A stretch of DNA of 64,000 nt from Crocosphaera sp. UHCC 0190. Lineage in GTDB: Bacteria; Cyanobacteriota; Cyanobacteriia; Cyanobacteriales; Microcystaceae. The stretch lies in contig NZ_JAYGHP010000003.1 of NCBI RefSeq assembly GCF_034932065.1, forward strand, positions 62,001-126,000, in the 5' to 3' direction. Every line of letters begins with the position of its first letter. The stretch's first letter is position 1. Positions 1 to 64,000 of this stretch are shown in pieces. The notes beneath the pieces are model-generated. The model made no database searches. It was not told where the DNA came from and saw nothing but the letters and a program-made list of their open reading frames with translations. Both the position numbers and the translations under genes were made by a program.

Positions 1-1
1 A

Positions 2-541
2 TTAACAGTTTTCAGCACCTTTGTTGAAGCTTTCGTTACTAATATGCCCTGGACTTGGTCAGAACAAGGGGTTCATCCTTTACCCCTTGGGGTCACGTTT
101 CAAGTTGGGGCTGTACTCCTAACGGGGTGTATGGGAGGGAAAAATGCGGGGTTACTCGCTCAAGTTGCCTATGTATTTTTAGGGCTATTTTGGCATCCTG
201 TTTTTGCTCAAGGCGGGGGTTTAGATTATTGGCAGCAACCAAGTTTTGGTTATATTTTAGGCTTTATGCCTGGGGCTTGGCTTTGTGGTTGGATGGCATT
301 TCAAACTAGGACAAAATTAGAATCTTTGGCCATCGGTGGACTGAGTGGGTTGTTAGTGATTCATCTTTGTGGCTTAATTTATTTAGTTGGTTTGTCTTTT
401 TTAAGCCCTATAACTGTTCCTCATAACAGTCTATTCGAGATGATTATTAATTATTCTGTACAGCCTATTCCTGGTCAATTTGTGATTGTTTGTGCCATGG
501 CAATTATTGCTTTTATTTTACGTCAAATTTTATTTTATTAA
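2..541 (+). CDS. bioY: BioY-family biotin transporter S component, 5' end cut by window
   Basis: The reading frame is open to the left edge of the window, so the gene starts upstream and the Met at base 44 is internal. The visible ~179 residues are almost wholly hydrophobic, with Gly-rich helices and a glycine-rich 'TGCMGGKNAG' segment of the kind seen in the BioY core. BioY is the substrate-binding membrane subunit of energy-coupling-factor biotin uptake. lspA follows 53 bp downstream on the same strand and the two are probably co-transcribed. The assignment rests on the recalled family pattern and the length. Confidence 0.75.
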   Translation, partial: LTVFSTFVEAFVTNMPWTWSEQGVHPLPLGVTFQVGAVLLTGCMGGKNAGLLAQVAYVFLGLFWHPVFAQGGGLDYWQQPSFGYILGFMPGAWLCGWMAFQTRTKLESLAIGGLSGLLVIHLCGLIYLVGLSFLSPITVPHNSLFEMIINYSVQPIPGQFVIVCAMAIIAFILRQILFY

Positions 542-594
542 CTAAATCTAAATAAACTAAGGCTCAAGAAAAATCCCATTGATGGTGAAGATTT

Positions 595-1068
595 ATGAAA
601 AAAAATCGGTGGTTTTGGCTAGTAGGTTTGGTGGGTTTAATTATCGATCAAATCACTAAATATTGGGTAGTACAATCATTTCCTGACATGGGAGATACCT
701 TACCTTTATGGTCAGGGGTTTTTCATATTACCTATGTCGTTAATACAGGGGCAGCTTTTAGTTTTTTTACCGGAGGAGCTAAATGGTTGCGTTGGCTTTC
801 TTTAGGGGTGAGTTTAGCATTAATGTCTTTTGCTTGGTGGGGAGAAAAAATGAGGGTAACGGAACAATTAGGCTATGGTTTTATTTTATCCGGTGCATTA
901 GGCAATGGGTTGGATCGTTTTTTGTTTGGCTATGTGGTAGATTTTTTAGACTTTCGTTTAATTAATTTTCCGGTGTTTAATTTTGCTGATGTTTTTATTA
1001 ATATTGGTATTGTTTTTCTCTTAATTGCGAGTTTTCCCCCTCAGTCTTCTCCGAAATCATCTCATTAG
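595..1068 (+). CDS. lspA: Lipoprotein signal peptidase (signal peptidase II)
   Basis: Inner-membrane aspartic peptidase that removes the signal peptide from diacylglyceryl-prolipoproteins. At 157 residues it has the normal length. Four hydrophobic segments are visible, with the LspA signatures 'VVNTGAAFSF' (about 48-57), 'GNGLDR' (103-108), 'VVDFLDF' and 'FNFADVFIN'. Asp116 and Asp132 are the likely catalytic pair. The start is the ATG that opens with Lys-rich MKKNR and fits the positive-inside rule. It follows bioY closely on the same strand. Confidence 0.93.
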   Translation: MKKNRWFWLVGLVGLIIDQITKYWVVQSFPDMGDTLPLWSGVFHITYVVNTGAAFSFFTGGAKWLRWLSLGVSLALMSFAWWGEKMRVTEQLGYGFILSGALGNGLDRFLFGYVVDFLDFRLINFPVFNFADVFINIGIVFLLIASFPPQSSPKSSH

Positions 1069-1073
1069 TTATC

Positions 1074-1096
1074 TTCTGCCTCCTGCCTCCTGCTAA
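1074..1096 (+). repeat. CTCCTGC low-complexity repeat
   Basis: A short run of TTCTGCC/TCCTGCC heptamers directly after lspA. The same sequence type (CCTCCTGCCTCCTC) reappears inside mutS2 near 17110, which suggests a dispersed repeat. Confidence 0.6.
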
Positions 1097-1239
1097 AATA
1101 TAGTAACCAGCTAAAGAGGTGAATTATGGTTCAATTTAATTGATGGGGAATACCAAGTAAACCAGTTTAATGATGATAATTCCCTCGTCTCCCCCACCTT
1201 TCCCCACTTAAATCTGAGGGTAACACAGATTGTTCAAGT

Positions 1240-1378
1240 CATATTTCAGCCCTAACCCTAAAGGGTTGGGCTATAGGAACAAAGCCCGCCTGCGCGGGCT
1301 ATTCCGACAAATTATTAATATTTGAGCCTGCCTAGGCAGGCTTCGTTCCTATCGCTCCAGGCTTCAGCCTACGAGCAT
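1240..1378. repeat. Nested imperfect inverted repeat filling the lspA-DHH gap
   Basis: The 416-bp gap between lspA and the next gene holds no ORF I can support. Its core is an imperfect inverted repeat. ATAGGAACAAAGCCCGCC (from 1273) is mirrored by GGCAGGCTTCGTTCCTAT ending at 1352, and weaker pairing continues outward. Two smaller palindromes are nested inside, AGCCCGCCTGCGCGGGCT and GCCTGCCTAGGCAGGC, and AACCCTAAAGGGTT lies on the left. It looks like a small MITE-like dispersed element, and a transcript could form a long branched hairpin. Confidence 0.7.
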
Positions 1379-1484
1379 TTCAAAAGAATGAAATAGCCCT
1401 GCTAAAAACCTTAAAAGCTCCCCAAATAGGTAGCCAATTTTTCTAAATCCTAAAGTATGTTTTTTGTGAGAATTTTATGAAAAT

Positions 1485-2726
1485 CTAAGCATGAATGACT
1501 TGATTTTTAGGATTAACTAAACGCAAGAGTTTTTGTTTAATTTGGGCATCTACTAATTCCCATTTCAACTTAGTATAATCGCTGTCATCATTGCCGCCGC
1601 CAAAAAAGCCCATGGAAATCTCAAAGCCACCAGCCATCTCTCTACCGCCACCATAATAACGCCCTTGAGCATCTTTTCCTAAAGCTTCTTTGAGAAATTC
1701 ATCGGGATCTAGGGTGAGTTTATTGGTGCGTAAAGAACCGATCACTACTTCAATTTCATGCTCTTGGTCATGGATAATACCATAAACCAAGGCGGTGTGA
1801 ATATTCTCTTCAGTTACTAGAAAATCGGCTGCTTGGGGAATGGCATCTCGATCTTCATATCTTAAGTAACCCACCCCCGCAATGGAGAAATTGTTTTGAA
1901 TGAAACGGTTTTTCAGCGATCGCTCGATCACATCCATTACCCGACCCGATCGCGCTGATTGTAGCACTGAATTGAGTAATTGGGGATCATAAACACGGGA
2001 TAAATAGGCCGCAGCGAGTAAGTCTTCTTCCTGTGCTTGTAATAACCCATTGGTATCAGAGCGAATACCGTGCATCAACGCTGTAGCACACTTGACATGA
2101 GTGGGGTTATTACTATTAAAGTCTAATAGCCCTGCTTGTAGGTATTGGGCGATAATGGTGGCGGTGGCGCGAATTTTGGGACGCAAATCCATAAATTCGG
2201 CGTTGATGTTACCCTGTTGTGTATGATGATCTACCACGATCACAATGGGGATTTTTGCCTGTTTAACATAGGGCATTAATTGGCTGGTATTGCCCTGAGA
2301 GTCTACTAAGACACAACCTTGATAAATGGAGAGATCCCGCTCTTTTAGGGTGCTGACACTCCACCGTTTGGCGGGTAAACCTGTCAGTCTGACAAGGGCA
2401 ATATTTTCTTGGTGAGAAAGGGTACCTGCGTAAACGATATCACATTCAATCTCATAAGGCTGAGCCATCAATTGATAAGCCCAGGCACTAGAAAGGGCAT
2501 CAGGATCAGGAAAATCTTGGATAACGACGATATGACGCTCACCACGGTGAGATTCTAAGGTTTGTTGTAGCTTTTGTGCTAGTTTCCCCAAGGATAGACA
2601 TTGACTCCCCTTTCCACTTTCTGGGACAGTATTTGTCCCATTCTCGTCTTCTACTTTATTTAAGGCGGATGGTAATTTGGTGGGTGAGTTATTATTCCCC
2701 GTAGGAGTAAGTAAGGTTGCTTTCAT
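1485..2726 (-). CDS. DHH-family phosphoesterase (NrnA-like)
   Basis: The product is a DHH/DHHA1 phosphoesterase of 413 residues. The N-terminal half carries the metal-binding motifs 'DFPDPDALSSAW', 'VLVDSQGNTS' and 'VVDHHTQQ', and the C-terminal DHHA1 part carries 'YYGGGREMAGGFEI'. Relatives degrade short oligoribonucleotides, pAp or cyclic-dinucleotide products, using two Mn ions. The first ~45 residues are Ser/Asn/Thr-rich and look disordered, so a slightly later start is possible. The gene is monocistronic and divergent from the ABC-2 permease. The exact substrate cannot be read from the sequence. Confidence 0.85.
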   Translation of the reverse strand: MKATLLTPTGNNNSPTKLPSALNKVEDENGTNTVPESGKGSQCLSLGKLAQKLQQTLESHRGERHIVVIQDFPDPDALSSAWAYQLMAQPYEIECDIVYAGTLSHQENIALVRLTGLPAKRWSVSTLKERDLSIYQGCVLVDSQGNTSQLMPYVKQAKIPIVIVVDHHTQQGNINAEFMDLRPKIRATATIIAQYLQAGLLDFNSNNPTHVKCATALMHGIRSDTNGLLQAQEEDLLAAAYLSRVYDPQLLNSVLQSARSGRVMDVIERSLKNRFIQNNFSIAGVGYLRYEDRDAIPQAADFLVTEENIHTALVYGIIHDQEHEIEVVIGSLRTNKLTLDPDEFLKEALGKDAQGRYYGGGREMAGGFEISMGFFGGGNDDSDYTKLKWELVDAQIKQKLLRLVNPKNQVIHA

Positions 2727-2885
2727 CTGCTAGGCTTTGATTAAACGATGATTGGGTTGATTGACTTTTGTGATTTAGATAACTTGGGGTTAAAGTTTAC
2801 CATCTCCTCAATAAAATGTGGAAAGGACTATCTTGATGAAGTGTAAAAGTTATCTAAGGAGATTAACCGTATATTTGACTACTTT

Positions 2886-3725
2886 ATGAATGACTCTACT
2901 TATTATTATTATATCTCCTCTAGATTGTTTTTAACTATGAAGTGGTTTATTAAAAAAGTCTTGACTATTCTTTCGGTTTATTATGCCAATATGTTAGAGT
3001 ATCGGGCAGAAATTTTTTTATGGGTTTTATCGGGTTCCCTGCCTATTATTTTAATGGGGGTTTGGGTAGAGGCTGCCCAAGGGGGAAAGTTTGTCTTAAG
3101 TGCGACGGAATTTGCTCGTTATTTTTTTGCTGTTTTCCAAATTCGTCAATTTACTAATGTTTGGGTGATTTGGGATTTTGAAAAAGAAGTTATTGAAGGA
3201 AAATTATCTTTTAAATTATTACAACCTTTTGATCCGGCATGGCATCATATAGCTAGACATATTGCTGAAAAATTTACTCGTCTTCCTTTAGCTATTTTTC
3301 TCACAGTTTTATTTTTTGCTCTTTATCCCCAAGCTTTTTGGATACCCAATATCCTCAATATTCTTCTATGTTTAATGACGATGGTAATGGCTTTTACTTT
3401 ACGATTTTTAATTCAATATACCTTTGCCATGGGTGCTTTTTGGACAGAAAGAGCAACTGCTATTCAACAATTTTGGTTCTTATTTGATATATTTTTATCA
3501 GGGATCGCGGCACCTTTAGATGTTTTTCCCTCTACTGTCCGTGATATTGTTATGTGGACACCTTTTCCTTATACTGTTTATTTTCCTGTGGCTTTATTGC
3601 TTGATTTTCCGGTTAATATAATGAGTGGTTTTTTGATTATGTTCGGTTGGATAGTAATTTTTGCTATTCTTAATCGTTGGTTATGGAAATTAGGATTAAA
3701 ACAATATTCAGGCATGGGAGCATAG
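2886..3725 (+). CDS. ABC-2 family transporter permease
   Basis: A 279-residue integral membrane protein with six likely helices. Its N-terminus ('YYANMLEYRAEIFLWVLSG') is typical of the cyanobacterial ABC-2 permeases (ABC2_membrane_6 / COG4587-like) that work with a separately encoded ATPase. No ATPase gene adjoins it, and the substrate is unknown. The first ~17 residues (MNDSTYYYYIS...) look untypical, so translation may begin at the Met codon at 2937 (MKWFIKK). No clear Shine-Dalgarno decides this. Confidence 0.75.
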   Translation: MNDSTYYYYISSRLFLTMKWFIKKVLTILSVYYANMLEYRAEIFLWVLSGSLPIILMGVWVEAAQGGKFVLSATEFARYFFAVFQIRQFTNVWVIWDFEKEVIEGKLSFKLLQPFDPAWHHIARHIAEKFTRLPLAIFLTVLFFALYPQAFWIPNILNILLCLMTMVMAFTLRFLIQYTFAMGAFWTERATAIQQFWFLFDIFLSGIAAPLDVFPSTVRDIVMWTPFPYTVYFPVALLLDFPVNIMSGFLIMFGWIVIFAILNRWLWKLGLKQYSGMGA

Positions 3726-3774
3726 TTAATTAGGGTTTGCTGAATAATAGACTTTAACTCTAAAGACAAAACCC

Positions 3775-3804
3775 CGTAGAGACGTTGCAGGCAACGTCTC
3801 TACG
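3775..3804. repeat. Perfect intergenic palindrome, core GAGACGTTGC
   Basis: Two 14-bp arms (CGTAGAGACGTTGC and its exact complement) flank a 2-bp centre between the convergent permease and methyltransferase genes. It may act as a bidirectional terminator. It belongs to the variable-core palindrome family described in the findings. Confidence 0.85.
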
Positions 3805-3845
3805 TTAACCTACTTTAATAACCGGATTTGGTATTAATTATTAGT

Positions 3846-6800
3846 TTAGCAGATTAAGTTCGGTAGAACAAAATATTCTCGATACGCCATCAAAGCATCT
3901 TGTTTAACTTCCTCAGCAACAATGGGAAAGGTGTTTAATATATGACTAAATTCTGTTTCATTTAACCCGTATAAGTGGGCTATCATTCCATCTAATTCTG
4001 CCCGTAATTTGGCTCTTTCTGTTTCGCTGGTGACACCATTTTTATGACTACCTAACCCGACTTCTTGGGCTAATTCGTCATATTCTGGGGTCGTACAAAT
4101 TAGTTTAGCTGCACGTTCTACAATTTCCTTAAAATAAGCATCTTTTTCTGTTAGTCTGGGAACGGGTAATTGATAAATATAGAACATATTAATATTAGCT
4201 GATACTTTTTGTCTTAACAACCAATCAACTAGAAAAGAATTAAGAAAAGAAACACACAATAATTGATATTTATGCTCTAAACTTTCTGAAATATTTAGAG
4301 AATTACCAGTAAAACAGGGTGGAATTACTGAAAAAATTAAAGTTCTTTGATCTGTATTCCTTGCAATAGCACGATAAGCTAATCTATAACACTGATAATC
4401 TAATATTTGACCCTTATCAACGCCTTTTTTACCTAATACAGTTTGTCTTCCTTCTGCTTCATCTATCCAATAACGAGGTTGTGCATAATTATGAGTAAAT
4501 TGATGTATCATTTTTCCTTCATATAAAGGTAATCTTCTTTTTGCTGGTTCAGTTTTAAATAAATGACTATCATTAGTCATGTGAAATTCTGAGGTTAATT
4601 TTAAATTCCATGTGTCTTCTATTTGTTCCCCCAATAAAGGAAACTGACTCATCTTTTTAGCGATAGTAATATCTAAATCTGTTTTAAACTCCATCACTGA
4701 AATAGAATCAGGGGATAATTGACGAACGAGATTAATATCAATATCAACTAATTTCGATTCATCATTAAGAAATTGACCTAATTCTTCCTTTCTTATTGCT
4801 TCTCTAGGATCTATGCGAAAGATAGCTTTAAAAGAAGAAGTTTGACTTCCTTTTTCAAAATCTAATAAACAGAATTTAAAGCGATGATCAACCCCTTCAA
4901 AGATAAATCTTTCATTTGATAAACTAAATAATTTTCCTAATTCAGTTTGAGAAAATAACATTTCTCTAAGTTGTTTTGTCCCTAAATCTGTATAAATTCC
5001 TGTAGGAATAATAATTCCACAACGTCCATGAGATTGTAATAAATTAAACGTTTGTTCTAAAAATAACTTATATAAATTAATATCTGTTCCCTGTTTTTTG
5101 CCATTTACCACTGATATTTGATTAAGATATTGTTCCGCACTGCGATAATATAAACTCACATGAGGATATTGACTTTGATAGTCTAACCATGCACTAGCAA
5201 CCTCAGCATTTTCTAAGAGTTGTTTCTGTTGTTTCTCAAACGTTTTAATATCCATCTTATTTTTAGTCACCAAGTCGCTATAACTTGCAAAAAACTCTTT
5301 TGCTTGGGGTTTAAAAATCTCCCAAGGAGGGTTAGTAATGATGATATCAAATCCTCCTCTATCAATAATCTCATCAAAATGATAACCCCAATGAAAGGGT
5401 TTTAACGCTTCCATGTCTGCAATATTTAAAAGACGCTTTTTAGCTTTTCCTTTAAGTTGTACTTCCTCATATTTAATCCCCAACTTAATGCTAAACTCAT
5501 CTAATAATAATTGATTTAACTTAGCGATAGATTCACGGTTAACTTTTTCAATATGATCTCTCAACATTTGTAATCTATCAGTTTGAGACGTTCCCTTTAC
5601 TTCTCCTTGCAAAAAAGCGTGTTCTTTATACTTACGAATACTCTCATTTTTCTCTTTCAAAATACGTTCATATTCTGATGCTGCAAGCTGAGATAATAAA
5701 CTTCCTTGAATAAAAGTAGGTTCTAATAAATTAATTTGAGTGCTTTCATCGTTAACATTTGAAGACTTATTTTTTTTATTACTAATACTATCAAAAGCAT
5801 TACCATCAACACGAATTAAACCAATTAAAGAATTACCTGCCATAATATTAAAATCAATATTAGGTAAGGGTTCTAAATCATCCACTGTTTTCGCAGAAGC
5901 AACTAAACTTAAAAAGAGACGTAATTTAGCAATTTCCGTCGCTTCTTCCATGATATCAATACCATATAAATTATTGGTAATGATACGCTTTTTAATATAA
6001 TATTCTAAAGAAGGATGACGAGTCATAATTTCTTGTAAACGGGTTTTATTTTTTTCATCTCCAGACTGTTTAATATAATCAAAAATGCTGGTATAAATAC
6101 TAATTAAATGCTTTAAAGCAGCGACTAAAAAAGCCGCACTTCCACAAGCAGGATCTAAAATTGAAAGATTAGGTAAAATATCATCTAACAATAGATTACA
6201 GATGTTGTTATCTAAATTATCAGTAACACAACCATCTTGGTTGTTAGAAGAAGATAACAGGCTAGAAGCCTGTGTTACAATGAATTTATCAATAGTACGC
6301 TGACATAAATATTCAGTAATTTCGGGACGAGTATAATAAGCACCAAATTCTTTTTGGTTAATATACTTCTCAAAAATATAGCCTAACACATCAGGATTAA
6401 TCTCGTCATCTTTACCCGTTGGTCTATCATCTAAATGCCAAGTATAACTAGAAAATAAACTAAAGATTTCCGTGAAACCCAGATCCGCTATCTTAATTTT
6501 ATCCTGATATTTCACTTCAATAGAATGAGGTAAAAATAAGCCCCCATTCAAATATTTAATCTTACCAATTAATTGATTAACTGCATCACTTCTTAATTCT
6601 TCTCGTTGACCAAACCCTTGAAAAAATAAACTTTTTAAGAACTCTTGATAATATAAATCTTTCCCTTTTTGTTCACTTTCATCTAACTTATCTTGCAGAT
6701 AATCCGTATTACCATCATCTAAAAACCCTTTCTTTTGCAGGAAATAAATAAACATCAAACGATTTAAAATAACAGAAGCATACCAAGACGCATCCTTATT

Positions 6801-7361
6801 ATTATCAATTCCTTCAATAAAACCAACTAATTGTAAATGCTTTTGTTGAAACTTACCAAAAAATTCCTTAGTTACTTTTTCAATATCAAACCCTTTCTTA
6901 ACCCGTTGAGTCATTTCAGGTAAATTAATGATTTCTTCCTCCTCTAAAGAAACCGCTATCTTTTCTAAGTTCTGAATTAATAACTCTCCCGACTGTTTGA
7001 TATTAAAGTTGGTTTCTTTGAGAATAGGACGTTTTTCACCCTCTCGTTTTACCCATTGCCAAACTTGTTGACCCGACTTTAAACAACCATAAATAATCAG
7101 ATGTTCATGGGTATATTTAGTGACCTCTGTATCAATTCGTTGACGACTGTTTTGAGGGGGTATAGGTTCATTTTCTGTCAGACAAGCGTAAATAACTAAC
7201 CCACGTTTTTGAGCGATCGCCTGTAAAGAATATGAGTCTTTATCTATAATAATAGGAGGAATAGAAATATCAACATTATCCCAAAATAATTCCTCAATAA
7301 ATAAGGATTCAAAATCAAAAGCTTTGAGGTATTTCTGCACTCGTTGACGGTTTAATTTCAT
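3846..7361 (-). CDS. Eco57I-type N6-adenine DNA methyltransferase, large
   Basis: A 1171-residue class I SAM-dependent DNA methyltransferase. Motif I 'DPACGSAAFL' lies near residue 405 and catalytic motif IV 'TNPPW' near 677, both characteristic of N6-adenine methylation. The first ~250 residues form an extra domain of the kind found in type IIG/ISP-like enzymes ('HEHLIIYGCLKSGQQVWQWV', then 'WYASVILNRLMFIYFLQKKG'). The C-terminal third, with 'LYEGKMIHQF', resembles the target-recognition region of Eco57I/PglX-type proteins. It is the last gene of a four-gene operon headed by a PLD-SNF2 helicase. I infer a restriction or phage-exclusion role. I see no unambiguous nuclease motif in this protein. 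Confidence 0.85.
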   Translation of the reverse strand: MKLNRQRVQKYLKAFDFESLFIEELFWDNVDISIPPIIIDKDSYSLQAIAQKRGLVIYACLTENEPIPPQNSRQRIDTEVTKYTHEHLIIYGCLKSGQQVWQWVKREGEKRPILKETNFNIKQSGELLIQNLEKIAVSLEEEEIINLPEMTQRVKKGFDIEKVTKEFFGKFQQKHLQLVGFIEGIDNNKDASWYASVILNRLMFIYFLQKKGFLDDGNTDYLQDKLDESEQKGKDLYYQEFLKSLFFQGFGQREELRSDAVNQLIGKIKYLNGGLFLPHSIEVKYQDKIKIADLGFTEIFSLFSSYTWHLDDRPTGKDDEINPDVLGYIFEKYINQKEFGAYYTRPEITEYLCQRTIDKFIVTQASSLLSSSNNQDGCVTDNLDNNICNLLLDDILPNLSILDPACGSAAFLVAALKHLISIYTSIFDYIKQSGDEKNKTRLQEIMTRHPSLEYYIKKRIITNNLYGIDIMEEATEIAKLRLFLSLVASAKTVDDLEPLPNIDFNIMAGNSLIGLIRVDGNAFDSISNKKNKSSNVNDESTQINLLEPTFIQGSLLSQLAASEYERILKEKNESIRKYKEHAFLQGEVKGTSQTDRLQMLRDHIEKVNRESIAKLNQLLLDEFSIKLGIKYEEVQLKGKAKKRLLNIADMEALKPFHWGYHFDEIIDRGGFDIIITNPPWEIFKPQAKEFFASYSDLVTKNKMDIKTFEKQQKQLLENAEVASAWLDYQSQYPHVSLYYRSAEQYLNQISVVNGKKQGTDINLYKLFLEQTFNLLQSHGRCGIIIPTGIYTDLGTKQLREMLFSQTELGKLFSLSNERFIFEGVDHRFKFCLLDFEKGSQTSSFKAIFRIDPREAIRKEELGQFLNDESKLVDIDINLVRQLSPDSISVMEFKTDLDITIAKKMSQFPLLGEQIEDTWNLKLTSEFHMTNDSHLFKTEPAKRRLPLYEGKMIHQFTHNYAQPRYWIDEAEGRQTVLGKKGVDKGQILDYQCYRLAYRAIARNTDQRTLIFSVIPPCFTGNSLNISESLEHKYQLLCVSFLNSFLVDWLLRQKVSANINMFYIYQLPVPRLTEKDAYFKEIVERAAKLICTTPEYDELAQEVGLGSHKNGVTSETERAKLRAELDGMIAHLYGLNETEFSHILNTFPIVAEEVKQDALMAYREYFVLPNLIC

Positions 7362-7383
7362 TGTAGTTTTTAATTGTTAATTG

Positions 7384-7605
7384 TTAATTTTCAAGAAACC
7401 ATTGTTTTAAATCTGCCTCAGTTTTAAAGTCTAATAAAGCTTCTCCTAAATTTTCTAATTGTTCAACAGATAACCCTCGAATTTGAGTCACAAAATCCGC
7501 AGAAACTTCACCAATACGACGATTAAGTTGGCGTAAAACTAGGTTAGCTTCTCCTTTTTGCTTTCCTTGTGCTTCAATCTCTTGATAAATAACAGATTCT
7601 TTCAT
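7384..7605 (-). CDS. Small DUF4351-like protein
   Basis: A 73-residue protein that matches the C-terminal DUF4351 tail of Rpn/PD-(D/E)XK-type cyanobacterial proteins ('LVLRQLNRRIGEVS', then 'LENLGEALLDF'), with the nuclease domain missing. An upstream ATG at 7632 is in frame, but AGAGGA sits four bases before the ATG used here, so I prefer this start. It lies between the helicase and methyltransferase genes in the operon. It is either an orphan remnant of an Rpn gene or a small accessory subunit. Its function is unknown. Confidence 0.65.
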   Translation of the reverse strand: MKESVIYQEIEAQGKQKGEANLVLRQLNRRIGEVSADFVTQIRGLSVEQLENLGEALLDFKTEADLKQWFLEN

Positions 7606-7621
7606 GATGTCCTCTAATAAT

Positions 7622-7852
7622 TTAAGCAACATTGTTTAATCGTTGTTCTAATTCTTGATGCAAGGCAAGATAATGACGATAATCATTAGCCCATTCTATA
7701 AAAGTGACATCATCTGATAATATTCCTTGATTGTACTGGCGATAAAAATCTTCAGAGTTCATTTGATGTTGATTTTCATACAAACTAAGTCGTTTCGTAA
7801 CAGCAATTAAAGCATCTAAGGATGATGTATATTGAATAGTCTGTTTACGCAT
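7622..7852 (-). CDS. Small antitoxin-like protein
   Basis: A 76-residue acidic, helical protein with the pattern 'SEDFYRQYNQGILSDDVTFIEWANDY', an 'EEFYRRYxxGxLxDDxxFxEW' type I associate with antitoxin-like small proteins of cyanobacteria. The frame can open earlier at a TTG (7873), but AGGGA precedes this ATG at good distance. No toxin of the usual partner type adjoins it. It sits 30 bp after the helicase stop and 16 bp before the DUF4351 gene. The family resemblance is from memory and the function is not established. Confidence 0.6.
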   Translation of the reverse strand: MRKQTIQYTSSLDALIAVTKRLSLYENQHQMNSEDFYRQYNQGILSDDVTFIEWANDYRHYLALHQELEQRLNNVA

Positions 7853-7882
7853 TTTTTTATTCCCTATCTGCAATTAACTATA

Positions 7883-10800
7883 TTATCCTCCAAATAAACC
7901 TAAAGAACAAATAATTTGAGCTTCCCGATGTTCATCTTCGGGATGAATAACACAAAAAGCATCGGTTTCTCTTAAAGAAATAACCATATTAGCTAATTGT
8001 TCATCAGTGATGCCACTTCTTAACTGTCGATTAAGCTTGGTAATAGCACTTTGTTTGAGGGGATATTGATAAATTTCTTCAAAAGATCTCACTAAAGTTT
8101 CCCATTCTTGTCCTTGTGCTAAAATTGGCATTTCAGTGCGTATTTTATCCAGATAATGCTTTAACCGTTCATAGGTTTTTGCCCTTGCACTGCGGGGACT
8201 TCCTAATTGTCCCCCACTGCTTTTTGACTGTTCAATTAAGTTATTAGCCCCTTTTTTCACTAAATCATGGTGAGAGGGATGACGTTCTTTAGCTGGCGTA
8301 TCAAGGCTACATCTAGCCATGCGTAAGATTCTCATCTGAGACTGAGTAACACTGTTGCCATTTTTATCTACCCAAGCTAAGGCATCCGTTCCTTCAGCAG
8401 TTCTCAGATACACCATTACCCCTTCTGGTTCGGTGGCGGTGGGAACATGGTGACGAGTAGAATAAATGACATTGGGAAGGTTTTCAATCTTTTTAGCTAA
8501 GTCTGGATTAGCATCAGTGGCATTTTTCCAGACTTGTAAAGCTTCAGAGGTTAAATCCACTTCTCCCTCTTCTTCATCGTCAATAACCCCTGATTTTTCC
8601 GTATATAAATCCACAATGACCCGATTGGCATTATCTTCAAAAAATTCCTCATCGGTTCCGACAACCTCTGCATTCTCTTGTAAACGGTTGATTAATCTTC
8701 CCCGTAAGTTGATCAGTTGTTCCACCCCATCTGCCGGAAAGAAGGAATAACAGAGAATCGTTTCTGCTTTTTGTCCAATACGGTCAACCCGTCCCGCCCT
8801 TTGAATTAAGCGTATAATTGCCCAAGGTAAATCATAATTGACGATAATAGCGCAATCTTGAAGGTTTTGTCCCTCACTTAGCACATCAGTGGCAATGAGG
8901 ATTCTTAGTTCATTATTAACCTGTTTTTTGTTACTTTTGGGGCTAAAGCGATGAGCAATGGCTGTGGGGTCATGACTGCTGCCTGTTACCACTGCAACAT
9001 CTTGAATTTGGGCATTTTTTAAAGCTTGACCTAAATAACTGGCAGTATCAGCAAACTGGGTAAAAATCAGTATTTTTTCGTTAGGATGGTCTTTAGTGAG
9101 AAGTTCAATGAGACGAGCTAATTTTTGGTCTTCTTCTGCTTGCCATTGACCACAGGAATTTAAAACCGCCATTAATGATAAAGAATCTGACAACAAATTA
9201 GCTTTTAATTGCTCATGAAATAAACTAGAATGCAACCATCGAAACCTCCTACGGTACTTAGTGCGATACAATTGATAAATTTCTGCTGCTTTGAGTTTAT
9301 ATTGATCTTCTTGTTGGGCTAAAGCATTAATTAAATTAAATTCATCATCTTCTTGTTGGGTTAAAGCATTAATTAAATTAAATTCATCATCATCAGTTGA
9401 ATCATCTTCTTGAGTTTCTATATTGGTATCTAAACTACTCAAAGAATCAGTATCTTGATCATTATTACGAGTATCTAAAAATTCCGCATCTTGGGTTCCA
9501 ATAGGAATGGGTTGACCTTCATTAATAGCATGAAGATAAACATAGTTGCGAAGAATATGCCGTTCTATGGACTGAATAAACGCTTCTCCACTACTTTCTA
9601 ACCGTTTAAATAAATTAGTGCGACAAAAGCCTAATAATCGTTGTCCTGCACGGGATAAACCGTTAAGGATAAGTTCTTCTTCAGGAGTGGGCGCAATATT
9701 AGACGATTCTAGGACATAGTTTCCTAACCCATAACGGGGCAAAAATAAAGCATTAATAACATTAACAATTCGGTCTGAATATAAACGAGCATAGGGATCA
9801 TTTTCTTGGTTTCCCACATCTCGACTATGCTCGATGTTGGCACTGAGCGAAGCCGAAGTGCCAATCACAAAACGAGCAGTTTTAGGAATACGAGTCGGAA
9901 AATAAGACCTTGTTCCGTCTGAAAATTCTAAATATTTACGGTTATTATTCGGGTCAGTTTGAGCATAATTATCCTTAATAAAGCTGCGAGTCCGTCTCAC
10001 CATGTAACGACTCATTAACTGTTGCCAATCTTCAGAATATTCGCTTTTTTCAAAGCCTAAGAGAGTTCTTAGGGGAGTTTGGGGATAATTACGGTTAAAC
10101 TCCATCTCACCCCCTAATTCTCGGATGAGGGCTTCGGGTTTGATGCCAATATCTCTATCTTCTGGGACAAATAGGCGTAATTGAGCCGATAAATCTAAAT
10201 AGGTTTTATTATAGGGAGTTGCTGTTAATAAGATACATCGGCTGTCACTTTGCTCAATATATTCCTTAATCGCTGCGTAACGTTGTCCTTCTCGATTGCG
10301 AAGATTATGACTTTCATCAATTAAAATAAGGCGAAATCGGGCAGGAACATGGGGTAAATCTTTAATAACTCGACTAATGGACATTACCTTACCCCTAAGT
10401 CCGTAAGTCTCTCGATAGTCTTCCCACATGGGAACAAGATTTTTCGGACAAATAATTAAGGTACTAAACCCGAAATCTTCTTCACAGATTTTGGCGATCG
10501 CCGTCCCCACTAAAGTTTTACCCAAACCAACCACATCCCCCACCATGACTCCCCCTCGACGGTTAACATGATGAGCAGCAATTCTCACGGCAGCTTCTTG
10601 AAATTCAAATAAGTTAAACTCTGGGGGAACTTGATATAGACTTAACCCATCTCTGGCTTCTTGGGAGAGATGATAAGCCATCTTGAGATAAACATAATAA
10701 GGGGGGATTAATTGGTCAGTTGCCCAACTTTGATCGATGATTTCTGCTAATTGGTCTGAAATATCCACACAAAAGTTATCATCCCATCGCTCATTAAACC

Positions 10801-11368
10801 ATGTTTGCAGTTTTCGGGTTGCGTCATGGTCAAGAATATCGACATTAAGTTCCCCTTGTCCTGAGAGTCCTGAGAAGGTTAAATTACTGCTACCCAGGAA
10901 AGCGATCGCCGGTAAGTTAGGATGATTTTGGGGGATTAAATAAAGTTTGGCATGAAGGGGATGACGTAAATAGAGTTTAACTACTAATTTCTTTGATTGA
11001 AGTTGTTTTTTGAGTTTTTGCAGTCCAATTTCATCATCGTTTGTCGGTGTACCAATTAATAACTGTTGTCGAAAGTCTTCAGCGACTCGTTTTCTCAATC
11101 TTGTGACTTCGGCCGAATCAATTCTAGTGTTTTTACTACCTAAAGCGATCGCATGATGGAGTTCATCTTTAGGTAATCGTTGCATTCCCACTAAAAGACG
11201 ACAACAAGACGATTTATCTCCCGAAAACTGCTCAATTTCATCATGAATGAGTTTCCATCCTCTTAAATTAAAATATCCCACACAAAAATCAGCCCTGGTT
11301 GCATCATTTAAACTACTCTTGAGAGAATCTAAGATTTTTTCATCGATGTTGTCAAAAATACGGGGCAT
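7883..11368 (-). CDS. PLD-domain SNF2 helicase
   Basis: A 1161-residue protein headed by a phospholipase-D-like nuclease domain: 'HPLHAKLYL' near residue 139 and 'GSSNLTFSG' near 158, a single HxK...N half-site. A two-lobed SF2/SNF2 helicase follows: Walker A 'GDVVGLGKT' near 278, Walker B 'LIDESHN' near 354, 'LLTATPYNK' near 385, then 'LIATDVLSEGQNLQ' and 'QRAGRVDRIGQ' near 825-862. An acidic linker of Asp/Glu/Gln repeats (about 630-690) separates the lobes. AGGGA precedes the start. First gene of the operon ending with the Eco57I-type methyltransferase. An ATP-driven translocase/nuclease partner in DNA restriction is the natural inference. Confidence 0.88.
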   Translation of the reverse strand: MPRIFDNIDEKILDSLKSSLNDATRADFCVGYFNLRGWKLIHDEIEQFSGDKSSCCRLLVGMQRLPKDELHHAIALGSKNTRIDSAEVTRLRKRVAEDFRQQLLIGTPTNDDEIGLQKLKKQLQSKKLVVKLYLRHPLHAKLYLIPQNHPNLPAIAFLGSSNLTFSGLSGQGELNVDILDHDATRKLQTWFNERWDDNFCVDISDQLAEIIDQSWATDQLIPPYYVYLKMAYHLSQEARDGLSLYQVPPEFNLFEFQEAAVRIAAHHVNRRGGVMVGDVVGLGKTLVGTAIAKICEEDFGFSTLIICPKNLVPMWEDYRETYGLRGKVMSISRVIKDLPHVPARFRLILIDESHNLRNREGQRYAAIKEYIEQSDSRCILLTATPYNKTYLDLSAQLRLFVPEDRDIGIKPEALIRELGGEMEFNRNYPQTPLRTLLGFEKSEYSEDWQQLMSRYMVRRTRSFIKDNYAQTDPNNNRKYLEFSDGTRSYFPTRIPKTARFVIGTSASLSANIEHSRDVGNQENDPYARLYSDRIVNVINALFLPRYGLGNYVLESSNIAPTPEEELILNGLSRAGQRLLGFCRTNLFKRLESSGEAFIQSIERHILRNYVYLHAINEGQPIPIGTQDAEFLDTRNNDQDTDSLSSLDTNIETQEDDSTDDDEFNLINALTQQEDDEFNLINALAQQEDQYKLKAAEIYQLYRTKYRRRFRWLHSSLFHEQLKANLLSDSLSLMAVLNSCGQWQAEEDQKLARLIELLTKDHPNEKILIFTQFADTASYLGQALKNAQIQDVAVVTGSSHDPTAIAHRFSPKSNKKQVNNELRILIATDVLSEGQNLQDCAIIVNYDLPWAIIRLIQRAGRVDRIGQKAETILCYSFFPADGVEQLINLRGRLINRLQENAEVVGTDEEFFEDNANRVIVDLYTEKSGVIDDEEEGEVDLTSEALQVWKNATDANPDLAKKIENLPNVIYSTRHHVPTATEPEGVMVYLRTAEGTDALAWVDKNGNSVTQSQMRILRMARCSLDTPAKERHPSHHDLVKKGANNLIEQSKSSGGQLGSPRSARAKTYERLKHYLDKIRTEMPILAQGQEWETLVRSFEEIYQYPLKQSAITKLNRQLRSGITDEQLANMVISLRETDAFCVIHPEDEHREAQIICSLGLFGG
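9306..9389 (-). repeat. 42-bp in-frame tandem duplication in helicase linker
   Basis: Two adjacent 42-bp copies differ at a single base and encode 'DDEFNLINALTQQE' followed by 'DDEFNLINALAQQE'. The near-identity suggests a recent slippage or duplication event in the acidic linker between the helicase lobes. Confidence 0.9.
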
Positions 11369-11466
11369 AGGTTTTCCCTATTTTGCTACAAATCATTCTT
11401 GAGAAAGTGCTACATTTTCATTGTGCCCCTATCTTCTCGATTTCTAACGCTACGAGCAAATTTTGC

Positions 11467-11654
11467 TTATTTTTCCCCATCACCCAAACCTTCTAATTCT
11501 TGAATTCTTGCCTTCAATGGCTCGATCATTTCCTTAACTTCTGCTTCTGAATAACCTAGGGGTATATGTTGCGGACAATTCCAATCAAAGGCTGCTACTT
11601 TAATCAAAATAACGGCTCTCCCGTACTTGTGGTGATAAGTAAAGCTTATAATTC
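11467..11654 (-). pseudogene. 3' remnant of a pyridoxamine-phosphate-oxidase-like (FMN-binding) gene
   Basis: An open stretch of about 62 codons without a start. It reads '...YGRAVILIKVAAFDWNCPQH', then 'IPLGYSEAEVKEMIEPLKAR', then a stop. 'AFDWNCPQHI' is a hallmark of the C-terminal part of PPOX-type FMN-binding split-barrel proteins. The upstream part is missing, and the fragment abuts exactly a small inverted-repeat element. I see no other gene in the 360-bp gap between the helicase and GST fragments. Confidence 0.75.
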
Positions 11655-11725
11655 GTAGGGTGGGTTAGACGCGGCTATGATTTTGATGAAAAACTAATAA
11701 GTTTTAATCCGCGTCGTAACCCACC
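11655..11725. repeat. 71-bp inverted-repeat (MITE-like) element
   Basis: The ends GTAGGGTGGGTTAGACGCGG and CCGCGTCGTAACCCACC are imperfect complements with one indel, enclosing an AT-rich centre. The element separates the truncated PPOX-like and GST fragments and may mark the deletion or insertion that broke them. GGTGGGTTA(C)G repeats of this kind are widespread in cyanobacteria (recollection). Confidence 0.75.
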
Positions 11726-11728
11726 ATC

Positions 11729-12130
11729 TTAAGTATTGTAGCTGATTATACATTTTATACCAAGATGTCGGGAGAGCCGGGAAATTTTGCCATCTTTTGC
11801 TAAAGCAATATAAGGAAACGCTGCCAGATCCGCAATGGTGGGATGGTCTAATTCTAACCATTCTCTGTCTGTTAAATGTTGCTCAATTTTGCTCAAAATA
11901 AATTCAGATTTCTGTTGGGCAACTTCAATGTTTACGCTTTGGGCATTAAAAAGATAATATAATCTGGCTGCTTCTGGCCCTTGACCAATTTCTCCTGCTG
12001 TTGTCGATAACCAACCTATTACACGACCGAAAGATTCTGCATCACTGGGCAACCATTGTTCATTTCCATAACGACGCGCTAAGTAACCTAAAATACCCTG
12101 TGCATCTCTTAGCACTGTTTCCCCATCTAC
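11729..12130 (-). pseudogene. Truncated glutathione S-transferase
   Basis: Only the GST middle and C-terminal helical domain remains: 'VLRDAQGILGYLARRYG' and 'LELDHPTIADLAAFPYIALA'. The in-frame sequence 'FVDGETVLRDA' continues to about 12130, then meets a stop, so the thioredoxin-fold N-terminus (about 50 residues) is missing. After 'LAKDGK' the frame goes off-family and ends early. In the +1 frame 'FPGSPDIL' resembles the usual 'LPGFIDM' end, so an internal deletion is likely. It is divergent from the TetR gene across an operator cluster and was probably once its target. Confidence 0.75.
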
Positions 12131-12164
12131 AAAGTTTAATCATGGTTTCTTTCCTTTCGGTCTG

Positions 12165-12242
12165 TACCGAACGTTCGTTCACTTGCTCTGACTATACCGA
12201 ACGTTCGGTACAATCGTCAACCCTTAACAGAACATTCGGTAC
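12165..12242. promoter_or_regulatory. Three TetR-type operator copies, ACCGAACGTTCGGT
   Basis: A perfect 14-bp palindrome ACCGAACGTTCGGT lies at 12196-12209. A near copy, ACCGAACGTTCGTT, starts at 12166, and a degenerate copy, AGAACATTCGGT, lies at 12229-12240. Spacing is about 30 bp. They sit between the GST remnant and the tetR start, so the adjacent TetR protein is the obvious binder and autoregulation is likely. The specific protein-site pairing is inferred. Confidence 0.85.
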
Positions 12243-12271
12243 AATAGGGAAAAAGATAGACAAAGCAAGTC

Positions 12272-12814
12272 ATGGATCGAGAAAAAGCGATTATTCAGCT
12301 AATTGAAGTCTTTCGGCAGCATGGGTATGAAGGAGCGACCCTATCCCGTTTATCCCAAGCAACGGGGTTAGGGAGATCGAGCTTATATCATCACTTTCCC
12401 AAAGGCAAAGAAGAGATAGGGGCTTCAGTCTTAAGCTATGTTGCAGAAAGGTTTGAGAGGATGATTTTAGTTCCCTTGTGGAATAAAAAGGAGCCTAGGG
12501 AACGTCTCCAGCAAATGTGTCAAAATTTAAGGGAATTTTACTGCCAAGGACAAGAAAGCTGTTTATTAAATGCGATCGCCCTTGGGGAAGGAAATGAGTT
12601 ATTCAAAGAACAGATTCAGCAAGCCTTTACAACCTGGATTGAAGAATTAGCGCAGGTTTTAATTGAGGGAGGAATTGCAACAGAAATTGCTTATCAAAGA
12701 GCAGAAGAAGGGGTTATATTAATCCAAGGTGCATTAGTTTTAGCCAGAGGACTGAATAACACCAAACCTTTCGAGCGAATCATTGAAAATCTGCCGGACA
12801 AACTTTTAAGCTAA
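12272..12814 (+). CDS. TetR/AcrR family transcriptional regulator
   Basis: A 180-residue repressor with the N-terminal TetR helix-turn-helix at about residues 6-48 ('GYEGATLSRLSQATGLGRSS', 'LYHHFPKGKEEI') and a helical ligand-binding C-terminus containing two Cys (CQGQESC). Three inverted-repeat operators lie just upstream. The acylase gene follows 33 bp downstream on the same strand and may be co-transcribed. The divergent GST and PPOX-like genes that it probably controlled are now broken. The ligand is unknown. Confidence 0.9.
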   Translation: MDREKAIIQLIEVFRQHGYEGATLSRLSQATGLGRSSLYHHFPKGKEEIGASVLSYVAERFERMILVPLWNKKEPRERLQQMCQNLREFYCQGQESCLLNAIALGEGNELFKEQIQQAFTTWIEELAQVLIEGGIATEIAYQRAEEGVILIQGALVLARGLNNTKPFERIIENLPDKLLS

Positions 12815-12847
12815 GACACAAACAGTCAAAAATATATTAATCTTATA

Positions 12848-14932
12848 ATGAAGCAATTTCTCGCAATTTTCTTAAGTACACTGTTAGTAATTTTATTCAT
12901 CTTTAATGTTCCAGTCATGAGTGCCAATTCAACCGAAATTTTGTGGGATATTTGGGGAGTTCCTCATATTTATGGAAAAGACAATAACAGTTTATTTAAA
13001 GCTTTTGGTTGGGCCCAAACCAGAAGTCATGGCAATTTAATTTTAAAATTATATGGGCAAGCGAGAGGAAAAGGAGCAGAATATTGGGGGCTTAATTCCC
13101 TTGAGTCCGATCAATATGTGAGGACAATGGGAATTCCCAAAAGAGCCAAACAATGGTATCAAAAACAAAGCCCGGAAATGCAGCAATATTTAGATAGTTT
13201 TGCCCAAGGAATTAACGAATATGTGGCGCAACATCCCCAAGAAATTGATGAAGAATTAAAAGTTGTTTTACCCATCACAGGAACCGATATTTTAGCTCAT
13301 TTTCAACGGGTGATACACTTTCATTTTCTTACCAACCCTCAAAGCGTAAAATCCTTAAAAACTATTGCTTCAGAAGCGGGATCAAATGGTTGGGTAATTG
13401 CCCCTGAAAAATCCAACAATAATCATACCCTATTATTAGCGAATCCCCATTTACCTTGGTCAGATTTTTTCCTTTGGTATGAGGCACAATTAACCGCCCC
13501 TGGCGTAAATCTTTATGGCGCAACCTTAGTGGGAATGCCAGTCTTAGCCATTGCTTTTAATGATGATTTAGGTTGGACAGTTACGGTTAATCCTATTGAT
13601 GGTGCCGATATTTATAAATTAAAATTACAAGAAGAAAAATATTTTTGGGATGGTCAACTAAAACCCTTAGAAGAAGAAACTGAAAAGTTAAAAATTAGGC
13701 AAAAAAATGGCAGTTACACCGAATTAGAATTTGGTGTAAAACAGTCTATTCATGGGGTAATTATTAATCAACAAAAAGATTATGGTTACGCTTTGCGAGT
13801 GACGGGGTTAGATCGACCCCACAGTTTAGAACAATTATGGCGAATAGGAAACGCCAAGAATTTAGAAGAATTTGAAGCGGGATTAAAACAATTACAATTG
13901 CCTTTATTTAACTTTTTATATGGGGATAAACAAGGAAACATCCTGTATGTTTTTAATGGATTAGTCCCCATTCGTTCTCAAGGAAATTGGCAAGATTGGC
14001 AGGGAATTATTCCAGGAGATACGTCAAAAGCTTTATGGACAGATTATCATTCCTATCAAGACTTACCCCGTCTTGCTAACCCCACGACAGGATGGTTACA
14101 AAATACCAATGATCCCCCCTGGACAAGTACCTATCCATCTACTTTAAACCCCAAAGATTATCCTGAATATTTAACCCCTGCTTCTTTAGGAGATGCCCCT
14201 AATATTTTGCGATCGCAGCGTTCAATTCAACTGTTAAGTGAGTCAGAAAAACTCAGTTTAGATGAGGTAATTGAGAAAAAATTCTCCTCAGAATTAGTGA
14301 TTGCAGATCGTATTTTAGATATCTTAATTTCTACTACCAAAGCATTAGCAAACCCCATTGGTATTGAAGCAGCAGAAGTGTTAAAAAAATGGGATCGTCA
14401 AACCAATGCTGACAGTCGTGGGGCCGTATTATTTACCTTATGGGCCTCAACTTTAGAAGCAAAAGGCATTTTTTCTAAACCTTGGAACCCTGAAAACCCA
14501 TTAGAAACACCGTCAGGGTTAGCGGATGTTAATACTGCTGTTGCGGTGATTGAAGGTATTGCCGCCCAAGTTAAACTGTTATATGGGTCATTAGATGTGT
14601 CATGGGGAGAGGTGGTGAGAATGCGGGTAGGTGAGAAAGATTTACCCGCAAGTGGTGGCCCGGGTATGTTTGGCAGTTTTAGGGTGTTGAATTTACAAGC
14701 AACAAAGGATGAGAAGTTTCAGGTGGTTTTTGGAGATAGTTTTATTATGGCCGTTGAATTTTCTGATCCAATTCAGGCTAAAGTTTTAATGGTTTATGGC
14801 AATGCAACTCAACCTAATTCTGCTCATATTGGCGATCAATTATCGTTATATTCAGAAGGAAAAATGCGTCCAGTTTGGCGCGATCGCAACGAAATTGAAC
14901 AGCATTTAGAATTGAAAGAATTGGTTAATTAA
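12848..14932 (+). CDS. Penicillin acylase family (possible AHL acylase)
   Basis: A 694-residue secreted Ntn-hydrolase precursor. The first ~25 residues are a signal peptide. The alpha chain opens with the family pattern 'ILWDIWGVPHIYGKD'. 'GSNGWVIAPEKS' places the autoproteolytic and nucleophilic Ser at residue 179, followed by 'LLLANPHLPW' of the beta chain. The length fits the PvdQ/AiiC-type acylases that cleave amides such as acyl-homoserine lactones; Anabaena AiiC is the precedent in cyanobacteria. The substrate cannot be read from sequence. It lies downstream of tetR, and its end overlaps the convergent Rpn-like gene by 8 bp. Confidence 0.85.
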   Translation: MKQFLAIFLSTLLVILFIFNVPVMSANSTEILWDIWGVPHIYGKDNNSLFKAFGWAQTRSHGNLILKLYGQARGKGAEYWGLNSLESDQYVRTMGIPKRAKQWYQKQSPEMQQYLDSFAQGINEYVAQHPQEIDEELKVVLPITGTDILAHFQRVIHFHFLTNPQSVKSLKTIASEAGSNGWVIAPEKSNNNHTLLLANPHLPWSDFFLWYEAQLTAPGVNLYGATLVGMPVLAIAFNDDLGWTVTVNPIDGADIYKLKLQEEKYFWDGQLKPLEEETEKLKIRQKNGSYTELEFGVKQSIHGVIINQQKDYGYALRVTGLDRPHSLEQLWRIGNAKNLEEFEAGLKQLQLPLFNFLYGDKQGNILYVFNGLVPIRSQGNWQDWQGIIPGDTSKALWTDYHSYQDLPRLANPTTGWLQNTNDPPWTSTYPSTLNPKDYPEYLTPASLGDAPNILRSQRSIQLLSESEKLSLDEVIEKKFSSELVIADRILDILISTTKALANPIGIEAAEVLKKWDRQTNADSRGAVLFTLWASTLEAKGIFSKPWNPENPLETPSGLADVNTAVAVIEGIAAQVKLLYGSLDVSWGEVVRMRVGEKDLPASGGPGMFGSFRVLNLQATKDEKFQVVFGDSFIMAVEFSDPIQAKVLMVYGNATQPNSAHIGDQLSLYSEGKMRPVWRDRNEIEQHLELKELVN

Positions 14933-15914
14933 CCAGAATTCGGGCTGAAAATTCATCTAAAGAGTTGACGGTTGCTGCTAATTTTAAGATTTCTTCTAAT
15001 ACAGATAAATCAAGAATTTGAAGAATTTGAGCCTGTATTTCTGGAGTAATTTGACTAAATCTCGCGTTTAAAACTGTTATTATGGCATCATGACTCTTTT
15101 GTAATGCACCAATTTCTTTGCCAATTTCTTTACCAATTTCTTTGCCAATTTCTTTGCCTCTTTCTATTGCCATTTCTTCCATATTACTAAGCAAAGGCAT
15201 AGTTCTTTCCTCCTCAAAATGCTGAATTTTTTCGTTTAAACTTTGCTGTAATTGTTTGGGTAAGGTCATCATTTTATCAATGATTTGAAAGAGTTTGATG
15301 ATTTCTTCTTTCGTCTTTCCTCTATCATATAATCCTCGAATTAATGACCATTTCCATTGTTCCCGTTGTTGGGGGTTAGTGGTAGTTGTTTTAGTTTTCA
15401 AATGTGCCATTACGATGACAGCAAAGGGATTATTATTTAATTCTAGTGCGTTCCATTCTTCTTCGTAGTCAAGTAATTTAGCAACAGGAAATTCAAAACT
15501 AATTCGACAATCCCCAATACTATAATTATACACATTAGGTCGCCAATTGGTTCGTTCATCTCCTAAAATGGCGAGACTAACCACAGGTTTACGATACAAA
15601 TCAAAAGCTCGATAATTGTAAATATACATCCTCTGGGCAAATTTTGATTCATATTGACTTTGTACTTCAACATGAATTAAAATCCAGATTTCTTGTTGAT
15701 CTAATAACCAAACTTGATACAATTTATCAGCAATACGGGTTGGTGTTTCCGATGATGCAATAATGTGTTGTAGTTCTTTATCAAGAGATTGAGGAGTTTG
15801 AGTCCAATCAATTAATTGATAAACATGGGGAAAAAAGAAGTTTAAAAATGCGTTAAAATACTCATTTAAAGCTTCTTTCCAAGGTTCATCATAGTTAGCT
15901 GTTTGCTCGTTCAT
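14925..15914 (-). CDS. Rpn-family (PD-(D/E)XK nuclease/transposase-like) protein
   Basis: A 329-residue protein of the large cyanobacterial 'Rpn family recombination-promoting nuclease/putative transposase' group. The N-terminal domain shows 'WILIHVEVQSQYES', with the E-x-Q core of a PD-(D/E)XK nuclease fold near residues 75-85, followed by 'RMYIYNYRAFD'. A Lys/Glu-rich segment with four KEIG tetrapeptides (about 250-268) precedes a helical tail. Such genes are usually mobile or present in many copies, and their biological role is uncertain. The 3' end overlaps the acylase stop region. Confidence 0.8.
   Translation of the reverse strand: MNEQTANYDEPWKEALNEYFNAFLNFFFPHVYQLIDWTQTPQSLDKELQHIIASSETPTRIADKLYQVWLLDQQEIWILIHVEVQSQYESKFAQRMYIYNYRAFDLYRKPVVSLAILGDERTNWRPNVYNYSIGDCRISFEFPVAKLLDYEEEWNALELNNNPFAVIVMAHLKTKTTTTNPQQREQWKWSLIRGLYDRGKTKEEIIKLFQIIDKMMTLPKQLQQSLNEKIQHFEEERTMPLLSNMEEMAIERGKEIGKEIGKEIGKEIGALQKSHDAIITVLNARFSQITPEIQAQILQILDLSVLEEILKLAATVNSLDEFSARILVN
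15109..15156 (-). repeat. Four tandem 12-bp units coding KEIG
   Basis: Four contiguous copies of CCAATTTCTTTG (one with a terminal A) encode a Gly-Lys-Glu-Ile tetrapeptide run in the Rpn-like protein. The copy number is likely to vary by replication slippage. Confidence 0.9.
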
Positions 15915-15927
15915 TTATTACTCATTC

Positions 15928-18354
15928 TTATTTAAAATAAGCTAATGTAACTCCTGATCCCCCTTCATTTTGGGTAGCTAATTCAAACTTGTCAATCTGG
16001 GGATGACGTTTCAAAAATTCATGAACTCCTGCCCTTAATTTTCCTGTTCCTTTGCCATGAATAATCCATAAAACCCCCGATGTAGTTGCTTTTGCAATGG
16101 CATTTTCTAAGTCTGATTCAGCTTCATCCACCCGACTCCCACGAATATCAATGGTATTTTGAGAGGTGCGAATAGTGGGCAGAGATTGGGGTTTTGACGG
16201 TTGAGGTGAAGGGGTAACAGATGGGGTTTTTTCCTTAACTTTGGTTTCTACTTTTTTGCCATCTAATGACTCAATTTCCGTAAAAGGGACGTTCATTTTC
16301 ATCAGTCCAAAGCGCACAATTACCGCTTCATTTTCCTCTGAAACTTCTAATACTTCTGCGGTTTGTCCTAAATTGGGAAGTCTGATCTTTTCCCCGACTT
16401 TAGGTTGATAATTCAGAGAACGTTTAGGAGTTTTAGCTAACTGTTTTTGCGTAATTTTAGCAAGTCCTTCCGTTGCTTGTTGGGCTTTTTGTCCCGTCTT
16501 TTCTCCTTGTTGTAATTGACGAATTACCTGGGCAATTTCTTCTTTTGCTTGTGCAATTGCTTTTTGTACTTCTTGGTCTTGATAACGTTTTAATTCCCTT
16601 TCTCTTTCCTGCAAAGAAGCAGCTTTTTCTGACACTTCTGTATAGAATTTCTCCGTTTGTTGTAGTAATTTTTTTGCTTCTAAAGCTTTTTGTTCCTGTT
16701 GTCTACGTTGTTCTTCTAAACCAGCAATAACCTCATTAATTTCTTGAGAAAGTCCCCCAATACGGGTCTTAGCTTCCTCAATAATGTCCGTACTTAACCC
16801 TAATCGTTGGGCAATACTTAGGGCATTAGACCGCCCTGGAATGCCCCACAACAGGCGATAAGTAGGGGAAAGGGTGCGATCGTCAAATTCCACCGAAGCG
16901 TTCTCAAACCGCGCATCTTGATATTTCAGGGCTTTGAGTTCCCCATAATGGGTCGTGGCCATGGTTAATAAGGCATGATCCGCTAAATAATGGAGTAAGG
17001 CGATCGCCAAGGCACTGCCTTCTGCGGGATCTGTTCCGGCCCCGACTTCGTCTAGAAGCACTAAAGAAGAGTGAGGGGGTGAGGGGGTGAGGGGGTGTGG
17101 GACATTTTCTCCTCCTGCCTCCTCTAAAGCTTCAAGAATACGAACAATGCGGCGAATATGACCAGAAAAAGTCGATAAACTCTGTTCTATTGACTGTTCA
17201 TCCCCAATATCTGCTAAAATTTGCTCAAACCAAGGCAGTTCTACTGGTTCCTTGGCTGGCACAAATAAGCCAACTTTAGCCATTAACGCTGCTAAACCCA
17301 ACGTTTTCAAAGTGACGGTTTTTCCCCCTGTATTCGGCCCTGTAATGGCAATAACACGAATATTTGGGTTAATCTGGACATTAATAGGGACTACCGGAAA
17401 ACCCTGTTCATGTTTTTCTTGCCAGACTAATAAGGGATGTTGTAACTGTCTGAGGGTGACGGTTTCCCCTTCCTCAATAAAGCGAGGGGCATTTCCTCCC
17501 AACCAAAAACTATAACGGGCCCTCGCAGTGGCTAAGTCGAGGAGGGTGGCGATCGCCAGTAAATATTCTAAGTCTTCTTCTACTGCGGCCACTTGTTCCG
17601 TCAACTGTCGCAAAATTGCTTCTTCTTCTGCTTGTTCTTGCCGTAAATATTGACGGCGTTTATTGCCCATTTCTACAATAGAATTGGGTTCGATATATAA
17701 GGTTACTCCCGTGCTAGAAGTATCATGAATAATGCCAGGAATTTGCTCTTTTTGGGGGGCTTTAACGGGAATGACAAAGCGATCGCCCCGTTGAGTAATT
17801 AGTGTTTCTTGGATCGCAGCGCTTTTCTGCTGCATAATATTTTGCAGTTTTTGATAAATTCTATCTCTTATTTCCCGCAAACGATGACGAATTTCCCCTA
17901 ATTTGGGACTAGCACGCTCGGCAACTTTGCCCCCTTCATCAATACAATGGTGTATGGCTTGTTCTAATTCGGGATAAGTGCGAATATCCGCAATTAATTC
18001 GGTTAAAACTGGTAGATCTTCATAATTATCAATAACCCGTCGTAACCGTCTCATTCCTGCTAAGGTGGTGGCAATATTTAATAATTCTTGCCCTGAAAGC
18101 ATACCGCCTATTTTAGCTCTATCTAAGGAGTCCCCGACATCAGTAATGCCTTCAAAAGTCCACCCTGCGTCTAAAGTTTGTTCAAGGCGATAAATTTCTT
18201 GGGTTTGGGCTAAAAGTTGCTTACTTTCTGGTAAGGTTGTGGGTATAGGTAGGTTTCTCGCTGCCACTACTCCCATTTTGGTCGCAGCAAAAGTTGCCAA
18301 ATGTTGACAAAGACGGGGCCATTCTAAAAGGTTTAAGGTTTCTTGGTGAATCAA
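15928..18354 (-). CDS. mutS2: Endonuclease MutS2
   Basis: An 808-residue MutS2 with the core and lever helices, then the ATPase: Walker A 'TGPNTGGKT' near residue 338 and Walker B 'LVLLDEVGAGTDP'. A long Gln/Glu/Lys coiled coil follows, then a KOW-like segment. The C-terminal Smr nuclease domain carries 'IDIRGSRVDEAE' and 'WIIHGKGTGKLRAG'. MutS2 acts on recombination intermediates and, in some bacteria, on collided ribosomes. An unusual Pro/Gly-rich insert of about 18 residues just before Walker B is encoded by a G-rich repeat. Divergent from the NUDIX gene. Confidence 0.95.
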   Translation of the reverse strand: MIHQETLNLLEWPRLCQHLATFAATKMGVVAARNLPIPTTLPESKQLLAQTQEIYRLEQTLDAGWTFEGITDVGDSLDRAKIGGMLSGQELLNIATTLAGMRRLRRVIDNYEDLPVLTELIADIRTYPELEQAIHHCIDEGGKVAERASPKLGEIRHRLREIRDRIYQKLQNIMQQKSAAIQETLITQRGDRFVIPVKAPQKEQIPGIIHDTSSTGVTLYIEPNSIVEMGNKRRQYLRQEQAEEEAILRQLTEQVAAVEEDLEYLLAIATLLDLATARARYSFWLGGNAPRFIEEGETVTLRQLQHPLLVWQEKHEQGFPVVPINVQINPNIRVIAITGPNTGGKTVTLKTLGLAALMAKVGLFVPAKEPVELPWFEQILADIGDEQSIEQSLSTFSGHIRRIVRILEALEEAGGENVPHPLTPSPPHSSLVLLDEVGAGTDPAEGSALAIALLHYLADHALLTMATTHYGELKALKYQDARFENASVEFDDRTLSPTYRLLWGIPGRSNALSIAQRLGLSTDIIEEAKTRIGGLSQEINEVIAGLEEQRRQQEQKALEAKKLLQQTEKFYTEVSEKAASLQERERELKRYQDQEVQKAIAQAKEEIAQVIRQLQQGEKTGQKAQQATEGLAKITQKQLAKTPKRSLNYQPKVGEKIRLPNLGQTAEVLEVSEENEAVIVRFGLMKMNVPFTEIESLDGKKVETKVKEKTPSVTPSPQPSKPQSLPTIRTSQNTIDIRGSRVDEAESDLENAIAKATTSGVLWIIHGKGTGKLRAGVHEFLKRHPQIDKFELATQNEGGSGVTLAYFK
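17071..17101 (+). repeat. G-rich (GTGAGGG) tandem repeat inside mutS2
   Basis: The plus (template) strand carries G5 tracts separated by TGA, then GTGTGGG. This gives four G-tracts in about 30 bases, a potential G-quadruplex. On the minus strand it encodes the 'PHPLTPSPPH' insert of MutS2. TGAGGGGG/CCCCCTCA repeats are a known type of short dispersed repeat in cyanobacteria (recollection). Confidence 0.85.
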
Positions 18355-18496
18355 GGCGGTATTCTAGGATAAAAGTATTTATTAACTGCTTACTATTTTA
18401 GGGCAACAACTCAATTTCATGACAACAATTTTCAGACTACTGAGTATATTAATAGAAAAAATAATAATTAACCGCTATAGTCGATAGGCTTTTGTT

Positions 18497-18928
18497 ATGG
18501 TGAACCAACCTTTGAACAGTTATATTGAACAGTCTGCCGTTATTCCCTATCGTTGGTATCAGGGAGAGATCGAAATTTTGCTGATTACTTCTAGTAATAA
18601 AAAGCGGTGGATTATCCCTAAAGGAATTATAGAGCCAAAGATGACCCCACAGGCATCGGCGGCTAAAGAAGCTCTCGAAGAAGCAGGAGTTAAAGGGAAA
18701 GTAGATCATACTTTACGGGGGATTTATACTTATGAAAAATGTGGAGGAGTTTGCCGAGTTCAAATTTTTTTATTGTCGGTTGAAAGCTTGTATATTGATT
18801 GGTTAGAAGCATCTTTTAGACAAAGACAATGGGTAAGTTTAGAAGAAGCAATTAACCGAATCAAAGAAATAGAGATTAAGATTATTTTAGAAAAATTACC
18901 TTTAATTTTAAATCAAGATATATCATGA
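18497..18928 (+). CDS. NUDIX hydrolase
   Basis: A 143-residue NUDIX-fold hydrolase. The box reads 'GIIEPKMTPQASAAKEALEE' then 'AGV'. The catalytic EExG glutamates are present, Lys replaces the usual Arg, and Met replaces the first conserved Glu. The 'PKG-IIEP' context resembles the small diphosphoinositol/diadenosine-polyphosphate class. The likely reaction is hydrolysis of a nucleoside diphosphate linked to another moiety, with Mg. The stop overlaps the ATG of the caspase-like gene (ATGA), so the two are translationally coupled. Confidence 0.85.
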   Translation: MVNQPLNSYIEQSAVIPYRWYQGEIEILLITSSNKKRWIIPKGIIEPKMTPQASAAKEALEEAGVKGKVDHTLRGIYTYEKCGGVCRVQIFLLSVESLYIDWLEASFRQRQWVSLEEAINRIKEIEIKIILEKLPLILNQDIS

Positions 18929-20271
18929 GTCAACCATATCAAAACATCATTATTTGTCTTTTATCATTAAGCTTAGTCGGCTTATTAGACAAGTCTTCTT
19001 CTGGTGAATATACCTTTAGACAATCTTTTCAAGGATGGTTTCTTCAACTTTTACAAGGAGAAAAAAAAGACTTCCAAAAACCTTTGATTACCACCGCTTT
19101 TATTAGTGATTTGTTTCAAGAATCTTGGCAAAAATCTCCCGAACCCTGTGAACCAAAATCAACAGAACCTAATTTTTTAGTGATTGGGGGGGGTGGTAGT
19201 CCTGAATCTAATGAAATTGCCCTGGAAAAAAATCTTCTTTATTTCCAAAGAACCCTTAAAAACATGGGATTTAATACCCCTTCTACTAGCATATTTTTTG
19301 CAAATGGAAATGAGGAAAAACCTAGCATTCGTTACATAAATTCTCAAGGACAAGAACAGTTTAAAATCCCTAATATTCCTAATTTAAACGGTTCAGCAAC
19401 GGTTGATAATTTTAAAAATTGGATTGAGCAAAATAAAAGTAATCAGTCTGCTAATAAGCCGCTCTTTTTCTATTTTACTGGTCATGGTATTTTAAATCAT
19501 GAAAACGCGAATAATAACGCATTTATGCTTTGGAATAATACCCCTGTAACTGTTAGAAATTTTTCTAATACTTTAGATAAATTACCCCAAGATACTCATA
19601 TTGTTACGATGATGGCTCAATGTTTTTCCGGTTCTTTTGCGAACTTTATCTATCAAAATGGTGATCCTAATAAACCCTTAGCCAAACAAACTCGATGTGG
19701 CTTTTTTGCTACAATTAAAACCCTGCCATCTGTGGGATGTACCCCTGAAGTTAATGAAGCAGATTATGAAGATTATAGTTCAAGTTTCTTTGCTGGATTA
19801 AGTGGGGTTAATCGTATTGGTCAAAAGGTGACTTCTGCCGATTATAATAAAGATGGGCGGGTCAGTTATTCAGAAGCTCATGCTTTTGCTAAAGTTGATG
19901 AAGAAACATCAGATTTGCCTGTTTCTACCTCGGAAACTTGGTTACAAGAAAAAGCCTCTAAAAAAGATATTGATGAGTTGGTTAATATTCCTATTCTTGA
20001 ATTAGCAAAAAATGCTCGTCCTGAACAAAAATACGTTATCTCTTCTTTGGTTAAATTATTGCAATTTAATCCCCAAAAATCATCTCTAGAAAATTTAGAA
20101 AGTTTAACCCCTGATCAAGTAGTAACTCAGGAACAAAAAGCTTATAAAATTCGCCTTTTAATGGAACTTCTCAATGTTAAGATGGAAGCTAAAGTTCGTC
20201 AAAATAATAACCAACAAGACATTAATATTTTGGATGGGTTAATTAAATGTGAATCAAGTTCTTGGAAATAA
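18925..20271 (+). CDS. Caspase-like (clan CD) protease with EF-hand loop
   Basis: A 448-residue protein with an N-terminal hydrophobic signal or anchor (about 7-22). The caspase-fold catalytic pair is visible: His187 in 'FFYFTGHGIL' and Cys233 in 'MAQCFSGSF'. A perfect EF-hand calcium loop, 'DYNKDGRVSYSE' (306-317), follows, then a helical C-terminus of unknown nature. The architecture fits secreted or anchored clan CD peptidases, possibly orthocaspase-related. Activation by calcium is an inference. It is coupled to the NUDIX gene by a 4-bp overlap. Substrate specificity cannot be read. Confidence 0.75.
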   Translation: MSQPYQNIIICLLSLSLVGLLDKSSSGEYTFRQSFQGWFLQLLQGEKKDFQKPLITTAFISDLFQESWQKSPEPCEPKSTEPNFLVIGGGGSPESNEIALEKNLLYFQRTLKNMGFNTPSTSIFFANGNEEKPSIRYINSQGQEQFKIPNIPNLNGSATVDNFKNWIEQNKSNQSANKPLFFYFTGHGILNHENANNNAFMLWNNTPVTVRNFSNTLDKLPQDTHIVTMMAQCFSGSFANFIYQNGDPNKPLAKQTRCGFFATIKTLPSVGCTPEVNEADYEDYSSSFFAGLSGVNRIGQKVTSADYNKDGRVSYSEAHAFAKVDEETSDLPVSTSETWLQEKASKKDIDELVNIPILELAKNARPEQKYVISSLVKLLQFNPQKSSLENLESLTPDQVVTQEQKAYKIRLLMELLNVKMEAKVRQNNNQQDINILDGLIKCESSSWK

Positions 20272-20278
20272 TTTTTTC

Positions 20279-20366
20279 AGGACTTAACCACAGACGCTAA
20301 CTGCAGGGAAAATTCATGAATTGCCCCTACAAAAAACACAAATCAGTTAGGCGTTGTGTAAGTCCT
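20279..20366. repeat. ~88-bp MITE-like element with AGGACTTA ends
   Basis: The left end AGGACTTAACCACAGACGC and the right end GCGTTGTGTAAGTCCT are imperfect inverted repeats. The centre holds a degraded AATTCATGAATT palindrome (about 20304-20330) in a GCAGGG...CCCCTAC frame. There is no coding potential. Related ends and cores occur near 49828 and 58405-58468. Confidence 0.75.
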
Positions 20367-20403
20367 ATTTTAAACAGATTACAACCTTTTTTCTGGAAAA
20401 GTC

Positions 20404-20853
20404 TTAAGGCAATTTTTGCAAAGCTTCTAAAAAATTCTCCGGTTCTTTAATACTCATTAAAAGAGAATAATCTTCATCAGTTGGCAGATAAAGCACTTGT
20501 TTTTTGTCAGTAACAAACAAAAGTCCTTTATCTCCATTCTTTAGCTTAAACCATCCAGAAAGATACCCAGGTAGTCCAATTCCATTGGTTCTCCAACTGG
20601 GATAATAAGGCGATTGCTTATCTAATTCAATTATAGAAGCATCATTAACTACTAAAGAACTTACAGGAATATTGCGTCCATATAAATCTCCACGAATGCG
20701 AAGTTCTTCAGCATTTAATTCAACTTGAAGATGAGAAGAACTATAAGCAATATAGAAGAAAAGACAGAGTATTCCAAGCATTAATAAAATAAAAATACCT
20801 AAAGACCAAAAAGTTTTGTCCGGTGGTGGTATGATCGGAAAAATTTGGCTCAT
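20404..20853 (-). CDS. Membrane-anchored bacterial PH-domain protein (bPH_5-like)
   Basis: A 149-residue protein with a single membrane helix near residues 16-38 and a beta-rich domain behind it. 'ELRIRGDLYGRNIPVSSL', 'LPGYLSGWFKLKNGDKGLLF' and 'LLMSIKEPENFL' match the bacterial PH-domain (PF10882) pattern, in which the domain ends with a helix carrying 'S..EPE.F'. The role is unknown. It is convergent with the caspase-like gene and monocistronic. Confidence 0.65.
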   Translation of the reverse strand: MSQIFPIIPPPDKTFWSLGIFILLMLGILCLFFYIAYSSSHLQVELNAEELRIRGDLYGRNIPVSSLVVNDASIIELDKQSPYYPSWRTNGIGLPGYLSGWFKLKNGDKGLLFVTDKKQVLYLPTDEDYSLLMSIKEPENFLEALQKLP

Positions 20854-21189
20854 AATTATTCGTTAAAAACAAGAAATCATAAAATTATCATAGCAGCCGA
20901 AGCAAAAGTGAGCTTAGATTAATCAGTAGTTCTGAATTCATCGTTAATTCTCATCTATGAATCGAGAAAACTCATAAGATCAGGGTAAAATCCCTTTAAC
21001 CAAGACTGGACAACGGTTTTAGTCCTAACAACCTGGAAAAATTAGAGGCAAAAACCTTCTCAAACATCAATTCTTTTGATTGCTTTTTGTCTATGGTTAA
21101 TCAAACCTGGGAGCAAATGTAAAAAAATGTTACAGCACTTAATATTTCTTAATGCTAAGATCAAAAAGCGTACAACCCAGTAATGGAAA
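20854..21189. other. Gene-free 336-bp interval, divergent promoters expected
   Basis: I see no ORF, tRNA, repeat-family member or clear sigma-70 box pair. It must hold the promoters of the PH-domain gene (minus) and the DUF2993 gene (plus), and it is AT-rich near both starts. Confidence 0.4.
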
Positions 21190-21942
21190 ATGACAGCAGT
21201 CGTGTTTGGTACAATCCCCTTCCCCAATCAAAGTGGCGATCAAATCGTCAGCAAAGCCGTTAGTGCTGCGATCGCCGCCCTGTTCAAGCGAACGGGCAAA
21301 GTAGAAGCAACGGTGCGGGCCGAACCTGTTGCCAAGTTATTACAAGGCAGCGTGGACGGTTTTGACTTCATTGGCAACGGAATGCTGATGTACAATGGCC
21401 TGCGGATTGAAGACATGGAATTATACGTCCAAGCGGTTTCCATTGACTTCAGTGCCATTTTTAAAGGGCAGGTGAAGTTAAGACAGCCTACTCAAGCGAG
21501 TATGCGGGTTGTCCTCACCGAAGACGACTTAACCACATCTTTTAATACTCCCTTTGTGGTGGAAAAATTGCAAAGGTTAGAGCATGAGGGACAATCTTTA
21601 TATTTCCAAAATACCCAGATGCTGGTTAATGATGATAAGTCTTTAACGATTAAGAGTCAAATTCAGCTAGGAAAAGGCGGGGAAACCATCGCCTTAGATA
21701 TGACGGCGCAAATTGATGTACAGGAGCGACGTAGAATACAATTTGTGGATGTTACCTATCAAGGAGATGACAAAGCGAAAACTTTAGGAAAAGCTTTGAT
21801 TGATCATGTGAATGACTTGCTAGACTTAGATAAATTCGCCTTAGATGGAACACAACTAAGGGTTGATCGTATTCGTATCCGTAATAAACAGTTAATTTTT
21901 TACGGAATTGCGAAAATTGATCGTTTTCCGCAACGCAAGTAA
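21190..21942 (+). CDS. DUF2993 / LmeA-like lipid-binding protein
   Basis: A 250-residue protein matching the cyanobacterial DUF2993 family, relatives of mycobacterial LmeA. It shows 'RTGKVEATVRAEPVAKLLQG', 'VDGFDFIGNGMLM' and 'LTEDDLTTSFNTPF', and it has a repeated beta-sheet pattern. These proteins are thought to bind phospholipids at the envelope. No convincing signal peptide is visible at the start used here. The gene sits 20 bp upstream of the glycosyltransferase-TPR gene and is probably co-transcribed with it. Confidence 0.8.
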   Translation: MTAVVFGTIPFPNQSGDQIVSKAVSAAIAALFKRTGKVEATVRAEPVAKLLQGSVDGFDFIGNGMLMYNGLRIEDMELYVQAVSIDFSAIFKGQVKLRQPTQASMRVVLTEDDLTTSFNTPFVVEKLQRLEHEGQSLYFQNTQMLVNDDKSLTIKSQIQLGKGGETIALDMTAQIDVQERRRIQFVDVTYQGDDKAKTLGKALIDHVNDLLDLDKFALDGTQLRVDRIRIRNKQLIFYGIAKIDRFPQRK

Positions 21943-21962
21943 GAGAACTATTGGGAGTAACC

Positions 21963-23174
21963 ATGACAAAAATCAGCCTCTGCATGATCGTTAAAAATGA
22001 ACAAGAAAACCTACCCAAATGTTTAGAAAGTGTTAAAGGTATCGTGGATGAAATGGTGGTCATGGACACCGGATCAACAGATAAAACCATAGAAATTGCT
22101 CAAGAATTTGGGGCAATTATTCCAACATTTGAATGGGGTAACGATTTTGCAGAGGCTCGTAATGAAGCCTTAAAATATGTCACTGGAGATTGGGTATTAA
22201 TTCTGGATGCTGATGAGGTTTTAAACCGGAAAGTCGTCCCACAAATTAAAGAAGCAATTGCCATAGATGAGAATTTAGTCGTTAATTTAGTACGGCATGA
22301 AATTGGGGCATCTCAGTCGCCTTATTCTTTAGTTTCTCGGTTATTTCGTAAACACCCAGAAATTAGTTTTGCCCGTCCCTATCATGCGATAATTGACGAT
22401 AGTGTAGTGGAATTGTTAAAGACAGAAATCTATTGGAAGATTGTAGATTTACCTGCCATTACAGTTTTTCATTATGGGTACACACCAGGGGCAATCGCAT
22501 CTTTAGATAAATATAATCGCGCCCAAAAAGCAATGGAAAGCTTTTTAGAAACCCATCCCAATGATCCCTATACTTGTAGTAAATTGGGGGCTTTATATTT
22601 TCAAATTGGCAAAGAGAAAGAAGGCATAAAATTACTTAAACAAGGCTTAAAATCCAATAAAGCAGACAGCCACGTTTTATATGAACTGCATTACCATTTA
22701 GGCAATATTCACGCCAAACAAGAAGATAATGAAAAAGCAATTAAACATTATCAAAAAGCCATTGAACAAGAAATAATGCCGCCGTTAAAATTAGGGGCTT
22801 ATAATAACATCGGGGTGGTGTTACAACAGGTAGGAGACTTAGGAAATGCGGCCCAAGCTTACAAAACAACCCTACAAATTGATCCCAATTTTATCAACGG
22901 ATACTATAACTTTGCTATGGTTTTGAGTGCCATGGGTAAATTAGAAGATTCAGCCGCAGTGTATGAAAAATTACTTTTGTTGAGTCCTAATTATGCGGCA
23001 GCTTATCAGAATCTTGGGGTAGTATTATTTAAGTTAAATAAATTACCTGAAAGTTCTAAAGCGTTCATAAAAGCTGTTAATCTTTATGAAGAACAAAACA
23101 GTCCAGAAGAAGCAGAAAACCTGCGGAATGGCTTAATAGAATTAGGGTTATGGGAAGGGGAAGTGAAAATTTGA
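21963..23174 (+). CDS. Family 2 glycosyltransferase fused to TPR repeats
   Basis: A 403-residue two-part protein. The N-terminal GT-A domain has 'SLCMIVKNEQENLPKCLESV', 'MDTGSTDKT' and the DxD-type 'LILDADEVLN'. The C-terminal half is made of TPR helices ('AYNNIGVVLQQVGDLGNAAQ', 'AAYQNLGVVLFKLNKLPES'). It is SunS/glycosyltransferase-like and probably transfers a sugar to protein or a lipid carrier. A TTG twelve bases upstream is in frame, but the ATG giving MTKISLC is the family start. Confidence 0.88.
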   Translation: MTKISLCMIVKNEQENLPKCLESVKGIVDEMVVMDTGSTDKTIEIAQEFGAIIPTFEWGNDFAEARNEALKYVTGDWVLILDADEVLNRKVVPQIKEAIAIDENLVVNLVRHEIGASQSPYSLVSRLFRKHPEISFARPYHAIIDDSVVELLKTEIYWKIVDLPAITVFHYGYTPGAIASLDKYNRAQKAMESFLETHPNDPYTCSKLGALYFQIGKEKEGIKLLKQGLKSNKADSHVLYELHYHLGNIHAKQEDNEKAIKHYQKAIEQEIMPPLKLGAYNNIGVVLQQVGDLGNAAQAYKTTLQIDPNFINGYYNFAMVLSAMGKLEDSAAVYEKLLLLSPNYAAAYQNLGVVLFKLNKLPESSKAFIKAVNLYEEQNSPEEAENLRNGLIELGLWEGEVKI

Positions 23175-23197
23175 TTATTGCCCTATAATTAGGATTT

Positions 23198-23223
23198 AGG
23201 GTCAATTCATGAATTGACCCTAC
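23198..23223. repeat. Perfect palindrome, core CAATTCATGAATTG
   Basis: A 26-bp perfect palindrome with outer TAGGGT/ACCCTA arms in the gap between the glycosyltransferase and AAA genes. Member of the variable-core palindrome family. Confidence 0.9.
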
Positions 23224-23306
23224 AAAGTTAAGAAAATAACTTTGATCTCAGTAAGAACATTAATTAATACTTTTTCCTAACGCTATAGGTTACAGAGGGA
23301 ACAGCA

Positions 23307-24593
23307 ATGGACAAAGATTTACGCGAATCATTTCAAGAAGCATCTAGAAATTTGACCCTATTACCTCTGTTGAAAAAACAAGACCTTGAGAAGTTTCAAG
23401 TAGACTATGGAAACGAAGTTATTGATGAATTAATATCTTTAGTTGAAGAAGCTAAAAATGATAATGGTAAAATCATTTTTACCGGACATCGTGGGTGCGG
23501 AAAATCAACCCTTTTAGCGAAATTTCGTCAACTGATTATTGATGAATATTTTACCGTATTTTTCTCAATTTCTGACATCATTGAAATGTCAGACGTGAAT
23601 CATATTAATATTTTATTTGCCATTGGTGTACAATTAATGGCTGAAGCAGAAGCACAAAATATAGAAATTAGTGAATCTATCAAACAACAATTTTATAAGT
23701 GGTTTGCTAGTCATACACGCATTATACAAGAAGATTTGAAAACATCGGGTTCTCTTGGTATTAACCTGTTTGAAATAATTACAGGAAAATTACAAGCAGA
23801 TAAAACAGTTCGAGATGAAATTAAACAGACTTTTTTAAGAGATATTTCTAAGCTTATTTCCCGTATTAATGAAATTGCCGCTACTATTTCATCGGTTAGC
23901 AATAAAAAAATTATAGTTATCATTGATGACTTGGATAAATTAGATTTAGCAGTTGTTAGAGAAATCTATAAGGACAATATTAAAGCCTTATTTCAACCAA
24001 GTTTTATGATTATTTTTAGTATTCCCATTGCTGCTTATCGAGAAGTTGATTTAAAAGATGCAATGGAGACAGAAACAAATGATAGAATTATTCCTATGCC
24101 AGTCTATAAGATATTTAATAAAGGAGAAAGTCGTAAGGAGAATGCTGTTACTATTCCTCAAACAAACGAAACCTTATTAAATGTCTTAAATAAAAGAATA
24201 TCAACTGATTTAATAGAGGATGAAACCGCAAAAGAGATCATTCTTTATAGTGGTGGTGTGTTACGGGAAGTGATTCGTATTGCTAATGGTTGTTGTCGTA
24301 TTTGTTTACAATTACTTCGCAAAAATACTGATAATAAAGATATAAAAATTAATTATGAAGTCCTAAAAGAAGCTATTAAGAAATTACGTCTTGACTTTTC
24401 AATTCGTTTAGGTAAAGCAGATTACGAAATATTAGAAAAAACCTATCAAGTCTTTAACCCTGATGATCCTAAAGACCAAAAATTCTTAGATTTATTACAC
24501 GGTTTATATGTTTTAGAATATCGCAATGATGAACTTTGGTATGATGTTCATCCCATTGTTATTGAACTCTTGAAGCGGAGACAAGAAAGCTAA
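23307..24593 (+). CDS. AAA-type P-loop ATPase
   Basis: A 428-residue ATPase. Walker A is 'GHRGCGKST' (60-68) and Walker B is 'KIIVIIDDLDKLD' (201-213). The helical region behind the ATPase ends in a winged-helix-like tail ('DDELWYDVHPIVIELLKR'). The organisation is that of STAND/ORC-like or KAP-like signalling ATPases. The stop codon shares one base with the start of the TPR gene (TAATG), so the products are made together and probably act together. I infer a sensor or effector complex. No named system is recognised. Confidence 0.75.
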   Translation: MDKDLRESFQEASRNLTLLPLLKKQDLEKFQVDYGNEVIDELISLVEEAKNDNGKIIFTGHRGCGKSTLLAKFRQLIIDEYFTVFFSISDIIEMSDVNHINILFAIGVQLMAEAEAQNIEISESIKQQFYKWFASHTRIIQEDLKTSGSLGINLFEIITGKLQADKTVRDEIKQTFLRDISKLISRINEIAATISSVSNKKIIVIIDDLDKLDLAVVREIYKDNIKALFQPSFMIIFSIPIAAYREVDLKDAMETETNDRIIPMPVYKIFNKGESRKENAVTIPQTNETLLNVLNKRISTDLIEDETAKEIILYSGGVLREVIRIANGCCRICLQLLRKNTDNKDIKINYEVLKEAIKKLRLDFSIRLGKADYEILEKTYQVFNPDDPKDQKFLDLLHGLYVLEYRNDELWYDVHPIVIELLKRRQES

Positions 24594-26236
24594 TGGAAAC
24601 CCTTGATTTAGCGGAAATAAATAATCAGAATGAGACAGAATATGATGGTTTAATTGTTAGCATTGAAGCAAATGAAAGACTTTTAAATTTACTGATTGCC
24701 GTTTGTGATGATTTGACTTATCGAGATAAAATTATTGATCAATATGAGAAAGAATTAAGACAACAAAATATTCCTTGTTATCAAATAACTTTACCAAAAG
24801 AAGAACCTAGTTTACGCAGATCAATTGCTAATTTAGTAGAACAAAAAAAGTGTTTACAGGAAGAAACAAATGCAGTTATTACTGTAACAGGTGCAGAAAA
24901 ATTACGCTATTTATCTTTAAATGATGAACGATCAGAACAAGAAGTTTTCTTAGGATATTTACAGTGGACAAGAGAAGCATTAAGACGGTTTCCTTTTACT
25001 ATTATTCTTTGGGTAACTAAACAATTAGAAATTGAGATTAGTAAAAAAGCCCCTGATTTTTGGAGTTGGAGAAAAGGAGTATTTCGGTTTATTTCTAAAA
25101 AGACTGTTACGGTTCCCATTGAAGAATTAAATGCTTTTACTTTGGAACTAAATAATATCGAAGAAGAAGAATATTTATTACCATTAGAGGATTTACAAGC
25201 ATTAGTTGAACAGGTAGAAGAAACAAAAGGCAATCAAGATGCTAGTTTAATTACCCTGTATAATAGTTTAGGTAAAGTTTATAAAAATAGAACAGAAAGG
25301 GGAGAGTCACAGAATTATAAAGAAGAACAAGATAAAGCAATTGAGTATTATTTAAAGGCGTTAGATTTATATCACACTCTTAATAAAGAACATGATTTAG
25401 AGTATGGATTAATTATTAGTGAGCTTGCAGAAATTTATCAATATCAAGGAAAATATACAGAAGCAGAATCCTTGTTTTTGAAAGCATTAGACTTAAGAAA
25501 ACGTCTCTTGGGAGATAATCATCCTGATGTTGCAGAAAGTTTCGATAATCTGGCAATAGTCTACGAATCTCAGGAAAGATATACAGAAGCAGAATCCTTA
25601 TTTTTAGAAGCATTAGACTTAAGAAAAACTCTCTTAGGAGATAATCATCCTGATGTTGCACAAAGTATCAATAATATTGCAGGACTCTACGAATCTCAGA
25701 AAAGATATACAGAAGCAGAATCCTTATTTTTAGAAGCATTAGACTTAAGAAAACGTCTTTCAGAAGATAATCATCATAATGTTGCACAAACTCTTAACAA
25801 TCTTGCAGGACTTTATCAATATCAAGGAAGATATACAGAAGCGGAACCCTTATATTTAGAAGCGTTAGACTTAATAAAAAGTCTCTTAGGAAACAACCAT
25901 CCTCATGTTGCTACCACTCTCAATAATCTTGCATCACTCTACAAATCTCAGAAAAGATATAAAGAAGCAGAACCCTTATATTTAGAAGCGTTAAACTTAA
26001 TAAAAAGTCTTTTAGGAAACAGTCATCCTGATTTTGCTACCACTCTCAATAATCTCGCATCACTCTACGAATCTCAAGAAAGATATACAGAAGCAGAACC
26101 CTTATATTTAGAAGCATTAGAGATGGCAGAAAAAACATTAGGTAAAAATCATCTTGACACTTTCACTATCCGTAATAATTTAGCTTCAATGCGTAAAAAG
26201 TTAAACATTCAAGAAAACTTAGGATGCAATGTTTAA
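24593..26236 (+). CDS. TPR-repeat protein paired with the AAA ATPase
   Basis: A 547-residue protein. The first ~210 residues form an alpha/beta domain ('LLIAVCDDLTYRDKIIDQYE') that resembles the companion or effector domain of signalling ATPases. The rest carries about six kinesin-light-chain-type TPR units of 42 residues ('HPDVAQSINNIAGLYESQKR', 'YTEAESLFLEALDLRK'). The 126-bp DNA units are close to each other, so the array can recombine. TPR arrays of this type usually bind peptides or proteins. It is translationally coupled to the AAA gene. Confidence 0.8.
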   Translation: METLDLAEINNQNETEYDGLIVSIEANERLLNLLIAVCDDLTYRDKIIDQYEKELRQQNIPCYQITLPKEEPSLRRSIANLVEQKKCLQEETNAVITVTGAEKLRYLSLNDERSEQEVFLGYLQWTREALRRFPFTIILWVTKQLEIEISKKAPDFWSWRKGVFRFISKKTVTVPIEELNAFTLELNNIEEEEYLLPLEDLQALVEQVEETKGNQDASLITLYNSLGKVYKNRTERGESQNYKEEQDKAIEYYLKALDLYHTLNKEHDLEYGLIISELAEIYQYQGKYTEAESLFLKALDLRKRLLGDNHPDVAESFDNLAIVYESQERYTEAESLFLEALDLRKTLLGDNHPDVAQSINNIAGLYESQKRYTEAESLFLEALDLRKRLSEDNHHNVAQTLNNLAGLYQYQGRYTEAEPLYLEALDLIKSLLGNNHPHVATTLNNLASLYKSQKRYKEAEPLYLEALNLIKSLLGNSHPDFATTLNNLASLYESQERYTEAEPLYLEALEMAEKTLGKNHLDTFTIRNNLASMRKKLNIQENLGCNV

Positions 26237-26250
26237 ACATAAGACTTCTG

Positions 26251-26276
26251 TAGGGGCATAATATATTATGCCCCTA
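26251..26276. repeat. Perfect palindrome, core CATAATATATTATG
   Basis: A 26-bp perfect palindrome with TAGGGG/CCCCTA outer arms lying between the TPR gene and serS. Member of the variable-core family. Confidence 0.9.
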
Positions 26277-26329
26277 GGACTTCTGCTATTGCTCACAAAA
26301 TCCGCTATTCTAGCAGAGGGAATCTTTAA

Positions 26330-27631
<1,302 letters not shown>

Positions 27632-27634
27632 TTT

Positions 27635-27659
27635 GTAAGGTGGGCATTGCCCACCCTAC
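27635..27659. repeat. Palindrome, core GGTGGGCATTGCCCACC
   Basis: A near-perfect palindrome in a GTAAGG...CCCTAC frame between the convergent serS and bcp genes. The same core recurs at 54360-54376 and 55696-55712. It may terminate one or both transcripts. Confidence 0.85.
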
Positions 27660-27662
27660 TCT

Positions 27663-28139
27663 TTAACTTTGTAATTCTCGTAATTTCTTTAACACTGTTT
27701 CTGCATGATTTTTAACCCTAACATTTGACCAAATATAGGCAATATTTTGCTCTGGATTAATGATAAATGTAGAACGAATAATCCCCATATATTCCTTCCC
27801 CATGAATTTTTTTAACCCCCAAACTCCATAACTTTCTGCCACTTGATGATCAGAATCACACAGTAATTCTAAAGATAATTGATGTTTAGCAATAAACTTA
27901 CAATGAGACTTTTCTGAGTCAGGACTAATTCCGATAATTTTTGCCCCTAATGCCTCAAATTCTGGGGTTAATTTGCTGAAATCTTGCGCTTCTGTGGTAC
28001 AACCAGGAGTATTATCTTTAGGATAGAAATATAATACTAACCATTGTCCTAAAAAACCGTTTAAATTAACCGCTTTACCGTCTTGATTATTAATCGTAAA
28101 GTTGGAGGCCGGTTGCCCAATTTCTAATAATTTACTCAT
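27663..28139 (-). CDS. bcp: Peroxiredoxin, BCP/PrxQ type
   Basis: A 158-residue thiol peroxidase with the thioredoxin fold that reduces H2O2 and organic peroxides. The peroxidatic Cys is in 'YPKDNTPGCTTEAQDF'. In atypical two-Cys PrxQ proteins a resolving Cys lies five residues later (CTxEAC); here that position is Gln. Other Cys residues occur at 'KSHCKF' and 'LLCDSD', so it is either a one-Cys form or uses a different partner. It is convergent with serS. Confidence 0.9.
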   Translation of the reverse strand: MSKLLEIGQPASNFTINNQDGKAVNLNGFLGQWLVLYFYPKDNTPGCTTEAQDFSKLTPEFEALGAKIIGISPDSEKSHCKFIAKHQLSLELLCDSDHQVAESYGVWGLKKFMGKEYMGIIRSTFIINPEQNIAYIWSNVRVKNHAETVLKKLRELQS

Positions 28140-28284
28140 TTTACATTAGGAAAGTGATAATAGTTTGATTGTGGATAAAGTGATAGAGATCACGAGAATA
28201 AAAAGGTTAAAGTTTCCGTGATTTTCCCAGTGACACTAACTCATTATCATCGTTATTATAGATAGAAATAGGGATATTTGCGAT

Positions 28285-29136
28285 ATGCTCAATCTAATTA
28301 TTTCTAGCATTGTTGGTTTCGGATTTGGTGGATTTTGTGGTCATTCTTTATCCCAAAAAGGAATTACTGCTGAAAATGCCTTAGAAAAGCATCAAAAAAC
28401 AGCTAGGACAATTTTTCTGGGGTTAGTAACTATTTTAACCTTATTAATTGTTCTTGATCGCTCTAATGTATATTATCAGTTTCCTAGGCTAGTTCCTCAT
28501 CTTTTTTTATTGTATCTTCAATCGAGTTTTGATAAAGTATTGTTGGGCTTTGGTTTCTTTATTTGTGGTCTGTTATTATTGTTAGAATTATCAGGCTGGT
28601 CATCCAGTAAACGCCGCAATCAGTTATTAGTTGGACTGTCAGGAATTACCTTCTGTTTATGTTTACTATTGTATTGGTTTTCTCCCATTGTTAATGATTT
28701 AGGAGAGTTTAGAACAAGTGACGGAGTTGTATTACAATCAACGACTGTAACCTGTGCGCCAGCAACTATTGCAACCCTCGCCAGAATTAGCGGAAAACAT
28801 CCTAATATTCAAGAGAAAGATGTAGTTAAACTAACACAAACCAATCGATTAGGAACTAATACTATTGCAGAAATTAGGGCTATGAAACAATTAGGATTAA
28901 ACCCTGAATATCATTATGATTTCCCATTAAACAAATTACTAGAACGTCATCAATTTGCCCTACTTCATGTTAAGCAAAGATGGTTAAGTCAGCAATTTCC
29001 CCATGCGGTTGCATTACTAGGTATAGATCAAGAAAATCAGGCGTTAATTCTCGGAAATCCCTTATTCGGGGTCGAACTTAAAAAAATCAGTGAATTAGAA
29101 GGATACTGGTTCGGTGAAGTTATTTTTATTAATTAA
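28285..29136 (+). CDS. Membrane protein with C39-like cysteine peptidase domain
   Basis: A 283-residue protein. The first ~135 residues contain about four membrane helices, and the rest is a papain-like domain of the C39 type. The presumed Cys nucleophile is in 'TVTCAPATIATLAR', the His in 'FPHAVALLGI' and the third residue in 'ILGNPLFG'. C39 domains cleave double-Gly leader peptides, but no ABC exporter or leader peptide gene adjoins it, so the substrate is unknown. It is monocistronic, divergent from bcp and convergent with hupE. Confidence 0.7.
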   Translation: MLNLIISSIVGFGFGGFCGHSLSQKGITAENALEKHQKTARTIFLGLVTILTLLIVLDRSNVYYQFPRLVPHLFLLYLQSSFDKVLLGFGFFICGLLLLLELSGWSSSKRRNQLLVGLSGITFCLCLLLYWFSPIVNDLGEFRTSDGVVLQSTTVTCAPATIATLARISGKHPNIQEKDVVKLTQTNRLGTNTIAEIRAMKQLGLNPEYHYDFPLNKLLERHQFALLHVKQRWLSQQFPHAVALLGIDQENQALILGNPLFGVELKKISELEGYWFGEVIFIN

Positions 29137-29149
29137 CCTGAATTTTGTA

Positions 29150-29171
29150 GAGACGTTAGATCTAACGTCTC
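29150..29171. repeat. Perfect palindrome GAGACGTTAGA/TCTAACGTCTC
   Basis: A 22-bp perfect palindrome between the convergent C39-like and hupE genes, preceded by GTA. It shares the GAGACGTT outer half with the palindrome at 3775-3804 but has a different centre. Confidence 0.9.
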
Positions 29172-29189
29172 CATGTTTTATGGCAATTA

Positions 29190-29858
29190 TTAACTACTAA
29201 AAGAAGCCCCTAAAAAGACAAATCCTACTGAACTAATTACCAAGCCAACAATTCGTAAAATATAAACGGCTTTACCACTCAATTTTTGTATGATAACTGT
29301 ACCGATTCCAAAAGCAGCAAAAGCCACCAATAACTGAATTGTAGCAAACCCGTTTAAATAAGCAACTAAGGGGGTCATTTCTGAGCCAACAATGGCCTCT
29401 CCGTAGGCATAACCATGAAAAATTCCGGCAATCATCGCCACAGTTGCCACAATTATCATAGAAATAGAAGAAGAGAAAAATGGATTATTTTTGAGGGCTA
29501 ATAATCCCCCAAAAATAATCACAGAAGTGGCAATTATGCCTTCTGGTAACGGTAAATTAATCTCCTGTAAATGAATTCCTGTTCCTTCCATCGTAGCGAC
29601 AACAAAAGCAATAGGAATTAAGAATCCTTGTTTAAATCTCGTTCCTAATAATCCACTGGCAATGATAAAAGCAAAATGATCTAATCCAATGATAGGATGG
29701 GCTAATCCTGATAAAAATCCCTCGAAAAAATTTGACGGCGTTTTTCCCCCGAAAGGATGATGAGCCGAGGCAGATTGTGTTAGGATTAATAGGGAAAAAA
29801 GAGTTAGAATAATGCTAAGATTGAAGCGTTGCTGATGTTTCGTGAAAGCAAATCTCAT
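29190..29858 (-). CDS. hupE: HupE/UreJ family nickel/cobalt transporter
   Basis: A 222-residue membrane protein with a signal-like first helix ending in 'QSASAHHPFGG', so a metal-binding His stretch would lie at the mature N-terminus. The family motif 'AHPIIGLDHFAFI' follows, with about six helices. HupE/UreJ proteins are secondary Ni or Co permeases. The cobalamin riboswitch in its leader points to cobalt for B12 synthesis. The ribosome site GAGGTA lies five bases before the ATG. Confidence 0.88.
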   Translation of the reverse strand: MRFAFTKHQQRFNLSIILTLFSLLILTQSASAHHPFGGKTPSNFFEGFLSGLAHPIIGLDHFAFIIASGLLGTRFKQGFLIPIAFVVATMEGTGIHLQEINLPLPEGIIATSVIIFGGLLALKNNPFFSSSISMIIVATVAMIAGIFHGYAYGEAIVGSEMTPLVAYLNGFATIQLLVAFAAFGIGTVIIQKLSGKAVYILRIVGLVISSVGFVFLGASFSS

Positions 29859-29920
29859 CCGTACCTCGCAGATAGAGTAAAAACAATATCGTTCAATTGA
29901 TAACGATAGCGGAATAATCG

Positions 29921-30052
29921 GCAGGTATTCTGACTTAGAAACTTATTATTTAAGTTTCATCACAGTTGCGGGACAGGGTTGGACTTACACCGAACTTTCC
30001 CCCTTGCGCCTAGTGACTGTTCCCCACTAGAACCGATCGCTTGGGTATCATA
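29921..30052 (-). promoter_or_regulatory. Cobalamin (B12) riboswitch
   Basis: On the minus strand the leader reads '...CCTGTCCCGCAACTGTGA...' and then '...AAGTCAGAATACCTGCC', the conserved core and B12 box of the AdoCbl riboswitch. Further upstream are AAAGTTCGGTGTAAGTCC and a closing stem GTGGGGAACAGTCACTAG. It ends about 60 bases before the hupE start. The TACCT of the B12 box is complementary to the AGGTA of the hupE ribosome site, which would allow translational shut-off (inference). Confidence 0.93.
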
Positions 30053-30161
30053 GCAGTTTTTTGTAGGCTAAACCAGCGAAGGACAAATAAGAATTTTTAG
30101 CTACCCAAATCAGGCGATCGCGTTATCATGATACAGAATAATTTTCTGAACCCATAAAAGA

Positions 30162-30518
30162 ATGAAAGCTGATTCTTTAATGACAGAAGTAATTTTAACG
30201 TACCCTCATCAATTTTTAGGAAAAATTCAATTAGACTGGAGGCCACAACCAGGTAACTATTTTGAATTAGAAGGACAAACTTATGCAGTGTTAGAAACTC
30301 ATCATCATTATCGCTATCAAGTCGGTGGTTATTGTCTCAATAAAATCTCTCTTTATGTACAAATTGCCCAACCTCCCACGGAAAAAAGTTTACTTGATGG
30401 CCGTTGGATAGTGGGAGATATTAACTGTCGTTTTAATGCTCATTCGGAAATTTTACGCTGTGCAGTAAACCCGGAAGGCCCTTGTCAAAATTGTCATTTT
30501 TTTGACATCAAAAATTAA
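30162..30518 (+). CDS. DUF6464 family protein
   Basis: A 118-residue soluble protein of a cyanobacteria-conserved family with '[20 protein letters not shown]' and '[12 protein letters not shown]'. The four C-terminal cysteines could bind zinc or an iron centre. A second Met seven codons in (MTEVILTYP) is a possible start. It is divergent from hupE and overlaps the fmt stop by 4 bp. Function unknown. Confidence 0.75.
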
Positions 30519-31519
30519 GCATCACTCCCTAAAATTTCCCCTAAAGCTAAATGTGTCCCATTCACTAAATCCCACCCTGATTGAACTTTTTTACCAGATC
30601 TCTGAATTTCCTTTAATAATAGTAATCCTTCTCCGGTTTGAATAACAGGTCCAAAATTTTTAATGATATTAACTACTTCCCCAGGTTTTCCCTTTAAAGA
30701 AGTAAGAGAATCTTGCTGTTTTTCTGGCATTTCTAACCCTTCACCTAATTCAGCCAAATAAGTCGATTGCCAGGGAATTGTTACTATAATTTTGAGAGAA
30801 TCACCCCGAAAATTAGTCAAACAATTAGGGTAAAATCCTCTAATTTGATTATGGATTTCAATGGCAGATTTTGACCAATTGATGATATAATCTTCTTTGT
30901 TAATTAAAGGAGCATAAGTTGCTTTTTCTGAATCTTGGGCAATGGCTTGAATCTCTCTGTTGTGTAATTTTTGTAACGTTTCTATCAATAATTCTGCTCC
31001 TTGATTAGCCAATTTCTCAGCAATTTGATGAGCATTGTCTAACAAATTAATTTTGATGTAAGCTGTTAATAACATCGCCCCTGTGTCCATACCCTCATCC
31101 ATTAACATTGTAGTAATTCCCGTTTGGCGATCGCCGTTATAAATACTCCATTGAATGGGTGCGGCTCCTCGATATTGAGGTAAAATAGAACCATGAACAT
31201 TAATACATCCTAATTTGGGCATTTCTAAAATTTCCTTAGATAAAATTTGTCCATAAGCAACGACAACAAAAGCATCTGCTTGGGCATTTTTTAGCTGTGA
31301 AAGGGTGTCTGAATGTTTTTTGATACGTTTGGGTTGCCAGATAGGAATAGGATGGTTTAATGCCACTTTTTTAACAGGTGAGGGAATTAATTGTTTACCC
31401 CTTCCCCTTCGTTTATCTGGTTGTGTTACCACCCCAATAACCTCAAAATTAGGATCATCTAATAATTTTTGTAGGGTTGGGACAGCAAATTGAGGGGTTC
31501 CAAAAAATACAACTTTCAT
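30515..31519 (-). CDS. fmt: Methionyl-tRNA formyltransferase
   Basis: A 334-residue enzyme that formylates Met-tRNAfMet with 10-formyl-THF to start translation. It has '[18 protein letters not shown]' at the N-terminus and the catalytic '[17 protein letters not shown]' with Asn and His. The catalytic Asp lies in '[11 protein letters not shown]', and the C-terminal OB-like domain is complete. Both ends look intact. Confidence 0.96.
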
Positions 31520-31625
31520 CGATTCTCCTTGCCTATAAGTTTAAGACTATTTATATTATCTACGTTGACTCTATTCTTGATCTATTTTACAGTATTTAAG
31601 TAATTATAGTAATCTCAAAAAATCT

Positions 31626-32576
31626 ATGTCTCAAATTTCTGTCAATCAACCTAAAAATTTTTTGCGAAACCCTTTATCTTGGCTGTCAAGTTTCTGGAAT
31701 TTTTCCCGTCCCCATACAATTATTGGCACCAGTTTAAGTGTTTTTGCCTTGTATTTAATTGCCCTAGCAACCTTTAAAACAGAGATTACTTTCAACCATA
31801 TTACGGAGTTATTAGGGGCTTTAATAGCCTGTTTGTGTGGCAATATTTATATTGTGGGATTAAATCAATTAGAAGACATCAAAATTGATCAAATTAATAA
31901 GCCCTATTTGCCCTTAGCTTCCGGGGATTTTTCTTTATTACAAGGGCGTTTGATTGTAGGGATTTCTGGTGTTTTTGCCTTGATTATTGCTTTTATTTTC
32001 GGTTTTTGGTTAGGGGTAACTGTGGCCATTAGTTTAATAATTGGAACAGCTTATTCTTTACCGCCAATTCGCTTAAAACAGTTTCCTTTTTTAGCTGCTT
32101 TGTGTATTTTTACAGTCAGGGGTGTTATTGTTAATTTAGGACTGTTTTTGTATTTTAGTAATTGTTTTATTAACACCTCTGTTTTAGTTCCTACTGTTTG
32201 GATTTTAACCGCTTTTGTGGTGGTGTTTACTGTGGCGATCGCTATTTTTAAAGATGTTCCTGATCTGGAAGGAGACAAAGAATATAATATTACAACCTTC
32301 ACCATAATACTTGGAAAATCAACAATTTTCAAGATAACTTATGGTATCATTCTGTTTTGTTATTTAGGTATAATCGCCATCGGATTTTTGCAAATTTCTA
32401 ATATTAATGGATGGGTTTTAATTTTGTCCCATCTGAGTCTATTGGGGTTACTTTCATGGCGTAGTCAACGGGTAGACTTAGAAGATAAAGATTCAATTGC
32501 TCGTTTTTATCAATTTATTTGGAAATTATTCTTTTTAGAATATTTACTCTTTCCTATCGCTTGTTTTTTCCATTAA
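31626..32576 (+). CDS. hpt: Homogentisate phytyltransferase
   Basis: A 316-residue UbiA-superfamily membrane prenyltransferase with eight to nine helices. The first Asp-rich motif is 'NQLEDIKID' (N-x3-D-x3-D) and the second is 'FKDVPDLEGD'. 'NFSRPHTIIGTSLSVF' at the N-terminus is the plant/cyanobacterial VTE2/Slr1736 pattern. The enzyme joins phytyl-PP to homogentisate in tocopherol synthesis. It is divergent from fmt. Confidence 0.9.
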   Translation: MSQISVNQPKNFLRNPLSWLSSFWNFSRPHTIIGTSLSVFALYLIALATFKTEITFNHITELLGALIACLCGNIYIVGLNQLEDIKIDQINKPYLPLASGDFSLLQGRLIVGISGVFALIIAFIFGFWLGVTVAISLIIGTAYSLPPIRLKQFPFLAALCIFTVRGVIVNLGLFLYFSNCFINTSVLVPTVWILTAFVVVFTVAIAIFKDVPDLEGDKEYNITTFTIILGKSTIFKITYGIILFCYLGIIAIGFLQISNINGWVLILSHLSLLGLLSWRSQRVDLEDKDSIARFYQFIWKLFFLEYLLFPIACFFH

Positions 32577-32655
32577 TGATAACCACAGAAAAGGGCCACT
32601 ACGGAGGCCCTACTAGAAATATCAAATACAAAATTTAACTCATATTAACAATCTA

Positions 32656-32841
32656 TTAATTATCAAGAATTATATCTCCTTCAAACACCAGCTTTTGAAG
32701 TTCTCTATATAATTTCATTTCTTCTTCTGTCACTTTTTTATCGGAAAAAATAGCAGCTTTGATATCATCATCTTCTTGACGAGACAACCGGCCATCTGCC
32801 AAAGCTCGTTCAATCATTGCTTTAATTTGTTGAATTTCCAT
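32656..32841 (-). CDS. Small conserved hypothetical protein
   Basis: A 61-residue acidic helical protein (MEIQQIKAMIERALADGRLS...). The composition and the 'EEEMKLYRELQ' segment fit short cyanobacterial proteins of unknown role. A purine-rich GGAGG-type site (GGGAGGAAAATGAAATG) precedes the ATG, supporting expression. No function can be given. Confidence 0.65.
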   Translation of the reverse strand: MEIQQIKAMIERALADGRLSRQEDDDIKAAIFSDKKVTEEEMKLYRELQKLVFEGDIILDN

Positions 32842-32994
32842 TTCATTTTCCTCCCAATGATTGGTTTTAGTTTACAACAAAACCGAATAAGATTGCTAAA
32901 AACAAAAATTTTGGGCAACTTTGGCAACATATTTAAATTTTATTCGTCTCTATAGGCTAATCACCCTGTTGATAACCTCACCATCTCTTAATCA

Positions 32995-33381
32995 TTGGAG
33001 TCTTTGAAGATTTTGAAATCATTTGTAGCCCCTTTGGTAATGTCTACCATCTGGATGACAACTTTGCCAAGTCTAGCTGTAATACGCTCTAATTTTTATC
33101 TTCCTAGCGAGAATTTTTGTGCCGTTTATCAAGGTATGATTAATAGTGAACACGAATTTGTTCTCTTAGTTAAACAAGAAAATCAATTAATGGTTGAAGC
33201 GAATAATAACTTAACGGTTGCCGTATCCCGTAAAGGAAAAATGATTGACCCCTATCAAACTAACTCATCAAAATTTCTCAAGGTTTCCGAACGGTTTTAT
33301 CGCACTAAACGGCAGGAAAAATACACAATTTTAGTGAAAGGAAACACCACTAAAGCTAATATTAGGATGTGTCTTAATTAA
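32995..33381 (+). CDS. Putative secreted small protein
   Basis: About 128 residues from a TTG codon. A hydrophobic signal-like segment (residues 10-28, ending 'TLPSLAV') is followed by a small beta-rich domain with Cys near 42 and a Cys near the end ('RMCLN'), possibly a disulfide pair. No ATG gives a complete signal peptide, so the true start is a TTG (this one or the one nine bases later). Function unknown. Confidence 0.5.
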   Translation: MESLKILKSFVAPLVMSTIWMTTLPSLAVIRSNFYLPSENFCAVYQGMINSEHEFVLLVKQENQLMVEANNNLTVAVSRKGKMIDPYQTNSSKFLKVSERFYRTKRQEKYTILVKGNTTKANIRMCLN

Positions 33382-33396
33382 TCAACAGTTAGGATT

Positions 33397-33563
33397 TCAT
33401 TGCCACGGATTTAGTTTTTTTAAAGCATTTTCAGCCGCCGCTTTATTCACTTTTTTTTGCGGCGGACTGTTTTTTGTCCATAAAGTTTTCCCTGAATTTT
33501 AACCCCAAAGATAAATTCTTGAGCATAATTTTTATCAAAAGAACTTAATGAGGAATGTTTCAT
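33397..33563 (-). pseudogene. dsRNA-binding-domain fragment (RNase III-like), frameshifted
   Basis: An ATG opens a short frame ending 'QEFIFGVKIQGKLYGQ', then 'KTVRRKKK' and a stop. One base out of frame, after a run of eight A, follows 'VNKAAAENALKKLNPWQ' and a stop. Joined, it reads as the second half of a double-stranded-RNA-binding domain as found at the end of RNase III ('F...V.v.G..yG...... KKeAe.aAA..AL..L'). It is either a decayed rnc fragment or a mini-dsRBD that needs slippage on the A8 tract. Confidence 0.55.
33435..33475 (+). terminator. Terminator-like hairpin with T-run
   Basis: CCGCCGC pairs with GCGGCGG across a 17-base loop, followed by ACTG and six T. On the plus strand it could end the secreted-protein transcript. 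It overlaps the dsRBD remnant on the other strand. Confidence 0.45.
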
Positions 33564-33623
33564 AGTTGACGATCCTAATCTACTCTTACACTCCTCTAGT
33601 TCTCCGTTCCCTTAAATGATCAA

Positions 33624-34874
33624 TTAAGTATATTTCTTAAACGCTAAGGTAACATTATGACCGCCAAATCCAAAGGAATTAGATAAGGCAACATCTACGA
33701 TCAAAGGACGACTTTGATGGGGGACATAATCAAGATCGCACTCAGGATCAGGATTCTCTAAATTAATGGTTGGGGGAACTTTGTCATTAGCGATCGCCAT
33801 CACGGTGGCCACAGCTTCAATGCCGCCCGATCCTCCTAACAAATGACCCGTCATGGATTTTGTGGAACTAATGGCAATATTATAAGCATGGCTTCCCAGG
33901 GCTTTTTTGATCGCCTTAGTTTCCGTCACATCATTAGCTGCGGTGCTGGTACCATGAGCATTGATGTAACTCACTTGTTCAGGAGAAATGCCTCCGTCTT
34001 TGAGAGCAAGTTCCATGGCACGGGTTGCCCCACGACCACCGGGAACAGGGGCCGTCATGTGATAAGCATCACAAGTCATGGCATAACCCACTATTTCTCC
34101 ATAAATTTTGGCTCCTCGGTCTAAGGCCTGTTCGAGTTCTTCTAACACTAAGATCCCTGATCCTTCTCCCATCACAAATCCATCTCGATCTTTGTCAAAG
34201 GGGCGACTGGCCGTTGCTGGATCATCATTACGGGTGGATAAAGCCCTAGCTGCGGCAAATCCCCCTAAACCGAGGGGGGTAACGGCTGCTTCTGTGCCAC
34301 CACAAATCATGGCTTTGGCATAACCTTGTTGAATGAGTCGGAAAGCATCACCAATGGCATTAGAACCCGCAGCACAAGCGGTCACGGTACAGGTATTAGG
34401 CCCTTTTGCTCCGGTATGAATGGCGGTTAACCCGGCCGCCATGTTACCGATCATCATGGGAATCATAAAGGGACTACAGCGACTTGGGCCACGGGTTAAA
34501 TAAATTTCTTGTTGATCTTCGAGGACTTTGATCCCACCCACCCCTGTGCCAATAATCACTCCTACCTGGTCTGCATTCAGGTCATTAATGACTAGCTGTG
34601 AGTCCTTTAAAGCCTGTAGACTTGTTATTACTCCAAATTGAGCAAAACGATCCATCCGCTTCGCTTCTTTGCGATCTAAGTAGTTGTGAGGGTCAAATCC
34701 TTTTACTTCCCCGGCAATTCGGCAAGCGTGTTGGGCGGCATCAAAATGGGTAATTTCGCCGATCCCATTGCGTCCGCTCAGCAAACCCTCCCAATATTCC
34801 GTTAGGGTATTGCCAATGGGGGTAATTGCGCCTAACCCTGTTACCACTACTCGCTTTAATTGTGAATTCGTCAT
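33624..34874 (-). CDS. fabF: Beta-ketoacyl-ACP synthase II
   Basis: A 416-residue condensing enzyme of type II fatty-acid elongation. 'VVVTGLGAITPIGNTL' starts the fold. The catalytic Cys is in 'NTCTVTACAAGSNAIG', with His in 'INAHGTSTAANDVTE' and His in 'STKSMTGHLLGGSGG'. The frame continues 13 codons upstream, but the Met before TNSQLKR gives the family length. It lies downstream of acpP on the same strand, the standard acpP-fabF order. Confidence 0.97.
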   Translation of the reverse strand: MTNSQLKRVVVTGLGAITPIGNTLTEYWEGLLSGRNGIGEITHFDAAQHACRIAGEVKGFDPHNYLDRKEAKRMDRFAQFGVITSLQALKDSQLVINDLNADQVGVIIGTGVGGIKVLEDQQEIYLTRGPSRCSPFMIPMMIGNMAAGLTAIHTGAKGPNTCTVTACAAGSNAIGDAFRLIQQGYAKAMICGGTEAAVTPLGLGGFAAARALSTRNDDPATASRPFDKDRDGFVMGEGSGILVLEELEQALDRGAKIYGEIVGYAMTCDAYHMTAPVPGGRGATRAMELALKDGGISPEQVSYINAHGTSTAANDVTETKAIKKALGSHAYNIAISSTKSMTGHLLGGSGGIEAVATVMAIANDKVPPTINLENPDPECDLDYVPHQSRPLIVDVALSNSFGFGGHNVTLAFKKYT

Positions 34875-34972
34875 AATTTTTGCTTGATAAGAGCCTAGTC
34901 CGCCCAGCATCACAGTTAGGAAGGTGAGTCAGGGAGGAAGATAAGGATATTAACGTTGAGTCATCAACAGGT

Positions 34973-35212
34973 TTAAGCTGACTGTTCTTCAATATAACTG
35001 ACTGCTTTGCCAACAGTATCAATCTGCTCAGCTACCTCGTCGGGAATTTCAACTTCAAATTCTTCTTCTAGGGCCATGACCAATTCTACTGTGTCTAGGG
35101 AATCAGCCCCTAAATCATTGGCAAAACTGGATTCTGGTTTAATGTCTTCGGCCTTAACTTCGAGTTGATCGGCCACAATTGCTTTGACTTTTTCAAAAAG
35201 ATCTTGGTTCAT
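34973..35212 (-). CDS. acpP: Acyl carrier protein
   Basis: A 79-residue acidic four-helix carrier. Ser in '[18 protein letters not shown]' receives the 4'-phosphopantetheine arm. It supplies acyl chains to FabF, encoded 99 bp downstream, and to lipid synthesis. Confidence 0.98.
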
Positions 35213-35405
35213 TAAGGTTTTAATTTGCCGCTAGATACCCCATCGGATTAACCGTAACGGGGGGAAATGGGGCGGAATATACCATTTCCTAGGTTGGTGT
35301 TACTGTTGAGTTTTATTCAGCACCCTTTATCTTATCGGTAAATGGTCAGTCAGGGAATAGGGATTTTAAGATGAATTTTTCAGAGTAGGGCAATTCGGCG
35401 AGCAG

Positions 35406-36179
35406 CTAAATTAGATGGATGATTTGTCCTAAAATCACCATAATTCCCGTCCACAGCAAAGCCCCAATATCCCGTTTTTTATAAATCAGTTTCTCTGGGG
35501 ATGATGGGACTCCTTGATATCCCCTTGATAACATGGCCTGATAAATTAACTCTCCTCGCTCATAACTCCGAATAAATAAAGAACCGATGGCATTGCCCAT
35601 AACCTGACGAATCATTTGAGGATTGCTCATTAGATTACGAGAAATGGCGGCCCGTCTCATGCTGGTAAATTCTCGATTTAAGACATCAATATAACGGTAC
35701 ATTGAGGCCATTATGGCCACTAATAAGGGCGGTGTTCTTAAGGCTAACAAAGCTTGAAAGAGATCGGGGATCGAAGTTGTCAAAATTAAGGTATTCACAA
35801 CGAACAACGATAACATCACCTTCAGGGTTACACTGCCTAACACCATTACCCCTGTGGTGGTAATTTTTAAGATTCCCCATGACCAAATCACTTGGCCTTC
35901 TGGACGAAATAGGGTTCCCAATAAAACAACCCCCACAAAGGCAAATTCAATCACAACTCTGGCTAATAAACGCCTCAAAGAAACACGACTGACGAAGATT
36001 GTTATTAACACCCCCAAACCATAAACCCCCCAAGTCTTCCATTGTCCATTGGGGGTTAAAGCGATGGCGAAAACACTGATTAAGGTACACAGTAAGCGTG
36101 TTTGCGGGGCAAGAGAATGCCAAAATGTCCGGGGCTGTTTTTTGGCTGAGTTGAGAAGGGAATGGATGTGCAACAGCAT
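35406..36179 (-). CDS. cbiQ: Cobalt/nickel ECF transporter transmembrane subunit CbiQ
   Basis: A 257-residue T component with about five helices. The cytoplasmic coupling helices are recognisable by the Ala-Arg-Gly-type motif, here 'RRAAISRNL', and by 'RSYERGELIYQAMLSRGYQG'. They couple ATPase movement to the substrate-binding unit. It follows cbiM and the PDGLE gene in the same operon. No ATPase (CbiO) gene lies downstream in the window. Confidence 0.9.
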   Translation of the reverse strand: MLLHIHSLLNSAKKQPRTFWHSLAPQTRLLCTLISVFAIALTPNGQWKTWGVYGLGVLITIFVSRVSLRRLLARVVIEFAFVGVVLLGTLFRPEGQVIWSWGILKITTTGVMVLGSVTLKVMLSLFVVNTLILTTSIPDLFQALLALRTPPLLVAIMASMYRYIDVLNREFTSMRRAAISRNLMSNPQMIRQVMGNAIGSLFIRSYERGELIYQAMLSRGYQGVPSSPEKLIYKKRDIGALLWTGIMVILGQIIHLI

Positions 36180-36227
36180 ACCTTAACAATCATTAACCGT
36201 CTTATGTTAACTATTATTAAGCAATCT

Positions 36228-36593
36228 TTACTCTGTATCTGTTCCTTCTTGATGTGATGGAGGATGATTAGTCGTGGGTCGGCTCAACAATTTTCCTGCC
36301 CCCCAAGCAATGCCAAACGTTACCAGAGTTCCTACTAAACCCGCGAGGGGCCTAGCTAAACCTTCGGGAACACCCCGTAGGTCATAGGATTCAAAAACGT
36401 GATAAAAAGGCAATTTTTGGGCGGGTGCGTCTTCAACTGCCTTATGATCAAATTCTAAATCTTGAGACACCCGATCTAAACCATCAGGATTTTGACTGGC
36501 AAAGGGAGAGACAAAGATGGCAATGATTAAAGCAATGCCCAATCCGGTGACAATTAACAGGCGATTGCGTTTATGAGGAAGATTATCAGTCAT
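36228..36593 (-). CDS. PDGLE-domain protein (CbiN-like component)
   Basis: A 121-residue protein with two membrane helices flanking an extracytoplasmic loop. Its 'FASQNPDGLDRVSQDLEF' contains the PDGL(D/E) signature of the CbiN/NikN-like components of metal ECF transporters. The C-terminus has 'GLARPLAGLVGTLVTFGIAW'. The start is taken at MTDNLPHKRN; an upstream Met ten codons earlier would add a non-family extension. It lies between cbiM and cbiQ. Confidence 0.88.
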   Translation of the reverse strand: MTDNLPHKRNRLLIVTGLGIALIIAIFVSPFASQNPDGLDRVSQDLEFDHKAVEDAPAQKLPFYHVFESYDLRGVPEGLARPLAGLVGTLVTFGIAWGAGKLLSRPTTNHPPSHQEGTDTE

Positions 36594-36650
36594 TTTGAAG
36601 TACCAGAAATTTAGTAGGGGCAAACCCTCAGTGGCTGCCCAAAGTCGGGA

Positions 36651-37367
36651 TTAAGATCTTGCGTCGGGGTTAAACTTAAGAGAATGGGGCGGATCATAAA
36701 GAAGATCGGGGCGCGATCGCCAGACAAAACTGATAGCAATTAAAGTAATAATGGCTTCTCCGACACCGATGACAAGATGCCAAGATACCATTGCGATCAT
36801 AGCTATGGTAAAAGGTACAGTTTCTGATAAGGCGAGTTGGACTGCCGTCATTACCGCAGCGATCACCACACTAAACCAGGAAGCAACAACGGTGGCGATC
36901 GCCATACTATTCCAGGACTGACGACCTAAAGTAACCCGAATAGATTTATAAAGGTAATAGCCGCAAAATGTGCCTAAGAGTCCCATATTGACAATATTGG
37001 CCCCCAAGACAGTTAAACCCCCATCTTGGAATAAAACGGCCTGCACAATAAACACCACTGTCATCACCAGGGTTCCGGCCCAAGGCCCCAACAAAATACC
37101 GGCCAGGGTTCCCCCTAAAAGGTGTCCTGATGTTCCCCCAGGAATAGGAAAATTAATCATCTGGGCCGCGAAAATAAAGGCAGCACAAACCCCCATTAAG
37201 GGAACGGTTCGTTCTTGATAATCTTTTTGTACCCGTTTTAAGGATACCGCAATTAAAACAAGAGCAATTATCCAGCAAAACAGACTAACTGGTAAGCTTA
37301 AAAACCCATCAGGAATATGCAGGGCCAAATAAGTTGGCAATCTAGAAAATTGAATCAAGCTGAGCAT
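36651..37367 (-). CDS. cbiM: Cobalt/nickel ECF transporter substrate component CbiM
   Basis: A 238-residue metal-binding S component with seven helices. It includes 'LHIPDGFLSLPVS', 'FAAQMINFPIPGGTSGHLLG' and 'ILLGPWAGTLVMT', where the two His provide metal ligands. In this family the mature chain starts Met-His-Ile so that the N-terminal amine and His2 bind the metal. Here the residue before His is Leu (CTG) with 16 residues ahead of it, so the chain must be processed or begin at CTG. First gene of the cbiM-PDGLE-cbiQ operon. Confidence 0.9.
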   Translation of the reverse strand: MLSLIQFSRLPTYLALHIPDGFLSLPVSLFCWIIALVLIAVSLKRVQKDYQERTVPLMGVCAAFIFAAQMINFPIPGGTSGHLLGGTLAGILLGPWAGTLVMTVVFIVQAVLFQDGGLTVLGANIVNMGLLGTFCGYYLYKSIRVTLGRQSWNSMAIATVVASWFSVVIAAVMTAVQLALSETVPFTIAMIAMVSWHLVIGVGEAIITLIAISFVWRSRPDLLYDPPHSLKFNPDARS

Positions 37368-37571
37368 AAAATTAAAGGCTAGAAGTCTCCCTATTTTTAA
37401 TCTTGTTTACCTTTGTAAGATCTTTCAATGCTCTTAGGGGGGATTTTTACAACATCTTTAGATTTAGGGGGAGTTAACCTAGTCTTAAAAATCTGTGGGT
37501 AAAGGGGGATTTTGCTAAAAATTGCTATGATTGAAGGACAAAATTATCTTTAAAGTTTGAGCAATCTTTAA

Positions 37572-38075
37572 ATGTTTTTCAGATTATTCCTTACCCTAAT
37601 TTTAGTCAATTTTTCCTTAGTAAGTTTTCCCAAAATTGTGCGCTCGGAAACCCCTGATGAGTGGGTACAATTAGGAAGGCGTATTCATGGGGGTTTTGGT
37701 TCCTATGTGGCCATGGGTATTCGTATCGGACTTGATGCGATGGAAAAATTAGAGGCAAAACCAGGTGAATTGACTGTTATCTATCAAGATGGCCAGTTTA
37801 CGCCTTGTCCCTGTGTCGCTGATGGTTTAATGATTGCTACAGGAGCAACCCCTGGTCAAAATTCTTTAAAAGTTGTACCATCTACGGTTAATATTAAGAC
37901 TTTTGGGGTCGCTATTCTTAAAAACAAAAAGACTGGGCGATCGCTACAATATATCTTACCCTTATCCACTCGCTCACAGTTAGATACTTGGAATGAGAAT
38001 TTAACGGAAAGAGAACGCTATGATGCGGTAATGAATGCCCCTGCTGATGACCTTTTTTCTGTGAAAATTGACTAA
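37572..38075 (+). CDS. FmdE-like protein, exported
   Basis: A 167-residue protein with a signal peptide (first ~25 residues). Its FmdE-type core has 'RIHGGFGSYVAMGIRIGLDA' and 'PCPCVADGLMIATGATPGQN'. The His, Cys-x-Cys and Asp of these motifs are likely metal ligands. FmdE homologues are named after a subunit of formylmethanofuran dehydrogenase, but here the fold is probably a metal-binding one. It is divergent from cbiM (204-bp gap), so I infer a cobalt or nickel role. Confidence 0.7.
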   Translation: MFFRLFLTLILVNFSLVSFPKIVRSETPDEWVQLGRRIHGGFGSYVAMGIRIGLDAMEKLEAKPGELTVIYQDGQFTPCPCVADGLMIATGATPGQNSLKVVPSTVNIKTFGVAILKNKKTGRSLQYILPLSTRSQLDTWNENLTERERYDAVMNAPADDLFSVKID

Positions 38076-38234
38076 ATCATCCAAATCTTATCTAAATAAC
38101 TTAAATTTCTAACCAACTTAACACCGATCTTCTAAAAATAATCTAAAAAAATGACCCAAATCTTGAAACCTTAGTCACAATTGATTTAGGCTATTTTTTA
38201 TTTTCTTAGTTAAGGGGAAATGGGCTAAAATTAT

Positions 38235-39965
38235 ATGAAAACAATAAATATTAAACAAAAAATGAAGAAAAAAAACCAGCTTATAAAAGTAATTTGTATT
38301 TTTTTAACAACCCTAATTATTGTTTTCTCAACTAACATTTTTTCCCCAATATACAGTCTAGATACTCCCGAAAAAACAGAAAATTTTCCGGTTGTTTTAG
38401 ATGATGATACCCTCTTTATGATTCAGAATCCAACTGGTTCTATTTCTGCGGAAGAACGAGCAGATATTATCAACAGAAGACTTAATAAACTGGCTAATGA
38501 TGATTCCTTAGAAATTAATGATGATGATTTTGATTTAGACGATAAAGGCAATATTATTGTTCTTTTATATAAAGGAAAGACTTTAACTACGATTACCGAA
38601 GACGATGCAAAATCTGCCTATGAATCTCGTCAAAAATTAGCAGAAGAACGTTTAAAAATCATTCAAAAGGCTATTAAACGATATCGCCGAGAGAGACAGC
38701 CTTTTTATTGGGTTTTAGGAATTATTTTTACGATTGTAACTTTTCTGATATTATTATTAACCTTAAAGATTTTTGATGTTATTTTTCCTTATTTTTATAG
38801 TCTTTTAGATAGTTGGCAAGGTACATTAATTCCCTCAATTAGAATACAAAATTTAGAACTTTTATCAGCAGAAAGATTAACCAAAATCTTCAAGAAAATT
38901 GTTAAAGTTATTCGCATTTCTCTGACTTTCTTTATTCTTTATGCGTTTCTTCCTGTTGTTTTAGGGTTTTTCCCCCAAACCAGGCAAGTTGGTCGTATTC
39001 TATTTGATTATTTACTTAGGGCAATTAATCTAGTTTCGACTGCACTTGTCGGTTATTTACCGAATATTTTTATTGTTTCAATTATTATCTATTTAACGTA
39101 TTATAGTCTTCGTTTTCTCAAGTGGATTTTCGGGGAAATAGAAACAGGAAATATCTCTTTTATTGGTTTTTATTCTGAATGGGCCCAACCGACTTATCGA
39201 ATATTAACCTGGTTAACCATTGCTTTAGCTGCGGTATTTGCCTTCCCTTATTTACCAGGCTTTAATTCCCCCGCATTTCAAGGAGTTTCTGCCTTTCTGG
39301 CCCTTTTATTTACTTTGGGGTCTACAGGAGTTGTCTCGAATACGGTATCAGGATTTGTGTTAATTTATACCCGTGCTTTTCAAGTTTCAGATCGGGTAAA
39401 AATTGGGGATGCTGTTGGGGATGTTTTAGACAAAACTTTGTTAGTCACGCGAATTCGCACGATTAAAAATGTGGTGATTACTATTCCCAATTCTGTGATA
39501 ATGAATAGTAATGTTATTAATTTTAGTGCCTTAGCTAGAGATCTGCAACGTCCTTTAATTTTACATACAACTATTACTCTGGGGTATGATATTCCTTGGC
39601 GGCACGTTCATCAAACCTTAATTGCTGCGGCCCAAGCAAGTAACTATATTTTAAAAGAGCCACCTCCGTTTGTCTTACAAACTGCGTTGAATGATTTTTA
39701 TATCAGTTATGAAATTAATGCCTATACCAATGAATCAACAAAAATGGCAGAAATTTATTCAGAACTGCATCAAAATATTCAAGATAAATGTGCAGAGGGA
39801 GATATTGAAATCCTGTCTCCTCATTATGCTGCTTTGCGAGACGGTAATCATAATACGATTCCTGCTGATTACTTACCGGAAAATTATACCGCGCCAGGCT
39901 TTAAGATCGATCCTATTACTAACATTTTGAACCAGAATTACGATCAAAATCATTCCAACCATTAG
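38235..39965 (+). CDS. MscS-family mechanosensitive channel, large form
   Basis: A 576-residue protein. A signal or anchor helix (about 18-35) is followed by a Glu/Asp-rich periplasmic segment, five to six membrane helices, and the MscS pore and beta domain: 'SVGVSNTVSGF'-like 'GSTGVVSNTVSGFVLIYTRA', 'VGDAVGDV' variant 'KIGDAVGDVLDKTLLVTRIR', and 'ITIPNSVIMNSNVINFS'. It opens under osmotic downshock or may be ligand-gated. The gene appears monocistronic. Confidence 0.88.
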   Translation: MKTINIKQKMKKKNQLIKVICIFLTTLIIVFSTNIFSPIYSLDTPEKTENFPVVLDDDTLFMIQNPTGSISAEERADIINRRLNKLANDDSLEINDDDFDLDDKGNIIVLLYKGKTLTTITEDDAKSAYESRQKLAEERLKIIQKAIKRYRRERQPFYWVLGIIFTIVTFLILLLTLKIFDVIFPYFYSLLDSWQGTLIPSIRIQNLELLSAERLTKIFKKIVKVIRISLTFFILYAFLPVVLGFFPQTRQVGRILFDYLLRAINLVSTALVGYLPNIFIVSIIIYLTYYSLRFLKWIFGEIETGNISFIGFYSEWAQPTYRILTWLTIALAAVFAFPYLPGFNSPAFQGVSAFLALLFTLGSTGVVSNTVSGFVLIYTRAFQVSDRVKIGDAVGDVLDKTLLVTRIRTIKNVVITIPNSVIMNSNVINFSALARDLQRPLILHTTITLGYDIPWRHVHQTLIAAAQASNYILKEPPPFVLQTALNDFYISYEINAYTNESTKMAEIYSELHQNIQDKCAEGDIEILSPHYAALRDGNHNTIPADYLPENYTAPGFKIDPITNILNQNYDQNHSNH

Positions 39966-39968
39966 CTA

Positions 39969-39990
39969 GGGGCGAACAACCGTTCGCCCC
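39969..39990. repeat. Inverted repeat, arms GGGGCGAAC
   Basis: GGGGCGAAC and GTTCGCCCC flank a 4-base loop at the 3' end of the MscS gene. The core resembles the GGGGCGAACGG palindrome at 60100-60125. Confidence 0.85.
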
Positions 39991-40011
39991 CACCATGAAA
40001 AGTTAATTGAA

Positions 40012-40686
40012 TTAGATGAAAACATCATTGTTTGTTGCTGTCAAACCGCTAATCTCAGCAGCGATCGCATTAAAATCAAGAGAGGTTCCACTGAGGCTAT
40101 CATTTTGTCGGCCATTACCGCTACCGCCACCACCATCGACCACACTAATATCGATATAGGTTAGGTTCAAACCTCCCAAGACAAACCCATTGCCACCACC
40201 GATATCGCTACCTTCCTCAGAGGCGATCGCTGTAACCTCTTCCTCGGCAGCCAGTCGGATACCTGCACCGTCAAGTGTCGCGTTAGCATTAGGAGCTATG
40301 TAAAATGTAATCCGATAGTCTCCAACTTCTGTTGGACTCCACCCACCTTCGGAAAGACCATAGATCACCTTGCCACCCACGTTAAGTTCTCCAGCGAAGG
40401 TAATACCTGTGAGTGGATCGTAGATATCAGTGGGGTCACTAGGGTTAGCATCTACCCACTGGCTACCGTTCCAGAGAAGATCTCCCTCTGCCACATCACT
40501 ACGACTACCATCCAGTTTCTGAATGATCAACATGGCTCCAGCAGAATAAACGGTTGCTTCGGTTATCATTTCTGTATGTACGCTGGAATCGGGTAATGCC
40601 GTCCCATTAATCGGGTATGTTGCAGCACCTGCTCCCTGAACCTTCACAGGGTTGAAGATGAGATTGAATCCGAGATTGGCACTCAT
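40012..40686 (-). CDS. Unrecognised secreted-type ORF overlapping merR
   Basis: A 224-residue frame. After ~20 residues it becomes Gly/Ala/Asp/Thr-rich with few Lys, beta-rich and of extracellular style ('EGDLLWNGSQWVDANPSDPT', 'VGDYRITFYIAPNANATLDG'), and ends 'GLTATNNDVFI'. It has no signal peptide. The start lies inside merR in another frame with no ribosome site I can see. Codon use looks more GC-rich than its neighbours. It may be the tail of a larger foreign exoprotein. Function unknown. Confidence 0.5.
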   Translation of the reverse strand: MSANLGFNLIFNPVKVQGAGAATYPINGTALPDSSVHTEMITEATVYSAGAMLIIQKLDGSRSDVAEGDLLWNGSQWVDANPSDPTDIYDPLTGITFAGELNVGGKVIYGLSEGGWSPTEVGDYRITFYIAPNANATLDGAGIRLAAEEEVTAIASEEGSDIGGGNGFVLGGLNLTYIDISVVDGGGGSGNGRQNDSLSGTSLDFNAIAAEISGLTATNNDVFI

Positions 40687-41026
40687 TGAAGAGGTTGGTT
40701 AACTCAGTGCGTAGGGTTTGCATCTGAGCAATTTTTGCATCGAGTTGGATAATTTTATCTTGCAACTCTTGAGCTACTTGCTGACAAGTTAAGCCATGAT
40801 TATCTTTAAGCTTGAGAATCCATCTAATTTCCTCTAAGGTAAGATCTAAACTTTTCAAGCCTATAATTAAAGACAATCTAGTCACATCTTCCTTACTAAA
40901 TAACCGATATCCTCCTCCACTGCGACGGGGGGCTGGAATTAGCCCAATTCTCTCGTAAAAGTAAATGGTTTGAGGGTTGAGACTCAATTGGTGAGCCACT
41001 TCACTAATGGTTAACATTTCTTTCAT
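40607..41026 (-). CDS. MerR-family metal-type regulator
   Basis: A 139-residue regulator. The winged helix-turn-helix 'TISEVAHQLSLNPQTIYFYE' then 'RIGLIPAPRR' and the dimerisation helix 'LTCQQVAQELQDKI' are intact. The C-terminus, where metal-binding Cys normally sit, reads 'NECQSRIQSHLQPCEGSGSR' then 'CCNIPD' and looks atypical. It may have been altered where the downstream ORF begins. A MerR-type promoter with a 20-bp spacer lies just upstream, so it is probably autoregulated. The metal is unknown. Confidence 0.85.
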   Translation of the reverse strand: MKEMLTISEVAHQLSLNPQTIYFYERIGLIPAPRRSGGGYRLFSKEDVTRLSLIIGLKSLDLTLEEIRWILKLKDNHGLTCQQVAQELQDKIIQLDAKIAQMQTLRTELTNLFNECQSRIQSHLQPCEGSGSRCCNIPD

Positions 41027-41051
41027 GGAGTATTACCTTTGAGCTACCTAT

Positions 41052-41083
41052 AGACTAACGCTTATACCCAAGTATAAGGTCAA
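41052..41083 (-). promoter_or_regulatory. MerR-type promoter/operator
   Basis: On the minus strand a -35 TTGACC and a -10 TAGTCT are separated by 20 bp. The spacer carries the dyad CTTATAC-N4-GTATAAG. The overlong spacer with a central dyad is the hallmark of MerR-activated promoters. Confidence 0.8.
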
Positions 41084-41313
41084 GATGTGATCGAAGAATT
41101 GCAATATATTGTAATATTTAGTCCAGCCATAAATAGACAATAGGGGACAAGTAAATCATATTTAGTTAGCAAAATTTAGCTTAATATTGGATGAAAAAAA
41201 ATAAAAAAGTAAAGATTAAAAAATATTAAGATATTAATTTTTTGATCGGTTTTTCCTTAATCATTAAAGTATTGTGGTCAACTTTTAGTAAACGTATACA
41301 CTCCCAAAAAAAT

Positions 41314-42966
41314 ATGTCCAAATTTTTCAATTTTTTCCCAGTAAGTATCCTCGCTTTAACGGGTTTTGTCGCATTAGGAAATCCAGCCGAGGCAGGGAGT
41401 TTTAACTTTAATACTGTAGTGAATAATGGTGATTTAGTTCCTGATACTAATCGCCTTTTTAACAGTTATAATCCTCCTTCTGTTAATAGTAATGGGTTCG
41501 TTGTGTTTCGGGGCCGCAGTCAAGGGGGAGGTGGTCAACCGGCCACAGGAATTTTTACCCGTAATATGAATAGTCCTGGTGCGAATATTCTCCCCGTTGC
41601 AACCCGTGGGATGGAAGTCCCCGAACCCAATAACACCATGGCCAACTTTACAGAATTTCCGGCCTTTCCTCGTATTGACCAAAATAGCGATCGCGTTGCC
41701 TCACGAGGTCAATCTAATCCCGTTTGGCAGTTACCTGATGACACCAGGTTAGGGACTTCTGGCATTTATACCCAGGATACAGGGCCCTTAATTACGGGGG
41801 TCAGTCAATTGGGTGCAATCCCCGAATTTGACTTCTTTAGTGTGCCTGGAACCACACCAGGAAGGAAATTTGACCAGTTTCCGGGGGCCCCTGGGGTAAC
41901 AGATGGGGACACCCTGGTTTTTAAAGGAAATTGGACAGATGAAAGCTTGAATCCCCAAACAGGGGTATATTTCCGTAATGTGGTTGAAAATGGTGGACTT
42001 TCTCCTGTGCAACTTATTGCCGATAGTAACACCCTAATTCCTGGTACTGGGACAGAATTTGGCTCAACGGCCCCACCCAGTGCGGCCAATGGTCAAGCGG
42101 TGTTTGTCGGGGTGGATAATGAAGCAAGTCCCACATTAGGGGGGATTTATTTATCTTCCCTGGATAATCCCACTAATTTGCAATCTTTAGTCAGTATTGG
42201 AGGATTATCAGATTTAATTAACGATCCTGGGGGTTTAAAGTCCATTGGGGAAGGATTATCCTTTGATGGTAAATCCGTCGCTTTTTGGGGGGCCTGGGGA
42301 ACAGACTTCTTTACCCAGATTGTGACTTGTCCTGATGAGGGAAATCAAGAACGACTACAATTTTGTTTAGAAGAATCAGAGACTAACCCCAATGGTATTG
42401 GTGGGGGTCAATTTGCCTTTGATGTATTGGCCAATCAAGGCATTTTTGTAACTGATTTGGCAACAATGGGGACTCGTTTAGTGGCCCAAACAGGGGTTGA
42501 CTTTTCTACCTTCCTCTTTTGGAACTTTTCGGGGATGGTTCCAGGTTCAGAAAATGAGGAAGATGGGGAAGCGGCCCGGTGGCGTTCTTCTGCTTTTGCC
42601 GCTTTAAGTGGTTCTCAGGTGGCGTTTAAAGGGACAACGGGGCCTGATGTGGAGACGGGAAAAGATGGCATTTATATTCAATTAGGCCGTGATTTACCTT
42701 TGATGACGGTGGTAGAAACAGGGATGGATGGTAGTGTCCTTGATCCTGAAGCGTCCGGTTTACCCATTACCTCCTTGGCCATCGAAAGAGATGGGTTACG
42801 GAATGGGTGGTTAGCGATCGCTGCTAGTATGGGCAATGAGGAGGAAAGTTGGGCCGGTATTTATGTCACAAGAACGACTCCTGAACCATCTTCAATCGTT
42901 GCATTATTGGGTCTAGGAATGGTTGGGTTAGGGTCAACTATCTTGAAAAAAAACACCAAAATCTAG
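41314..42966 (+). CDS. PEP-CTERM anchored exoprotein
   Basis: A 550-residue secreted protein. The signal peptide is 'MSKFFNFFPVSILALTGFVA' followed by a cleavage site at 'NPAEAGSF'. The body consists of repeated 'NGQAVFVG', 'DGDTLVFKGNW' and 'GSQVAFKGTTG' units that suggest a beta-propeller. 'TPEPSSIVALLGLGMVGLGS', a helix and 'KKNTKI' form a PEP-CTERM sorting signal processed by exosortase. An in-frame TTG 24 codons upstream is disregarded because the ATG begins a clean signal peptide. It is probably an outer-surface or exopolysaccharide component; binding partner unknown. Confidence 0.85.
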   Translation: MSKFFNFFPVSILALTGFVALGNPAEAGSFNFNTVVNNGDLVPDTNRLFNSYNPPSVNSNGFVVFRGRSQGGGGQPATGIFTRNMNSPGANILPVATRGMEVPEPNNTMANFTEFPAFPRIDQNSDRVASRGQSNPVWQLPDDTRLGTSGIYTQDTGPLITGVSQLGAIPEFDFFSVPGTTPGRKFDQFPGAPGVTDGDTLVFKGNWTDESLNPQTGVYFRNVVENGGLSPVQLIADSNTLIPGTGTEFGSTAPPSAANGQAVFVGVDNEASPTLGGIYLSSLDNPTNLQSLVSIGGLSDLINDPGGLKSIGEGLSFDGKSVAFWGAWGTDFFTQIVTCPDEGNQERLQFCLEESETNPNGIGGGQFAFDVLANQGIFVTDLATMGTRLVAQTGVDFSTFLFWNFSGMVPGSENEEDGEAARWRSSAFAALSGSQVAFKGTTGPDVETGKDGIYIQLGRDLPLMTVVETGMDGSVLDPEASGLPITSLAIERDGLRNGWLAIAASMGNEEESWAGIYVTRTTPEPSSIVALLGLGMVGLGSTILKKNTKI

Positions 42967-42971
42967 GCTAG

Positions 42972-43018
42972 GAAGGTAGCCTTCGTTTTTCTAGAATTAG
43001 GCTTTAGCCTGTTTTTTT
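42972..43018 (+). terminator. Two tandem rho-independent terminators
   Basis: GAAGG-TAG-CCTTC is followed by GTTTTT (42986-42990). AGGCT-TT-AGCCT (42999-43010) is followed by seven T. Both lie right after the PEP-CTERM stop and in the right orientation for it. Confidence 0.7.
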
Positions 43019-43032
43019 ATGGTATACCAAAA

Positions 43033-43060
43033 GTAGGGGTCAACGGCCGTTGACCCCTAC
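43033..43060. repeat. Perfect palindrome, core TCAACGGCCGTTGA
   Basis: A 28-bp perfect palindrome in a GTAGGGG...CCCCTAC frame between the convergent PEP-CTERM and ribBA genes. Confidence 0.9.
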
Positions 43061-43087
43061 AACAAGATTGCAACTTTCCCTAATGTC

Positions 43088-44761
43088 CTATGTTTGCGTA
43101 AAACTATAAATGGTTTGCAGTTCCCAGGGAAGGGTACAAATAGAGGGTTTTTTTGTTAAGGGAAAGCTATGACGATCTAATTTAACTTGTAACCCTAACA
43201 TGGGATCATCTCCCGCAGAAATTAAAAATTCTAAGCGTTTAATATTAGGCCAAGTAACAAGATCATCTAAAATATTCAGAATTGCCTGAACATAAGGATG
43301 TTTCCCTTGATGATACCAATTATGAGCCACCATTTGGGCCTGTTCAAACCCTAGATGAAAAATTAAAGAAGGGTGTTCAAATAAGGCGATCGCAACGGGT
43401 CTTGTTTCTTCTTGTAATAATAATTGTGCGGAACGACTTAATTGACGAACCTGTTCTAAATTAGCATAACGTTCTGTGACTGAACCTGTTTTTATGTCCC
43501 AATCGATGGCAATAGTAATTAAATAGGTTTGTAGGAGTAAATGCCCTAATTTTTCTGCTTTGGTTGCTAAGTAACTTGAATTATAATTATTGGATTCTAT
43601 TAACAAAGGAAGACGATCTACTACTTCTAAACCATACCCTTTTAACCCGGCAATTTTTCGAGGATTATTAGTAATGAGACGAATTTTTTTAACGCCCAAA
43701 TCATTCAACATTTGGGCCCCCATTCCATAGTCTCGTAAATCTGCGGGAAACCCTAATCGTTCATTTGCTTCTACGGTATCTAGTCCCATATCTTGCAAAG
43801 AATAAGCTTTTAATTTATTAACTAACCCTATTCCTCGGCCTTCCTGTCGTAAATAAACCACCACACCTAACCCGGCTTCTTCTATCATTTTAAGTGCTGT
43901 TTGTAGCTGCATTCGACAGTCACAACGTAAAGATCCTAAAGCATCTCCGGTTAAACATTCGGAGTGCATTCTTACCATAACAGAATGATCTTTAAACTCA
44001 GCAGGATCACCTTTTACTATAGCAACGTGTTCCGTTTCATCTAAAACATTGCGATAAGCATATATTTTAAAGGTTCCAAACTGACTAGGAAACTGACACA
44101 CTGTTTCTAAATAAACAAAACGATCATGTTTCAAACGATAACTAATTAAATCGGCAATACTAATTAGTTTTAGATCGTGTTTTTTGGCATAATCAAATAG
44201 TTCAGGCAGTCGGGCCATCGAACCATCAGGGTTTTGGATCTCACAGATCACCCCGGCCGGATAAAGTCCTGCTAACCTAGATAAGTCTACTGCGGCCTCT
44301 GTATGGCCGGCCCGTTTGAGAACCCCTCCTTCTTTTGCACGGATGGGAAAAATATGACCAGGACGGGTTAAATCGTCGGATTGGGTGTTAGGATTAATGG
44401 CAACTTGAATGGTGCGGGCCCGGTCTTCTGCGGAAATGCCTGTGGTGACACCAAGATGAGGTGACGCATCGATACTGACGGTAAATGCGGTTTGGTTGCT
44501 ATCGGTGTTTTTTGTGACCATTAAGGGCAGATCTAGCGCGTCTAACCGTTCCCCTTGCATGGCTAAACAGATCAATCCCCTGGCCTCTACTGCCATAAAA
44601 TTTATCATATTAGGGGTGGCAAATTGGGCAGCACAGATGAGATCGCCTTCATTTTCGCGGTTCTCATCATCTACGACAATAATAGCGCGGCCAGATTTAA
44701 TATCAGCTAAGGCAGCATCAATGGGGTCAAATTCAGGCATTAAGGTTTGTGAGGCGTTCAC
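43088..44761 (-). CDS. ribBA: Bifunctional DHBP synthase / GTP cyclohydrolase II
   Basis: A 557-residue fusion for riboflavin synthesis. The RibB half (about 1-205) has 'VVDDENRENEGDLICAAQFA' and 'GHTEAAVDLSRL'; it makes 3,4-dihydroxy-2-butanone 4-phosphate from ribulose 5-phosphate. The RibA half (about 210-400) has zinc-binding 'ECLTGDALGSLRCDC' and 'YLRQEGRGIGLVNKLKAYSL'; it opens GTP. A tail of about 150 residues is the extension found in cyanobacterial RibBA proteins and has no known function. Monocistronic. Confidence 0.96.
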   Translation of the reverse strand: MNASQTLMPEFDPIDAALADIKSGRAIIVVDDENRENEGDLICAAQFATPNMINFMAVEARGLICLAMQGERLDALDLPLMVTKNTDSNQTAFTVSIDASPHLGVTTGISAEDRARTIQVAINPNTQSDDLTRPGHIFPIRAKEGGVLKRAGHTEAAVDLSRLAGLYPAGVICEIQNPDGSMARLPELFDYAKKHDLKLISIADLISYRLKHDRFVYLETVCQFPSQFGTFKIYAYRNVLDETEHVAIVKGDPAEFKDHSVMVRMHSECLTGDALGSLRCDCRMQLQTALKMIEEAGLGVVVYLRQEGRGIGLVNKLKAYSLQDMGLDTVEANERLGFPADLRDYGMGAQMLNDLGVKKIRLITNNPRKIAGLKGYGLEVVDRLPLLIESNNYNSSYLATKAEKLGHLLLQTYLITIAIDWDIKTGSVTERYANLEQVRQLSRSAQLLLQEETRPVAIALFEHPSLIFHLGFEQAQMVAHNWYHQGKHPYVQAILNILDDLVTWPNIKRLEFLISAGDDPMLGLQVKLDRHSFPLTKKPSICTLPWELQTIYSFTQT

Positions 44762-44881
44762 AAGTTATTGGTTAAATTAGTAGAACTTATCCTATTCTAA
44801 ATTGTAGCGGATTCTTCTAACTGTGTTGGGCATGAACTTTTTTGGTGATAGAATATTGAGTGGGTTTATCAAATACAGTAA

Positions 44882-46309
<1,428 letters not shown>

Positions 46310-46385
46310 TTAGAAGATTAACCTAGATCGTCCCCAAGGATAAGTTATTGGTTGGCTGATTAGAGATCCAAGAATTTTGACAAAA

Positions 46386-47159
46386 CTAACCAAAAGCCGA
46401 TGATCCGAAGTCTGGGGGTACATCTTGCCATCTTCCCTGTCCTACTGCGCGGACTGCTTCCGTTAAGCTAACATCCCCAGTATACAAAGCTTTGCCGATA
46501 ATTACCCCCGTCACGCCAATGGGTTCTAATGCTAATAATCCTAAAACGTCGGTGAGGGAACTGACTCCCCCTGATGCAATGATAGGGATGTTAACATGAT
46601 TCGCTAATTCTCGTAAGGCTTCACGGTTAGGCCCTTGTAATGTCCCGTCTCGGTGTATATCCGTGTAAATAATGGCTGTTACCCCTAATGCTGCCATTTT
46701 TTGGGCCAAGTCTGTCGCTAACACTTCTGAGGTTTCTAACCATCCTCTGGTGGCAACTTTCCCATTTCTTGCATCAATTCCTACAGCTATTTTGCCAGGA
46801 AATTCTTGACAGAGTTGTTGCACTAAGTCGGGGTTTTCCACTGCAACCGTCCCCAGAATGGCACGATCAACCCCTAACTTAATGAGTTGAGCAACACTGT
46901 TGCGATCGCGTAATCCTCCCCCTACCTGTACGGGAATGGAAATGGCCCTGGCGATCGCCTCTATAGTATTTAGGTTAACAGGTTTGCCCTGTTTTGCTCC
47001 ATCAAGGTCTACCAAATGCAAACGGGTGGCCCCTTCATCGGCCCATTGTCGCGCCACTTCTACGGGGTTGTCGTTATAAACTTGGGATTGTTGATAGTCA
47101 CCTTGATAAAGACGAACACAACGTCCTTCAAGCAGATCGATCGCAGGGATAACGTCCAT
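46386..47159 (-). CDS. hisA: ProFAR isomerase HisA
   Basis: A 257-residue TIM-barrel isomerase of histidine synthesis (ProFAR to PRFAR). Catalytic Asp in '[19 protein letters not shown]' and Asp in '[16 protein letters not shown]' are both present, with phosphate-binding 'VQVGGGLRD' and '[10 protein letters not shown]'. Length and ends are normal. Confidence 0.97.
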
Positions 47160-47223
47160 TTAATCTATTTTCATAACTCTATGAATAATAATAACGGTAA
47201 TAACGACTGAGAACAATTAAGCA

Positions 47224-48216
47224 TTAGCCCATAAAGTCGATCAATGTCTGAAGGTATCTGTTAGAATTTCCACGGCTTACTATTGCTACATCAAGGGCTA
47301 CATTTTGATAGAGTTTTAGGGAACGATAAATTGCCTTGATTATCCATTCTATTTCGTTACCGAAGGCACCACCACCAAGAAGTGTCAAGTATATTGTCTT
47401 GTTTCCGTTGCGGAGATAATTCAAAATACCTGCACAAAAGATTGACTCATAAGATGCTTCCAAAATAAGTTGTGCAAATTCTGACCATAGTTGAGAGGAG
47501 TGAGGTGAATAGGCAACTGGTAGGGCAGAGCAATAAGCTTGTGATACAGTGTGTCTTGAGTTAGCAATGGTTACTTCGGTATTCCATTGAATACCAATGC
47601 GTAATAACTGTCTCAATTGATCAATCTCAGATTTATTGGCTAATTTAAGTCGATCTGTAATTTCAATTAAGCCTTGCTCAGAAGCTAAAGCATAACCATT
47701 TTTCATTACCCAAAGACGATCATCTAAGTTTCCTAAAGCTTCTCCCATATCAATCAGACAATTTATTTGATTATCGGTTGATTGTCCTATTTTGCCATTA
47801 ACATTGGCAAAATAGTTTCGATAAATAGTTCCTGCTCCTGCTGCAATAGCACAAGCTGGTCCTTGTGTCCTATCATACTCATATCTGTCAATGCCATCTT
47901 CTGGGGTGACAGTGGGAGATACCATCTCAAGAAGGTTAAACTGTGAAGCAACCTGAAAGAGACAATCAGCATTTGATTGACTAGCGTGCAGAGATTGAAC
48001 ATCTGCTATGACTTCACGAACAGATATTTTTCCAGTGGGTATTTTGCTACAGTAAACTTGATTTCGCAATTCCCCTAAAGATGGGGTTTCTAATATACCG
48101 CTAACAAATTCCTTGCCATTTACATGAGATTTCAGCACTTTCCCTTCAACTGACATATTTTTACGAACTTGTTCAGGAGACTGTTCATAAAAACCTGTAA
48201 GTTCTTCAAACCACAT
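47224..48216 (-). CDS. Macro-domain-like protein
   Basis: A 330-residue protein. Mid-protein 'FQVASQFNLLEMVSPTVTPE' and 'TQGPACAIAAGAGTIYRNYF', and the C-terminal 'LTLLGGGAFGNEIEWI', resemble the phosphate and ribose loops of macro-domain/PARG-like ADP-ribose-binding folds. A role in ADP-ribose or NAD metabolism is an inference. AGGAGA precedes the start. No recognised operon partner. It could belong to a toxin- or conflict-related family. Confidence 0.55.
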   Translation of the reverse strand: MWFEELTGFYEQSPEQVRKNMSVEGKVLKSHVNGKEFVSGILETPSLGELRNQVYCSKIPTGKISVREVIADVQSLHASQSNADCLFQVASQFNLLEMVSPTVTPEDGIDRYEYDRTQGPACAIAAGAGTIYRNYFANVNGKIGQSTDNQINCLIDMGEALGNLDDRLWVMKNGYALASEQGLIEITDRLKLANKSEIDQLRQLLRIGIQWNTEVTIANSRHTVSQAYCSALPVAYSPHSSQLWSEFAQLILEASYESIFCAGILNYLRNGNKTIYLTLLGGGAFGNEIEWIIKAIYRSLKLYQNVALDVAIVSRGNSNRYLQTLIDFMG

Positions 48217-48246
48217 TACAATTCTCCTTTAAGAGCTAGAAAACGT

Positions 48247-48366
48247 CTATACTTGAACTATTTGATTAACAGTTAAATCTAAAATAGTTGGTTGTTTGGG
48301 ACTACCAATATAACGAGAACCACCAATACCTAAATAATCGACAATTCTAATTTTTGAATTAAAATG
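48247..48366 (-). pseudogene. Fragment of a Uma2-family endonuclease gene
   Basis: About 40 codons with no start, reading 'IRIVDYLGIGGSRYIGSPKQ' then 'PTILDL' and a stop. This matches the C-terminal part of Uma2/DUF820 proteins ('WIVDYLGLGGxRYIGxPKxPT'). The bulk of the gene is missing between pepP and the macro-domain-like gene. Confidence 0.65.
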
Positions 48367-48369
48367 TGT

Positions 48370-49686
48370 TTAAACAATGTCATCAATTGCTTTAGGAACA
48401 GCAGCAGTTAAAACCTCATGACCCGTTTCTGTTACTAAAATATCATCCTCAATTCTAATACCAATACCGCGCCATCTTTCAGGAATTTCTGGTTGTCCTT
48501 CTGCGGGTTTAATATCGGGGCCTATATAAATACCAGGTTCAACGGTTAAAACATGACCTGCTTCTAAGGGAAGCCAAGTTTCTTCCCCTTGTTTATAAAC
48601 CCCCACATCATGCACATCTAAACCCAACCAATGGCCAGTTTTGTGCATATAAAAAGGCTTATATTTTTCCTCTTTAATTATCTCCTCTAAGTCTCCTTTT
48701 AATAATCCTAAATCGATTAATCCCTGTACCAAAACACAAACCGCCATATCATGAAACTCATTATATGGGTTTCCAGGTTTCACCGATTCAATGGCTTTTA
48801 ATTGAGCTTCTAGTACCAACTCATAAATGGCTTTTTGTTCCCCCGTAAACTTACCATTGACGGGAAAAGTTCGGGTAATATCCCCATTATAATAACCATA
48901 GGAACAACCCGCATCAATTAACAATAAATCATTTTCTTGAATCTGACGGTTATTCTCAATATAATGAAGAATACAAGCATTAGAACCCGATGCCACAATA
49001 GAAGGATAAGCCGGCCCCATTCCCCCATGAAGTCGAAAAGTATGTTCAATTTCTGCTTGAATTTGATACTCATAATGACCCGCTTTTACAAATTCTCTGG
49101 CCCGGTTATGAGCAGAAGCAGAAATGTCCATCGCTTGACGTAACATCCCTAATTCAGAGGCACTTTTTACCTGTCGCATGGGGTGAAGAATATGGTTAGT
49201 ATCTTCAATAGCAACTGGGCCAGTTCCCCGCTTAGGATAGGTTGCCATTAAGCTTTGCCAATGGGATAAAATGACATCGTTAAAATGCTTATCTCTACCT
49301 AAATGATAATAAATTCGATCTGCTTTCTTGAGATATTGAGGTAATTTTTCATCTAATTCTGCGATGGGATAAGCTTCATCTGCACTATACTTTTCTTTGG
49401 CCCCTTCTACCCCACACCGATACCCTGTCCATGTCTCTTTTTCAGGATCTTTGGGTTGTATAAATAAGATAAAACGGTGTTCTTCATGATGAGGGGCCAA
49501 AACAGCAACCGCTTCTGGTTCATTAAATCCCGTTAAATAGAAAAAATCACTATCCTGACGAAAAACATATTCAACATCATTGTGCATAACTGAAGTTGGC
49601 GCACTGCGAAAAATTGCCGTTCCTTTGCCCATTTTTTCCATCAATTTTTCTCGTCTTTGACGGTATTCGCTCCACTCAATGCCCAT
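48370..49686 (-). CDS. pepP: Xaa-Pro aminopeptidase (peptidase M24B)
   Basis: A 438-residue aminopeptidase P. The N-terminal creatinase-type domain ('DVEYVFRQDSDFFYLTGFNE') is followed by the pita-bread domain with the metal ligands: Asp in 'LLIDAGCSYGYYNGDITRTF', His in 'MHKTGHWLGLDVHDVG' and Glu in 'VEPGIYIG' and 'RIEDDILVT'. Removes N-terminal residues next to Pro. Normal length. Confidence 0.95.
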   Translation of the reverse strand: MGIEWSEYRQRREKLMEKMGKGTAIFRSAPTSVMHNDVEYVFRQDSDFFYLTGFNEPEAVAVLAPHHEEHRFILFIQPKDPEKETWTGYRCGVEGAKEKYSADEAYPIAELDEKLPQYLKKADRIYYHLGRDKHFNDVILSHWQSLMATYPKRGTGPVAIEDTNHILHPMRQVKSASELGMLRQAMDISASAHNRAREFVKAGHYEYQIQAEIEHTFRLHGGMGPAYPSIVASGSNACILHYIENNRQIQENDLLLIDAGCSYGYYNGDITRTFPVNGKFTGEQKAIYELVLEAQLKAIESVKPGNPYNEFHDMAVCVLVQGLIDLGLLKGDLEEIIKEEKYKPFYMHKTGHWLGLDVHDVGVYKQGEETWLPLEAGHVLTVEPGIYIGPDIKPAEGQPEIPERWRGIGIRIEDDILVTETGHEVLTAAVPKAIDDIV

Positions 49687-49827
49687 AATCTGCCATCACA
49701 ATGTTTACTAACTTATTAAGTTAACTCAAAACTTCCCAGAAAGGTAGGAAAAATATCAAAATTTCTTGGTAATTTAAGATCCTGCCCCTAAGGACATAAT
49801 ACATTTGTATGCAAAACTGTTGGAAAC

Positions 49828-49884
49828 AGGACTTACACAATTGAACTATGTTTTTTGTAGGGGTAATTCATGAATTACCCCTAC
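49828..49884. repeat. Half MITE: AGGACTTACACAA end plus perfect palindrome
   Basis: AGGACTTACACAA (49828-49840) is followed by a perfect 28-bp palindrome with core TAATTCATGAATTA in a GTAGGGG...CCCCTAC frame (49857-49884). No matching right end is visible. The rest of the 461-bp gap is AT-rich and must carry the ndhF3 promoter. Confidence 0.8.
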
Positions 49885-49989
49885 TAGAAAAATTAGGGGA
49901 CAAGTTTCAAGCTTGACCTCAATAGAAGAACAAAAAAACTATTCTACCGACAGAATAGTTATAGCAGCGAAACTTATTATTGATATAAC

Positions 49990-50014
49990 TCAATGATAAG
50001 TTTGTAGGTATTGA
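49990..50014. promoter_or_regulatory. Possible LysR (NdhR/CcmR-type) site upstream of ndhF3
   Basis: TCAAT(G) and (T)ATTGA form an inverted repeat with a 15-base spacer, about 135 bases upstream of ndhF3. NdhR/CcmR controls the inducible ndhF3 operon in other cyanobacteria through TCAAT-type sites. The match here is weak. Confidence 0.3.
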
Positions 50015-50147
50015 CTAAATACTATGATTGGTGCATAATAAAATCTAACAAAAAAAGGATCTAGGTCATCTTTAAACAGGTAAAGTCAAGCTATCTTTCG
50101 TTAATTACTACTTATTGATTTCTAAGCGCATTTTTTGAGGAAATTTC

Positions 50148-51986
50148 ATGTTAGATTCCTTAAGCCAGACTGTCTGGTTAGTTCCTTTGTATGCCTTAAT
50201 GGGGGCATTATTAATCCTTCCCTGGTCCCCTGGTATTATTCGTCAAACAGGCCCCAGGCCATCTGGTTATATCAGCATTATCATGACTCTGGTGGCTTTA
50301 TTCCATAGTTTGTTTACTTTGGGGAATATCTGGCAAAAACCGCCTCAATATCTCTCTGCAACTTGGTTACATACCACCACGTTAGATCTTACCCTTGATC
50401 TCGAAATTTCGACAGTAACCGTTGGGGCCTTGGTGGTTATTACTGGGTTAAATTTAATGGCCCAAATTTACGCCATTGGTTACTTAGAAATGGACTGGGG
50501 ATGGGCGCGTTTTTATGCGTTAATGGCTTTATTTGAGGGGGGAATGTGTTCCCTTGTCCTTTGTAACTCCCTCTTTTTCAGTTATGTGGTGCTGGAAGTT
50601 CTCACCTTGGGAACCTATCTATTAATTGGGTTTTGGTTTAACCAGTCTTTGGTGGTGACGGGGGCCCGAGATGCGTTTTTAACGAAACGGGTTGGGGACT
50701 TAATTTTATTAATGGCCGTGGTGGCCTTATTACCCTTAGCAGGAACCTGGAATTATGATCAATTAGCCATTTGGGCAGAAACGGCTGATCTTAACCCTAC
50801 GGTTGCAACCTTACTCTGTTTAGCTTTAATTGCTGGGCCTTTGGGCAAATGCGCTCAATTTCCCTTACATTTATGGTTAGATGAGGCCATGGAAGGCCCC
50901 ATGCCCGCTACTATTCTACGGAATGGCTTAGTTGTCTCTACGGGGGCCTGGGTATTGGTTAAATTACAACCCGTTTTGACCCTATCTCCCCTAGCATTGA
51001 CGGTAATGGTGTCTGTTGGGGCTGTAACGGCAGTCGGGGCGGCTTTGATTGCGATCGCTCAAATTGATGTCAAACGTTCCCTCTCCTACACTGTGAGTGC
51101 CTATATGGGCTTAGAGTTCATTGCGGTAGGAACGGGACAAACCGAAACAGCTTTACTATTATTGTTAACCTATGCGATCGCCATGGGACTATTGGTGATG
51201 AGTATTGGGGGAATTGTTCTTAATAATATTACCCAAGATTTAACCCAATATGGCGGTTTATGGTCCCGTCGTCCCATTTCTGCTATTTGTTACTTAGTGG
51301 GTGGGGCCGCTTTAGTCGCTTTTCCTCCTTTGGGGGGGTTTTGGCCCTTGCAACAACTAGCGGAAGGGTTAGGGTCATTTTCTCCCCTATTATTTGGGGT
51401 GTTATTGGTGGTAAATGGTTTAACGGCCTTTAGTGTGGCCCGTGAGTTTAGCCTCATTTTTGGGGGTCAGCCGAAACCCATGACGGTACGTTCTCCTGAA
51501 GGGTTATGGGCTTTGGTTGTACCGATGATGGTTGTGATGGGATTTGCCCTACATTTGCCTATTTTACTGTTTAAATGGCAATTATTACCTACTTTAGAAA
51601 GTGTTAACCTATCAACGGCAGGAAGTCTGGTATTATCGACGTTAATTGGTAGTGGTGCAGCCGCCTTTATCTATTTAAGCGATCGCATTCCGAAACCTGT
51701 CCAAATTAACCCTAAATGGTTACAAGATCTCTTTGCCTATGATTTATACACCCCTCAACTTTATCGAGTAACAATTGTCGCCTTAGTTGCTATTGTTTCC
51801 AATGCGGTTAATTGGTTTGATAAATTTATTGTTGATGGGGTTGTTAATATAGTGGGAATTGCGACGCTGTTTGGGGGACAAGGCTTAAAATATAATGTCA
51901 CAGGACAAGGACAATTTTATATTTTTACCATGCTTCTTGGCTTGGCGATCTTGGTATCAATTCTTTGCTTTCCCTTATTATCCTAA
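50148..51986 (+). CDS. ndhF3: NAD(P)H dehydrogenase subunit NdhF3 (CO2 uptake NDH-1)
   Basis: A 612-residue proton-pumping antiporter-like membrane subunit with about 15 helices. It has 'FFSYVVLEVLTLGTYLLIGF' and 'FPLHLWLDEAMEGPMPATIL'. The short length and the adjacent carbonic anhydrase, ndhD and CO2-hydration gene identify it as the specialised F3/F4 type, not the respiratory NdhF1. GAGG lies seven bases before the ATG. First gene of the cluster. F3 rather than F4 is inferred from the ndhF-ndhD-cupA order. Confidence 0.9.
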   Translation: MLDSLSQTVWLVPLYALMGALLILPWSPGIIRQTGPRPSGYISIIMTLVALFHSLFTLGNIWQKPPQYLSATWLHTTTLDLTLDLEISTVTVGALVVITGLNLMAQIYAIGYLEMDWGWARFYALMALFEGGMCSLVLCNSLFFSYVVLEVLTLGTYLLIGFWFNQSLVVTGARDAFLTKRVGDLILLMAVVALLPLAGTWNYDQLAIWAETADLNPTVATLLCLALIAGPLGKCAQFPLHLWLDEAMEGPMPATILRNGLVVSTGAWVLVKLQPVLTLSPLALTVMVSVGAVTAVGAALIAIAQIDVKRSLSYTVSAYMGLEFIAVGTGQTETALLLLLTYAIAMGLLVMSIGGIVLNNITQDLTQYGGLWSRRPISAICYLVGGAALVAFPPLGGFWPLQQLAEGLGSFSPLLFGVLLVVNGLTAFSVAREFSLIFGGQPKPMTVRSPEGLWALVVPMMVVMGFALHLPILLFKWQLLPTLESVNLSTAGSLVLSTLIGSGAAAFIYLSDRIPKPVQINPKWLQDLFAYDLYTPQLYRVTIVALVAIVSNAVNWFDKFIVDGVVNIVGIATLFGGQGLKYNVTGQGQFYIFTMLLGLAILVSILCFPLLS

Positions 51987-52044
51987 AGGCTTGCTCACTA
52001 ACCATTATTTGCCTTTTCATTTAACCCATTGTTAGGAGTTTATT

Positions 52045-52764
52045 ATGAAGTCTGATTCTTCCAAATTCGATATTTCTCGTCGTAATATCCTCAAATATGG
52101 TGGGGGTTTCATCGGAACAGGATTATTAGCAGCCGCTATGGGAGTAGAAACCTTAACCCCTTCTCCTGTGGTTGCTCAAAATGATATGACCCCTGACCAA
52201 GCTTTGGCAAAATTAATGGATGGTAATAAACGTTTTGCCACCATGAAAAGCAAAAATCCAAATCAAAATTTAGTGCGTCTTCAAGAATTAGCAAAAGGAC
52301 AAAAACCCTTTGCTGCTGTTTTAAGTTGTGCTGATTCAAGAGTCCCAGTAGAAATCATTTTTGATCAAGGTTTGGGAGATATTTTTGTTTGCCGAGATGC
52401 GGGAAATATTGCCATAAAAGAAGAAGTTGGTAGCTTAGAATTTGGAACGCTAGTGTTGGGAGCAAAGATTTTATTAGTGATTGGTCATGAAAGTTGTGGA
52501 GCCGTTATTGCTACAATGAAAGGGGGTGAAGTCCCTGGTTCAATTGGTACTATTTTAGCTCAAATTGAACCCGCAATTACTGAATTTATGGGTAAACAAG
52601 ATGATGAAATGGCTGTCAGAAAAGCGGTAGAAGCCAATGTTTTACATCAAATAGAAGTCTTAAAAAGATCTCCCATTATCTCTGACTTAGTAGCTCAAAA
52701 TAAACTCAAAGTTGTTGGGGCTTATTATGATTTAGATACAGGAGAAATCAGTTTAGTTGGTTAG
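52045..52764 (+). CDS. Tat-exported beta-carbonic anhydrase (EcaB-like)
   Basis: A 239-residue beta-class carbonic anhydrase. The N-terminus carries the twin-Arg signal 'SRRNILKYGGGFIGTG' ending near 'SPVVAQND', so it should act in the periplasm or thylakoid lumen. Zinc ligands are Cys and Asp in 'LSCADSRVP' and His and Cys in 'GHESCGAV'. It sits between ndhF3 and ndhD3 in the same orientation. This suits the reported association of the luminal enzyme EcaB with CupA/CupB-type NDH-1 complexes. Confidence 0.88.
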   Translation: MKSDSSKFDISRRNILKYGGGFIGTGLLAAAMGVETLTPSPVVAQNDMTPDQALAKLMDGNKRFATMKSKNPNQNLVRLQELAKGQKPFAAVLSCADSRVPVEIIFDQGLGDIFVCRDAGNIAIKEEVGSLEFGTLVLGAKILLVIGHESCGAVIATMKGGEVPGSIGTILAQIEPAITEFMGKQDDEMAVRKAVEANVLHQIEVLKRSPIISDLVAQNKLKVVGAYYDLDTGEISLVG

Positions 52765-52806
52765 GGTTGTACTTTCAGTTTAAAAGGGTTTTATAGGAAT
52801 AATAAA

Positions 52807-54300
52807 ATGCTGAGTGCTTTACTAATTTTACCAATTGTTGGGGCGGCAATAGTTGGATTTTTGCCCCTTTCATTAGATGGCTCAAAATCACGCCAAATCA
52901 CCCTATTTTTTACGGCTTTGTCCTTTGGTTGGAGTCTTTATCTCCTACAACAATTTAATCTGAATAACCCTGGTTTTCAGTTTGAAGAATACCTACCTTG
53001 GGCAAATGCTATCGGTTTAAGTTACAGTGTAGGGGTTGATGGTTTATCTTTACCCTTACTCATTCTCAATAGCTTTCTCACGGGATTTGCTATTTTTAGC
53101 ATTGGCGAAAAAGTAGAGCGACCCCGCCTTTATTATTCCTTAATTTTGTTATGTAATGGGGGAATTGCTGGGGCATTAATGGCACAAAATTTACTTTTAT
53201 TTGTGCTATTTTATGAAGTAGAATTAATTCCCTTTTACCTCATGATTGCTATTTGGGGAGGCGAAAAAAGGGGTTATGCTTCTACTAAATTTCTGATTTA
53301 TACTGCCCTTTCAGGATTATTAGTTTTAGCCGCATTTCTCGGCATGAGTTTTCTCAGTGGTTCAGCAAATTTTGATTATCTTTCTATCCACTTAGAACAG
53401 CTTTCTCTCAATACTCGCTTAATTTTGTTGACCTTACTTTTAGTCGGGTTTGGTATCAAAATTCCCTTAGTTCCTTTACATACTTGGTTGCCTGATGCCT
53501 ACACAGAAGCATCTCCCGCCGTAACTATATTATTGGGAGGAATTTTAGCCAAATTAGGAACTTATGGTTTAATTCGTTTCGGTTTACAACTATTTCCTGA
53601 AGCTTGGTCATTAATAGCCCCTGGTTTAGCCATTATTGGCACTATTAGCGTCCTCTATGGGGCCTTAAGTGCGATCGCCCAAAAAGACATCAAACGCATG
53701 GTTGCCTATAGTTCGATCGGACACATGGGTTATATTCTCGTAGCAGCCGCAGCAGGGACAGAATTAAGCATTTTAGGGGCCGTAACCCAAATGATTAGTC
53801 ATGGCTTAATTTTAGCCCTTCTGTTCTATTTAGTGGGCATTGTGGAACGCAAAGCAGGAACCCGTGACCTGGATATTCTCAATGGGTTAATGAACCCTAT
53901 TCGCGGCTTACCTCTTACCAGTGCCTTGTTAATTTTAGCAGGGATGGGCAGCGCAGGTATTCCTGGTTTAGTGGGATTTATTGCAGAATACATGGTATTT
54001 CAAGGCAGTTTTACGGCTTTTCCTATTCCCACCTTACTTTGCATCATTGCATCAGGTTTAACGGCGGTTTACTTCGTCATTCTTTTAAATCGTACCTGTT
54101 TTGGCAAACTGGACAACCAACGGGCCTATTATCCCAAAGTCTTGGCCTCAGAGAATATTCCCGCTTTAATTCTAACTGCAACTATCATCTTTTTAGGAGT
54201 TCAACCTAATTATTTAGTCCGTTGGATCGAACCGACAACTAATACAATGGTTGCTCATTTATCGACGATTGAACAGTCGCAAATTGCAGTTAAACCTTAA
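52807..54300 (+). CDS. ndhD3: NAD(P)H dehydrogenase subunit NdhD3 (CO2 uptake NDH-1)
   Basis: A 497-residue membrane subunit homologous to Nuo M. Signature sequences are 'VLFYEVELIPFYLMIAIWGG', 'LVPLHTWLPDAYTEASPAVT' and 'KDIKRMVAYSSIGHMG'. It pairs with NdhF3 and CupA in the NDH-1MS complex, which couples plastoquinone reduction to CO2 hydration. It follows the carbonic anhydrase by 42 bp. Confidence 0.92.
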   Translation: MLSALLILPIVGAAIVGFLPLSLDGSKSRQITLFFTALSFGWSLYLLQQFNLNNPGFQFEEYLPWANAIGLSYSVGVDGLSLPLLILNSFLTGFAIFSIGEKVERPRLYYSLILLCNGGIAGALMAQNLLLFVLFYEVELIPFYLMIAIWGGEKRGYASTKFLIYTALSGLLVLAAFLGMSFLSGSANFDYLSIHLEQLSLNTRLILLTLLLVGFGIKIPLVPLHTWLPDAYTEASPAVTILLGGILAKLGTYGLIRFGLQLFPEAWSLIAPGLAIIGTISVLYGALSAIAQKDIKRMVAYSSIGHMGYILVAAAAGTELSILGAVTQMISHGLILALLFYLVGIVERKAGTRDLDILNGLMNPIRGLPLTSALLILAGMGSAGIPGLVGFIAEYMVFQGSFTAFPIPTLLCIIASGLTAVYFVILLNRTCFGKLDNQRAYYPKVLASENIPALILTATIIFLGVQPNYLVRWIEPTTNTMVAHLSTIEQSQIAVKP

Positions 54301-54316
54301 TTATTACGAGCTTAAC

Positions 54317-54376
54317 GGGCTTAATATTATTAAGCCCCTACAACTTTTGTTATATATTTGGTGGGCAATGCCCACC
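54317..54376. repeat. Two palindromes between ndhD3 and cupA
   Basis: GGGCTTAATA-T-TATTAAGCCC at 54317-54337 and GGTGGGCA-A-TGCCCACC at 54360-54376. The second is followed by CTACAGGA, which serves as the cupA ribosome site. Both lie inside the presumed operon, so they could lower or process the downstream message. Confidence 0.85.
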
Positions 54377-54393
54377 CTACAGGATAATTGACA

Positions 54394-55689
54394 ATGACAA
54401 GCACTTTAAACTTTACCAAACTTCCCCCATCTACCCATGAATTTGCTGAGGTAATTCACCGCTTAGAAGCTGGTGGTTCAATGTTACCTGATACCCCAGA
54501 GAACTTAATGCAAATTATCGGCATATATAAAGCCTATGCAGTGCCAATGGACTTCTATTGGCGGGATCTTTTATATATTGCTGAACGGGTATTTTTAGAC
54601 CCCCTTCCCTTCTTTAAATATTTCTTACCTCAAGAGTATTTAGATCTCCATAATCATTATGCTGGAGATGACGCAGATTTGAGAATTTGGCGAGGAGTAG
54701 CAACAGCCCATCCTGAATTATTAGAGTTTATGGAAAAGGGCAAAACTGGTAAACTACCAAAACTTTTTCATCATCTTAATCATGACCGCATTAACATGGA
54801 ATTTGCGGAAGCTTGTATGCGGGCCATGTTATGGCATGGTCGAGATATGGGATGGGGTAAATTTGATGCTTATCTTGATAGTGAGGAATACAAAACAAAC
54901 GCAGATAGAGCAATTAAAGCCTATTTTAAAAAGAATCCTGCTATGTTAGGACTGTATAAATTATTCCCTGATATGTTCTTGGAACAGGTTCGTCAACTTT
55001 CCTATTATTCTAATTTAGGACTATTTTGGGAAGTGATGGCCCCTGTGTTTTTTGAGATGTCAGATATTTATGATGAGGGAGGTTTTAAAGGGGTTCCTGA
55101 TGCCATGAATTTTCTAGTTAATGGTATTTTTGCTATTGCGGGTCGTCCTATTTATCATCATGTTTATATTGAGGGGAAATGTTACGAAATTATTCCTAAA
55201 TCTAAGGGGTTTACTTGGTTATATGAGGCAGCGTTACCCTACGTTGAAGCGGTATTTTATCGCACTGCTCCCTTCCGAGGAACTAAGTCTTATAATGCTC
55301 AAGCAAAACAAGTTCCTGAACAGCAAAAAGACTTTCATTATGGCATTTTATACGCTGATGTTTTCCCCGTCGGAACTGCCGGAATACCTCCCACATTGTT
55401 AATGGATGATATGTATCATTTTTTGCCAGATTACTTGATAGAATACTATCAAAAACATTGTCGTGGGGAAGATGATGTCTTGATCCAATTAGGGATTACT
55501 TTTCAGCGATCAATGTATAATGTAACTTCTGCTGTTATTCAAGCATTGAGAACTGCTTTGTTATATCCTTTAGATGATCCTAACCCCAAACATTTGCAGA
55601 AAAACCGTCAATTTTTTGAATCACAAATTGATAGATTTAAACGTCCCGAAGCCCGTTTAAGGGATGTTCAAAACCAAGAATACCGTTAA
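54394..55689 (+). CDS. cupA: CO2 hydration protein CupA (ChpY)
   Basis: A 431-residue soluble peripheral protein specific to cyanobacterial CO2 uptake NDH-1 complexes, bound to NdhD3/F3 and proposed to hold a zinc site that hydrates CO2. 'WRDLLYIAERVFLDPLPFFK', 'HHYAGDDADLRIWRG' and 'FEMSDIYDEGGFKGVPDAMN' are family sequences. The ATG is preceded by AGGA; an in-frame TTG two codons upstream is less likely. Length favours CupA over the shorter CupB. Confidence 0.9.
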   Translation: MTSTLNFTKLPPSTHEFAEVIHRLEAGGSMLPDTPENLMQIIGIYKAYAVPMDFYWRDLLYIAERVFLDPLPFFKYFLPQEYLDLHNHYAGDDADLRIWRGVATAHPELLEFMEKGKTGKLPKLFHHLNHDRINMEFAEACMRAMLWHGRDMGWGKFDAYLDSEEYKTNADRAIKAYFKKNPAMLGLYKLFPDMFLEQVRQLSYYSNLGLFWEVMAPVFFEMSDIYDEGGFKGVPDAMNFLVNGIFAIAGRPIYHHVYIEGKCYEIIPKSKGFTWLYEAALPYVEAVFYRTAPFRGTKSYNAQAKQVPEQQKDFHYGILYADVFPVGTAGIPPTLLMDDMYHFLPDYLIEYYQKHCRGEDDVLIQLGITFQRSMYNVTSAVIQALRTALLYPLDDPNPKHLQKNRQFFESQIDRFKRPEARLRDVQNQEYR

Positions 55690-55695
55690 CTGTAG

Positions 55696-55717
55696 GGTGG
55701 GCAATGCCCACCTTTTT
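55696..55717 (+). terminator. Palindrome with T-run after cupA
   Basis: GGTGGGCA-A-TGCCCACC is followed at once by TTTTT, six bases after the cupA stop. It is a good rho-independent terminator for the cluster and the third copy of this core in the window. Confidence 0.8.
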
Positions 55718-55850
55718 AAAATTTCATAAAATGATATCGTCTAAAAAAGTGATTAAAATCACAGCCTGATAAAAAATCAAAGAATTATAATATTAGTAGC
55801 CTAATTAGGTATAATTGATTCTACATATAACCGACTCTTAATCAGTCAAA

Positions 55851-56249
55851 ATGATGACCAAAACACAAGCAATTGAATTTGCTAAACAATTTAACTGGAC
55901 AGGTGCTGATGCTGAAAGAGCATTTAATGGTTTGAATTTAACGGAAGCTAATGAACAAGATATTTTAATAGCATTAGCTCAATTTTCAGGACAAGAATTA
56001 TTAAATCGGCAGCGACTTCAAGCTGCACAAAGAGCCCAAGTTACTAGAAAGAAAAGTGAGATCAAACAAATAGAAACTGAATATCAACAACAAATTGAAG
56101 AAAGTCAGCAAAAAATTCAGGAAATGCGAAGTGTTTTTATTCCTGTTATTGCTCGTCTTTACAATATTTCCCAACAATTCGGATTACAAGATCCTTGGAT
56201 TGAAGCTATGTTAGAAACCTATGAACAACATCATAAAGAAGCTTCATGA
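55851..56249 (+). CDS. Coiled-coil hypothetical protein, first gene of HNH cassette
   Basis: A 132-residue protein. The N-terminal ~50 residues look like a small UBA-like helical domain ('AIEFAKQFNWTGADAERAFN'), followed by a long Gln/Glu/Lys coiled coil (about 55-105). It overlaps the next gene by 29 bp. A TATAAT lies 36 bp upstream. I do not recognise the family; the operon ends with an HNH endonuclease. Confidence 0.6.
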   Translation: MMTKTQAIEFAKQFNWTGADAERAFNGLNLTEANEQDILIALAQFSGQELLNRQRLQAAQRAQVTRKKSEIKQIETEYQQQIEESQQKIQEMRSVFIPVIARLYNISQQFGLQDPWIEAMLETYEQHHKEAS

Positions 56250-56649
56250 CGCTTCTAAAATCATGAAAAAAGAACAATATACCACACGAATACAGTTAAA
56301 AGGCTATGGTGCTAGTCAATATCAAAGTAGACTAATTACTAAAAAATTGACACCGATAGATATAGAAAAAAGGACTTATATTTATGATTTGTCTGATGTT
56401 ATTACTTCAATAAAACAATACTTAGAACGTCCTAAAATTCAGTCACAAACTCGCCGAAAACTTGAATCTATTTTAAAAGTTTTATTAGAACGCTTAGGAA
56501 ATGTTGTGACTGTGCCATTTATTCGAGGAAACGACCCGCAACTAAGCCAAGTGAGTAAACAATTATTTGATAAAATAGCTGATGTTGATCGCTATTTTTC
56601 AGAACTTAATGCAAATATAGCCACGATAAAAGGTAAATATACACCATGA
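56221..56649 (+). CDS. Unknown protein, second gene of HNH cassette
   Basis: A 142-residue basic, mostly helical protein ('ITSIKQYLERPKIQSQTRRK' and 'ISEL'-like 'FSELNANIATIKGK'). The start may be the Met 14 codons later (MKKEQYTTRIQ), which would remove the overlap with the preceding gene. Its stop overlaps the HNH start (ATGA), so the two are coupled. Not recognised. Might be a DNA-binding or specificity partner of the nuclease. Confidence 0.55.
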   Translation: MNNIIKKLHDASKIMKKEQYTTRIQLKGYGASQYQSRLITKKLTPIDIEKRTYIYDLSDVITSIKQYLERPKIQSQTRRKLESILKVLLERLGNVVTVPFIRGNDPQLSQVSKQLFDKIADVDRYFSELNANIATIKGKYTP

Positions 56650-57011
56650 ATAATAATCCAGAAATTCCCTTAGAAGAATTGACAGAAAAACTATTGAGAA
56701 CTAATCTAAAACTAGATAAATGGTTAGATAAATCACAAGATAAACTTGATGATCTTCAAGAAAAATATGCTCCCAGAACTGAGTTTAACCGTTGGCGTAA
56801 TTCTCAAGAAGGGCAAGAATGGAAAAAGCAAAAATATCGTCAACAAAATAAATTATGTCCAATTTGCAAAGAGACTATTACTAATTTAAAAGGTTCTCAT
56901 ATTGACCATATTAAACCACTTGTTCCTTATTCTTATTTAGCTTTAGATACTAATAATATGCAAGTTACTCATGCAGAGTGTAACAAGTCAAAAGGCAGAA
57001 AAATTGATTAA
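56646..57011 (+). CDS. HNH endonuclease
   Basis: A 121-residue protein. A charged helical N-terminal part (about 1-65) precedes a zinc-ribbon HNH fold: 'CPICKETI', 'GSHIDHIKPL', 'NNMQVTHAECNKSKGR'. The Cys pair and His-Asp-His are intact, so it should cut DNA with a divalent metal. It is translationally coupled to the upstream gene and is the only recognised catalytic member of the three-gene cassette. Confidence 0.85.
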   Translation: MNNNPEIPLEELTEKLLRTNLKLDKWLDKSQDKLDDLQEKYAPRTEFNRWRNSQEGQEWKKQKYRQQNKLCPICKETITNLKGSHIDHIKPLVPYSYLALDTNNMQVTHAECNKSKGRKID

Positions 57012-57024
57012 TTAGGTTATTTTC

Positions 57025-57195
57025 TTAATCTTCTAACTGATCTAACAATTCTGCTAGATATCCTGCGACTGCTTCATAAAGATTTTGCAGTAATTCCTCA
57101 AAATTATCCCCTTGTGTCGCACAACCAGGTAAAGCAGGAACTTCTGCCCAATATCCCCCTTCTTCTGCTTCATGGACAATAATTTGTAGTTTCAT
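57025..57195 (-). CDS. HicB-like antitoxin, orphan
   Basis: A 56-residue protein starting MKLQIIVHEAEEGGYWAEVP and containing 'ALPGCATQGDNFEELLQNLY', the HicB partial-RNase-H fold pattern. It is too short to carry the usual DNA-binding tail. No HicA-type toxin (small dsRBD-like protein) is visible next to it in either direction. Convergent with the HNH gene. Confidence 0.8.
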   Translation of the reverse strand: MKLQIIVHEAEEGGYWAEVPALPGCATQGDNFEELLQNLYEAVAGYLAELLDQLED

Positions 57196-57304
57196 TTTTT
57201 GAATTATCTGGCAATTAGTTTATAACTTCAGTATATATAAGTATAATAGTTTTTGCCTAAAATATGCCATTAAATCTATTTTTTTGACTTTTATACATTG
57301 GACT

Positions 57305-57514
57305 TTACCTCAATTTAGAAACTATCTTATCTGTTGATTTTAAATTAAAATGTTGAATTTTTTTAGAAGCATTTAAAACTTCAATTCCAATGACATTTCT
57401 GGCAGAATCATAGTCTAAAATAATGCCTGGACTCACAGAATCACTTTCTTCAATTTCTGCATCACTCCAACTAATTCTTAATACATCAACCTCACTATCA
57501 TATTTAGCTTCCAT
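57305..57514 (-). CDS. DUF2283 family protein
   Basis: A 69-residue protein with 'KYDSEVDVLRISWSDAEIEE' and 'GIILDYDSARNVIGIEVLNA', the DUF2283 pattern (acidic two-strand sheets). It is generally the second member of a DUF4258-DUF2283 pair suspected to be a toxin-antitoxin module. It overlaps the preceding DUF4258 gene by 11 bp. Confidence 0.85.
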   Translation of the reverse strand: MEAKYDSEVDVLRISWSDAEIEESDSVSPGIILDYDSARNVIGIEVLNASKKIQHFNLKSTDKIVSKLR

Positions 57515-57770
57515 TGTCTAATCTCCAGTATTTTTTGATTTTGCTAGTAACGTAAACAGTCACAATTATGTTATGTTGGACCAAATCATTGATATAAGCC
57601 CTTAGTAAATAGGTTTTGTCATTGTTTGCTTTAAATGTACCTTGATAGACTTTTAATCCATCTTCTTCTAAAATTTGTTCAGGATACTCTAAAATGAGTT
57701 CTAAAATATGAATAGGAATTCTTCGCTTTTGTAGTTCCCCCTGTGCGTGTTGACTAAGACTAAATTGCAT
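57504..57770 (-). CDS. DUF4258 family protein
   Basis: An 88-residue protein that starts 'MQFSLSQHAQGELQKRRIP' (typical 'HA..R...RgI') and contains 'TYLLRAYINDLVQHNIIVTV'. It has the BECR/RelE-like look of DUF4258 proteins, which in pairs with DUF2283 are thought to act as RNase-type toxins (inference). Overlap with the DUF2283 gene supports co-translation. Confidence 0.82.
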   Translation of the reverse strand: MQFSLSQHAQGELQKRRIPIHILELILEYPEQILEEDGLKVYQGTFKANNDKTYLLRAYINDLVQHNIIVTVYVTSKIKKYWRLDNGS

Positions 57771-57848
57771 CTTAACTCTTTATATTATATATTATATATT
57801 ATATTACTCGGCTTGGATATATTCCGGTGATCGCTACTGAATTGAAAA

Positions 57849-57869
57849 GGGCATAATGGTATTATGCCC
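57849..57869. repeat. Palindrome, arms GGGCATAAT
   Basis: GGGCATAAT and ATTATGCCC flank GGT, with CCTAC on the right, between the DUF4258 and fasciclin genes. Half of the same motif (GTAGGGACATAATACCA) sits at 60181-60197. Confidence 0.85.
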
Positions 57870-57911
57870 CTACATGATTTATATTGGTTTTAACCTGGTT
57901 AAACTCTATTT

Positions 57912-58313
57912 TTACCCCATCAAAATGACATTATCAATCACATGAATAACCCCGTTATCTGCTTCAATATTTTCCATGATAACGGTTGCATTTTTCACTT
58001 CAAAGCCATCCGAACAATCAATAGAAATAGGAGAACCTTCAACAGAAGTGACCGTCTCAACTTTTGCTAAATCAGCCTTCATTAATTTACCGGAAACCAC
58101 ATGATAACAGAGGATTCTAGACAGTTGAGGAATATTTTGTAATAAAGTGGTAATAGTGCCTGGAGGTAGTTTAGCAAAAGCTGCATCTGTTGGGGCAAAA
58201 ACCGTAAAAGGCCCAGGACTTTTTAGGGTATCTACTAAGTTAGCGGCACTCACAGCAGCCACTAAGGTTTTAAAGTTATCATTATTAACGGCAATATCAA
58301 CGATATCAGGCAT
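57912..58313 (-). CDS. Small fasciclin-domain protein, CupS-like
   Basis: A 133-residue single fasciclin domain with '[20 protein letters not shown]' and '[18 protein letters not shown]'. There is no signal peptide, so it is cytoplasmic, unlike secreted fasciclins. CupS, the small partner of the NdhF3/NdhD3/CupA complex, is a fasciclin protein of this size and is usually encoded right after cupA. Here the gene is 2.2 kb away on the opposite strand. The CupS identity is a good guess only. Confidence 0.75.
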
Positions 58314-58404
58314 ATTTTTAAGAGATAAATGTCAACAACGTTTTAAATTATAGCCTAATTATAGCCAGAAAATTTATCAGATCTAAGATTGAAAAAACAT
58401 TCTT

Positions 58405-58468
58405 TAGGGTCAATTCATGAATTAACCCTACCAAAACACTCAATATTTAGAGGCGTTGCGTAAGTCCT
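58405..58468. repeat. MITE-like remnant: AATTCATGAATT palindrome plus AAGTCCT end
   Basis: TAGGGTCAATTCATGAATTAACCCTA-type palindrome arms with one mismatch lie at 58405-58430. The right-end motif GCGTTGCGTAAGTCCT lies at 58453-58468. It is the mirror partner of the left end near 49828. It lies between the fasciclin and ubiD genes. Confidence 0.75.
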
Positions 58469-58479
58469 GACCTTTTACC

Positions 58480-59991
58480 TTACTGAATAATATCATAACC
58501 AAACAAATTGGCATTCACTTCAGTTAAGATAATATCCCCTAAACCATATTCTACCCAACGACGATCAACCATCGCTGCAACATCAGGATCAGACTCTAAG
58601 GGTTCTCCCCATTCATGATTAGTTTCAGGATACATTTTTGTAGTTGCATCAATGCCCATTCTTCCCCCTAACCCAACTTTTTCACTAGCAAAATCTAGGG
58701 TATCAAAAGGCGTTTCTGGTAAGATAAAAACATCTCTTGAAGGGTCAACTTTAGAACTTATAGCCCAAACAACTTGACGGGGATCACGAATATTAATATC
58801 CTTGTCAACTACGATCACAAATTTGGTATAAGTAAACTGAGGTAAGGCACTCCAAAAAGCTAAAGCGGCCCGTCTTGCTTGTCCTGGATAAGCTTTATCA
58901 ATGGAAATAATCGCTGCTTTATAACTTAATGCTTCCATTGGTAAGAAAAAGTCCGTAATTTCAGAGACTTGTTGTCTTAAAATGGGAGTATAAATGCGGT
59001 TTAAAGCAATGGCCATCATCGCTTCTTCTTTGGGAGGACGACCACTAAAAGTAGTTAAATAAAGGGGATCTTTGCGATGAGTAATACAATGAAAACGTAC
59101 CAAAGGAGAATCTTCTAAACCGCCATAATAACCCATGTGATCCCCAAAGGGGCCATCTGGTAATACTTCACCAGGGGTAATAGTTCCTTCCAAGATAAAT
59201 TCTGCATCTGCTGGTACTTCTAAATCAAGGGTTTTACACTTGGTTAATTGTACTCCAGACCCCCCATATAAACCCGCAAATAACCATTCTGATAAATCTA
59301 CCGGAATAGGGGTAGCTGCTGCCATAATAATCAAAGGATCAACACCGAGGGCGATCGCAATTTCTAATTTTTTGCCCTTTTCTGCTGCTTTTCGTAAATG
59401 TCTGGCCCCTCCTCTCACGGATAACCAATGCACCGTCATAGTATTATTAGATTGCAACTGTAAGCGATAAACTCCCACATTAGGGGTTCCGGTTTCACAG
59501 TCTCTTGTAATTACCAGTCCTAAAGTGATAATTTTGCCCGCATCTCCAGGATAAGGACGAATTAGAGGTAAAGTATTAAGATCAATTTCATCCCCTTCTA
59601 TGACTATTTGTTGACAGGGAGGAAGAAAACTTTTTCCTGGTTTCGCTTTGACTACATCAAAAAGAACTTTACCAAAATCAATGGCCTGAGAGATCTTTTT
59701 CGGGGGTTTGGGTTGTTGCAACATGGCTAATTTTTCCCCCAAAGTTTCTAATTCTTGGGGTTGTTCCATGTTCATGGCCCAACATATTCGTTCAACGGTT
59801 CCCATTAAATTGATAGCGACGGGAAACTTGGCCCCTTTGACATTTTCAAAGAGTAAGGCCGGGCCTCCTGCTTGTAACATTCGGTTGGATATTTCGGCAA
59901 TTTCTAAGTCAGGATCGACTAAACTACTGATGCGTCGTAGTTGTCCCCTTTGTTCGAGTTGTTTGATAAATCCCCGTAAATCTCTGGCCAT
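58480..59991 (-). CDS. ubiD: UbiD family decarboxylase
   Basis: A 503-residue prenylated-FMN-dependent decarboxylase. 'NVGVYRLQLQSNNTMTVHWL' and 'EGTITPGEVLPDGPFGDHMG' include the Arg and Glu of the conserved active site. Starts 'MARDLRGFIKQLEQRGQLRR'. In cyanobacteria a UbiD relative removes the carboxyl group in plastoquinone synthesis, which is the likely role here. No UbiX gene is adjacent. Monocistronic. Confidence 0.92.
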   Translation of the reverse strand: MARDLRGFIKQLEQRGQLRRISSLVDPDLEIAEISNRMLQAGGPALLFENVKGAKFPVAINLMGTVERICWAMNMEQPQELETLGEKLAMLQQPKPPKKISQAIDFGKVLFDVVKAKPGKSFLPPCQQIVIEGDEIDLNTLPLIRPYPGDAGKIITLGLVITRDCETGTPNVGVYRLQLQSNNTMTVHWLSVRGGARHLRKAAEKGKKLEIAIALGVDPLIIMAAATPIPVDLSEWLFAGLYGGSGVQLTKCKTLDLEVPADAEFILEGTITPGEVLPDGPFGDHMGYYGGLEDSPLVRFHCITHRKDPLYLTTFSGRPPKEEAMMAIALNRIYTPILRQQVSEITDFFLPMEALSYKAAIISIDKAYPGQARRAALAFWSALPQFTYTKFVIVVDKDINIRDPRQVVWAISSKVDPSRDVFILPETPFDTLDFASEKVGLGGRMGIDATTKMYPETNHEWGEPLESDPDVAAMVDRRWVEYGLGDIILTEVNANLFGYDIIQ

Positions 59992-60099
59992 GATACAAAA
60001 TGTAAAGTTTGTTATTTACCTATTGTTACTTATTTTGGGGAGGTGTGGGGAGAGAGGGTTTACTGGAGACATGAATTTCATTTATATAAGATTTCAAAG

Positions 60100-60125
60100 T
60101 AGGGGCGAACGGCCGTTCGCCCCTA
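60100..60125. repeat. Perfect palindrome, core CGAACGGCCGTTCG
   Basis: A 26-bp perfect palindrome with TAGGGG/CCCCTA arms. It lies between the ubiD start and the truncated kinase, so it is not a simple 3' terminator of either gene. Confidence 0.9.
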
Positions 60126-60160
60126 AAATTATTGGGAAAAAGGATAATATTGTGATGTAT

Positions 60161-60433
60161 CTAATCTCTATTCCAATTCTGTAGGGACATAATACCATTT
60201 TGAAACAGTCTCAAAGCATCAGGAATATTTAAGGTTAAAACCTTAAGAACTTTATTAATATTTTGGTAACTATTACTAATTATATATGTTATGCCAAACC
60301 CTCCTTCTCCTAATTTCTCAGAGACACGATATAACCCTTCTAATAGTAATTCTGAGCCACAAGTTTGACAATATAAATGATGATTATCTGGATTATCGGG
60401 TTGAGTGCAGTTAGGGTTGATACATAGAGACAT
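60161..60433 (-). pseudogene. Truncated Ser/Thr protein kinase
   Basis: Only the first ~75 residues of a cyanobacterial four-Cys kinase remain: the zinc-ribbon 'MSLCINPNCTQPDNPDN' with 'YCQTCGSELLLEGLYRV', then the glycine-rich loop 'LGEGGFGITY' and the Lys in 'VLKVLTL'. After 'DALRLFQ' the sequence is lost and a half palindrome (GTAGGGACATAATACCA) begins. There is no catalytic loop, so it cannot be an active kinase. Confidence 0.85.
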
Positions 60434-60527
60434 GACAGAATAGATAGAATCAAAAAATTTACTTCAATCTTAGAGCAATTTCCCTAAATTGTGTATAAAT
60501 TTATATGTCAAAAATCCTTGCTTTTTC

Positions 60528-60556
60528 TTGACTTGACATGGTATTATATAGATAAT
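60528..60556 (+). promoter_or_regulatory. Sigma-70 type promoter of moaC
   Basis: TTGACT and GATAAT are separated by 17 bp, about 75 bases before the moaC start. The pair fits a group 1 sigma-factor promoter. Confidence 0.55.
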
Positions 60557-60631
60557 GGAAAAGGTGTGCGCTTATAACCTCTGTTCTAGGGCAATATAAG
60601 TTAATAATAGAAACAGTTTCTCTTACTGAAA

Positions 60632-61120
60632 ATGTCTAATATACCTCAATCTAAATTATCCCATCTTAATGAACAAGGAGAGGCCCAAATGGTTGATGTC
60701 TCTACCAAAAATGTTACCCGTCGTCAAGCAGTTGCAGGGGGACAAGTACGAATGAAAAAAGCAACTTTTGACGCAATAGAAGCAGGAAATAACCCTAAAG
60801 GAGATGTCTTAGGTACTGCCAAATTAGCAGGAATTATGGCGGCAAAACAAACAGCAAATTTGATTCCTTTATGTCATCCTTTACCCCTGCATAAAATAGA
60901 AGTAAAGTTAACACCCGATCAAAATTTACCAGGGTATCAAATAGAAGCAACGGTTATCACGAAAGCAGAAACAGGGGTAGAAATGGAAGCATTAACTGCT
61001 GTTTCTGTTGCTGCTTTGACACTTTATGATATGGCAAAAGCATTAGAAAAATCGATGCAAATTGAAAATATCCGTTTAATTAGTAAAACAGGGGGAAAAT
61101 CTGGAGACTATAATAGTTGA
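60632..61120 (+). CDS. moaC: Cyclic pyranopterin monophosphate synthase
   Basis: A 162-residue enzyme of molybdenum cofactor synthesis that finishes the conversion of the GTP-derived MoaA product to cPMP. Active-site patterns '[20 protein letters not shown]' and '[20 protein letters not shown]' are present. The first ~18 residues are a usual short lead. No other moa gene is adjacent. Confidence 0.96.
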
Positions 61121-61177
61121 TCAGCCGTTATAATAGAGTTTGAAATCATTGGTTAAACATCATACCTATCTAAAGAA

Positions 61178-61639
61178 ATGATAACCCATCTATCCTCTCT
61201 CTATGACACTGATTTTTATGCTTGGACGCAAACACAAGTTAACTTAATAAAAACACAAGAATGGCACAAATTAGATAGTCTCAATTTAATTGAGGAAATT
61301 GAAGCTTTGGGAAGAAAAGAACGCAAAGAATTAAGAAATCGATTAGCTATCTTATTAGGACATTTATTAAAATGGCAATTTCAATCAAACAAACGTAGTA
61401 GTAGTTGGTTAAGTACAATTCGAGAACAACGAATTCAAATTAGGCTATTATTGCAAGATAGTCCCAGTTTAAAATCCTATCTAGATGATGTTTTTTTGAC
61501 TGCCTATGAATTAGGGTTAGCTTTAGCAATTAGAGAAACTCGTTTAGGGGAAAACATTTTTCCCGAAATTTGTCCTTATACTTTAGAACAAGCTGTCAAC
61601 CCTGAATTTTTTCCTGCACCGACAATATTGGAGTCATAA
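61178..61639 (+). CDS. DUF29 family protein
   Basis: A 153-residue DUF29 protein: 'LYDTDFYAWTQTQVNLIKTQ', 'NLIEEIEALGRKERKELRNR', 'LLGHLLKWQFQ'. DUF29 genes are multicopy in cyanobacteria; the role is unknown. Monocistronic. Confidence 0.88.
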   Translation: MITHLSSLYDTDFYAWTQTQVNLIKTQEWHKLDSLNLIEEIEALGRKERKELRNRLAILLGHLLKWQFQSNKRSSSWLSTIREQRIQIRLLLQDSPSLKSYLDDVFLTAYELGLALAIRETRLGENIFPEICPYTLEQAVNPEFFPAPTILES

Positions 61640-61691
61640 AAGTGTAATTTATCTGATAAAATAGTAGATGAAACTTGTTTAAATTATCCCT

Positions 61692-61943
61692 ATGCCTCCT
61701 CGTTGGCCCCGTAAACCTGATCGCGCTGATCCTGAATTCCGTCGTTTTGATGATCGTATAAATTTTGCCGTCCATGTCGCCATCTTTCTCGCTTGTAATT
61801 CTGGTGTGTGGTTTGTCCATAATATTAAACAAGCAGACTGGCTTTGGATTACCTGGTTTTCAGGAATTTGGGCTACCATATTATTAGGGCATTTAATCTA
61901 TATTGCCGCGATCGCTAACTACTCAGAAAAGTCCCATGGCTAA
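61692..61943 (+). CDS. 2TM-domain membrane protein
   Basis: An 83-residue protein with a basic N-terminus and two membrane helices: 'FAVHVAIFLACNSGVWFVHN' and 'WITWFSGIWATILLGHL'. It resembles the 2TM domain of histidine-kinase neighbours and stand-alone cyanobacterial proteins. It overlaps the next gene by 8 bp. Confidence 0.8.
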   Translation: MPPRWPRKPDRADPEFRRFDDRINFAVHVAIFLACNSGVWFVHNIKQADWLWITWFSGIWATILLGHLIYIAAIANYSEKSHG

Positions 61944-62244
61944 TTCTAATACAACCCAAGCAATTGAAAAACTCGCTGCTGAAATTGGCGAAAATATCTA
62001 CATAGATGTGGCAAAATGGCATCTTTATTTATCAGATGCTCATTTACATACTACTGTTGCAGAAAAAGTCTATCCCTTGATAGAAAATGAAGAACTAAAC
62101 GAAGATGCTATTATTAGTATTCTCCGTCAAATTAAGGTATCATTGGGAGCAGGAAGAATCGAGGTTTCTCTTTTGGACTTGTTACCGATGCAATGTCAAG
62201 TAAATTTAATTGATTTACTCGAAGATTATCAAAAAAATCGGTAA
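61936..62244 (+). CDS. DUF3181 family protein
   Basis: A 102-residue cyanobacteria-specific protein: 'IEKLAAEIGENIYIDVAKWH' and 'EVSLLDLLPMQCQVNLIDLL'. An upstream in-frame Met is ignored because MANSNTT is the family start. Function unknown. Part of a tight run with the 2TM gene. Confidence 0.85.
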   Translation: MANSNTTQAIEKLAAEIGENIYIDVAKWHLYLSDAHLHTTVAEKVYPLIENEELNEDAIISILRQIKVSLGAGRIEVSLLDLLPMQCQVNLIDLLEDYQKNR

Positions 62245-62251
62245 TTAGGCG

Positions 62252-62461
62252 ATGAAATTATCTTCACTAAAATTCTTAAGTTTAGGGTTAATTTTCGTAC
62301 AAATTGCTATTGTTTCACCCAGAATATTAGCCCAAACTTCATCCCCTAACTCGGCAGAAATTCAAGCAAAAAATGCCCGTCAATGGCGAAAAATGACTGA
62401 AGATGAAAAGTCTCAAGCGTTGAATTTTAATCAAGATTTAAACCCTAAAGTAACCAAATAA
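62252..62461 (+). CDS. Small secreted hypothetical protein
   Basis: A 69-residue protein with a signal peptide ending around 'PRILAQTSS', and a short polar mature part ('ARQWRKMTEDEKSQAL'). Seven bases after the DUF3181 stop, so perhaps co-transcribed. The 3' end overlaps the convergent transporter gene by 31 bp. Function unknown. Confidence 0.6.
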   Translation: MKLSSLKFLSLGLIFVQIAIVSPRILAQTSSPNSAEIQAKNARQWRKMTEDEKSQALNFNQDLNPKVTK

Positions 62462-63237
62462 GCAACCCCAGAAATTAAAATAATTGTCGCCCCAGAAGTA
62501 ACATTTGCATAGTAAGATATTCCTAATCCTAGAGTAGTGAAAACCATTCCTAAAACACTTGCTAACAACATAATTTGTTTGATATCCCTAAGAAATTGTC
62601 CGGCGATCGCAGCAGGGATAGTTAATAAAGCAATCACTAAAATTAATCCAACAACCTGCATCACCATCACCACTGTTAAGGCGATAGCTCCTACCAGTAA
62701 CAAATATAAACTATCCACAGGAACATTACGAGTCAAGGCAAAAACTGGATCAAAAGAGATGGCTAATAATTCCTTATAAAATAAAACCACAATGACTATA
62801 ATAATGATATCTAAAACAAAAATAATCTTTAAATTTTCAGGAGAAACCGTTAAAATACTGCCAAATAAATAACTCATTAAATCAGCTTTATAACCAGGAG
62901 TTAAATCAATTAAAATAATCCCAATGGCCATCCCAACTGCCCACATAACCCCAATAATACTATCTGCTCTTTGTTGAGTTTTACGGACAACTAAACCCAT
63001 ACCCACAGCAGAAATTAAAGCAAAAATAATCGCCCCAATAATCGGATTAATCTGAAAAAAATAACCTAAACCAATCCCCCCATAAGCAGCGTGGGCAATA
63101 CCACCACTAATAAAAACAATGCGATTAACAACTACAAAAGTGCCAATAATACCGCAAGCAATACTGACTAATACCCCGGCCAAAAGGGCATTTCTCATAA
63201 AATCAAATTGTAGTAATTCAAAGATTTTTTCCAGCAT
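62431..63237 (-). CDS. Zinc/manganese ABC transporter permease
   Basis: A 268-residue ABC-3 family permease with eight or so helices. 'LVSIACGIIGTFVVVNRIVF' and 'GGIAHAAYGGIGLGYF' near the start and 'VVGLILVIALLTIPAAIAGQ' are typical of ZnuB/MntB. It is 21 bp downstream of its ATPase gene. Zinc versus manganese is not decided by sequence. Confidence 0.92.
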   Translation of the reverse strand: MLEKIFELLQFDFMRNALLAGVLVSIACGIIGTFVVVNRIVFISGGIAHAAYGGIGLGYFFQINPIIGAIIFALISAVGMGLVVRKTQQRADSIIGVMWAVGMAIGIILIDLTPGYKADLMSYLFGSILTVSPENLKIIFVLDIIIIVIVVLFYKELLAISFDPVFALTRNVPVDSLYLLLVGAIALTVVMVMQVVGLILVIALLTIPAAIAGQFLRDIKQIMLLASVLGMVFTTLGLGISYYANVTSGATIILISGVAYLVTLGFKS

Positions 63238-63258
63238 TAATTAACTATAAACTATAAA

Positions 63259-63999
63259 CTATTCATCCTGATGTAAGGGACAAGTATGTTGAGAAAGTAC
63301 CCGATGAGGAACACCATGAGCAATGAGATCTACAGGACATTGATAGGTTTTTTCAATTGCTTCTGTACTGAGGGGAGGATCACCATGAAAAAAGAGACGA
63401 TGGTTAAGACATCCTACGGTTTTAACATAGGCAGAAATTGCCCCAATATCATGAGAAATCATCAAAATGGTAATCCATTCATTGAGTTCTTTTAATAACT
63501 CATAAATACTGGTTTGTCTTTGGGGGTCAACACTGGCCGTCGGTTCATCTAATAATAATATACGGGGTTCTGATGCTAAGGCACGAGCAATATAAACCCG
63601 TTGACGCTGGCCCCCGGAAAGCTCTCCAATGGGGCGATCGCGTAATTTGAGCATTCCTACCTGATCTAAGGTACGATTGACCACATCTTCGTCTTTGGGG
63701 GTGTAACGTTGCAATAAACGGCGTTTTCCTAGTCTTCCCATCCGCACCACATCCGCAACCCGCACCGGAAATTCTCGATCCAATTCTAATAATTGAGGAA
63801 CATAACCGATACAACCTCTCCCTTTGGCAATATTATGACCGAAAATGTTAACAGTTCCTTGATAGGGTTTAATCAGTCCTAATAAGACTTTAAATAGGGT
63901 CGTTTTTCCTCCACCATTGGGGCCAATTAATCCTACAAAGTCCCCTTCATATATGGTGAGGTTAATATCTTCTAAAATTGGGGTTTTGTTATATTTTGC
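63259..63999 (-). CDS. Zinc/manganese ABC transporter ATP-binding protein, 5' end cut by window
   Basis: The frame is open to the right edge of the window, so the protein is longer than the visible 246 residues. Walker A 'GPNGGGKTT', 'SGGQRQRVYIARAL' (signature) and Walker B 'ILLLDEPTASVDP' are all present. The C-terminus 'HGVPHRVLSQHTCPLHQDE' is His/Cys-rich, as in zinc-type ATPases. A TTG at 63783 is internal and not the start. It pairs with the permease downstream. Confidence 0.92.
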   Translation of the reverse strand, partial: AKYNKTPILEDINLTIYEGDFVGLIGPNGGGKTTLFKVLLGLIKPYQGTVNIFGHNIAKGRGCIGYVPQLLELDREFPVRVADVVRMGRLGKRRLLQRYTPKDEDVVNRTLDQVGMLKLRDRPIGELSGGQRQRVYIARALASEPRILLLDEPTASVDPQRQTSIYELLKELNEWITILMISHDIGAISAYVKTVGCLNHRLFFHGDPPLSTEAIEKTYQCPVDLIAHGVPHRVLSQHTCPLHQDE

Positions 64000-64000
64000 C

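Follow-up and report, generated by a model that had tools for sequence, protein, structure and literature searches.

An EcaB-type exported beta-carbonic anhydrase gene inside a cyanobacterial ndhF3-ndhD3-cupA operon, a candidate partner of the NDH-1MS complex

In Synechocystis the NDH-1MS complex is encoded by the operon ndhF3-ndhD3-cupA-cupS(-cupAR), as given in the consulted part of PMC11456788. The consulted sections of a structure paper place CupA in the cytoplasm, propose a CO2 tunnel in NdhF3 that starts from the luminal side, and describe a solved complex with CupA and CupS and no carbonic anhydrase (CA) subunit (PMC6981117). EcaB of Synechocystis has been studied as a stand-alone enzyme, and secondary accounts have it interacting with CupA/CupB, associated mostly with thylakoids and to a minor extent with the plasma membrane, present in the periplasm too, and tied to redox balance when light and pH are high. 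According to the consulted passage of a review, EcaB converts CO2 into bicarbonate (PMC9283085), opposite to the direction that we favor below, and an older report, as cited in PMC9865033, found it inactive. Both the CO2 source of CupA (cytoplasm or lumen) and the role of EcaB are treated as open in the consulted parts of reviews and papers. The EcaB-CupA/CupB interaction is known from the literature, and the literature searched yielded no report of the operon linkage described here.

The window, a 64,000-nucleotide stretch of Crocosphaera sp. UHCC 0190, carries ndhF3, a beta-CA gene, ndhD3 and cupA on a single strand at positions 50148-55689, with spacers of 58, 42 and 93 bp (Table 1). Profile matches assign NdhF3, NdhD3 and CupA to the NDH-1MS subfamilies in the operon's order, and the arrangement with a twin-arginine beta-CA, put forward in a preliminary description, is confirmed by the reading frames, by these matches and by its recurrence in many genomes, so that chance is not the cause. 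The listed cupA start is a TTG at 54388, and the ATG two codons later is likelier. The fasciclin-domain gene downstream is probably cupS, as CupS is a fasciclin-type protein, and its homologues adjoin cupA in several relatives.

Table 1. Features of the ndhF3-CA-ndhD3-cupA region (window coordinates)
Feature	Position	Strand	Basis
Promoter-like site 5' of ndhF3	50011..50039	+	TTGACT-17-CATAAT, consensus 10/12
ndhF3	50148..51986	+	TIGR01960 ndhF3_CO2, 968 bits vs cut-off 589
Ribosome-binding-like TTAGGAG 5' of CA	52032..52038	+	in part of ndhF3-CA gap kept in L209, by eye
EcaB-type beta-carbonic anhydrase (CA), 239 aa	52045..52764	+	PF00484 Pro_CA, 136 bits vs cut-off 25.7
Putative twin-arginine signal peptide of CA	52045..52176	+	by eye; cleavage after VVA is a guess
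SRRNILK within CA signal	52075-52095	+	by eye
Ribosome-binding-like ATAGGAA 5' of ndhD3	52793..52799	+	kept in L209, by eye
ndhD3	52807..54300	+	NF005611, 909 bits vs cut-off 764
cupA (chpY)	54394..55689	+	TIGR01964 chpXY, 786 bits vs cut-off 294
Terminator-like hairpin 3' of cupA	55695..55712	+	sole intergenic terminator-like site in scan
Fasciclin-domain protein, probably cupS	57912..58313	-	PF02469

The second gene belongs to the beta-carbonic anhydrases by its above-cut-off PF00484 match and by the Cys/Asp-Arg/His/Cys zinc-site residues (C95, D97, R99, H148 and C151), the best NCBIfam model being a carbonic anhydrase family (NF011765) at 168 bits, under its cut-off of 221. Its fold is fixed by matches to solved beta-CAs, with 2a5v as the best relative (E 1.9e-35). 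Among the solved structures, carbonyl sulfide and CS2 hydrolases matched least well (E 1e-3 and 2e-4), and we therefore set aside such an activity as less likely. The N-terminus, SRRNILKYGGGFIGTGLLAAAMG...SPVVAQN, reads by eye as a twin-arginine type signal, with SRRNILK and a hydrophobic stretch, and among 125 compared cyanobacterial CAs an xRRx motif occurs within the first 45 residues in 123 and the zinc-site residues are intact in all. Such a signal implies that the enzyme would be placed across the membrane from cytoplasmic CupA, so that the earlier proposal of a location opposite CupA is supported as to the side of the membrane, and less so as to a specifically luminal location, since secondary accounts find EcaB also in the periplasm. 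NdhF3 has R37, Y41 and E114, CupA has the HHLNHDR motif, and these NdhF3 residues and the CupA zinc ligands (assigned by spacing) are invariant in 26 of 26 sequences, window included; the CA is therefore no substitute for CupA.

The linkage recurs among relatives. Of 30 loci from the family, 20 have a CA gene between ndhF3 and ndhD3, and one more breaks off at the end of its contig. At class level 23 of 30 loci have it there (7 of the 30 also belonging to the family set), and in a further set the CA is linked in 10 of the 18 cyanobacterial loci. The same placement is found in Nostoc, Symploca, Laspinema and Phormidium, and in total the linkage spans seven family codes plus named genera. One genome (G406) has two CAs in tandem inside the operon, two others retain decayed CA remnants in the ndhF3-ndhD3 gap (G021, E 4e-23; G020, 17 codons, E 0.006), and in G069 CAs from another clade flank the NDH-1MS operon. 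A suspected CA fusion in G120 (an open frame of 562 codons) turned out to be an ordinary 234-aa CA with open frame upstream. At the same time, most NDH-1MS operons examined or counted have no CA. Linked genomes number at least 23 of the 306 that have CupA, a minimum figure because the gene neighborhoods inspected, 30 loci and 60 regions, cover part of the CA matches; loci L062 to L113 with a CA match of at least 40% all carry the gene free of the operon. Within the family, 41 genomes have a full-length CupA match, of which 20 have the CA in the operon, one is cut by a contig end, and 19 of the 20 others have ndhF3-ndhD3-cupA with no CA between. The first description, of a usual order interrupted by the CA, is thus half correct. 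The consulted part of PMC5472144 reports EcaB as not detected in 12 alkaliphiles, each with ndhF3, ndhD3 and cupA. CupA is present in 137 of 149 CA-positive genomes (leaving 12 with no CupA match) versus 169 of 239 CA-negative ones, an association (Fisher p 2e-7) that is uncorrected for kinship and on which we do not lean.

Phylogeny suggests a tie between the operon-encoded enzymes and EcaB. In a tree of 130 sequences, built after removal of near-duplicates and fragments and with five non-cyanobacterial CAs retained, a single clade of 58 rows (bootstrap 99, SH-aLRT 75) holds 47 of the 52 linked CAs together with 11 free ones. The free CAs of G045, G047 and G048, probably all of the genus Synechocystis, nest within a group of 20 rows (100/99), 16 of them linked; RNase Z, the product of slr0050, and PurU are encoded close to the CA of G045. 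Because of this nesting, Synechocystis EcaB appears to be an operon gene that moved elsewhere, and the tree suggests descent from an operon-encoded partner. The window protein belongs with the EcaB-type CAs, whose Synechocystis member is reported, in secondary accounts, to interact with CupA/CupB, and this supports the proposed connection in part. Across the tree the linked/free label changes 11 times against a mean of 41 in label shuffles, which shows only that the label clusters. The tree hints that the linkage arose separately in Laspinema/Phormidium, but this was not secured, as a topology joining these rows to the main clade could not be rejected (p-AU 0.16). Furthermore, one free main-clade CA directly precedes sbtA and a gene for a PII-like protein, and a second clade of exported CAs adjoins SbtA-like genes.

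With regard to transcription, a sigma-70 scan returned 17 sites versus 19 expected from shuffles, so that single sites are not evidence alone; the site upstream of ndhF3 is one of the two best and can be recognized by eye in the closest relative (L209). None of the sites falls in the 58 bp between ndhF3 and the CA gene, but weak plus-strand ones (9/12 each) occur at 51895-51923, within the 3' end of ndhF3, and at 52779-52808, in the CA-ndhD3 gap. The CA may therefore have a promoter of its own, which would count against the preliminary description. The short gaps and the promoter-free ndhF3-CA gap point to one transcript, in a suggestive way only. Full NdhR-type palindromes, sought in 19 regions upstream of ndhF3, occurred in just two (G019 and G008) and not in the window, and we therefore make no claim of NdhR control. 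Co-expression under low CO2, anticipated in the preliminary description as stoichiometric, finds no counterpart in Microcystis PCC 7806, where the consulted part of PMC4419860 reports chpY and ecaB as constant at high CO2 and ndhF3 as only slightly lower, hence no joint induction. In Synechocystis, where the gene appears unlinked, EcaB protein is reduced at high CO2 according to the consulted part of PMC9175036.

The likeliest reading, which we consider about an even bet (probability roughly 0.5), is that the CA is a dedicated exported EcaB-type partner of NDH-1MS, supplying CO2 where the NdhF3 tunnel opens to the lumen. The enzyme would be made from the ndhF3 promoter, fold in the cytoplasm, be exported by the Tat pathway mainly into the thylakoid lumen, and take up a place on or close to the luminal face of NdhF3/NdhD3. 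In that position it would rapidly equilibrate CO2 with bicarbonate, the complex delivering the protons (HCO3- + H+ -> CO2), and so replenish the CO2 drawn into the non-polar NdhF3 tunnel, and CupA would hydrate this CO2 on the cytoplasmic face, one-way because the proton is pumped off. In favor stand the operon linkage, the tandem CAs, the remnants, the nested free CAs, the other-clade CAs beside the operon in G069 and the intact zinc sites, as well as the luminal tunnel and the EcaB-CupA/CupB interaction as reported in the sources consulted. Against it stand the many operons with no CA, and, as far as the consulted sources go, the alkaliphiles, the solved complex, the reported opposite direction, the report of inactivity and the Microcystis expression data.

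Co-regulation only, with a CA in the periplasm or at the membrane surface aiding general inorganic-carbon uptake with no NDH-1MS contact, is possible but on the unlikely side: the periplasmic finding for EcaB, the 11 of 58 main-clade rows outside the operon (including the one upstream of sbtA) and the second exported clade beside SbtA-like genes would fit, but the ndhF3-CA-ndhD3 position is kept over seven family codes, and secondary accounts report CupA/CupB interaction and thylakoid association. Luminal CAs of algae have other roles, and the window enzyme could likewise serve another luminal process, such as providing photosystem II with protons or bicarbonate, or dissipating surplus energy through carbon cycling, while merely being encoded with NDH-1MS. 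The link of EcaB to redox balance in secondary accounts is in line with such a role, which we hold to be improbable given the repeated linkage with CO2-uptake genes and the lack of photosystem II genes among the CA neighbors inspected. That the gene is a passenger that landed in the operon and stays with no function tied to the complex, as the patchy distribution, the decay in G020 and G021 and the other locations in several genomes might suggest, is very improbable in view of its retention over seven family codes, five intact zinc-site residues in each compared copy and the other-clade CAs beside the same operon in G069.

A bolder and distinctly tentative proposal, which we would sooner doubt than accept, is that NDH-1MS and its operon-encoded exported CA form a bicarbonate-to-bicarbonate relay and, on a wider scale, that the exported beta-CAs of cyanobacteria evolve in partnership with individual carbon importers, NDH-1MS for one clade and an SbtA-like gene with a PII-like gene for another. 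In such a relay, luminal or periplasmic bicarbonate would be dehydrated by the CA with pumped protons, and the CO2 would cross via the NdhF3 tunnel and be re-hydrated by CupA in the cytoplasm, so that the "CO2-uptake" complex would function as a redox-driven bicarbonate pump. The recurrent operon, in which an exported CA is coupled to the subunit that has the proposed luminal CO2 tunnel, lends independent genetic support to the luminal route, and Nostoc, Laspinema and probably Microcystis are organisms suited to settling the role of the CA.

Overall, the closest described enzyme is EcaB (Slr0051) of Synechocystis sp. PCC 6803, likewise a beta-CA with a twin-arginine motif, reported in the sources consulted as thylakoid-associated and interacting with CupA/CupB, and free CAs of Synechocystis-like genomes share the clade of the window CA; its gene, however, appears unlinked to NDH-1MS genes, whereas the window CA gene is inside the operon. 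The Synechocystis NDH-1MS operon has the same NdhF3, NdhD3 and CupA subfamilies in the same order, but in the window a CA gene separates ndhF3 from ndhD3 and the cupS-like gene lies 2.2 kb downstream on the opposite strand. Carboxysomal CcaA is also of the beta class (PF00484), but is only about 30% identical to the window CA, and CcaA-like proteins are reported as having no export signal in the consulted part of PMC9865033. The DAB complexes of chemolithoautotrophs resemble NDH-1MS in energized vectorial CO2 hydration, to judge from the sources consulted. In DAB complexes the CA-like subunit is the coupled hydrase itself, whereas in the window CupA keeps the hydrase role and an exported CA is added.

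The preliminary description had a beta-carbonic anhydrase (CA) gene interrupting the usual ndhF3-ndhD3-cupA order, and this linkage is borne out beyond the window: when gene order is checked in relatives, a CA between ndhF3 and ndhD3 recurs, and the arrangement is no oddity of this stretch. Among 30 CA loci retrieved from 50 genomes of the family, ndhF3 lies directly upstream and ndhD3 directly downstream of the CA in 20, one further locus (L033, genome G023) has ndhD3 downstream with the other side cut by the contig end, and the CA is situated elsewhere in nine. A draw of 388 genomes from across the class includes 149 with an EcaB-type CA at E <= 1e-40, and the order is present in 23 of the best 30 loci and absent in 7; seven of these 30 also belong to the family set. 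In another 60 regions, whose CAs are more distant, no CA separates ndhF3 from ndhD3; among these, genome G069 has one CA ahead of ndhF3 and a second immediately following cupA. The order is also seen in 10 of 18 loci with cyanobacterial titles, namely Nostoc (six records), Symploca sp. SIO2C1, Laspinema (two) and Phormidium pseudopriestleyi, and genome G406 holds two CAs in tandem between ndhF3 and ndhD3. Within genus g10, which we take to be Microcystis, CupA and a linked CA occur together in 11 of 12 genomes, and the sole genome without CupA is also without the CA. A search of a PubMed Central collection returned no statement of a CA gene within the ndhF3-ndhD3-cupA operon, although an earlier mention is possible.

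Features of the operon in the window, its surroundings, and the other beta-CA genes found in the same genome (feature, position, strand, remark)
ndhF3	50148-51986	+	
beta-CA 1	52045-52764	+	window operon, between ndhF3 and ndhD3
ndhD3	52807-54300	+	
palindrome, first copy	54360-54376		before cupA
cupA	54394-55689	+	ATG 54394 likely start
palindrome, second copy	55696-55712		after cupA
three small ORFs	55851-57011		between cupA and cupS-like gene
cupB and beta-CA 2 (CcaA-like)	L207:8509-10646, contig C19		CA directly after cupB
gene run with beta-CA 3 (CcaA-like)	L208:5333-9042, contig C3		CA after SbtA-like and two PII-like genes; outside window

The window genes are separated by 58 bp (ndhF3-CA), 42 bp (CA-ndhD3) and 93 bp (ndhD3-cupA), and the start of the CA, as judged by eye, is a signal of the twin-arginine type. 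Of the promoter-like sites in a scan, one of the best two lies upstream of ndhF3 and is readable by eye in L209, the nearest relative's locus, with which the two gaps flanking the CA are conserved chiefly at the ribosome-binding site, a pattern that is compatible with a single transcript. The sole intergenic terminator-like site located by the scan follows cupA. In genome G024 the gene just ahead of ndhF3 is of LysR type, which fits the description of ccmR in the Microcystis study PMC4419860. The same study counts against the co-induction under low CO2 that had also been proposed, since in a Microcystis chemostat at high CO2 chpY (cupA) and ecaB were unchanged and ndhF3 slightly lower; Synechocystis EcaB protein is given as lower at high CO2 in excerpts of PMC9175036. 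The palindrome GGTGGGCAATGCCCACC, noted by eye on both sides of cupA, is missing from the corresponding pre-cupA gap in L209. The last of the three small ORFs beyond cupA has an HNH endonuclease domain, and this stretch is a probable insertion, as cupA and the cupS-like gene adjoin each other in several relatives.

The Zn-site residues of the CA are invariant in all 125 cyanobacterial CAs compared. Among 26 sequences, 24 of them from CA-bearing operons, NdhF3 R37, Y41 and E114 and the CupA Zn-ligand motif (ligands placed by spacing), all named in the Thermosynechococcus structure paper (PMC6981117), are likewise invariant, and NdhF3 H469 is kept in 25. Because these sites are kept alongside the CA, the latter does not stand in for CupA but is an addition to an apparently normal CO2-uptake complex (NDH-1MS). 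The structure paper proposes a tunnel in NdhF3 that CO2 enters from the luminal side, and a CA that is exported and encoded right after ndhF3 fits such a route. We propose that it would restore CO2 where the tunnel opens, drawing on protons supplied by NDH-1MS; its export side, docking and reaction direction are what we infer here, and the opposite direction, CO2 to bicarbonate, is given for EcaB in excerpts of a review (PMC9283085).

The controls were the 20 genomes of the family in which CupA is matched over its full length and no CA is linked. In 19 of these the order is directly ndhF3-ndhD3-cupA, with 35-426 bp between aligned ndhF3 and ndhD3 ends; G043 is the exception, the 5 kb ahead of its cupA yielding neither ndhF3 nor ndhD3. 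The ndhF3-ndhD3 gap of two controls holds CA remnants: in G021 the signal and the start of the mature CA, cut short by a stop (compared with the G022 CA, E 4e-23), and in G020 17 codons (E 0.006). Their congener G022 has a full-length CA in the operon, and that of G023 is cut by a contig end. The remnants, together with the intact gene in G022, indicate that in this genus the CA gene was once in the operon and was then lost in place. NDH-1MS is clearly able to work without the CA, as linkage was found in at least 23 of 306 genomes with CupA, and EcaB is listed as absent in 12 alkaliphiles having all three NDH-1MS genes (PMC5472144).

Other exported CAs also lie beside carbon-uptake genes. A second clade of 23 rows (support 100/95) has an SbtA-like (Sbt_1) gene adjoining the CA in 22 (L177, L184, L193, L165 and 18 others), in 21 of which it shares the CA's strand and precedes it by 330-631 bp, and the remaining locus, L171, ends at a contig edge. 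A PII-like gene stands between the two in both loci inspected, and the arrangement resembles an operon of SbtA-like, PII-like and exported-CA genes. Each of the three beta-CA genes identified in the genome of the window has carbon-uptake genes next to it. The third lies in a one-strand run of SbtA-like, two PII-like, CcaA-like CA and CemA-family genes, and the cupB-CcaA-like adjacency of the second is also seen in eight of nine genomes of genus g7 (G010-G016, G018). Locus L152 of G069 is a compound carbon-uptake locus, with CupA/B-like, SbtA-like, PII-like, CA, ndhF3, ndhD3, cupA and CA genes on one strand and a cupS-like gene after the second CA on the other. Seven free exported CAs, encoded outside the ndhF3-ndhD3 gap (L149, L153, L154, L160, L163, L173, L186), have a twin-arginine motif followed by a lipobox-like cysteine and are possible Tat lipoproteins.

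A tree of 130 CAs, 52 of them linked, has a clade of 58 that brings together 47 linked and 11 free CAs (bootstrap 99, SH-aLRT 75). The Laspinema trio and both G069 CAs branch outside it, and placement of the trio within it is not rejected (p-AU 0.16). G045, G047 and G048 contribute free CAs to a group of 16 linked and four free rows (100/99). These genomes are congeners of G046, whose CA is in the operon, and of G044, in which an EcaB-type match was sought and none found. In G048 the CA gene precedes sbtA by 262 bp, and a PII-like gene follows sbtA. The CA of G045 has RNase Z and PurU genes nearby, and since slr0050, next to ecaB (slr0051), is presumably RNase Z, this genus is probably Synechocystis. 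If so, the EcaB of Synechocystis, reported in excerpts of secondary accounts to interact with CupA and CupB, would descend from an operon gene.
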